DNA of 34,261 bases from Candidatus Omnitrophota bacterium (lineage in GTDB: Bacteria; Omnitrophota; Gorgyraeia; Gygaellales; Profunditerraquicolaceae), in NCBI GenBank assembly GCA_016867115.1, contig VGKG01000013.1:1-34261 (forward strand), read 5' to 3'. The stretch's first letter is position 1, and the number at the start of each line of letters is the position of its first letter. The position numbers were made by a program, and so were the translations under genes. The notes beneath the pieces were generated by a model that made no database searches, was not told the DNA's origin, and was given only the letters and a program-made list of their open reading frames with translations. This document shows positions 1-34,261 of the stretch, in pieces.

Positions 1-83
1 CGCCGGCGCGGCAGGCCTCTGCGAGCTTTTTTAAGACCCGGCCGCAGATCGCGCCCGAGAGCTCAAGCGCCCTTAAATCGTTT

Positions 84-103
<20 letters not shown>
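1..103 (-). CDS. map: Methionine aminopeptidase, N-terminal fragment (cut by window edge)
   Basis: Only the first 34 codons are present; the gene runs off the left edge. The translation begins MIPLKSENDLRALELSGAI and ends KKLAEACRAG, which matches the usual MAP type I opening (I-x-LKS near the start, then an x-x-AG/SG-x-I segment and a helix ending in A/P-G). The enzyme removes initiator Met from new proteins. The ATG (complement of 101-103) lies inside the last codons of adk, an overlap of 20 bases, with an AAGG-type ribosome site a few bases upstream. The order secY-adk-map is the classic end of the spc operon and supports the call. No catalytic residue is visible in this fragment. Confidence 0.85.
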
Positions 104-748
<645 letters not shown>

Positions 749-749
<1 letters not shown>

Positions 750-2107
750 TAACGCCTTCCTCTTATACGTCCGCTTTTAATAAAACCTTCGTAGTGATGG
801 GTCAGCAGGTGCGACTCGATCTGTTTCAGGGTATCCAGCATCACGCCGACCGTGATCAGTATTCCCGTGCCGCCGAAGAACGAAGCCACAAGGTAGGGCA
901 CTTTGAGCCAGGCCATGAGAAAGTCCGGAAAGATGGCGATTACCGCGATGAATGCTGCTCCGGCAAGGGTGATGCGGGTCATCACGAAATCCAGGAACTC
1001 CGCGGTCGGTGCGCCGGGCCTGATCCCGGGGATAAATCCCCCGACCTTTTTCATATTCTCGGAGATCTCAGCCGGATTAAAGACTATCGCGGTGTAAAAG
1101 TAGCAAAAGAAGATGATCAGCAGCGCATAGATCAGGGTATAAAGCATATGCCCGCGCATCAACCCCTGGGCAAGGTTCTGGAAAGCCGGATTGGGGATAA
1201 AAGAGGCGATGGTGGCGGGGAACAGAATGATCGACTGCGCAAAGATGATGGAGATGACCCCGGCCATATCTACCTTAAGCGGTATGTAAGAAGACTGGGC
1301 CATGGTCATCTTTCTTCCGATGACGCGGCGCGGATACTGCACGGGGATCTTTCTTTGCCCTTGGGTGATCATGATCACGGCAAAGACGACCCCTACCAGT
1401 AAAGCCGCCATGATTATAAGGGTAAAAGGCTGTATCTGCCTGCGGCTGGGAGACCCCGGCGAAAGTAGGATCCAGAGCTGGTTCATTGCCGGCCAGATCC
1501 TTGAGATGATGCCTGCGGTGATGACCAGAGAGATGCCGTTACCGATGCCCCTCTCCTGTATCTGCTCGCCCAGCCACATGATGAATATAGTGCCGGTACT
1601 CAGGGTAAGCACAGTGATGAGCCTGAATCCCCATCCGGGACTTAAGACGATCCTTAAGCCCTCAAAACGCGTCGGGTCTTCAAGCCAAAGCGCGATGAAG
1701 AAGGCCTGAATGATAGAGAGGACTACTGTGCCGTAGCGCGTGTATTGGTTGATCTTCTCGTGCCCGGCCTTCCCCTCTTTGGAGAGCTTTTCAAGCGCGG
1801 GGATCACTGCGGTCAGGAGCTGCAGTATGATCGATGCGCTGATATAAGGCATGATCCCGAGAGCAAAAATCGTCAGCTTCTCAAGGGCGCCTCCGGAAAA
1901 CATGTTGATTATGCCAAAGAGCGTACCGGTCTGGGTCTGGGCGATACGGCTGAAGAACTCAGCGAGTGCCGCTCCGTCAATGCCGGGCGTAGGAATAAAG
2001 CAGCCGATGCGGTATACTACTACCAGCGCGGCGGTGATCAGAAGCCTTTTTTTAAGGTCCGGGATCCTGAAAGTGTTGACTAAAGGACTGAAATCAACGA
2101 GTGGCAT
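749..2107 (-). CDS. secY: Protein translocase channel subunit SecY
   Basis: Forms the membrane channel of the Sec translocon together with SecE (25493-25759 in this window). The 452-residue protein has about ten hydrophobic spans, the first at about residues 22-40, the plug region (FGIINMFSGGALEKLTIFA), the conserved cytosolic loop QGQRKIPVQYPRR around 250-265 and GIRPGAPTAEFLD in the loop near 365. Length is normal for the family. It overlaps the end of rplO by 14 bases and touches adk, the standard spc-operon position. The start at MPLVDFSPLVNTFRIPDLKKR fits the usual amphipathic SecY N-terminus. Confidence 0.97.
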
Positions 2108-2654
2108 TTAGGGTCTCAGCCTTACCGCCGGCCTTCTGGATCTTTTCCATGGCTGTACGGGAAAACGCGTGCGCCTGGACATTCAGGGCATGCGTCAATT
2201 CTCCGTCACCCAGGACCTTGACCAGCCCGGTCTTATCTTTGATCAGGCCCTTTTCTTTAAGCACATCCAGGGTAACAGAAGCTTCTTTTATCCGTCCCAG
2301 GTCCCCGATATTCACTACCTGGTACTCTTTTTTAAACTTACTCGTAAAACCGCGTTTTGGCATCCTGCGGATCAGGGGCGATTGGCCGCCTTCAAAACCC
2401 GCATAAAAGTCCGGTCCCGAACGCGAAGTCTGCCCTTTGCTTCCGCGGGTGGAGGTCTTGCCGTGGCCCGAACCCGGGCCTCTTCCGAGCAGTTTCCTGC
2501 GTTTATGCGCTCCGGCAGGAATTTTGAGCTCGTGCAAGCCCGCAACCTGCTGCACAGGAGCCTCTTTTTTCGCCTTCGGTTTAGGCTTCAGCCCGGCCTT
2601 CGGTTTTTCAGCTGCAGCTGCCTTCAAAGGTTTTTTTACGCTTCTTTTTTCCAT
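2094..2654 (-). CDS. rplO: 50S ribosomal protein L15 with a basic N-terminal extension
   Basis: Large-subunit protein that binds 23S rRNA. The normal L15 start (LHELKIPAGAHKRRK) begins only at about residue 40; the conserved stretch GRGPGSGHGKTSTRGSKGQ follows. The first 40 residues are a Lys/Ala/Pro-rich low-complexity tail not found in textbook L15. The long form is favoured because its ATG has GAAGG upstream and sits 3 bases after the rpsE stop; an in-frame TTG at the LHEL position is the alternative start. L30 (rpmD), which often lies between rpsE and rplO, is absent here. Confidence 0.95.
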   Translation of the reverse strand: MEKRSVKKPLKAAAAEKPKAGLKPKPKAKKEAPVQQVAGLHELKIPAGAHKRRKLLGRGPGSGHGKTSTRGSKGQTSRSGPDFYAGFEGGQSPLIRRMPKRGFTSKFKKEYQVVNIGDLGRIKEASVTLDVLKEKGLIKDKTGLVKVLGDGELTHALNVQAHAFSRTAMEKIQKAGGKAETLNATR

Positions 2655-2657
2655 GGC

Positions 2658-3110
2658 CTATGCCTTCAGGTTTCTTAATCCTTCGACTGTAGCCTTAATG
2701 ACGTTCACCGGATTATTGGATTTTAGACATTTGGTAAGGATATCCTTGATCCCGGCAGCCTCGCAGATGGCTCTTACCGGGCCTGCGGCAATGACGCCCG
2801 TCCCTTCCGAAGCGGGCTTCAACAACACTTTCGCCGCTCCGAACTCGCCGGTTATCTCATGCGGTATGCTTGAGCCCTCAAGGGGGACTCTAAAGAGGCT
2901 CTTCTTTGCCTTGGCCAGAGCCTTGCGTATGGCGTCGGCGACTTCATTAGCCTTTTCCTGGGCAAAGCCGACTTTCCCTTTTGTATCGCCTACGACGACC
3001 AGGGCGCTAAAATGCAGTTTCTTACCGCCCTTGGTTACTTTGGCGACGCGGTTGATAGTGATGATCTTTTCGATGAGTTCAGGCTGATGTTCGATAGTTA
3101 GTTCACGCAT
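2658..3110 (-). CDS. rpsE: 30S ribosomal protein S5
   Basis: Small-subunit protein involved in decoding accuracy and mRNA unwinding at the entry channel. The 150-residue protein is a compact S5: the N-terminal double-stranded RNA-binding fold contains [22 protein letters not shown]-type sequence (residues about 21-43) and the C-terminal half contains [20 protein letters not shown] near 96-115. Few residues precede the core, so it is at the short end of the family. It lies 3 bases after rplR and 3 bases before rplO in the spc block. Confidence 0.97.
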
Positions 3111-3113
3111 ATT

Positions 3114-3473
3114 CTAAAACTCCAATCCTCCCTTTCTCAAGGCTTCGGCAAAGACGCGGATCCTGCCGTGATAAAGATAGCCTGCGCGGTCAAAGATGAT
3201 CTTAGCAAACCCTTTTTCCTTCGCCTTTTTGGCAAAGACCTCGCCGAAATACTGCGCCGCCTTTAGATTCCCGGCATTGGGGAACTTCTGCCGGATCTCC
3301 TTATCGAGCGTCGAAAGCGAAAACAGCGTGGCGCGGCGGGAATCGTCCAGGACCTGAGCACAGAGGTGTTTGAGGCTGCGGTGCACCACCAGGCGCGGTT
3401 TCTCTCCGGTGCCGTACATCTTTAATTTGAGCCTGCGATGGCGTTTAAGTCTTGAGACTTCGCTTTTTCTCAT
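3114..3473 (-). CDS. rplR: 50S ribosomal protein L18
   Basis: Binds 5S rRNA and helps attach it to the large subunit. The 119-residue protein shows the usual basic N-terminus, RLVVHRSLKHLCAQVLDD in the middle and the C-terminal FDRAGYLYHGRIRVFAEALRKGGLEF, which is the L18 signature. Its start follows the rplF stop with one base between them, and rpsE follows after 3 bases. Length is normal. Confidence 0.97.
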   Translation of the reverse strand: MRKSEVSRLKRHRRLKLKMYGTGEKPRLVVHRSLKHLCAQVLDDSRRATLFSLSTLDKEIRQKFPNAGNLKAAQYFGEVFAKKAKEKGFAKIIFDRAGYLYHGRIRVFAEALRKGGLEF

Positions 3474-3474
3474 C

Positions 3475-4020
3475 TTACTTAGTAGTAGCCTGCGCCTTGC
3501 CGATCTTTTTCTTCACATACTCGCCGACAAAGCGGATGCCTTTACCTTTATACGGTTCGGGAGGATATACCGCGCGGATCTCCGCGGCGATCTCGCCGAC
3601 CTTTTCCTTGTCAATGCCCATGATCACGATCTGGGTTGCCTTGGGGGTTTCTATCTTGATCCCTTCGGGGATAGGAAAGTTTACCGGATGCGAGAAGCTT
3701 AACTGCATATTCAGGCTGTTCCCCTGGACCGCGGCCTTGAAGCCTACGCCTATGATCTCAAGCTCTTTGGTGTAGCCTTCGGTGACGCCCTTGATCATTC
3801 CCGCTAAGAGCGCCCGGTAAAGCCCGTGCAAAGATTTGTCCAGTTTTGTATCCGTGGCGCGCTTTAGATACGCCTGGTTGTCCTTTATTTCAAGCGAGAT
3901 ACGGTCAGATAAAGGGCGGCTGAGCTTTCCCTTAGGCCCTTCCACAAAAAGAGTATGCTCCTTTGCCTCGACCTTTACTCCGCCCGGTATTGCTACTGGT
4001 TTTTTACCTATTCTGGACAT
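3475..4020 (-). CDS. rplF: 50S ribosomal protein L6
   Basis: Large-subunit protein near the factor-binding site, at the base of the L7/L12 stalk. The 181-residue protein starts MSRIGKKPVAIP and ends with the conserved PEPYKGKGIRFVGEYVKKKIGKA segment. The start ATG is preceded by TTGAGGG on the coding strand. A 67-base spacer with a hairpin lies between it and the upstream gene rpsH, unusually large for this cluster. Confidence 0.97.
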   Translation of the reverse strand: MSRIGKKPVAIPGGVKVEAKEHTLFVEGPKGKLSRPLSDRISLEIKDNQAYLKRATDTKLDKSLHGLYRALLAGMIKGVTEGYTKELEIIGVGFKAAVQGNSLNMQLSFSHPVNFPIPEGIKIETPKATQIVIMGIDKEKVGEIAAEIRAVYPPEPYKGKGIRFVGEYVKKKIGKAQATTK

Positions 4021-4087
4021 AACGAGCCCTCAATTTACTTGTTTGCGAGTGTATGCCGCCGTCAGGCGGCGTAAATGAACAGACAAC
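4021..4087. repeat. rpsH-rplF spacer with hairpin and fragments of the hairpin-element family
   Basis: A perfect hairpin GCCGCC (4055-4060) / GGCGGC (4065-4070) has a 4-base loop. It can be extended by ATTTAC (4033-4038) with GTAAAT (4071-4076), leaving an asymmetric 16-base bulge. On the plus strand the spacer holds AGTGTA followed by a T and GCCGCC (4048-4060) and AATGAACAGAC (4074-4084), words that resemble parts of the elements at 12219-12408 and 26026-26295. The match is short, so common origin is uncertain. No T-run follows the stem, so it does not look like an intrinsic terminator. Confidence 0.45.
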
Positions 4088-4483
4088 CTACCAGATATAT
4101 CCGATAACTTCTCCGCCGACTCCCATTTCGCGGGCCTCTTTATCGGTAATGACGCCTTTTGATGTGGAAATAATGGCGATGCCGCGGCCGCGCAGCACCA
4201 CCGGGACCTTATCGCGTTTTACATAGACCCTTAAGCCCGGCCTCGAGGCCCTTTTAATATTTATGATCGCCGGCTTTTTGCCCAAGTATTTAAGGTAGAT
4301 GTGCGCCCTTCCCTGCTTCTTGTCATCGATAAGCTTGAAGTTCTCAATATAGTTCTCGCGCTTGAGGATGTCCAGGATGGATCTTACCGTATTCGAAGCG
4401 GGGATATCCACGATATCTTTTTTCGCCATGATGGCGTTACGGATTATGGTGAAAGAATCAGCGATCAGGTCGGTTCTTGACAT
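4088..4483 (-). CDS. rpsH: 30S ribosomal protein S8
   Basis: Primary 16S rRNA-binding protein of the platform. The 131-residue protein starts MSRTDLIADSFTIIRNAI and ends with the conserved STSKGVITDKEAREMGVGGEVIGYIW segment. Length is normal. In E. coli S8 represses the spc operon by binding its mRNA near rplE; I cannot confirm an equivalent site by eye here. It lies 17 bases after rpsN. Confidence 0.97.
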   Translation of the reverse strand: MSRTDLIADSFTIIRNAIMAKKDIVDIPASNTVRSILDILKRENYIENFKLIDDKKQGRAHIYLKYLGKKPAIINIKRASRPGLRVYVKRDKVPVVLRGRGIAIISTSKGVITDKEAREMGVGGEVIGYIW

Positions 4484-4500
4484 TTATCAATTCTCCTTCA

Positions 4501-4686
4501 TTACCAGCTAGCTTTTTTTACCCCGGGGATCAGGCCCTGCCAGGCGAGTTCCCGGAAACATATACGGCAGAGTTTGAACCTGCGCAAATACCCGCCGCTT
4601 CTTCCGCAAAGGTTGCAACGGTTGTATTTGCGCGAAGAAAACTTCGCAGGGCTCTGCCAGCGTACTTTCTGAGATTCTTTAGCCAT
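4501..4686 (-). CDS. rpsN: 30S ribosomal protein S14, zinc-binding short form
   Basis: Small-subunit head protein. The 61-residue form has four cysteines C24-x2-C27-x12-C40-x2-C43, the zinc-ribbon (C+) type, and ends with the usual [10 protein letters not shown]. The short C+ form is the one used by many Gram-positive and candidate-phylum bacteria, unlike the roughly 100-residue zinc-free form of E. coli. The start follows the rplE stop after 3 bases. Confidence 0.97.
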
Positions 4687-4689
4687 TTT

Positions 4690-5244
4690 TTATTGTTCCT
4701 TAGTGCTGAAAGGCATACCGAATAACTTTAATAATTCCCGCGCCTGTTCCGTAGTCCCGGCGTTCTTGATCACCAGAGTTATATCCATGCCCTGAGGCCG
4801 GCTGATGCGGTCTGCGTCGATCTCGGGGAATATCGCCTGTTCGTTGAGGCCGATAGTGTAATTTCCGGCTTTATCGAATGAATCCGCAGGTACGCCGCGG
4901 AAGTCCCTGATACGCGGCAGCGCCACGTTGATGAGCCGGTCTAAAAATTCGTACATATGCGCCCGGCGTAAAGTGACTTTGCAGCCCACGGGCAGCCCCT
5001 GCCTGATCTTGAAGTTAGCGATCGCTTTCTTTGACCGGCGCAGGATCGGTTTCTGCCCGGTGATCGCTGCCAGCTCCTCCATCGCCTTCTCGAGGATCTT
5101 GATATCGGTGATCGCCTCACCTACCCCCATATTCACCACTACCTTTTCGATCCGGGGCAATGAGAGCCTGTTCTTCAGGTTGAAGGTGCTCATCATCTTG
5201 GGTGCGATCTCGTTCCTGTATTTTTCAAGCAATCGGGGTACCAT
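4690..5244 (-). CDS. rplE: 50S ribosomal protein L5
   Basis: Binds 5S rRNA and contacts the P-site tRNA. The chosen start gives MVPRLLEKYRNEIAPKMM, the normal L5 opening, with AAGGA upstream; an in-frame upstream extension exists but would lie inside rplX. The 184-residue protein contains MGVGEAITDIKILEKAM, the GQKPILRRSKKAIANFKIR loop and the C-terminal FPEIDADRISRPQGMDITLV. The start lies one base after the rplX stop, so the two are probably coupled. Confidence 0.97.
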   Translation of the reverse strand: MVPRLLEKYRNEIAPKMMSTFNLKNRLSLPRIEKVVVNMGVGEAITDIKILEKAMEELAAITGQKPILRRSKKAIANFKIRQGLPVGCKVTLRRAHMYEFLDRLINVALPRIRDFRGVPADSFDKAGNYTIGLNEQAIFPEIDADRISRPQGMDITLVIKNAGTTEQARELLKLFGMPFSTKEQ

Positions 5245-5245
5245 T

Positions 5246-5557
5246 TTAGAGAGTTCCTTTGCAATTCTTGCAGAAGCGCGCCTTGGTTCCTTCTTTTGAG
5301 ACGGCAAAGCCGATACGCGCGGGTTTCTCGCAGAGTTTGCAGAAATACATCAGGTTTGCGCAAGAAAGCGGCTTTTCGATGGAGACTATTCCTCCCTGTT
5401 GGTCCTGCTGCGTTTTGCGTTTATGCTTCTTGACCAGATTCACGCCTTCTACGAGCGCAAGTTTACCGCCGGGCATGATATTGATGACCCGGCCCTTTTT
5501 CCCGGCATCCTTGCCTTTATTGACCCAGACCGTGTCGCCTTTTCTGATCTTGTACAT
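5246..5557 (-). CDS. rplX: 50S ribosomal protein L24
   Basis: Early assembly protein of the large subunit. The KOW motif covers residues about 4-31 (KIRKGDTVWVNKGKDAGKKG). The C-terminal part carries C73-x2-C76 and C96-x2-C99, the zinc-knuckle version found in many non-proteobacterial L24 proteins. The ATG at 5557 is chosen over a TTG three codons upstream because GAGGT sits at proper distance before it and it lies one base after the rplN stop. Length is 103 residues. Confidence 0.97.
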   Translation of the reverse strand: MYKIRKGDTVWVNKGKDAGKKGRVINIMPGGKLALVEGVNLVKKHKRKTQQDQQGGIVSIEKPLSCANLMYFCKLCEKPARIGFAVSKEGTKARFCKNCKGTL

Positions 5558-5558
5558 A

Positions 5559-5927
5559 TTAAACAACCTCGGGTGCCAATGAAATTATCTTTGTGAAGTT
5601 CTTATCCCTTAACTCGCGGGCCACGGGCCCGAAAACGCGCGTTCCCCGGGGGTTCTGCTGGGCATCGATGATCACCACGGCATTCCGGTCAAAGCGCAGG
5701 AGTGATCCGTCCGGCCTTCTCACCGGGAACTTGCTGCGCACGATAACAGCTTTAGCCACTTCGCCTTTCTTTACCGCGGCATCAGGCGAAGATTCCTTGA
5801 TATTGACGTTGACGATATCCCCTAACCGGGCAAAGTCGCAATTCTTACGCCCCAAAACGCAGATCAGGGATGCGCGTTTTGCTCCGGTATTGTCAGCCAC
5901 GTCTAAGATAGTGCGTAACTGTATCAT
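5559..5927 (-). CDS. rplN: 50S ribosomal protein L14
   Basis: Large-subunit protein at the subunit interface. The 122-residue protein begins [19 protein letters not shown] and contains [10 protein letters not shown] near 80 and [20 protein letters not shown] near the end, all diagnostic of L14. It overlaps the upstream rpsQ by four bases (ATGA), which indicates coupled translation. No deviation from the family seen. Confidence 0.98.
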
Positions 5928-6205
5928 GCCTTTTCCTCTTTAAGCTCGACAGGCGCAGACTTTGCCCTTTCAAGGATCTCTGCCACCCGGAAGCGTTTGT
6001 TTTTGGAGATAGGCCTGGTCTCTACGATGCGCACCCTGTCACCTGTTTTTGCCGCACTATTTTCGTCGTGAGCTTTGAACTTGGAGTAACGCTTGATTAT
6101 CCTTTTGTATTTGGGATGCTTCATCAGGCGCATGATGCGTACGATCACGGTCTTCTGCATCTTGTCGCTGATAACGGTTCCGCTAAACTCTTTTCTTCTA
6201 CCCAT
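5924..6205 (-). CDS. rpsQ: 30S ribosomal protein S17
   Basis: 16S rRNA-binding OB-fold protein. The chosen start gives [20 protein letters not shown], the normal S17 opening, one base after the rpmC stop; a longer reading frame extends upstream into rpmC but is unlikely. The conserved block [20 protein letters not shown] and [19 protein letters not shown] are present. The C-terminal tail PVELKEEKA is acidic and variable. Length 93 residues. Confidence 0.97.
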
Positions 6206-6206
6206 C

Positions 6207-6401
6207 TTATTTCTCTTTCTTGGTAAGATTGAGGATCGTCTTGATCCTGGCAATATCCCTTTTTAACAGGCCGAACATATGGGGTTTTTCCGCTCTGCCT
6301 GCGTAGCGCTGCATGTTCAGTTTGTAGAGCTCATCCTTGAGCGCCTTTTCCTTCTGGATCAGTTCTTCCCGGGTCAGGTTCTGTAATTCGCTTATCTTCA
6401 C
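6207..6401 (-). CDS. rpmC: 50S ribosomal protein L29
   Basis: Small two-helix protein near the peptide tunnel exit, a docking site for trigger factor and SRP with L23. The 64-residue protein contains LTREELIQKEKALKDELYKL, followed by the second helix with RDIARIKTIL. It lies between rplP and rpsQ as expected. The gap to rplP is 18 bases. Confidence 0.96.
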   Translation of the reverse strand: MKISELQNLTREELIQKEKALKDELYKLNMQRYAGRAEKPHMFGLLKRDIARIKTILNLTKKEK

Positions 6402-6419
6402 TTTATTTTCCTTGTCTTT

Positions 6420-6836
6420 TTACCTGTGTATACGCGTGATGAACTTTGTCCTGAGGGGGAGCTTATACGCGGCAAGGCGGAAACACATCTTTGCGTATTC
6501 TTCAGGAACGCCGCCGAGCTCGAATAAAATCCTGCCCCTTTTGATCACCGCTACCCAGTGATCCAGGTCTCCCTTGCCTTTTCCCATACGTACTTCCGCG
6601 GGCTTTTTGGTTATCGATTTATCGGGGAAAGCGCGGATCCAGAGCTTGCCGCCCTTATGCAGCTGGCGGGCAAGGATCACGCGCACAGCCTCGATCTGGG
6701 TATTCTTAAGCCATCCGTTTTCAAGGGACTTCAATCCGTACTCGCCGAACGCCAGTTCGGATCCGCGGGTTGAGACTCCGCGCCTTGTCCCCTTCTGCAG
6801 CTTCCTGTATTTTACCCTCTTGGGCATTAACGCCAT
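6420..6836 (-). CDS. rplP: 50S ribosomal protein L16
   Basis: Large-subunit protein near the A site. The protein contains [15 protein letters not shown] at the start and [22 protein letters not shown] in the second half, diagnostic of L16. Two ATGs are possible; the first (6836) is preferred since GGAG sits seven bases upstream, while the one at 6827 has no ribosome site. This gives 138 residues starting [12 protein letters not shown]. Confidence 0.97.
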
Positions 6837-6853
6837 TTTTTATCTCCGCGAAA

Positions 6854-7552
6854 TTAACGTCTCCTCGCCTGCTGCGGCTGAATCGCTGCCGCCTGCTCCG
6901 GGATACCGGTATCTTTGCCTTTTTTGGTGAGGATCTCGCCCTTATAGATCCAGCTTTTTATGCCGATCAGGCCGTAAGTGGTCAGGGCCTCGGTAAAACC
7001 GTAATCAATATCCGCGCGCAGGGTCTGCAGGGGCACTTTTCCCTGTTTGTAAGTCTCGGTGCGGGACATTTCCGCTCCGTCTAATCTTCCGGCGCAGGTG
7101 ATCCTGATCCCCTTTGCTCCGGCATTCATCGCCTGTTCGATGGAGCGCTTTACCGCCCTGCGAAAGGCGATGCGTTTTTCGATCTGCATGGCGATGTTTT
7201 CCGCCACCAGCTGCGCATCGGTCGCAGGATTCTTTACCTCTTCGATATCTATGGACACCTCGGCTTTAAGCAGGCTGTTTAAGTCCTCGCGCAACCGCTC
7301 GATGTCGGCGCCGTGGCGGCCGATGATGATGCCGGGCCTTCCGCAGTAAATGCGGACCTTGGTCCTGTCGGCGAGGCGCTCGATGATGATCTTCGAGATG
7401 GCTGCCTGCTTGTGCCTCTTCTTGATGAGTTTACGGATCTCATAGTCCTGGCGGATAAAAGCCGGGAAATCCTTTGGCTTTGCGAACCAGCGCGAATGCC
7501 ATGTCCTGATAAAACCGACCCTCTGTACGAACGGATGCACTTTCTGTCCCAT
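6854..7552 (-). CDS. rpsC: 30S ribosomal protein S3
   Basis: Small-subunit protein at the mRNA entry channel. The 232-residue protein has the N-terminal MGQKVHPFVQRVGF, a KH domain with the GRPGIIIGRHGADIERLR motif around 70-90 and the C-terminal domain with GRLDGAEMSRTETYKQGKVPLQTLRAD. A short basic tail (PQQARRR) ends it. It sits 4 bases after rplV, the normal S10-operon position. Confidence 0.98.
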   Translation of the reverse strand: MGQKVHPFVQRVGFIRTWHSRWFAKPKDFPAFIRQDYEIRKLIKKRHKQAAISKIIIERLADRTKVRIYCGRPGIIIGRHGADIERLREDLNSLLKAEVSIDIEEVKNPATDAQLVAENIAMQIEKRIAFRRAVKRSIEQAMNAGAKGIRITCAGRLDGAEMSRTETYKQGKVPLQTLRADIDYGFTEALTTYGLIGIKSWIYKGEILTKKGKDTGIPEQAAAIQPQQARRR

Positions 7553-7556
7553 TAAT

Positions 7557-7892
7557 TTACTCTCCCTTTAGATCCAGTTCGATTCTGATGTGCGATGTCC
7601 GCCTTAAGATCGGGGATGCCCTCCCGAATGCCGCCGCCTTGAATCTTTTCCAGGTGGGGCCGGGATCGCATACCGCTTTTGACACGTAGAGCTGATCCAA
7701 AGTAAAACCCTTTACCTTGGCGTTAGCTACGGCGGAGTTCAGGATCTTGATCAACGGCTCTTTCGGCCGCTTATTGAGATTAGTCAGGATACCCTGTGCG
7801 GCCTTTGCGTCCTTGTAGCGGATCAGGTCGATGACCTGGCGCACTTTTGTCGGTGAAATCCTGATGTATTTCGCTTCAGCTTTTGCGATCAT
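7557..7892 (-). CDS. rplV: 50S ribosomal protein L22
   Basis: Lines the peptide exit tunnel. The 111-residue protein has YIRISPTKVRQVIDLIR near the start. The long beta-hairpin region that reaches into the tunnel follows at residues about 75-100 with GPTWKRFKAAAFGRASPILRRTSHI. The sequence GRA in this hairpin is the usual macrolide-adjacent part. A 41-base spacer with no obvious structure separates it from the upstream rpsS. Confidence 0.97.
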   Translation of the reverse strand: MIAKAEAKYIRISPTKVRQVIDLIRYKDAKAAQGILTNLNKRPKEPLIKILNSAVANAKVKGFTLDQLYVSKAVCDPGPTWKRFKAAAFGRASPILRRTSHIRIELDLKGE

Positions 7893-7933
7893 CTTTCCCC
7901 TAAATGCTAACTACTACCTGCTCTCTACTGAGT

Positions 7934-8221
7934 TTATGTCTTCTCAGCCGCCTTCTTCGCCTTTACGCCGCCATGCTTGCGGAAGATCCTGGAGGGCGCA
8001 AACTCGCCGAACTTATGTCCTACCATGTTCTCGGTGACGAAAACCGGGATATGCTTGTGTCCGTCGTAAACCGCGAAAGTAAGGCCGACAAACTCCGGTA
8101 TGATAGTGGAACGCCGCGACCAGATCTTTATCGCCTGCCTCGTGGCTGTCCCGCGAAGCTTCTCCACCTTCTTTATGATGTATTCGTCGACAAAAGGCCC
8201 CTTTTTCAGTGAGCGTGGCAT
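7934..8221 (-). CDS. rpsS: 30S ribosomal protein S19
   Basis: Small-subunit head protein. The 95-residue protein begins [22 protein letters not shown] and contains [22 protein letters not shown] and [21 protein letters not shown], the S19 signature. A Lys/Ala-rich tail follows. The start lies 2 bases after the rplB stop. Confidence 0.98.
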
Positions 8222-8223
8222 GA

Positions 8224-9057
8224 TTATTTCCTTCTCTTTAAGATGAACTTATCCGAAAACTTCGCTTTTCTTCTGGTTTTATAACCCTTGGTGGGCTTGC
8301 CCCACGGGGTCACCGGGTGCGGATTACCCTGCCCGGATTTTCCTTCGCCGCCGCCGTGCGGATGGTCGACCGGGTTCATCGCCAGGCCTCTGACCGTAGG
8401 CCTAATGCCCAGCCAGCGCTGCTTTCCGGCTTTACCGAGGCGTATCGCCTCATGTTCGATGTTGCCGACCTGTCCGATAGTAGCGTGGCAATCAAGGCTC
8501 ACCAGCCTCACTTCGCCGGAAGGAAGCCTGACGTGGGCGAAATCCCCTTCCTTGGCCATGATCTGGGCGCTTGAGCCAGCGCTACGTACGATCACGCCGC
8601 CCTGGCCCTTATTTAATTCGAGATTGTGAATCATGGTACCGGAGGGGATATGCCTTAATAAGAGGCAGTTTCCCACCTTGATTTCTGAATCCTTCTGGTT
8701 GGAGGAAATCACCGTATCTCCGACATTGAGGCCCAAGGGCGCGATCATATAGCGCTTCTTCTTATCCGGATACTCTACCAGCGCGATCCTTGAGGAGCGG
8801 TTAGGGTCGTATTCGATAGCTAAGACCTTTGCCGGCTGCTCAAAAAGGTCGCGTTTAAAATCGACGATACGCAGCATCTGCTTGTGGCCGCCGCCGATGT
8901 GGCGGGTGGTGATGCGACCGTAGTTGTTCCTGCCGCCTGTCTTTTTAAGGGGCAGGAGCAGGGATTTTTCCGGACGTTTCTTGGTGATCTCGGAGAAATC
9001 CGATCCGCTCATCCATCTTCTTGAAGGTGTTGTCGGTTTAAATTTTATTAATCCCAT
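8224..9057 (-). CDS. rplB: 50S ribosomal protein L2
   Basis: Large-subunit protein required for peptidyl transferase activity and subunit association. The 277-residue protein has the OB-like and SH3-like domains in normal order and the universally conserved [10 protein letters not shown] at about 230-239, containing the histidine linked to activity. The start [17 protein letters not shown] is typical. A 38-base spacer with a small hairpin separates it from rplW. Confidence 0.98.
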
Positions 9058-9068
9058 CTTACTTCTCC

Positions 9069-9085
9069 CTGTATACTGTATACAG
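9069..9085. other. Small perfect hairpin in the rplW-rplB spacer
   Basis: CTGTATA (9069-9075) and TATACAG (9079-9085) form a 7-bp stem with a 3-base loop. It lies just upstream of the rplB ribosome-binding region on the transcribed strand. There is no U-run, so it is not a terminator; a role in mRNA processing or translation is possible but unsupported. Confidence 0.4.
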
Positions 9086-9095
9086 TCTGCTGATT

Positions 9096-9374
9096 TTACG
9101 CTGTCTCGATCTTTTGCCCCGGTTTCAGGGTGACGACCGCCTTTTTCAGGTCCGGCGTGCGTCCTGCCTGGTACCTGACTCTTTTCATCTTTCCGAGGGA
9201 TATAAAGGTGTTTACGTCCTTTACTTTCACCTTATACAACTGTTCCACGGCCTGTTTTATCTGGACCTTGTTCGCGCGCAGGTTTACCAGAAATAAGTAT
9301 TTTCCTTGTGGTTCGGTAACCGTGGATTTTTCCGTGCGTATTAACGCTCTTATGACATTGCCTGATTCGCTCAT
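9096..9374 (-). CDS. rplW: 50S ribosomal protein L23
   Basis: Tunnel-exit protein, docking site for trigger factor and SRP. The 92-residue protein contains [19 protein letters not shown], the central [29 protein letters not shown] and the loop [21 protein letters not shown], all typical of L23. It overlaps rplD by four bases (ATGA), suggesting coupling. Confidence 0.97.
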
Positions 9375-10021
9375 TTTTTAAGCCTGCTTACCAGTTCCTC
9401 AAGGCCGGTCTTAGTGATGATGACCTTGCGGTGGGTTAAGATCTCGTAGGCATGCGTATCGCGTACGAGGTTGACATTTAAAAATCCGATATTGCGCGTA
9501 GCCAGCTTCAGGTCACGGCTTAATTTTTCAGTAAGTAAGAGCGCGGCATTCCTGCCTGCCTTCGTATTTGCCACTTTCAGATTGGAAAAGATCTTTGCCG
9601 CTTCTTTGGTCTTTGCCCCTTCCGGGGCGAACTTATCGACGATAAGCAGGTTATTCTCTTTCACCTTGGCGTTAAGGCTTGATTTAAGCGCCAGGCTCCT
9701 GATCTTCTGCGGCAGGTTAGTATAAAAAGACCTCGGATGCGGGCCGAAGACCACGCCTCCGTGCCTCCAGAGCGGGTTACGGGTGGAACCTACCCTTGCC
9801 CGTCCGGTGCCTTTCTGCCTCCAGGGTTTACGGCCGCCTCCTGAGACTTCGCCGCGCGTCTTTGTGGAAGCCAGGCCCTTTCTCTGATTAGCCCGGTAAG
9901 CTACCACTGCCTGATAAATCGCGTCTTTATTAACAGTGCCGTCAAAAACAGCAGCCGGAAGCTTCAGGGTATCGACTTCTTTGCCTTCGCAGTTATATAT
10001 AGGTAAGGAGATGGTCTCCAT
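9371..10021 (-). CDS. rplD: 50S ribosomal protein L4
   Basis: Lines the peptide tunnel; in E. coli it also represses the S10 operon. The 216-residue protein carries the tunnel loop with TKTRGEVSGGGRKPWRQKGTGRARVGS-type sequence at about 53-80, and the C-terminal Rossmann-like domain. The start METISLPIYNCEG follows the rplC stop after 2 bases. No attenuator is obvious upstream of rpsJ, because rpsJ directly follows tuf. Confidence 0.97.
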   Translation of the reverse strand: METISLPIYNCEGKEVDTLKLPAAVFDGTVNKDAIYQAVVAYRANQRKGLASTKTRGEVSGGGRKPWRQKGTGRARVGSTRNPLWRHGGVVFGPHPRSFYTNLPQKIRSLALKSSLNAKVKENNLLIVDKFAPEGAKTKEAAKIFSNLKVANTKAGRNAALLLTEKLSRDLKLATRNIGFLNVNLVRDTHAYEILTHRKVIITKTGLEELVSRLKK

Positions 10022-10023
10022 GA

Positions 10024-10689
10024 TTATTTCTTTGCTCCGGGCTTGGCTTTGGCGGCTGCAGGGGCTTGAGCCTTTGCCTTTTTCTGCTTCACCGCGGACT
10101 TTATGATCACGTAACTGTTTTTGTTTCCCGGGATGGCGCCCTTTACCAGCAGCAGGTTATTCTCCGTATCGGCCTTGATCACCTTCAGGTTCTGGATGGT
10201 TTTTCTGGCCGCGCCCATGTGGCCGGGCATATGATGCCCCTTCCATACCCTTCCGGGCGTGGTGGTGGAACCGATCGAACCGACGCGGCGGTGGGACATC
10301 GAGCCGTGGGTCTGTGGCCCTCCATGCCAATTCCAGCGCTTCATACCTCCCTGAAACCCTTTTCCGATAGAGATGCCGGTCACATCGACGAAGTCGCCCG
10401 GCTTAAACAGGTCGACCTTAAGTTCGTCTCCGACCTTATACTCCTTATCGGCCTGCCGCGGCACTTCCCGGATGAACCTGCGCGCGGAAATACTGGCTTT
10501 TTTAAAGAGCCCGGCCATGGGTTTGTTCACGCGGCTCTCTTTTTTGGCGTCAAACCCCAGCTGTACGCTTCTCTCCTTTACCGAAAGGACCGCGCAGGGC
10601 CCGGCTTCGATCACCGTCACCGGGACAAGCGTGCCGTCTTCGGTAAAGACCTGGGACATCCCTAATTTTTTACCCAATAAACCTGTCAT
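10024..10689 (-). CDS. rplC: 50S ribosomal protein L3
   Basis: Early 23S-binding assembly protein reaching the peptidyl transferase centre. The 221-residue protein begins MTGLLGKKLGMSQVFTEDG and has the conserved GKGFQGGMKRWNWHGGPQTHGSMSHR loop around 108-134, whose tip approaches the active site. A low-complexity Lys/Ala tail of about 20 residues ends the protein. The methylated glutamine position in this loop (GGPQTHG) is present. Confidence 0.97.
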   Translation of the reverse strand: MTGLLGKKLGMSQVFTEDGTLVPVTVIEAGPCAVLSVKERSVQLGFDAKKESRVNKPMAGLFKKASISARRFIREVPRQADKEYKVGDELKVDLFKPGDFVDVTGISIGKGFQGGMKRWNWHGGPQTHGSMSHRRVGSIGSTTTPGRVWKGHHMPGHMGAARKTIQNLKVIKADTENNLLLVKGAIPGNKNSYVIIKSAVKQKKAKAQAPAAAKAKPGAKK

Positions 10690-10694
10690 TTTAG

Positions 10695-10994
10695 CTATTT
10701 GATCTCAACGTCCACGCCGGCCGGAAGATTCAGCTTCCTTAAGGAATCAATCGTCTTGGAGGTCGGCTCATAGATATCGATAAGGCGCTTGTGCGTAGAC
10801 AGATCAAACTGTTCGCGCGATTTCTTATCAATAACTGGCGAGCGCAACACCGTGTAGATCTCCCGTTTTGTGGGAAGCGGCACCGGGCCGGAAATCTTGG
10901 CTCCGGTGCGCTTTACGGTCTCCACGATCTCTTCCACGGCCTGATCCAGCAGGCGGTGGTCGTATGCTCTTAGTTTGATACGGATCTTCTGCAT
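10695..10994 (-). CDS. rpsJ: 30S ribosomal protein S10
   Basis: Small-subunit head protein; as NusE it also joins NusB at boxA RNA in transcription antitermination. The 99-residue protein has [21 protein letters not shown] and the loop [41 protein letters not shown], fully typical. It lies only 5 bases after tuf, so the S10 operon has no promoter space of its own here. Confidence 0.98.
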
Positions 10995-10999
10995 GTCGG

Positions 11000-12205
11000 T
11001 TACTTAAGAACCTCGGTGACTACACCGGCGCCTACGGTATGGCCGCCTTCGCGTATTGCGAAACGCGATTCTTTTTCCATGGCGATAGGGGTAATCAACT
11101 CCACTTCCAGGTTAACGTTATCACCGGGCATGACCATCTCTACGCCGGCAGGCAGCACTACCGAACCGGTAACGTCGGTGGTGCGGAAATAGAACTGCGG
11201 GCGATAGCCTTTGAAGAAAGGCGTATGCCTTCCCCCCTCTTCCTTGGTCAGGATGTATATCTGGGCCTTGAATTTGGTGTGGGGGGTGATTGATTTCGGT
11301 GCGGCGATGACCATACCGCGCTCGACATCGCTTTTATCAATGCCTCTTAAGAGAAGGCCGACGTTATCGCCTGCCATGCCTTCGTCAAGAAGCTTTCTGA
11401 ACATTTCGATCCCCGTGACTACGGTCTTCTTTGGTTCAGGCCTAAGCCCAACCAGCTCTACTTCGTCGTTCAGCTTGACCTTACCGCGCTCGATCCTGCC
11501 TGTGGCGACGGTTCCTCTACCTTCGATACTGAAGACGTCTTCCACGGCCATGAGCATGGGCTTATCCACGTCCCTTACGGGTATGGGGATGAACTCGTCG
11601 CATGCCTTGACCAGGTCAAGGATGGGTTTACAATCCGGATTATTCGGGTCCCCTCCGGCCTGCATCGCCTTCATGGCGCTGCCGCGGATTACCGGGGTCT
11701 TGTCGCCGGGAAAACCGTATTTGGTCAAAAGGTCCCGGACTTCCATCTCAACGAGGTCAATCAGCTCTTTATCCTGCACCACATCCACCTTGTTCAGGAA
11801 GACGACCATTGCAGGCACGTTTACCTGGCGGGCAAGAAGAATATGCTCTCTGGTCTGGGGCATGGGTCCGTCGCCAGCCGAGACTACCAGAATCGCACCG
11901 TCCATCTGTGCAGCGCCGGTGATCATGTTCTTGATATAGTCGGCATGGCCGGGGCAGTCGATGTGGGCATAGTGGCGGGCATCGGATTCGTATTCGACGT
12001 GAGCGACTGAGATGGTGAGGATCTTTGTCTCATCGCGCACGGCGCCGCCTTTTGCGATTTCCGAATACTCCTTGAAAGTAGCCTTACCTAATTTGGAGAG
12101 TACCAGGGTGATCGCGGAAGTAAGTGTAGTCTTACCGTGATCGATGTGGCCGATGGTCCCGATGTTGACGTGCGGCTTACTCCTGACAAATTTCTCTTTA
12201 GCCAT
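11000..12205 (-). CDS. tuf: Elongation factor Tu with a non-canonical switch I
   Basis: GTPase that brings aminoacyl-tRNA to the ribosome. The 401-residue protein has all three domains, G1 GHIDHGKT (19-26), G3 DCPGHADY (83-90) and G4 NKVD (138-141). The switch I/G2 region is unusual: residues 50-66 include [16 protein letters not shown], whereas the family normally has an EEKARGITI-type sequence; the Mg-binding Thr (T64) is kept but the Arg-Gly pair before it is Lys-Ile. EF-G in this window keeps the canonical RGITI. A strong GGAGGT ribosome site precedes the ATG. It is the only tuf gene in the window. Confidence 0.98.
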
Positions 12206-12210
12206 ATGAA

Positions 12211-12216
12211 ACCTCC
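12211..12216 (-). promoter_or_regulatory. Strong Shine-Dalgarno of tuf
   Basis: The coding strand reads AGGAGGTTTCAT immediately before the tuf ATG. This is the best ribosome-binding site in the window and fits the very high expression of EF-Tu. It lies directly after the TTAA end (12219-12222) of the upstream hairpin element. Confidence 0.85.
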
Positions 12217-12218
12217 TT

Positions 12219-12408
12219 TTAATGAGCAGACACTCTACGGAGCGAGTGAAACGAGCGAACGAAAAGTGTAGCCGCCTCGATTACTCGCCTTTGGCGTCTG
12301 CGAATTAACCCAGCCCTTGCATGCAAGGGCTGGGTAAGTTCGGACAGATAAGTTATGTCGCCTATATTATTTATAATATTTTGCTCCATAACTTATGTCC
12401 TCACTTAA
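12219..12408. repeat. Hairpin-array element, copy A (fusA-tuf spacer), TTAA-bounded
   Basis: This 190-base stretch fills the whole gap between the fusA stop codon and the tuf ribosome site. In plus-strand order it holds stem H1 (12230-12239 with 12260-12269, 8 of 10 paired) around the 20-base loop 12240-12259; short hairpin H2 CGCC/GGCG (12286-12296); a 28-base perfect palindrome H3 (12308-12335); and long stem H4 (12342-12357 with 12387-12400, two-base bulge) with an internal ATATTAT/ATAATAT hairpin. The ends are TTAA-TGAG and CTCAC-TTAA, near-inverted repeats. The same order of parts is found at 26026-26295. The terminal TTAA at 12405-12408 includes the fusA stop codon. No open reading frame is present. 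Confidence 0.75.
12308..12335. repeat. 28-base perfect palindrome within copy A
   Basis: ACCCAGCCCTTGCA and its exact complement TGCAAGGGCTGGGT meet without a spacer. In RNA it would make a very stable hairpin between fusA and tuf. The transcribed strand continues TTAATTCGC after the stem, not a U-run, so an intrinsic terminator is not supported; a processing or mRNA-stability role is conceivable. Confidence 0.8.
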
Positions 12409-14504
12409 AAACTTCTCCTTGCCGCGCCTTGCGAAGTAAAACCGGAAATGATTTTATCTGCTATATTTGAAGGCACTTCCGCGTAATAGGAAGGCTCCAT
12501 TGTATAGGATGCACGGCCTTGTGTCAAGCTTCTTAAGACCGTGGCATAATTAAATATTTCAGCTAGCGGTACGTAGCAGCGGATCACGCGGACGTTGGCG
12601 CGCGTAGTCAGTGAAGTTATTTTCGCCCGACGGGAGTTGAGGTCCCCGATTACGGTACCCATAAACTCTTCGGGCACGATGATCTCCATATCCATGACCG
12701 GCTCAAGAAGTATCGGGTTTCCTTTTTTCAGGCCTTCGTTAAATGCGAGGGATCCGGCCATCTGAAAGGCCATTTCCGATGAGTCCACTTCATGGAAAGA
12801 ACCGTCTATCAATGTGACTTTTACGTCGGTCACCGGGTAGCCTGCGAGGCAGCCGCTTTTTGCCGCGCCAAAGATGCCTTCTTTTACCGAGGGGATGTAC
12901 TCGCGGGGGATGGCTCCGCTTTTGATCTTATCTTCGAAGGTGATCCCTGTTCCCGGGATCTCCTGGGGTTCCATCTCTATCACGGCATGCCCGTACTGGC
13001 CGCGGCCGCCGGACTGCTGGATGAACTTTCCGGTTGAACTCACCCTTCTGGTGATAGTCTCGCGGTAAGCTACCTGCGGAGAGCCTACTCCCGCCTCGAC
13101 GTTAAACTCCCGCATGATCCTGTCTATGGCGATCTCAAGGTGCAGCTGGCCCATGCCGGAGATGATCGTCTCTCCGGTCTCATGATTGTAGGTAACGCGG
13201 AAAGACGGATCTTCTTCCGATAATTTATGCAGGGCCATGCCTAATCTTTCCTGGTCGATCTTGGTCTTAGGCTCGATCGCCTGCTGGATCACCGGTTCGG
13301 GGAAGTGTATCGCTTCGATAAGCAGTGGGTCCGCCTCGGTGCAGAGCGTATCGCCGGTCTTGGTTTCTTTGAGGCCCACGGCTGCGACAATGTCTCCGGT
13401 ATGCGCGGTTTCAATGATCTCCTGGCGGTTGGCGTGCATGCGTAAAAGTTTGGTCGTGCGTTCTTTTGTCCGCTTTGAAGCGTTATAAACCGTATCTCCG
13501 GACTTAAGAGTTCCGGAATAGATGCGGATAAAATTTATTTTACCTACATAGGGGTCAGTGGCAACCTTGAAACAGAGCGCGCAGAAAGGGGCTTTATCAG
13601 AAGCGGCGATCTCTTCATACTCGCCGGTCTCAGGATTCGTGCCTTTTATCGGAGGCAGCTCATGAGGCGAAGGAAGATAATCGCAAACCGCATCCAGAAC
13701 CGGCTGAATGCCTATATTCCTTAAAGACGAGCCGCATAGGACCGGGACGAACTTATTGGCGATCACGGTGCGGCGGATGGCGTCTTTGAGTTCCTGTACC
13801 GAGATCTCCCTGCCGTGCGCGAAGCTGTCCATGATCTTTTCATCCACATCGGCGATCCTCTCCAACATCCTGTCGTGAGCCGATTTTACTTCATCGTGCA
13901 ATTCCGCAGGGGCGTCGAGAATATCAAGCTCTAGCCCGGTCTCATCCTTGTAAAGTATGAGCTTTCCGGAGATCAGGTCGATCATGCCGCAGAACTTCTC
14001 GTTCAGGAAATAAGGGATCTGGATAGCTGCGGCATTGGCTCCCAGCTTCTTATGCATCTGGTCTATCGCGCCCAAAAAATCCGCCCCCACGCGGTCAAGC
14101 TTATTCACAAAGCCGATCCTGGGCACGTTGTAACGGTCAGCCTGGCGCCAGACCGTCTCTGACTGAGGTTCAACGCCTCCGACGCCGCAGAAGACGACTA
14201 CCGCGCCGTCAAGGACCTTCAGGGAACGCTCTACCTCGACGGTAAAATCTACATGGCCGGGGGTATCAATGATGTTGATGCTGATGTCGCGCCAGGTGCA
14301 GGTGGTGCAGGCAGCAGTGATGGTAATACCCCTCTCCTGCTCCTGGACCATCCAGTCCATAGTGGCAGTACCCTGGTCGACTTCCCCGATCTTATAGGTC
14401 TTGCCCGTAAAATAGAGCACGCGCTCGGTAGTCGTGGTCTTACCGGCGTCGATGTGCGCGATGATCCCTATATTCCTGACTTTTTCTAACTGAATTTTCC
14501 TCAT
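12405..14504 (-). CDS. fusA: Elongation factor G
   Basis: GTPase that drives ribosomal translocation. The 699-residue protein has G1 AHIDAGKT (16-23), a canonical switch I containing RGITI, G3 [12 protein letters not shown], and the later EF-G domains II to V ending in a typical tail region ([10 protein letters not shown]-like). The ATG at 14504 is chosen; the longer frame starts at TTG inside rpsG. The start lies one base after the rpsG stop. Only one fusA copy is in the window. Confidence 0.97.
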
Positions 14505-14505
14505 C

Positions 14506-14976
14506 TTACCATCTAAAATGCGCAAAGGCCTTATTTGCTTCGGCCATCTTATGCGTATCGTCCCTCTTCTTTATGGCTGAACCTTCGCCCTTGTACGCGG
14601 CGATGATCTCATCAGCCAGCTTTTCTTCCATGGGCTTGCCCTTTTTATTTTTTGCAAAATCTCTGATCCAGCGTAACGCTATGGATGTGCCGCGCTCCTG
14701 CCTGACCTCGATCGGGACCTGATACGTCGCGCCGCCCACCCTGCGGGGCTTGACCTCAAGGCGCGGCCGGGCATTATCCAGGGCTTTATGGAAGACTTTG
14801 ATGACGTCGGGCTCGTTGGCCTGTTTCTTAACCACCTCAAATGCGCCGTAGACGATCTTTTCCGCCAGCGACTTTTTACCCTTGTACATGACCATGTTCA
14901 CGAACTTAGAGACGATCTTGCTGTTGTATTTCGGATCCGGTAAAATCTCTTTTTCCTGTGCTCTTCTTCTGCGCAT
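14506..14976 (-). CDS. rpsG: 30S ribosomal protein S7
   Basis: Organises the 30S head at the E site; in E. coli it represses the str operon. The 156-residue protein has the family pattern [20 protein letters not shown] at the start, [27 protein letters not shown] in the centre and the C-terminal [14 protein letters not shown]. Length is the bacterial standard. It sits 15 bases after rpsL. Confidence 0.98.
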
Positions 14977-14991
14977 TATTTTCCTCTTAAC

Positions 14992-15366
14992 TTAAGCTTT
15001 TGGCATCTTCGCCCCGTATTTGGAGCGTGATTTCTTACGCTGGTTAACCCCTGAAGCGTCTAGCGTCCCTCTTACGATATGATAACGTACGCCCGGCAGG
15101 TCCTTTACGCGCCCGCCCCTGACCAGGACTATGGAGTGCTCCTGAAGATTATGGCCCTCTCCGGGGATATAAGAGGTGACTTCGATCCCCGTCGTGAGCC
15201 TCACCCTCGCGATCTTCCTTAAGGCGGAGTTAGGCTTCTTGGGGGTCATGGTGCGCACCTGAAGGCATACTCCGCGCCTCTGGGGGCAGGCCCTTAATGC
15301 CGGAGACTTTGACTTTTTCTTCTTGGAGACTCGACCGCGCCTGATTAATTGCGTGATTGTGGGCAT
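14992..15366 (-). CDS. rpsL: 30S ribosomal protein S12
   Basis: Decoding-centre protein. The 124-residue protein keeps [11 protein letters not shown] at 41-51 and VKDLPGVRY at 87-95, so the lysines whose mutation gives streptomycin resistance (K43/K44 and K88) are wild type, and the aspartate that RimO modifies in some bacteria (D89) is present. The start follows the rpoC stop after 3 bases, so the str genes are read together with rpoBC. Confidence 0.98.
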
Positions 15367-15369
15367 AGA

Positions 15370-18300
15370 TTATTCCTTTTTCTCGCTGGTTACCGTTTCT
15401 TTTGCGTCCTTTTTCTTCTTTGCTTCATCTGCAAGTTTTACTATTTCAATATCCCGGTGGGTATGAAAACCCGTGCCCGCAGGGATAAGGTGTCCTACGA
15501 TCACATTCTCTTTAAGTCCGAACAGCTCATCGCGTTTTCCGGAAGAAGCCGCATCAGTAAGCACGCGCGTAGTCTCCTGGAAGCTTGCCGCGGAGATAAA
15601 GCTGTCGGTGGTCAATGATGCCTTGGTGATCCCCAGTAACAGCGGGGTCGCCTGGGCGGCTTTCTGGCCCTTCTTGATCACGCGGCTGTTCTCTTTCTGG
15701 AAACGCCATTTATCCACCTGCTGAGTAGCCAAAAACTCTGTGTCTCCAGGATCTTCGATGCGCACCTTTTTAAGCATCTGGCGGATGATGAGCTCTATGT
15801 GCTTGTCGTTAATGCGTACTCCCTGAAGGCGGTATACTTCCTGGATCTCATTCACCAGATATTCCTGCAGCACCTTGTCTCCGCAGACGCGCAGGATATC
15901 CTGTAAAACTAACGGGCCGTCGGTAAGGGGCTGTCCGGCGATTACTTTATCGCCCTTGTAGACATTAGGATGTTTTCCGTGCGGGATGACGTATTCCCTC
16001 TGCATTCCGGTAGTCGACTTTACGATGATCACGCGCTGGCCCTTCTTGGTTTCTCCGAACTCCACAAACCCGTCGATTTCGCTGATGACCGCGGGGTCCT
16101 TAGGGCGCCTGGCTTCAAAAAGCTCAGCCACGCGCGGAAGGCCTCCGGTGATGTCTCTGGTCTTCACTACTACGCGCGGGATCTTTGCCAGGAGGTCTCC
16201 CGCGCCTACCTTCTGGGAGTCCTTTACCAGGATGTGCGCTCCGATCGGAATAGGATAGATGCCCAGGACCTCATCGGATTCATCCAGGATCAATATCTGC
16301 GGATGGTACTCCGGCTTATGCTCCACGACTACGCGTTCGGTAAGCTTGGTCACCGGGTTCATCTCTTCGCGCACGGTGACATCCTGCTTCAGGTCTTCGT
16401 ATTTTACCCGGCCGCTCACTTCAGTGAGGATCGGCAGGGTATAAGGATCCCAGCGCACAAAAGCGATCGCCTCTCCCACTTCGTTGCCGTCAGCTATGCT
16501 GATGAATGAACCCTGCAGGACCGCGTAGCGCTCAAGCTCTCTTCCCTGCTTATCGTTGATGCTGACGGCGCCGTTACGGTTTAAGACTACAAACTCTTTA
16601 TTCTTGGCGGTAACCCTCAGGTTATGGTATTTTACCAGGCCCTTATTCTTGCTTTTGACGAAAGACTGTTCGACGACGCGCGATGCGGTACCGCCGATGT
16701 GGAAGGTCCTCATGGTCAGCTGGGTGCCGGGCTCGCCGATACTCTGCGCGGCGATGACGCCCACTGCCTCGCCAAGCTCAGTGATCCTGCCGCTGGCTAA
16801 GTTCCTTCCGTAACACTTGGTGCAGACGCCGCGGCCCGCTTCGCAGGTAAGGACCGAGCGGATGCGGATCTTCTCGATCCCGAGCTTCTCAATCATGTCC
16901 GCTTTCTCTTCGGTGATCTCATGGCCGGCCTCGACGATGACTTCGTCTGTGATAATATCTACGACATTATCCAGCGCTACGCGTCCGACGATGCGGTCCC
17001 TTAAGCTTACCACCACTTCATCGCCCTCGATAATGGCCGAGACGGTAATGCCGTTAAGGGTGCCGCAGTCTTCGTCGCTGACAATCACTTCCTGGGCGAC
17101 GTCCACGAGACGGCGGGTCAGGTATCCGGCGTCGGCGGTCTTAAGGGCTGTATCAGCAAGGCCTTTACGCGCACCGTGGGTAGAAATAAAATACTCCAAT
17201 ACGTTCAGGCCTTCGCGGAAGTTCGCGGTGATGGGGCTTTCGATGATCTCGCCCGACGGCTTGGCCATCAACCCGCGCATGCCGGCAAGCTGCCTTACCT
17301 GCAGCCTTGAACCTCTTGCCCCGGAATCCGCCATCATAAAGATGGGGTTAAACGGCTCCATGTTCTTGAAAAGCAGGTCTGAGACTTTATCTGTAGTATG
17401 GGTCCAGATGTCAATGACCTTGGATTTACGTTCGCTGTCGGTGATAATACCTTTACGGTATTGGTCCTCGACCCTGGCGACCTCTTCTTTAGCTTCTTTC
17501 AAAACATCCTTCTTGGCCTCGGGGATCTGCAGATCGTCTATACCTATAGATATACCTCCGAGCGTCGCCAGCTCAAAGCCGAGTTTCTTGATATCGTCCA
17601 GCAGCTTGACTGTCGCAGCATGGCCAAAACGCTTGTAGCATTCTGAAACCACCTCTCCTACGCGGCTCTTGTTCAGGTCCGCATTCACAAAGCCGAACTC
17701 TTTAGGCAGGACCTGGTTAAAGAGGACCCGGCCGACAGTAGTGGTGATCATCTGTTTGCCGGGCAATGTTTTCTTTTCCTCAAGGTCAAAGAGGCTCTCC
17801 ACTCTTACCTTAATACGCGCATGCAGCTCTACTGCCTTATCTTCATAGGCGACGATGACCTCATCAGCGCTGCCGAAGACCTTATCTTCGCCAAGCGCTG
17901 CGGGTTTCATTTTTGAGAGATATGCGGTGCCTAAAATAATATCCTGCGTCGGGGTGACGATGGGGCGGCCGTCGGCAGGAGAAAAGATATTATTCACGGA
18001 AAGCATAAGGATCTTTGCTTCCAGCTGCGATTCAAGGGAAAGCGGCACGTGCACTGCCATCTGGTCGCCGTCAAAATCAGCGTTGAAAGCGGTACAGACC
18101 AGCGGATGTATCTTAATGGATTTGCCTTCGATAAGCACGGGCTGAAAGGCCTGGATGCCCAGGCGGTGCAGGGTAGGCGCGCGGTTTAAAAGGATCGGGT
18201 GGTCCCGGATGACTTCATCCAGGATATCCCAGACTTCGATCTTTCCGCGTTCGACCATCCTGCGCGCACCCTTAATCGTATGCACAAAGCCTTTTTCGCG

Positions 18301-19425
18301 CAGTTTCTTGATGATAAAGGGCTCAAAAAGCTCGAGCGCCATTTGCTTAGGCAGGCCGCACTCGCGCAGGCTCAGGTCCGGCCCGACCACGATCACCGAA
18401 CGGCCGGAATAATCCACGCGCTTACCGAGCAGGTTCTGCCTGAATCTTCCCTGCTTACCCTTGAGCATGTCAGAGAGCGACTTTAAAGGCCGGTTGTTGG
18501 CGCCGATCACGGGCTTTCCGTGGCGGCCGTTATCCATCAGCGCATCTACCGCTTCCTGAAGCATGCGCTTTTCATTGCGGATAATGATCTCCGGCGCGCT
18601 TAATTCTATTAATTTCTTTAGGCGGTTGTTCCGGTTGATCACGCGACGGTAAAGGTCATTCAGGTCACTGGTGGCGAACCTTCCGCCGTCAAGCGGCACT
18701 AAAGGCCTTAAGTCAGGCGGGATGACAGGCAGCACCTCCAGCACCATCCACTCCGGTTTATTCCCGGACTTCTTAAAGTCTTCTACGATCCTAAGGTTCT
18801 TAAGCGACTTGCGGTTTCCGAGGGCGTCTTTTGATTTCTCGACTTCGCGGCGCAGTTTCCTGCACTGGGCGTCAAGATCCAGCTCCTTCAGCAGGTCACG
18901 CACGGCCTCGGCGCCGATCTTGGCTTTGAAGTTGGTCCCGTATTTATTCAGCGCTTCCTGGTATTTATCTTCGGAGAGCAGTTCTTTTTTCTTAAGCGGG
19001 GTATTGCCGGGGTCAACCACCACATATTCTTCGTAATAGATGACCTTTTCCAGGTCCCTGAGGCCGATATCCAGGAGCGCGCTCATGCGGCTGGGCACGG
19101 CCTTGAAGAACCAGATGTGGGTCACCGGAGTAGACAGTTCAATATGCCCCATGCGGTCGCGCCTCACCGCAGAGCGGTCCACGGTCACGCCGCAGCGGTC
19201 GCAGGTGATTCCTTTAAACTTTATGCCTTTATATTTGCCGCAGTTGCACTCCCAGTCGCGCACCGGCCCGAAGATCTTCTCGCAGAAGAGGCCGTCTTTT
19301 TCGGGCTTGAGCGTGCGGTAGTTGATCGTCTCCGCCTTCTTAACTTCGCCCTTGGACCAGGAACGGATCACCTGGCCTGATGCGATCTTTATGGAAATGC
19401 TTTCAAAAGTGATTGTCTCGTCCAT
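15370..19425 (-). CDS. rpoC: DNA-directed RNA polymerase subunit beta'
   Basis: Largest catalytic subunit of RNA polymerase. The 1351-residue protein has the N-terminal zinc ligands C60, C62, C75 and C78, the catalytic [12 protein letters not shown] at 448-459 with three Mg-binding aspartates, the switch and bridge-helix region ([22 protein letters not shown]) and a second zinc site with [13 protein letters not shown]. The C-terminal end is rich in Lys and Glu. No large lineage insertion was noticed. The start is 6 bases after the rpoB stop. Confidence 0.98.
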
Positions 19426-19431
19426 TTTTAT

Positions 19432-22400
19432 CTATTTTGCCTTCTCTGTGCGGATATCCAGGCCCAACCCCTGCAGTTCTTTGATCAGAACATTAAAGGA
19501 TTCGGGCGTTCCGTGGGTTAACCTCTGCTCGCCTTTTACGATCGCTTCATAAATGCGCGTCCTGCCGGAGACATCGTCGCTCTTTACGGTAAGCATCTCC
19601 TGCAGGCTGAATGCCGCGCCATAAGCCTCAAGCGCCCAGACTTCCATTTCGCCCAGCCTCTGTCCGCCGAACTGCGCTTTCCCGCCTAACGGCTGCTGCG
19701 TGACCAGCGAATAAGGCCCGATGGAACGGGCGTGAATCTTTTCGTCTACCAGGTGGATCAGTTTCATGATGTACATGTAACCGACGGTGATTTTCTGGTC
19801 AAAAAGTTCTCCGGTATAGCCGTCGCGCAACTGGATCTTTCCGTCTTCCGGAAGCTCGGCCTTCTTGAGCATCTCCTTGATCTCTTTTTCCGTTGCGCCG
19901 TCAAAGACGGGGCAACCTACAGCCATATTCAGCACCTTTGCCGCCCAGCCTAAGTGGCATTCCAGGATCTGCCCCACGTTCATACGGCTGGGTACGCCCA
20001 GAGGATTAAGCACGATCCCGACAGGTGTGCCGTCCGGCATGTATGGCATATCCTCTTCCGGAACGATACGCGCGACCACTCCCTTATTTCCGTGGCGGCC
20101 GGCAAGCTTATCGCCTTCGGCGAGCCTGCGCTTGGTGGCGATGTAGACTACCACCCGTTTAAGGACGCCTGCGGGCAATTCGTCGCCGCGGCGGACCTTC
20201 TCGATCTCCTGTTCTTCTTCGGCCATCAGCTCCTGCACCTGCTCGTCAAATGAAGCCGCAAGGATCTTGGCCTCTTCGTTATCTTCAAAATCAAACTTCG
20301 CCGCGCGTTTCTTATCCACTCCCAATACCTGCGCAAGGCGCGCAATCTTTTCCTGCTGCACGAACTCGACCTCCTGCCTGTAATAAGCTTTTAATTCGCG
20401 GATCTTGGCGAGTTCTTTGGATTTCTCTTCCTTGGACTTTCTTCCGCGCTCTTTGCGGCTGAAGACGTGCACGTCGATGACTACGCCTTCAACTCCCGGA
20501 GGGACGATTAAAGAGGTGTCCCGTACATCACCTGCTTTTTCGCCGAATATGGCCCTCAGCAGCCGCTCTTCCGGAGAAGGCTCGGTGTCGGTCTTGGGGG
20601 TGATCTTTCCCACCAGGATATCTCCGGGCGCAACTTCTGCGCCGTTACGGATGATTCCGGTCTCATCCAGGTTTCTTAAGGCGTCTTCGCTGACATTGGG
20701 GATATCGCGGGTGATCTCTTCGTTGCCCAGGCGGGTTTCGGTAGCTTCAGTCTCGAACTCCTCCACGTGTATAGAGGTAAAGAGGTCCTGCTTGATCAGG
20801 TTTTCGCTGACCAGGATCGCATCCTCAAAGTTGTATCCGCGCCAGGGCATAAAGGCGACTAAAACATTCTTTCCTAAAGCCAGCTCTCCGCCTTTGGTAG
20901 CGATGCCGTCAGCGATTACCTGGCCCTTCTCCACGTGTTCGCCTAATTTTACCAGCGGCCTCTGATTCAGGCAGGTATCGGCGTTGGTACGCAGGAACTT
21001 TTTCAGGTGATAAATGGTCTTTCCGATTGAAATAGAAGAACCGTCGACGCTGGTGACCTTGCCGGACTGCCCTGCCACTACCACGGTCCCGGAATCGCGG
21101 GCGACTTTATCCTCCATCATGGTCCCGACAAAGGGTGCCTCGGTGATCATCAGCGGCACTGCCTGCCTCTGCATGTTCGAGCCCATGAGTGCCCTGTTTG
21201 CGTCATCATGCTCTAAGAAAGGAATAAGCGATGCAGCCACAGAGACCAGCTGCTTGGGCGAAACATCCATATATTCCACTTGTTTACCGGAAACCTTCGG
21301 GAAATCGTTTTTAAAGCGGCAGGATACTTCGCGCTCGGCAAAACGGCTCTCTTCATCCAGAGGAACGTTTGCCTGGGCAATGACTTTGTCCTCTTCCAGG
21401 TCTGCAGTCAGATAATCTACTTTCTTGGTGACTTTTCCCTCTTCGACTTTGCGGTAGGGAGTCTCTAATAATCCCAGCTGGTTCACCCTGGCAAAACTGC
21501 TTAGAGAAGCAATCAGACCGATATTCGGGCCTTCAGGAGTCTCGATAGGGCAGACGCGGCCGTAATGCGACGGATGGATATCGCGCACTTCAAAACCTGC
21601 TCTCTCGCGGGAAAGCCCGCCGGGGCCGAGGGCGCTTAGTCTTCTCTTATGGGTCATCTCAGCCAGCGGGTTGACCTGATCCATGAACTGCGACAGCTGA
21701 GAACGTGCGAAGAAATCCCTGATCTGATTGGAGAGGAGCTTGGAATTAATCAGATAGTGGACATTCAGGTTTTCAAACTCACCCAGGATGCTTAACCTTT
21801 CGCGGATGGAACGCTCAACGCGGGCCAGGCCTATGCGCACCTGATTCTGGACAAGCTCTCCGACAGTCTTGACGCGGCGGTTGCCTAAGTGGTCGATGTC
21901 GTCGATCTTGCCGATGCCTTCCTGCAGTTTGATCAGGTACTCGATGACCTTGATCACGGTCTCGGAATCGAGTATCCTCTTTTCAAGCGAGACTTCCATG
22001 CCGAGTTTCCGGTTCAGGATGAACCTGCCGCAGCGCTCAAGGTCGTACCTTGCCGGATCGAAAAAGAGGCGGTAGAAAAGATTTTCCGCAGCCTCCTTAG
22101 TCACCGGTTCTGTGGGCCGCATCTTGCGGTAAAAATCTAAATAAGCGTCTTCTTTGTTCTTGGTGTAATCTTTTTTAAGAGTATTGGCGATCTCGGAGTG
22201 CTCCTTGCCAAAGGAGCGCATGATATCTTCGTCTGTAGAGAAACCCAGGATCCTCAGGATCTGGGTGGCGGGAAAATTCCTGCGCCGGTCCACATAGGCG
22301 ATAATGGTCTCGGTCAGGTCGTATTTGAACTCAAGCCACGCCCCGCGGTAAGGAATGACCCTGCCGTAAAAGATCTTTTTTCCCGTAGGATGCAGCTCCT

Positions 22401-22836
22401 CTTCAAAAGATACGCCGGGTGAGCGCTGCAGCTGGCTGACCACTACGCGCTCGTCGCCGTTAATAATAAAGGTCCCCGTCTCGGTCATGAGAGGTATCTC
22501 GCCGAAATAGGCATCCTGCTCTTTGGTCTCGGCAGGCGTGGTCAGGCGGAACTTCACTTTAAGGGGCGCGGCGTAAGAGAGGCTGCGCGTCTTTGACTCA
22601 GAGATGGTGTATTTGGGCTTGCCCAGGGAATAACCGATAAACTCAATTTTCACCGAGCGGTTTGCGTTCTCGATCGGGAAGATCTCTTCAAAGACCTCCT
22701 GCAGGCCCTGACGTTTCCTTTCGGAAGGCGTAATATCCATCTGCAGGAACTCGTGGTATGCCTCCAGCTGCACATCCAGGAGATTAGGCAGATCGTAAGT
22801 CTCTTTTAATTTACCGAAGTTTCTACGTTTTATCAT
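19432..22836 (-). CDS. rpoB: DNA-directed RNA polymerase subunit beta
   Basis: Catalytic subunit of RNA polymerase and the target of rifampicin. The 1134-residue protein has the rifampicin region at 376-410 ([25 protein letters not shown]); D386, H396 and S401, equivalent to E. coli 516, 526 and 531, are all wild type, so sensitivity is expected. The C-terminal [24 protein letters not shown] and DDVSGR blocks are present. The family length is typical for a beta subunit without the large proteobacterial insertions. An 82-base spacer separates it from rplL. Confidence 0.98.
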
Positions 22837-22859
22837 GGTTTTTCATCACTCTGGTCGGG

Positions 22860-22903
22860 ACAGGTCTCTTGGTAGTACAAGTAATTGCTTTGACGAGATC
22901 TGT
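22860..22903. other. Possible hairpin in the rplL-rpoB spacer
   Basis: ACAGGTCTC (22860-22868) can pair with GAGATCTGT (22895-22903) at eight of nine positions around a 26-base loop. In E. coli an attenuator and an RNase III site lie in this spacer and lower rpoBC expression relative to rplJL. The stem here is in the same place, but it has no U-run, and one long-loop stem is weak evidence. Confidence 0.3.
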
Positions 22904-22918
22904 ACCGCGATATGTCGT

Positions 22919-23305
22919 TTATTTTAGTTCTACCGTCGCTCCGGCTGCCTCGAGCTTCTTCTTCATCTCTTCGGCTTCTTCCTTGGTAGCGCCTTCTTTT
23001 ACCGGTTTGGGAGCCGCATCCACCAGGTCCTTGGCTTCTTTGAGGCCGAGGTTGGTGATGGTGCGCACTTCCTTGATCACGGCGATCTTATTGGCTCCGG
23101 CGCTGGTGAGAACGACATTAAAGGTGCTCTTTTCCTCGGCTGCGGGCGCGCCGCCGGCGGCAGCTCCGGCACCAGCCATGGGCATAGCCATCATGGGAGC
23201 GGACGCCTTCACGCCGAACTTCTCTTCCAGGGCCTTTACCAGGTCGGAAAGCTCAAGCACGGTCATGCTTTCGATGGATTTGATGAGTTCCTCTACGTTT
23301 GCCAT
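22919..23305 (-). CDS. rplL: 50S ribosomal protein L7/L12
   Basis: Stalk protein that recruits translation factors. The 128-residue protein has the dimerisation N-terminus ([30 protein letters not shown]), an Ala/Gly/Met/Pro-rich hinge at about 36-58 and the C-terminal domain with [33 protein letters not shown]. The hinge is slightly long. It lies 24 bases after rplJ. Confidence 0.98.
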
Positions 23306-23329
23306 TTCTACTTCCTCCTTCTAGGTTAA

Positions 23330-23854
23330 CTAGGTCTTTTTTGCTTTGATCTGATCTAAACAGTAAACGATCTTTGCCAGGATCTGGTTAAGAGCAGTGA
23401 CAAAGCCGGAGATCGGGGCGTTTAAGGCGCCTACTGCCATAGCCCTGAGCATCTCTTTTCCGGGCAGCCTGGAGAGCTCTTCAATGTCCGTAGCCGCCAG
23501 GATCTTCTCTTTTAAGCAGCCTCCTTCTATTTTAAACTTTTCATGATCCTTTCGGAAAGTGTACAGCGCTTTTGAGACAGCCACGGGCTCATCTTTGGCA
23601 AAGACCAGCCCGCAGGGGCCGTCGATAGACTTTAGCAGCTCCTCCAGGCCCGAATCTTTCAATGCCCTCCTGGCGACGCTGTTCTTCACCACAAGAAGGT
23701 CGGCGCTTGTCTTATGCAGTGCTGAACGCAATGCGCTCATATCGGGGCTTGAGACGCCGGAGTACTTCACCACCAGCATGGCGCTTGCGTCTTTCAGGCT
23801 GTCCCTGATCTCTTTTTCGGATGACTCTTTGATTATAAGGCCTATTTTTTTCAT
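23330..23854 (-). CDS. rplJ: 50S ribosomal protein L10
   Basis: Base of the stalk; binds L12 dimers and 23S rRNA and, in E. coli, represses its own mRNA. The 174-residue protein shows the N-terminal RNA-binding domain with YSGVSSPDMSALRSAL and VVKNSVARRAL, and a C-terminal helix (SGFVTALNQILAKIVYCLDQIKAKK) for L12. Its start lies one base after the rplA stop, so there is no room for a classical L10 leader directly upstream. Confidence 0.96.
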   Translation of the reverse strand: MKKIGLIIKESSEKEIRDSLKDASAMLVVKYSGVSSPDMSALRSALHKTSADLLVVKNSVARRALKDSGLEELLKSIDGPCGLVFAKDEPVAVSKALYTFRKDHEKFKIEGGCLKEKILAATDIEELSRLPGKEMLRAMAVGALNAPISGFVTALNQILAKIVYCLDQIKAKKT

Positions 23855-23855
23855 C

Positions 23856-24536
23856 TTATGACTCTAGCTGTAGTCCGGGGTTCATGGAGGAGGAAATGTA
23901 GAGGCTGCGGACGAACTTCCCCTTTACTGACGCCGGCCGCGCTTCGTTGAGCGCTTCGATCACCTTTGAGGCATTGTCGCAAAGCTTATTTTCGTCAAAC
24001 GAGACTTTTCCTACGGACAGGTGTATCCCGGCCTGTTTATCGACGCGGAACTCCACCTTTCCCTTGCGTACGTCTTCGATGGCTTTGGCTATGTCGTTAG
24101 TGACTGTCCCGGCTTTGGGGCTGGGCATCAGTCCCCTGGGCCCGAGCATCTTACCGAGCTTGCTTAAGTCTTTCATCATCTCGGGCGTGGCAAGGCAGAC
24201 ATCGAAATCCATGAATCCCCCGGCCACTTTTTCGATCAGCTCCAACCCGCCTACATAGTCCGCCTGGGCCTCTTTGGCCTCTTTTTCATGCTCGCCCTTG
24301 CAGAATACCGCCACCCGAACCTTTTTTCCGGTACCGTGGGGCAGGATCACTGTCCCGCGCACCATCTGGTCGGATTTCTTAGTATCCACGTTTAAATCAA
24401 AATGCAGGTCAACTGAACCGTCAAATTTCGTGGGAGACATCTGCTTAAGGAGTATAATCGCCTCCTTCAGTTTATATACTTTATTATAGTCGGCCAGTTT
24501 CTCGGAAGCCGTGTATCTTTTGCTGCGTTTTTTCAT
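23856..24536 (-). CDS. rplA: 50S ribosomal protein L1
   Basis: Mobile-stalk protein at the E site; in E. coli it represses the L11-L1 operon. The 226-residue protein begins MKKRSKRYTASEKLADYNKVY, has SVDLHFDLNVDTKKSDQMVRGTVILPHGTGK, GKMLGPRGLMPSPKAGTV near the middle and the C-terminal ISSSMNPGLQLES-type end. Normal length. It is 5 bases after rplK. Confidence 0.97.
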   Translation of the reverse strand: MKKRSKRYTASEKLADYNKVYKLKEAIILLKQMSPTKFDGSVDLHFDLNVDTKKSDQMVRGTVILPHGTGKKVRVAVFCKGEHEKEAKEAQADYVGGLELIEKVAGGFMDFDVCLATPEMMKDLSKLGKMLGPRGLMPSPKAGTVTNDIAKAIEDVRKGKVEFRVDKQAGIHLSVGKVSFDENKLCDNASKVIEALNEARPASVKGKFVRSLYISSSMNPGLQLES

Positions 24537-24541
24537 CTTAG

Positions 24542-24967
24542 TTAGTCGGTTACGCTGATGCCCATGCTGCGGGCAGTGCCTTCGATTACCCTGATGGCCT
24601 GGTTCATATCCGTGGTGTTTAAGTCCTGCATCTTCTGTTTTGCGATCTCTTCCACCTGTTTGCGGGTGACCGTGCCTATAGTTTCTTTTCCGGCGATACC
24701 TGAGGCCTTAGCTAGGTTTGCCGCGCGCTTAAGGAGCACCGAAGAAGGCGGGCTCTTGATGATAAAACTGAATGTCCTGTCTTCGTAAACGGAGATGACT
24801 ACGGGCAGGATCAGTCCGTCCCTGCCTTTGGTCTGGTCGTTAAACTGTTTGCAGAACTGCATGATGTTCACCCCGTGCTGGCCCAGCGCCGGGCCGACCG
24901 GAGGCGCCGGGTTTGCCTGTGCTGCGGGGACGTGAAGCTTGATCTGTGCGGTTATTTTTTTAGGCAT
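24542..24967 (-). CDS. rplK: 50S ribosomal protein L11
   Basis: GTPase-associated-centre protein. The 141-residue protein contains the N-terminal proline-rich [27 protein letters not shown] and the RNA-binding C-terminal domain with [19 protein letters not shown]-type and GTARSMGI sequences. The prolines contacted by thiostrepton are present. It starts one base after nusG. Confidence 0.98.
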
Positions 24968-24968
24968 C

Positions 24969-25496
24969 TTATACCTTCTCTACCTGCCAGTATTCGAGTT
25001 CCACTGGAGTGGAGCGCCCGAATATCGAAACGCTGACCTTGATTTTTCCTTTTTCCGGGTAAATCTCATCGATTGTGCCGTTGAAATTGAGGAAAGGCCC
25101 CTCAGTGACCCTGACCTGCTCGCCTTTCTCGAATACCACTTTGGGGCTGGGCTTGGCAGCGGTCTCTTCAGTCTTCTTAAGTATTGCGTCTACTTCCTGC
25201 TGAGGCAGGGGCATGGGCTTCTTACCCAGGCCAATAAAACCCGTTACTCCGGGGGTAGTCTTTACAAAAAGGTAGGTCTGTTCGTTCAATTCCATCTCGA
25301 GCAGCAGATAACCGGGGAAAAACTTTCTCTGGGAGATTCTTTTCTTTCCAGAGCGGACTTCCGAGACCTGTTCTGTGGGGATGATCACTTTGGTGATACA
25401 TTCCTGCAGGCCCTGCTGCGCTATCCTGTTTTCAAGTGTAGTCTTCACCTTGTCTTCAGAGCCGGTTTGAGTATGAACGACGTACCAGTTCTTCAT
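24969..25496 (-). CDS. nusG: Transcription termination/antitermination factor NusG
   Basis: Binds RNA polymerase and couples transcription to Rho or to the ribosome. The 175-residue protein has the NGN domain starting [22 protein letters not shown], with [17 protein letters not shown] near 60-76, and a KOW domain at about 120-155 ([22 protein letters not shown]). It overlaps secE by four bases (ATGA). The candidate boxA at 26367-26375 lies upstream in the same transcript and could give NusG/NusE-type factors a target, but this is an inference. Confidence 0.98.
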
Positions 25497-25759
25497 TGCT
25501 TAAACAGCATTGTCAGGATCCTTGTAAGGGTCAGGTCCACTGCTCCGATAAATACCGCCGCGATAAAGGTCACCGTAATGACTATAATGGTCGAGGCGTA
25601 AACCTCCTGAGGGGTAGACCAGGCGACTTTTCCCAGTTCCGCTTTCACTTCCAGCAAAAAGTTCTTTATCCGGGCAAAGTTCTTCGCGACCAAAAACAAG
25701 ACAAGCGCCGATACCGTCGCCCAGATTACGGTTTTGAGATTGTTTGCGATAAAATCCAT
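25493..25759 (-). CDS. secE: Preprotein translocase subunit SecE
   Basis: Small membrane subunit that clamps SecY. The 88-residue protein has an N-terminal hydrophobic span at about 10-27 (LKTVIWATVSALVLFLVA), the conserved amphipathic segment EVKAELGKVAWSTPQEVYAST at about 37-57 and a second span around 58-80. Two spans for 88 residues is longer than the one-span minimal SecE and shorter than the E. coli three-span form. It is 37 bases downstream of tRNA-Trp. Confidence 0.96.
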   Translation of the reverse strand: MDFIANNLKTVIWATVSALVLFLVAKNFARIKNFLLEVKAELGKVAWSTPQEVYASTIIVITVTFIAAVFIGAVDLTLTRILTMLFKQ

Positions 25760-25796
25760 TCAAGGCTTCCTTTTTTGGTTCAAGACCCCAGCTAAA

Positions 25797-25867
25797 CAGG
25801 AGCGGCAGGACTTGAACCTGCAGTTGCGGTTTTGGAGACCGCTGGTTTGCCATTAACCGACGCCCCT
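25797..25867 (-). tRNA. tRNA-Trp (CCA anticodon)
   Basis: The minus strand folds into a full cloverleaf: acceptor AGGGGCG with CGCTCCT (one G-U), D stem GGTT/AACC, anticodon stem GCGGT/ACCGC with loop CTCCAAA (anticodon CCA, reads UGG), and T arm GCAGG-TTCAAGT-CCTGC. The discriminator base is G. The 3' CCA is not encoded; the next bases are TTT, so it must be added by the nucleotidyltransferase. It lies between rpmG and secE, the common bacterial location of tRNA-Trp. Confidence 0.96.
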
Positions 25868-25876
25868 ATTTGAATA

Positions 25877-26026
25877 TTATTTTATTTCTTTATGGGGGGT
25901 ATGTTTGCGACAGGACCTGCAGAACTTGCTTATCTCCAATCTGTCCTGATGCTTTTTTTTATTTTTTGTCGTCGTATAATTTCTATTCCTGCAAACCGTA
26001 CATTCCAAGGTGATGATCTCTCTCAT
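25877..26026 (-). CDS. rpmG: 50S ribosomal protein L33, zinc-binding form
   Basis: The 49-residue protein begins [20 protein letters not shown] and ends [13 protein letters not shown]. The cysteine pairs C9-x2-C12 and C36-x2-C39 make it the zinc-ribbon (C+) form. It is a small large-subunit protein near the E site. The order tRNA-Thr, rpmG, tRNA-Trp, secE, nusG is a common bacterial arrangement. There is no recognisable Shine-Dalgarno: the bases before the ATG (TGCTCATTTA) are the end of hairpin element B, whose TTAA overlaps the A of the start codon. Confidence 0.95.
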
Positions 26027-26295
26027 TAAATGAGCAGACAACTTATGGAGCGAATGAAGCGAGCGAACATAAGTTGTAGCTGCCTCGTTAACTTGCTGTT
26101 AGCGTCTAGGCACTTTGCCATATCGGATTGGCAAGTGCGCGCTTACTGCGCGAATTTACATCGCCCTCGCTTCCTTGTAGGCGATGCTACCAATTGAACT
26201 GTTTTAGCCCAAATCAATTACTTCGTAATTGATTTGGTAAATTCGGCCATACAATTTACGTTCACTTGCGTTCCGTAAATTATGGCCTCATTTAA
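26026..26295. repeat. Hairpin-array element, copy B (tRNA-Thr to rpmG spacer), TTAA-bounded
   Basis: This 270-base spacer is a chain of hairpins in plus-strand order: H1 26038-26047/26068-26077 (10 perfect pairs, 20-base loop); H2 GCT/AGC at 26095-26103; 26111-26120/26129-26137; 26138-26142/26148-26152; 26159-26165/26180-26186; H3 26209-26221/26225-26237 (13 pairs); H4 26245-26260/26274-26287 (14 pairs, two-base bulge). The ends are TTAAATGAG and CTCATTTAA, exact inverted repeats. H1, H2, H3 and H4 match copy A (12219-12408) in order and in flanking words; the three middle hairpins are additional. It contains no open reading frame and stops exactly at the tRNA-Thr 3' base and the rpmG start codon. 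Confidence 0.75.
26161..26201 (-). other. tRNA-like fragment inside copy B
   Basis: The minus strand reads CAGTTCAATTGGTAG then CATCGCCTACAAGG and AAGCGAGGGCGA. This resembles the D-loop and anticodon-arm part of a tRNA (AGTTCAATTGGTAG is a common tRNA-Gly/Val style D arm), but the D stem does not close, the anticodon stem is disrupted and no T arm follows. tRNA-Thr is often next to tRNA-Tyr and tRNA-Gly in bacteria, so a decayed neighbour is one reading; chance similarity is another. Confidence 0.3.
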
Positions 26296-26367
26296 GCTGG
26301 AGAAGGGAATCGAACCCTTGACCCCGTCCTTACCAAGGACGTGCTCTACCGACTGAGCTACTCCAGC
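26295..26367 (-). tRNA. tRNA-Thr (GGT anticodon)
   Basis: The minus strand folds into a full cloverleaf: acceptor GCTGGAG/CTCCAGC, D arm AGCTCAGTCGGTAGAGC, anticodon stem CGTCC/GGACG with loop TTGGTAA (anticodon GGT, reads ACC and ACU), variable GGGTC and T arm AAGGG-TTCGATT-CCCTT. The discriminator is U and CCA is not encoded; TTAA of element B begins at the discriminator. It is the first gene after the promoter at 26506-26533. Confidence 0.97.
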
Positions 26368-26375
26368 AAAGAGCA
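26367..26375 (-). promoter_or_regulatory. boxA-like sequence before tRNA-Thr
   Basis: The transcribed strand reads TGCTCTTTG, eight of nine bases equal to the E. coli rrn boxA core TGCTCTTTA, with its last G being the first base of tRNA-Thr. boxA RNA binds NusB with S10 (NusE) and supports antitermination, which would suit a long transcript. No boxB- or boxC-like partner was identified, and a nine-base match can arise by chance. Confidence 0.35.
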
Positions 26376-26418
26376 GACCGTCGAGAAAGCCGCCGAAATT
26401 AAAAAAATTTCCCCATCT

Positions 26419-26439
26419 AAGAATTTCAGGAAAATTCTT
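26419..26439. other. Leader hairpin upstream of tRNA-Thr
   Basis: AAGAATTT (26419-26426) pairs with AAATTCTT (26432-26439) around a 5-base loop. On the transcribed strand a run of seven T follows about eleven bases later, after AGATGGGGAAA, so the spacing is poor for an intrinsic terminator. The AT-rich 26368-26540 stretch contains no gene; it holds this hairpin, the promoter and the boxA-like site. Confidence 0.35.
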
Positions 26440-26505
26440 AAAATTGCTTTTTCTCTTTTTGCAAATCTTTGTCTCTGTTATTGTTTTGCCTTAGTTAGAC
26501 CAATA

Positions 26506-26533
26506 AGTTTACAACAAAAAGTTATTTTGTCAA
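26506..26533 (-). promoter_or_regulatory. Sigma70-type promoter of the tRNA-Thr/ribosomal cluster
   Basis: On the minus strand a consensus -35 TTGACA (complement of 26528-26533) is followed after 16 bases by TAAACT (complement of 26506-26511). The site starts eight bases after the rsmA stop in a clearly AT-rich stretch, unlike its GC-richer surroundings. Start of transcription would be near 26499, giving a leader of about 130 bases before tRNA-Thr. No promoter of similar quality was seen further downstream in the cluster. Confidence 0.65.
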
Positions 26534-26540
26534 GTTTTTT

Positions 26541-27338
26541 TTAGTCTTTTTTTAAGTAATTAATAAGGCTTGCGAAATCTTGCAGGGAGAGTTGTTCCGG
26601 CCGGATATCGGAACGGATGCGGTAGTATCTGAGGAAGGCTTCCAGTTTCTGCGCCGCAATGACCTTTTTAAGGCTTGACCTCAGGGTCTTCCTTCTCTGG
26701 TTGAAACTTGCCCGGATGACTTTGAAAAGGAGCTCAGGATCCCCGACATAAACAGCGGGCTTTTCCCTGAACCTGAGCTTCAGGAACGCGGAGTCAACCT
26801 TTGGGACAGGCCAGAAGCAGCCCCTGGAAATGAAAAAGAGGATCTTTGGTTCGGTATAATATTGCACGAAGCAGCTGAGGGCTCCGTAATCTTTGGAGCC
26901 GGGCAGCGAGGCAATCCTCTGGGCAAACTCCTTCTGTACGGTGATGAATGCGCCCCCCACCTTCTCTCTTACCCCGATCAACTTCTCTATGATCGGGGTC
27001 GAGATGCAGTAGGGGATGTTTCCGACGACCTTAATTTTGCCTCTAACTTTGCTCAGGATCCCGGTGAGGTCCGCTTTTAAGGCATCCTCGCCGATAATCC
27101 TTAAATTAGCGTTTTTTTCCGAAATCTCTTCAAGGCAGGGCCCAAGGCGCGGGTCGATCTCAAGTGCATAGGCCAGCTTTACCCTCGGGGCAATCAAAGA
27201 AGTGAGCTCTCCCCGCCCTGCGCCGATTTCAATGACCGTATCCGTATCCTTGAAATCGCAGGCAGAGATTATCTTATTCCGGATATTCTTATCGGCGAGA
27301 AAGTTCTGGCCTAAGCTTTTTTTAGGTTTAAGGCGCAT
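26541..27338 (-). CDS. rsmA: 16S rRNA dimethyladenosine transferase
   Basis: Dimethylates two adjacent adenines near the 3' end of 16S rRNA, using S-adenosylmethionine. The 265-residue protein starts MRLKPKKSLGQNFL, has the SAM motif VIEIGAGRGELT (35-46), the acidic E60/D62 loop and the catalytic NIPY motif (107-110; N-L/I-P-Y in the family). The C-terminal helical domain contains SFNQRRKTLRSSLKK. It overlaps pdxA by 28 bases. Also known as ksgA; loss gives kasugamycin resistance in other bacteria. Confidence 0.97.
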   Translation of the reverse strand: MRLKPKKSLGQNFLADKNIRNKIISACDFKDTDTVIEIGAGRGELTSLIAPRVKLAYALEIDPRLGPCLEEISEKNANLRIIGEDALKADLTGILSKVRGKIKVVGNIPYCISTPIIEKLIGVREKVGGAFITVQKEFAQRIASLPGSKDYGALSCFVQYYTEPKILFFISRGCFWPVPKVDSAFLKLRFREKPAVYVGDPELLFKVIRASFNQRRKTLRSSLKKVIAAQKLEAFLRYYRIRSDIRPEQLSLQDFASLINYLKKD

Positions 27339-28297
27339 TTTGCGGCGAGCCTGATCGCTTCGATTAAAGAGGCGGGATTTGCCTTGCTGAGAGAGCCTGC
27401 GATATCAAATGCGGTCCCGTGCAGAGGCGAGGTGCGCACAAACGGAAGACCAAGAGTCATGTTTACCCCTGTTTTCGGGTCGCTGAGCTTAAGCGGTATG
27501 AGCGCCTGATCATGGTACATGGCGACTACCGCATCATATTCCCCCTTATATGCCCGGTAAACCGCCACATCCGCCGGAAGCGGCCCGTCGATAGACGAGC
27601 GCAGCTTGGCCTTTAACCTTCTTATCTCGGGCTCGATTATTCCTGTTTCTTCTTCGCCGATCAAGCCGCGGTCAGAGGCGTGGGGATTAAGGCCGCAGAC
27701 GACAATGCGGGGATCCTTCAATAAGAAGAGCTTTATAAGCGCTTCGTCTGCGCCAACTATCGCCTGACGCAGACTGCCCTTGTTTACCCAACCGGGGACG
27801 CCCCTTATAGGAACGTGCCTGGTGACCATAGAGAACCTAAGAAAGCGGTTCAGGAGCATCATGGTCACATGCTTAGCACCGCTATGCTCCGCCAGGTATT
27901 CGGTGTGCCCGCCGTAATGGAATCCGGCCCTGTTTATCGCTTCTTTTGAGACAGGGCAGGTGACCAGGCAGTCCGCTTCTTTTCTTCTGATCAGGCGCAT
28001 GGCCTCATCAAGGTATTCCACCGAAGCCCGGCCGTATCGGGGATTGATCCTACCGAAGGAAAAGTTTTTACGGCGGACATTTACTAGGTCTATAAAATCG
28101 ACTCTTGAAAACTGCGGAGTGCGGCCGGTGAGCCGGCTAAATACCCATTTATCCCCTATAACAGTGAAGTCGTAGCGGTTTTCTAAACTCCGGATGGCTT
28201 TTAAGGCGATGGCAGGCCCAACCCCTGAGGGGTCGCCGATGGTGAGGGCGATCCTAATTCTGCCTGATCTCAACGTAGGAGGATTTTTTGATCTCAT
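27311..28297 (-). CDS. pdxA: 4-hydroxythreonine-4-phosphate dehydrogenase
   Basis: NAD-dependent enzyme of pyridoxal phosphate synthesis (DXP-dependent route). The 328-residue protein has ALTIGDPSGVGP at 17-28 and metal-ligand histidines H161 (TRHVP), H206 (LNPHASDRG) and H262 (MYHDQALIPLK), matching the E. coli set. The ATG lies 44 bases inside the upstream SurA-like gene; no strong ribosome site decides it, and TTG eight codons later would also give a full-length enzyme. PdxA homologues with other substrates exist, so the exact substrate is inferred. Confidence 0.92.
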   Translation of the reverse strand: MRSKNPPTLRSGRIRIALTIGDPSGVGPAIALKAIRSLENRYDFTVIGDKWVFSRLTGRTPQFSRVDFIDLVNVRRKNFSFGRINPRYGRASVEYLDEAMRLIRRKEADCLVTCPVSKEAINRAGFHYGGHTEYLAEHSGAKHVTMMLLNRFLRFSMVTRHVPIRGVPGWVNKGSLRQAIVGADEALIKLFLLKDPRIVVCGLNPHASDRGLIGEEETGIIEPEIRRLKAKLRSSIDGPLPADVAVYRAYKGEYDAVVAMYHDQALIPLKLSDPKTGVNMTLGLPFVRTSPLHGTAFDIAGSLSKANPASLIEAIRLAAKCALNLKKA

Positions 28298-29231
28298 CTA
28301 ACCACTTGTCCAGTTTCTCCTGCCTCTTTTTCGAAAAGAGAAAGTCGGATATTTGGGCCTGGACTTCAGCTATGGGCAGCTGGCGGGACGGAGTAATCTT
28401 GTCTACGATGAAGACGAAGTGCTTTCCGTCGATGTCGAGCGCATCGGATGCAGCACCCAGAGGCAGGGAAAACACCGCGCTTTCCACCTCCGGCTTTAAT
28501 TCCCCGTCCTTGGCAGCGATGAGCTTATCGGGAAGTATTTTGATCGGATACCTGGATGCCAGGGATTCAAGCTTCTCCCCCCGCTTCAGATTATAGGAAA
28601 AACTTTGCGCCTGGTCCCTGTTCTCGAGGGCGATCACCGTCATCTCGCGCTCTTCCGGCGATTTGAACTCCTGCGGGTTCTTATTGTAGAACAGAGTCAC
28701 TTCTTCGGGGCGTATCGCGATCTCCGAGTCTATCTTAAGCTGCACCACATTGTACTTAAGCATTTCGTCTTTTATCCGGGTCTCAAGGTCAGCCTGGGTC
28801 AGCCCCTGCTTAGCCAGCGCCTCATGGAAATCCGCTTCCGAAGGATAGCGCTTCTTCATCTCATTAATCCTCGCCCTTACCCGGTTCTTGTCCACCTCTA
28901 AAAGGTAAACCATCATCTGGCTCGCCTTATCGGTCTTTTTTCTGGCTTCATCGAGCATCTTCCTTGCCTGCTGCAGGATCAGCCTGTCCCTGATCAGTTC
29001 GTTCAAAAGGTCCAGCTTCATCGACTGGAGTTTCTGCTCCAGCTCCTTGCCCTTTATCTCTCTGGACAGCTGAATGCGCATATAACTCAAAAAATCCGAG
29101 AGCTCCTTCTGGGTGATCACCTCGTTGTTTACGATGGCGACGATCTTTTCTACGGCAAAAGAGCAGTCCGGACTGAAACCGGACAGGCCGAAACAGAATA
29201 AAACCGCCAGCAAAGACTTTAATTTACGCAT
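28254..29231 (-). CDS. SurA/PpiC-type periplasmic peptidyl-prolyl isomerase chaperone
   Basis: A signal peptide covers about residues 1-26 (basic MRKLK, hydrophobic LLAVLFCFGL, ending CSFA before VEK). The mature part has a SurA-like N-terminal helical domain (IVAIVNNEVITQKEL, then long charged helices) and a parvulin-like domain with DGELKPEVESAVFSLPLG and GKHFVFIVDKI. The family folds outer-membrane and periplasmic proteins, so this suggests a two-membrane cell. The ATG at 29231 is preferred over GTG at 29240 because AGGTG is spaced better; it lies inside the end of mfd. Confidence 0.85.
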   Translation of the reverse strand: MRKLKSLLAVLFCFGLSGFSPDCSFAVEKIVAIVNNEVITQKELSDFLSYMRIQLSREIKGKELEQKLQSMKLDLLNELIRDRLILQQARKMLDEARKKTDKASQMMVYLLEVDKNRVRARINEMKKRYPSEADFHEALAKQGLTQADLETRIKDEMLKYNVVQLKIDSEIAIRPEEVTLFYNKNPQEFKSPEEREMTVIALENRDQAQSFSYNLKRGEKLESLASRYPIKILPDKLIAAKDGELKPEVESAVFSLPLGAASDALDIDGKHFVFIVDKITPSRQLPIAEVQAQISDFLFSKKRQEKLDKWLDEIKKSSYVEIRQN

Positions 29232-31125
29232 AAGCCGCACCTATCTTTTTAAAGTTCCCTATCGCCTCTCTAAGCAACCGGCAGTAAAGGTCAAAGCCTA
29301 CCGCCGCGATGAACCCGTGCTGCTCTAGTCCCAGCAGGTTCCCTGCCCCCCTGATTTCAAGGTCCTCCATAGCGATATTAAACCCGGCCCCCAGCTGGCT
29401 GTGTTCCTGTATTGCCTCCAGCCGCTTTTTGGCATCGGAATCCAAGACCTTGTGTTTAGGTACCAGGAAGTACGCGTAGGCTGCGCGGTTAAACCTGCCC
29501 ACCCTTCCCCGCAGCTGGTGCAGGTCTGCCAGGCCAAACTCCTGCGCATTATTGACGATGATCGTATTTGCGTTAGGGATATCGATCCCCGATTCGATGA
29601 TCATCGTGCAGACCAGGCAATCAATTTCACCCCTCAGGAATGCGGCCATCACCGCTTCCAGGGATTTCGGATGCATCTGGCCGTGGCCGACGGCGACCCT
29701 GACCCCGGGTGGCAGTTTTCCGGAGAGCCTCTCTCGCACCTTTTCAATATCCTGCACGCGGTTGTGCAGGAAGAAAACCTGCCCCTTACGGCCGGTCTCG
29801 CGTAATATCGCCTGCCTGACCAGTTCTTCGTCATATTCTACCACAATTGTCTTGATTGGCAACCGATTTTGCGGGGGCGTATTGATCACGGAGAGGTCCC
29901 TTGCGCCCATCAGGCTCATGTAAAGCGTGCGCGGGATGGGAGTGGCGGTAAGGGTCAGGACGTCCGCAGCCAGCCTCAGGCGCTTGAGCCTCTCCTTGTG
30001 CTTCACCCCGAAACGCTGTTCCTCGTCGATGATCACAAGGCCCAGGTTCTTAAAGGATATATCCTCCGAAAGGAGCCTGTGTGTGCCGATGACGATGTCA
30101 ACGCTGCCCCGGGCGAGGCCTTCGATAATGGCCCTCTGCTCTGCGTCGGTCTTAAAACGGGAAAGCATCTGGATATTGACGGGGAAATCCTTAAGCCGCA
30201 TCGAGAAGTTCTGATAGTGCTGTTCGGCAAGGATCGTTGTCGGGACAAGGTAGGCCACCTGCTTATTGTCCATTACTGCCTTAAAGGCGGCGCGCATAGC
30301 TACCTCAGTCTTTCCGTAACCCACATCCCCGCAAAGGAGCCTGTCCATTGGCCGGACTGATTCCATATCTTTCTTTGCTTCTATTGCCGCCCTTATCTGG
30401 TCCGGAGTCTCTTCGTAAGGAAAGGTCTCTTCGAACTCCTTCTGCCAGTCCGTATCCGCGGAAAAAGCGAAACCGGATGCGCTCATGCGCATCGCCTGAA
30501 GGGTCAACAGCTCCCAGGCCATCTTCTGGATACCGCGCCTTGCGCCTTCCTTTGTCCTCTGCCACTCCCGGCTGCCGAGGCGGTAAAGCTTGGGCTTTCT
30601 GACCTGGAAGGCAAGGTACTTCTGCACCAGATGCATCGATTCAACCGGGACATAGAGCTTCTCCTGACGGTCATATTCGATTACCAGGTGGTCTTTCGGT
30701 CTATCCTGGACTTTGATCTTCTGCATCCCCAGAAAACGGCCGATGCCGTACTGGTTATGCACCACGTAATCGCCGGCATTCAGTTCGATGAAATTAGATA
30801 GCGGGAACTCCTCGCTGAAGGAAGCGGTCTTGAGGCTACCCGGCTTTTTTATCGGCAGGATGATCACGAACCTGTGCTCCCAGAGCGGATCTCCGGTCGC
30901 CGGATTGAATGACCTGATCGATGAGACGGTATCGTTATCCAGGTCGATGCGGATGGGAAGTTCGAAGGAAAATGGGAAGATATCGATGATGCCGCCCCGG
31001 CGGGTAAAATCTCCCTCTTCGGCCACGGAATCGCGGCGCTTATAGCCGAAATCGACGAGATCTGCCAGGATACGCTCAAGGTCAATCTGAGCGCACTTAT
31101 AGAGCTTGAGGGATTTGAACGTCAC
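29224..31125 (-). CDS. mfd: Transcription-repair coupling factor (Mfd), short form
   Basis: DNA translocase that pushes stalled RNA polymerase off DNA. The 633-residue protein is far shorter than the roughly 1,150 of E. coli. Residues about 1-75 match only the end of the UvrB-like region (GDFTRRGGIIDIFPF); residues 116-185 are the polymerase-interacting RID domain (GDYVVHNQYGIGRFLGM); 235-600 are a complete RecG-like motor with Walker A GDVGYGKT (266-273), DEEQ (367-370) and QLRGRVGR (537-544). The UvrA-binding part and the C-terminal TRCF domain are absent. The start is GTG, with an in-frame TAG just upstream, so the N-terminus is truly short. Confidence 0.88.
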   Translation of the reverse strand: MTFKSLKLYKCAQIDLERILADLVDFGYKRRDSVAEEGDFTRRGGIIDIFPFSFELPIRIDLDNDTVSSIRSFNPATGDPLWEHRFVIILPIKKPGSLKTASFSEEFPLSNFIELNAGDYVVHNQYGIGRFLGMQKIKVQDRPKDHLVIEYDRQEKLYVPVESMHLVQKYLAFQVRKPKLYRLGSREWQRTKEGARRGIQKMAWELLTLQAMRMSASGFAFSADTDWQKEFEETFPYEETPDQIRAAIEAKKDMESVRPMDRLLCGDVGYGKTEVAMRAAFKAVMDNKQVAYLVPTTILAEQHYQNFSMRLKDFPVNIQMLSRFKTDAEQRAIIEGLARGSVDIVIGTHRLLSEDISFKNLGLVIIDEEQRFGVKHKERLKRLRLAADVLTLTATPIPRTLYMSLMGARDLSVINTPPQNRLPIKTIVVEYDEELVRQAILRETGRKGQVFFLHNRVQDIEKVRERLSGKLPPGVRVAVGHGQMHPKSLEAVMAAFLRGEIDCLVCTMIIESGIDIPNANTIIVNNAQEFGLADLHQLRGRVGRFNRAAYAYFLVPKHKVLDSDAKKRLEAIQEHSQLGAGFNIAMEDLEIRGAGNLLGLEQHGFIAAVGFDLYCRLLREAIGNFKKIGAAYA

Positions 31126-31146
31126 TTTTATCCGCTAAGCAGCGAA

Positions 31147-33354
31147 TTAATACTTGGCGCGCCTGCCGCTTAAGGCCAGCACTAGAGGTGAGGCGATATA
31201 AACTGTGGAATAAACACCCGAAATAAAACCCACAAGCAGGGTAAAAGCGAAATTACTCAGCACTTCTCCGCCCCAAAAGAGGATCGCTATGACTACAAAG
31301 AGGGTTATCCCTGAGGTAAGGATGGTGCGGCCGAGCATCTGGTTTACGCTTAAGTTTATGAGCTCATAGAGGTTGAGTTTGCGGCTAAGCCGGGCATTTT
31401 CCCTGACCCGGTCGTAGATGACAATCGTATCGTTGATAGAGTAACCTGCAATGGTCAGGAAGGCGGTAACGCTTAAAAGGTCGATCTGTCTTCCGGTGAT
31501 AGCCAGGAACCCCAGGGCAACCAGCACGTCGTGCAAAAGCGCGATCACTCCGGCAATGGCAAAGTTAAAGTGCTTAAAACGGATGGCCACGTAGGCACAG
31601 ATGCCCAGCAGCGCCCAGAAGAGGGCCTTCAGGGCTTTTGTTTTCAGGTGTTTTCCTGCAATAGGGCCTACTCGCTCGATCCTCAGGATCTGTATATCCT
31701 GTTCCGGGAACTTTTCTTTCAGTTTTTCCGTAAGCAGATTGCTCTTATCTTCCGAGGTGCGGATCAGGACCGCGTTGGGGTTATCGCTGAACTGCTGGAT
31801 TGAAGCGTCTGTCAGATTAAGTTCCTTCAATACCCCGCGCACTTGATCCGGGTCCGGAGCCGTTTTAAAGCTGTATTCCTGGATCTGCCCGCCGGCAAAA
31901 TCTATCCCGTAGACCTGCCTGCCTTTATTAAAGAAGAAATAGAGCCCGGTGACGATGACTATCAGAGAGAGGACATAGAAAAAGACCCTCTTTCCGATAA
32001 AATCGAACTTTGTCTCCTTAAATATGCGTAACATCGGCAGTTTGTCTTTCAAAACGCCGGCAGCCAGCAATATCTCAAAAATAGTGCGCGTTAATATGAT
32101 CGCCGTAAACAAGCTGGCAATAAGGCCTATGGTCAGGGTCACGGCAAATCCCCTGATCGGGCCGGTCCCGAACTGAAAGAGGAAAAAAGCCGCGATGAGG
32201 GTGGTGATATTAGAATCGAAAATCGCGGTAAATGCACGGCTGTAGCCGTTAGTGATGGCTGCGCGCAGGGTTTTTCCCGAATCCAGTTCCTCGCGGATGC
32301 GTTCGTTGATGAGCACGTTGGCGTCCACCGCCATGCCCAGGGAGAGCGCGATACCGGCGATACCCGGCAGGGTAAGGGTTGCCGAGACCCCGGGGAACAG
32401 GATAGGCAACAAGCCTAAACCGCCTAAGATCATTAAGAGGTTGGCCAAGAGCGCGATATTGCTGATGATGCCGGCAAGAAAGTAGTATAAAGCCATGAAT
32501 ATAAAGACTGCCAGTCCGCCGATGATGCTTGCGCGTATACCCTTATTGATGGAATCCTGGCCGAGGAGCGGCCCGATGGTCCGCTCTTCTTCTATGCGCA
32601 TGGGCGCAGGCAAGGCGCCTACGCGTAATACCAGCGCCAGGTCCTGGGCTTCAGTGACGTCAAAACGGCCGCTGATCACCGCCTCGCCCGAAGGAATAGC
32701 CTCTTTGATATTCGGCGCAGACTGCACCTTGCCGTCCAGCACGATGGCCAGGCGCCTTCCCACATTAGCGGCGGTAAGCTCGGCGAACTTCTTTGCGCCT
32801 TCGGCGTTGAACTTGAGCCCGACCACCGGCCCGTAAAACTCCGCCTGGCTGAAATTAACCGTAGCGTCGGAGAGCGCATCTCCGGTAAGGCTTGCCTGTT
32901 TCTCAAGGAGCAGGGGCTCTTTGGTATCCTCGACGTACTTAAGCTCAAACCCGGACGGAACATTGCCTTCGAGCGCCTGTTTTATTTTTTCGGAATCAGC
33001 TGAAACGAGCCTAAACTCAAGGAGAGCGGTCTTGCCGATGATCTCAATGGCGCGCTCCCTGTCGGTAACTCCCGGCAATTGCACTACAATTTCATCCTCG
33101 CCCTGTTTCTGGATGGACGGCTCTCTTACCCCGAACTCATCGATGCGGTTGCGGATGACCTCAAGCGCCCTGTCACCGGCATCAATTTTTGCCTCTGCGG
33201 CCAGGTGGCTTGTGTCGATCTTAAGCAAAAGATGCATGCCGCCTTTTAGGTCAAGGCCGAGATTTATCCTCTTTTCGAGCGGAAAAGAGAAATACGCGCA
33301 TATACCGATGACTGCCAGGACAGCGAATACTCTCAAGGTTAATCTACGCTCCAT
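31147..33354 (-). CDS. secDF: Fused protein-export subunits SecD-SecF
   Basis: Proton-driven membrane partner of the Sec translocon that pulls exported proteins outward. The 735-residue protein joins SecD (1-440) and SecF (about 441-735) in one chain. The SecD half has INLGLDLKGGMHLLL near 30-44, the large P1 domain with VVQLPGVTDRERA at 90-102 and GMAVDANVLINERI at 340-353. The SecF half opens MLRIFKETKFDFIGKRV, then GIDFAGGQIQEYSF and later GYSINDTIVIYDRVREN. About twelve spans are expected. AAGGGAT precedes the start; yajC lies upstream. Confidence 0.96.
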   Translation of the reverse strand: MERRLTLRVFAVLAVIGICAYFSFPLEKRINLGLDLKGGMHLLLKIDTSHLAAEAKIDAGDRALEVIRNRIDEFGVREPSIQKQGEDEIVVQLPGVTDRERAIEIIGKTALLEFRLVSADSEKIKQALEGNVPSGFELKYVEDTKEPLLLEKQASLTGDALSDATVNFSQAEFYGPVVGLKFNAEGAKKFAELTAANVGRRLAIVLDGKVQSAPNIKEAIPSGEAVISGRFDVTEAQDLALVLRVGALPAPMRIEEERTIGPLLGQDSINKGIRASIIGGLAVFIFMALYYFLAGIISNIALLANLLMILGGLGLLPILFPGVSATLTLPGIAGIALSLGMAVDANVLINERIREELDSGKTLRAAITNGYSRAFTAIFDSNITTLIAAFFLFQFGTGPIRGFAVTLTIGLIASLFTAIILTRTIFEILLAAGVLKDKLPMLRIFKETKFDFIGKRVFFYVLSLIVIVTGLYFFFNKGRQVYGIDFAGGQIQEYSFKTAPDPDQVRGVLKELNLTDASIQQFSDNPNAVLIRTSEDKSNLLTEKLKEKFPEQDIQILRIERVGPIAGKHLKTKALKALFWALLGICAYVAIRFKHFNFAIAGVIALLHDVLVALGFLAITGRQIDLLSVTAFLTIAGYSINDTIVIYDRVRENARLSRKLNLYELINLSVNQMLGRTILTSGITLFVVIAILFWGGEVLSNFAFTLLVGFISGVYSTVYIASPLVLALSGRRAKY

Positions 33355-33375
33355 CTTATCCCTTTCGAATGTTTT

Positions 33376-33654
33376 TTAAGCTTTTTTCTTTATGGCTATG
33401 CAGCTCTTTTCGACTTCTATCTTTACGTTGTCATCCACGCGCAAAACAACTGTTTTATCCTTGACGTTGACGACGGTGCCGTGTATGCCGCCGGAAGTCA
33501 CCACCTCGTCATTTTTATTGAGCCCGGAAAGCATGTTCTGATGGTTTTTCTCTTTCTGCTTCTGCGGCCGCAGGATCAGAAAATAGAACAAAATAAAGAT
33601 GAAAATCAGAGGGACAAACTGCATCAGTGGATTTACCGCTTGCGCCTGAGGCAT
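33376..33654 (-). CDS. yajC: Sec translocon accessory protein YajC
   Basis: Small membrane protein of the SecDF-YajC complex. The 92-residue protein has one hydrophobic span at about 12-27 (QFVPLIFIFILFYFLI), followed by RPQKQKEKNHQNML and the cytosolic LNKNDEVVTSGGIHGTVVNV domain, all diagnostic. GGGAGTG precedes the ATG. It is immediately upstream of secDF, 21 bases apart, as in many bacteria. Confidence 0.96.
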   Translation of the reverse strand: MPQAQAVNPLMQFVPLIFIFILFYFLILRPQKQKEKNHQNMLSGLNKNDEVVTSGGIHGTVVNVKDKTVVLRVDDNVKIEVEKSCIAIKKKA

Positions 33655-33678
33655 CTTTCACTCCCGCGTTAGTCGAAA

Positions 33679-33918
33679 TTATTCTTTAATCTTTTTCACC
33701 AGGCTTCTTACCGTCGGAGACATCTGTGCTCCGTTCTTCACCCAACCGAGGATCTTTTCTTTTTTCAACCTTACCTCTCCGCTTGAGGGATTATAGAAGC
33801 CCAACTCCTCAATGACCCTTGAATCGCGGCCGGAACGCTCGTCAAAAACAGAGACCCGGAAATGCGGCTTGCCTTTTGGATTTTTGCCGATCCTTCTTAG
33901 ACGGATGTGTACTGCCAT
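33679..33918 (-). CDS. rpsP: 30S ribosomal protein S16
   Basis: Early 30S assembly protein. The 79-residue protein begins MAVHIRLRRIGKNPKGKPHFRVSV and ends with the conserved GAQMSPTVRSLVKK segment. GGAG precedes the ATG at proper distance. In many bacteria rpsP is followed by rimM, trmD and rplS; here yajC follows, 24 bases on, so that set has been rearranged. It is the last gene before the repeat region at the window edge. Confidence 0.97.
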   Translation of the reverse strand: MAVHIRLRRIGKNPKGKPHFRVSVFDERSGRDSRVIEELGFYNPSSGEVRLKKEKILGWVKNGAQMSPTVRSLVKKIKE

Positions 33919-34020
33919 ACTACTCTCCTCTGTGTTGTGCTTACTTTTTTTTATTTGTGCCGCCTCGCGTAATGCGCTCGGCGTAAATTTGCTGGCTTTG
34001 TATACTAGAGCAAATTTAAG
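33919..34020. repeat. Upstream region of rpsP with hairpin and possible partial element
   Basis: TAAATTTGCT (33984-33993) pairs perfectly with AGCAAATTTA (34009-34018), loop of 15. Next to it the plus strand reads GCCGCCTCG (33959-33967), then CGTAATGCGCTCGGCGT, which resembles the GCCGCCTCG-ATTACTCGCC-TTTGGCGT section of copy A (12271-12297). This may be a partial third copy of the hairpin family. No clear promoter for rpsP was found; together with 34021-34261 this is 343 bases without a gene. Confidence 0.4.
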
Positions 34021-34261
34021 TGCCCCTGGCAGGAATCTCCCGCCAAGCTAATCAAGCCTAGGGCGGGATCCCGTCCTCCTATCAGTTGCCGGACGGGAGA
34101 ACCTGACCGAGGCGATTCCTGCCTTGCGAATATGGTGCCCCTGGCAGGAATCTCCCGCCAAGCTAATCAAGCCTAGGGCGGGATCCCGTCCTCCTATCAG
34201 TTGCCGGACGGGAGAACCTGACCGAGGCGATTCCTGCCTTGCGAATATGGTGCCCCTGGCA
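34021..34261. repeat. Tandem repeat, 115-bp period, at the window edge
   Basis: Unit one is 34021-34135, unit two 34136-34250, and a third begins at 34251 and is cut by the window end; the units look identical. Each can form an outer stem GGCAGGAATC/GATTCCTGCC (34028-34037 with 34114-34123), and inside it two adjacent hairpins, TCCCGCC/GGCGGGA (34038-34044 with 34062-34068) and TCCCGTCC/GGACGGGA (34069-34076 with 34091-34098). This makes a closed three-way junction with no unpaired base between the arms on one side. There is no coding frame of note. Identical units at a contig edge can also be an assembly artefact. Confidence 0.9.

Follow-up and report, generated by a model that had tools for sequence, protein, structure and literature searches.

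A tandem array at a contig end in an Omnitrophota genome: a probable mobile double-hairpin element in a decoy tRNA-Arg(CCU)

Introduction

A contig of a Candidatus Omnitrophota genome (1.47 Mb, 52 contigs) ends in a tandem array of short units, each with the appearance of a three-way junction, and the locus raises the question of what kind of entity such an array represents. The original prediction, made from the window by itself (i.e., the whole 34,261-bp stretch analyzed here, which constitutes contig C13), had offered three options: an array of structured RNAs, an array of protein-binding DNA sites, and a mobile repeat. Here we describe the anatomy of the unit, its relatives in other genomes and the sites in which they lie, and weigh the competing explanations against these observations.

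Results

The repeat unit and its fold

TRF detects an array at 34020-34261 with a period of 115, 2.1 copies and 100% identity, which resolves into two identical 115-bp units followed by 12 nt up to the contig end (Table 1). A second analysis agrees with the tandem 115-bp repeat originally reported, with its start corrected from 34021 to 34020. The units share a single defined border with unique sequence, GGGGCAC|TTAAATTT, and the last unit on C13 continues into TTAAATTTGC and then into rpsP. Because this gene, recognized by its Ribosomal_S16 match, is on the minus strand at about 33679-33918, the array is indeed upstream of it. The predicted outer 10-bp stem (in unit 1, GGCAGGAATC at 34028-34037 paired with GATTCCTGCC at 34114-34123) and the inner 7-bp and 8-bp stems are all present in each unit. 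The further claim that the arms directly abut holds for the inner stems and the left side of the junction; on the other side, 15 nt (34099-34113), in which a weak 4-bp hairpin is possible, lie between the second inner stem and the outer stem's 3' strand. Both strands fold far better than their shuffled counterparts as RNA (z -4.35 and -3.88), as does the unit when treated as DNA (z -5.42).

Table 1. Features of the array and its surroundings in the window
Feature	Position	Strand	Remark
Unit 1 (115 bp), closest to rpsP	34020..34134	-	
Unit 2 (115 bp), identical to unit 1	34135..34249	-	
Beginning of a third unit, or else the tRNA-Arg(CCU) 3' end proper; end of the contig	34250..34261	-	
Copy of the tRNA-Arg(CCU) 3' end, GATTCCTGCCAGGGGCAC (minus strand); right half of the decoy T-arm	34020..34037	-	Identical to the tRNA gene ending contig C2
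Core hairpin A, 7-bp stem TCCCGCC/GGCGGGA (34038-34044/34062-34068)	34038..34068	.	
Core hairpin B, 8-bp stem TCCCGTCC/GGACGGGA (34069-34076/34091-34098)	34069..34098	.	
Centre linking hairpins A and B, GGGATCCC			
Left half of the decoy T-arm, TCAGGTTC (minus strand)	34099..34106	-	Matches the tRNA T-arm around GTTC|GA
Inverted copy of the T-arm 3' strand, GGCAGGAATC (minus strand), making the 10-bp outer stem	34114..34123	-	In the Arg(CCG) copy L004, altered in step with the host tRNA
Double-hairpin core of unit 2	34153..34213	.	
rpsP, first gene past the array	33679..33918 (about)	-	Ribosomal_S16, E 6e-17

A double hairpin within a decoy tRNA arm

Read on the minus strand, the unit consists, in order, of a linker CATATTCGCAA, GGCAGGAATC, GCCTCGG, TCAGGTTC, a 61-bp double hairpin and GATTCCTGCCAGGGGCAC. 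The double hairpin (hereafter the core) therefore interrupts a partial second copy of tRNA-Arg(CCU) at its T-loop, GTTC|GA. What forms the outer stem in the three-way junction is T-arm sequence of the host tRNA rather than a part of the element itself. Copies at tRNA-Arg(CCU) and tRNA-Arg(CCG) in the host genome have related linkers, yet in each the inverted T-arm segment fits its own tRNA.

A search of the host genome also recovers 101 nt of the unit, at 100% identity, where contig C2 ends, straight after a tRNA-Arg(CCU) gene preceded by an ORF that we read as apt-like. From the shared repeat ends we infer that the simplest layout runs from the C2 tRNA through the array to rpsP on C13. In relatives, tRNA-Arg(CCU) is often followed by an ORF that is presumably PHP-domain-like, judging from our reading of the frame; in the host genome the PHP-like ORF is on C16 and not behind tRNA-Arg, so that a rearrangement must be assumed for the C2-C13 join.

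The location of the array at the end of C13, together with the unit at the end of C2, could be taken to mean that the assembler repeated a single real unit at a contig end. However, arrays of the same architecture occur inside contigs, at tRNA-Pro in the host genome (109 bp, 2.2 copies) and at tRNA-Glu in another genome (115 bp, 2.4 copies), and the units have the one defined border with unique sequence noted above. These internal arrays weaken the concern and make an artefact highly improbable in our estimation, leaving uncertain the copy number on C13 itself, because the window ends where the contig does. The element would stand even if the array in the window were an assembly artefact.

Distribution of the core

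The centre GGCGGGATCCCGCC is found with at most one mismatch at 21 places in the host genome, in which a reversed-motif control gave no matches, and the central motif is present in 33 of the 58 genomes searched, the host genome included. A 24-base pattern capturing the full double hairpin has at least 109 matching stretches among GTDB genome contigs, against roughly one match by our estimate of the chance expectation under uniform base composition. Among the 109 matches listed, the record titles name Omnitrophota in about 97 cases, a bacterium only in 5 and other groups in 7, of which some look like chance matches in GC-rich genomes. Core-like matches in contigs titled as Patescibacteria-group or Planctomycetales (L149, L188, L194 and L208), two of them in T-arm-like sequence, reflect either real spread or misbinned contigs. 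Since the complete chromosome NZ_CP019384 (Candidatus Velamenicoccus archaeovorus) carries the pattern, the architecture cannot be put down to draft assembly. The pattern had no match in viral contigs, and a viral origin of the element was dropped on this account.

The full collection comprises 168 distinct cores, whose lengths range over 33-79 nt, are mostly within 57-68 and have a mode at about 60-63. Their hairpin arms are mostly of 6-7 bp, and the loops vary freely. The first arm positions are largely fixed by the search pattern; position 7 is paired in 88% of the cores as against at most 77% in shuffled sequences.

Target site and tRNA layouts

The flanks of the cores display the consensus TTN|NAA, which is contained in T-loops (GTTC|RA) and in several anticodon and D loops. 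Of the 168 cores, 53 are within 200 bp of a tRNA, against 2.6 expected, and the tRNA-associated cores are positioned in the T-loop, the anticodon loop or the D-arm, with no acceptor-stem insertion among the well-matched tRNA cases. In 16 tRNA insertions, the flanks match the uninterrupted arm exactly over 10+10 nt, with neither duplication nor loss at the junction. The tRNA-adjoining cores, about a third of the total, are inside duplicated T-, anticodon- or D-arms alongside an intact tRNA, which persists beside the disrupted arm because the partial duplication ends at or near the tRNA end. Two layouts are seen: in the first, an intact tRNA and a short linker precede a T-arm or anticodon arm that contains the core, after which comes the tRNA 3' end; in the second, the tRNA 5' part with the core is followed by the remainder of the arm, a linker or ORF, and then the intact tRNA. 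The decoy T-stems have 95 of 110 positions paired, compared with a mean of 72 and a maximum of 84 after shuffling, and at five loci (L006, L007, L060, L097 and L151) the decoy differs from the native arm on both sides of the stem.

Some loci carry CCA on one copy only, raising the possibility of retro-copying from mature tRNA; this was dropped because the copy bearing the CCA is the intact one in some loci but the decoy elsewhere. Hairpin-loop targeting was likewise rejected as a general rule: outside tRNAs the flank pairing is modest (3.73 versus 2.90 in shuffled sequences, with a maximum of 3.57 over 30 shuffles), so that the TTNNAA sequence explains more than structure does. Direct repeats flank 8 of the 98 non-tRNA cores, against 0.7 expected, and thus partial duplication is not general. 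As a separate observation, L012 (host C1, near 239 kb) and L076 (genome G033) have group I introns, as identified by Rfam, beside a double hairpin in a T-arm-like decoy, apparently within a tRNA gene; a tmRNA reading of these two loci was rejected, as ARAGORN finds none and Rfam gives the introns.

Sites outside tRNAs and empty sites

Beyond tRNAs, cores are found in frame within ORFs, in 23S rRNA and between genes. Core length is divisible by three in 35 of the 56 cores within open frames, a count that is biased by the very requirement for an open frame. The core-bearing ORFs include ones that we take, by reading of the frames, to be TatD-, Clp- and threonine synthase-like, and in five genomes (L043, L115, L139, L153 and L154) the TatD-like ORF carries its in-frame core at one shared position of the protein. 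In the host genome, a core centred near 8635 of contig C1 (L025) interrupts a 23S rRNA gene near LSU model position 1457.

We fetched 30 tRNA-Arg(CCU) loci, of which 15 show the 3' flank in the direction of the tRNA: 2 of these are occupied, 1 has a remnant and 12 are empty. The occupied sites are those of the host genome and of G058, which has a single unit whose arms have diverged but still pair; the remnant, at L228, has no core; and at the empty sites the tRNA runs directly into unrelated sequence or the PHP-like ORF. This pattern of empty versus occupied sites could in part be due to losses.

The search for copies elsewhere thus returned them both in the host genome and in relatives, and the dispersed single copies, the occupied and empty orthologous sites and the precise insertion site support the mobile-repeat option of the original prediction; that the unit is a dispersed, inserted element we hold with high confidence. 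The structured-RNA and protein-binding options fared poorly, as the Rfam scan of the window matched only two tRNAs, with no covariance model for the unit, and copies are also present in ORFs and rRNA. The former deserves a fuller hearing, because a three-way junction that assists the processing of tRNA or controls the gene downstream of it, rpsP in this case, would account for the very stable folds, for decoy T-stems that remain paired, some with two-sided differences from the native arm, and for an outer stem that differs with the tRNA between the Arg(CCU) and Arg(CCG) copies. However, it does not sit well with the patchy presence at an orthologous tRNA, the cores in ORFs, 23S rRNA and intergenic DNA, the location of the core on either side of the tRNA, or the lack of an Rfam family, and we regard it as very unlikely.

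Candidate enzymes for the insertion

A small GIY-YIG ORF adjoins the core in 15 loci. In 13 of these, assigned through one scanned protein (PF01541, E 7e-16) and by tblastn relatedness for the rest, the ORF is 15-52 bp from the core and typically has the core on one side and the restored tRNA on the other; the other two loci are L285 and L286. One such locus, L034, is at tRNA-Glu in the host genome, and the locus in the window is of the ORF-less form, with no GIY-YIG ORF beside the core. About half of the small GIY-YIG ORFs in relatives are near a tRNA, and some of these (L289, L291 and L309) are accompanied by divergent double hairpins. Across genomes, the core count correlates with the GIY-YIG count (rho 0.52, p 3e-5), a value that is uncorrected for phylogeny and to which the GIY-YIG loci themselves contribute cores. 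Most cores lack an adjoining GIY-YIG gene, and hence the endonuclease would need to work in trans. The loop sequence is complete in the restored tRNA, so that the presumed cut site of the donor, if within the tRNA, is intact; classical homing avoids keeping the cut site in the donor. On balance, we place the role of the GIY-YIG enzyme as the driver of insertion at slightly under an even chance.

Two further loci show variant arrangements. At L221 (host C8), tRNA-Gln(CTG) is followed at ~110 bp by a GIY-YIG ORF; the locus contains an inverted repeat, TGGTTCGACGC..GCGTCGAACCA, and lacks a canonical core. At L292 (G050), a GIY-YIG ORF is downstream of a tRNA-Glu decoy whose anticodon arm is replaced by a single large CCCCGCC..GGCGGGG hairpin.

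A different enzyme is implied if the cores are akin to REPINs, in which two inverted REP hairpins are mobilized by a Y1 (RAYT) transposase on single-stranded DNA. Like these, the Omnitrophota cores are dispersed, short pairs of inverted GC-rich hairpins; Y1 genes are present in 43 of the 58 genomes, and one in the host (L069, C6:9098-9424) comes after a repeat, GGGACAG..GGCGGGATCTGTCCC, containing a half-core-like stretch. However, the correlation between core and Y1 counts, likewise uncorrected for phylogeny, is weak and not significant (rho 0.22, p 0.10); of the 13 genomes that have five or more cores, three, all drafts and one of them 98% complete, have no Y1 match; no core flanks L069, the one Y1 gene read; and, unlike REPINs, the cores are often within genes and tRNA arms. 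We therefore consider a REPIN-like origin unlikely.

Discussion

Taken together, the unit is likely a mobile double-hairpin element of Omnitrophota situated in the T-loop of a decoy tRNA-Arg(CCU), perhaps by way of GIY-YIG breaks, and tandemly expanded by recombination. Under this proposal, GIY-YIG endonucleases would cut tRNA genes in their T-, anticodon or D loops, starting the insertion, and repair would re-supply the missing part of the tRNA and install or carry the core. The ORF-less form in the window may be a reduced version of the GIY-YIG-bearing form. Each unit is bounded by 18-bp direct repeats of the tRNA 3' end, and unequal recombination between these could have given rise to the array; alternatively, it could stem from renewed insertion at the restored tRNA.

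Double-hairpin elements (DHEs) have been described mainly from fungal mitochondria, and we know of no enzyme that moves them. Those of Allomyces and Schizosaccharomyces are dispersed in intergenic DNA and rRNA genes and are presumed to be mobile, in Allomyces without flanking duplication (PMC10085805, PMC2800124). They are structurally the closest to the Omnitrophota element, all 168 cores of which are two abutting GC-rich hairpins, and which, as in Allomyces, is inserted without target-site duplication in the 16 tRNA insertions that match the uninterrupted arm over 10+10 nt. In contrast to DHEs, it is chromosomal in bacteria, has a TTN|NAA site and a GIY-YIG partner, prefers tRNA arms with duplication of the tRNA, and has in-frame copies in ORFs. 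In its intragenic habit it is closest to the Rickettsia palindromic elements, which are found in frame in unrelated genes of one bacterial group, and are about 150 bp in length with a conserved encoded peptide (PMC10969869). The Omnitrophota cores share the in-frame presence in protein genes; unlike the Rickettsia elements, they are mostly double hairpins of 57-68 bp with free loops, and tRNA arms are their main hotspot. Both likenesses are of structure or habit.

Integrative elements that target tRNAs through integrase att sites insert in a tRNA gene and re-supply its missing end. The Omnitrophota element similarly inserts within a tRNA gene whose missing end is re-supplied; it differs in that most units are of ~100 bp without an integrase, and the insert is a hairpin pair at the loop. 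A parallel for the GIY-YIG partner is offered by SegB of T-even phages, a free-standing GIY-YIG homing endonuclease adjoining tRNA genes, which is reported to have the preferred motif RAWTSGAAC and to cause enzyme-dependent tandem amplification beside tRNA genes (PMC13096335). By our reading of that motif, its reverse complement, GTTCSAWTY, would correspond to the T-loop. The two systems have in common a GIY-YIG gene beside tRNA genes, a T-loop-like motif and tandem amplification of tRNA segments; SegB is, unlike the Omnitrophota enzymes, that of a phage, and the passages of PMC13096335 consulted mention no double hairpin or split-and-restored tRNA. Our search of the literature for Omnitrophota tRNA palindromes, or for GIY-YIG enzymes with split bacterial tRNA genes, found nothing fitting.

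More tentatively, and with the odds leaning somewhat against it, these loci might represent a distinct class of bacterial mobile elements, in which a GIY-YIG endonuclease accompanied by a double-hairpin cassette breaks tRNA loops and re-supplies the tRNA half, with the hairpin alone spreading in trans to TTNNAA sites, including in-frame positions in proteins and 23S rRNA. Because the element has a precise target (TTN|NAA), landing sites in tRNAs and a candidate enzyme beside many of its copies, its mobility is directly testable. The element shows a way into essential tRNA genes without their loss and, in a phylum known chiefly through metagenomes, gives rise to tRNA fragments, protein insertions and tandem repeats.
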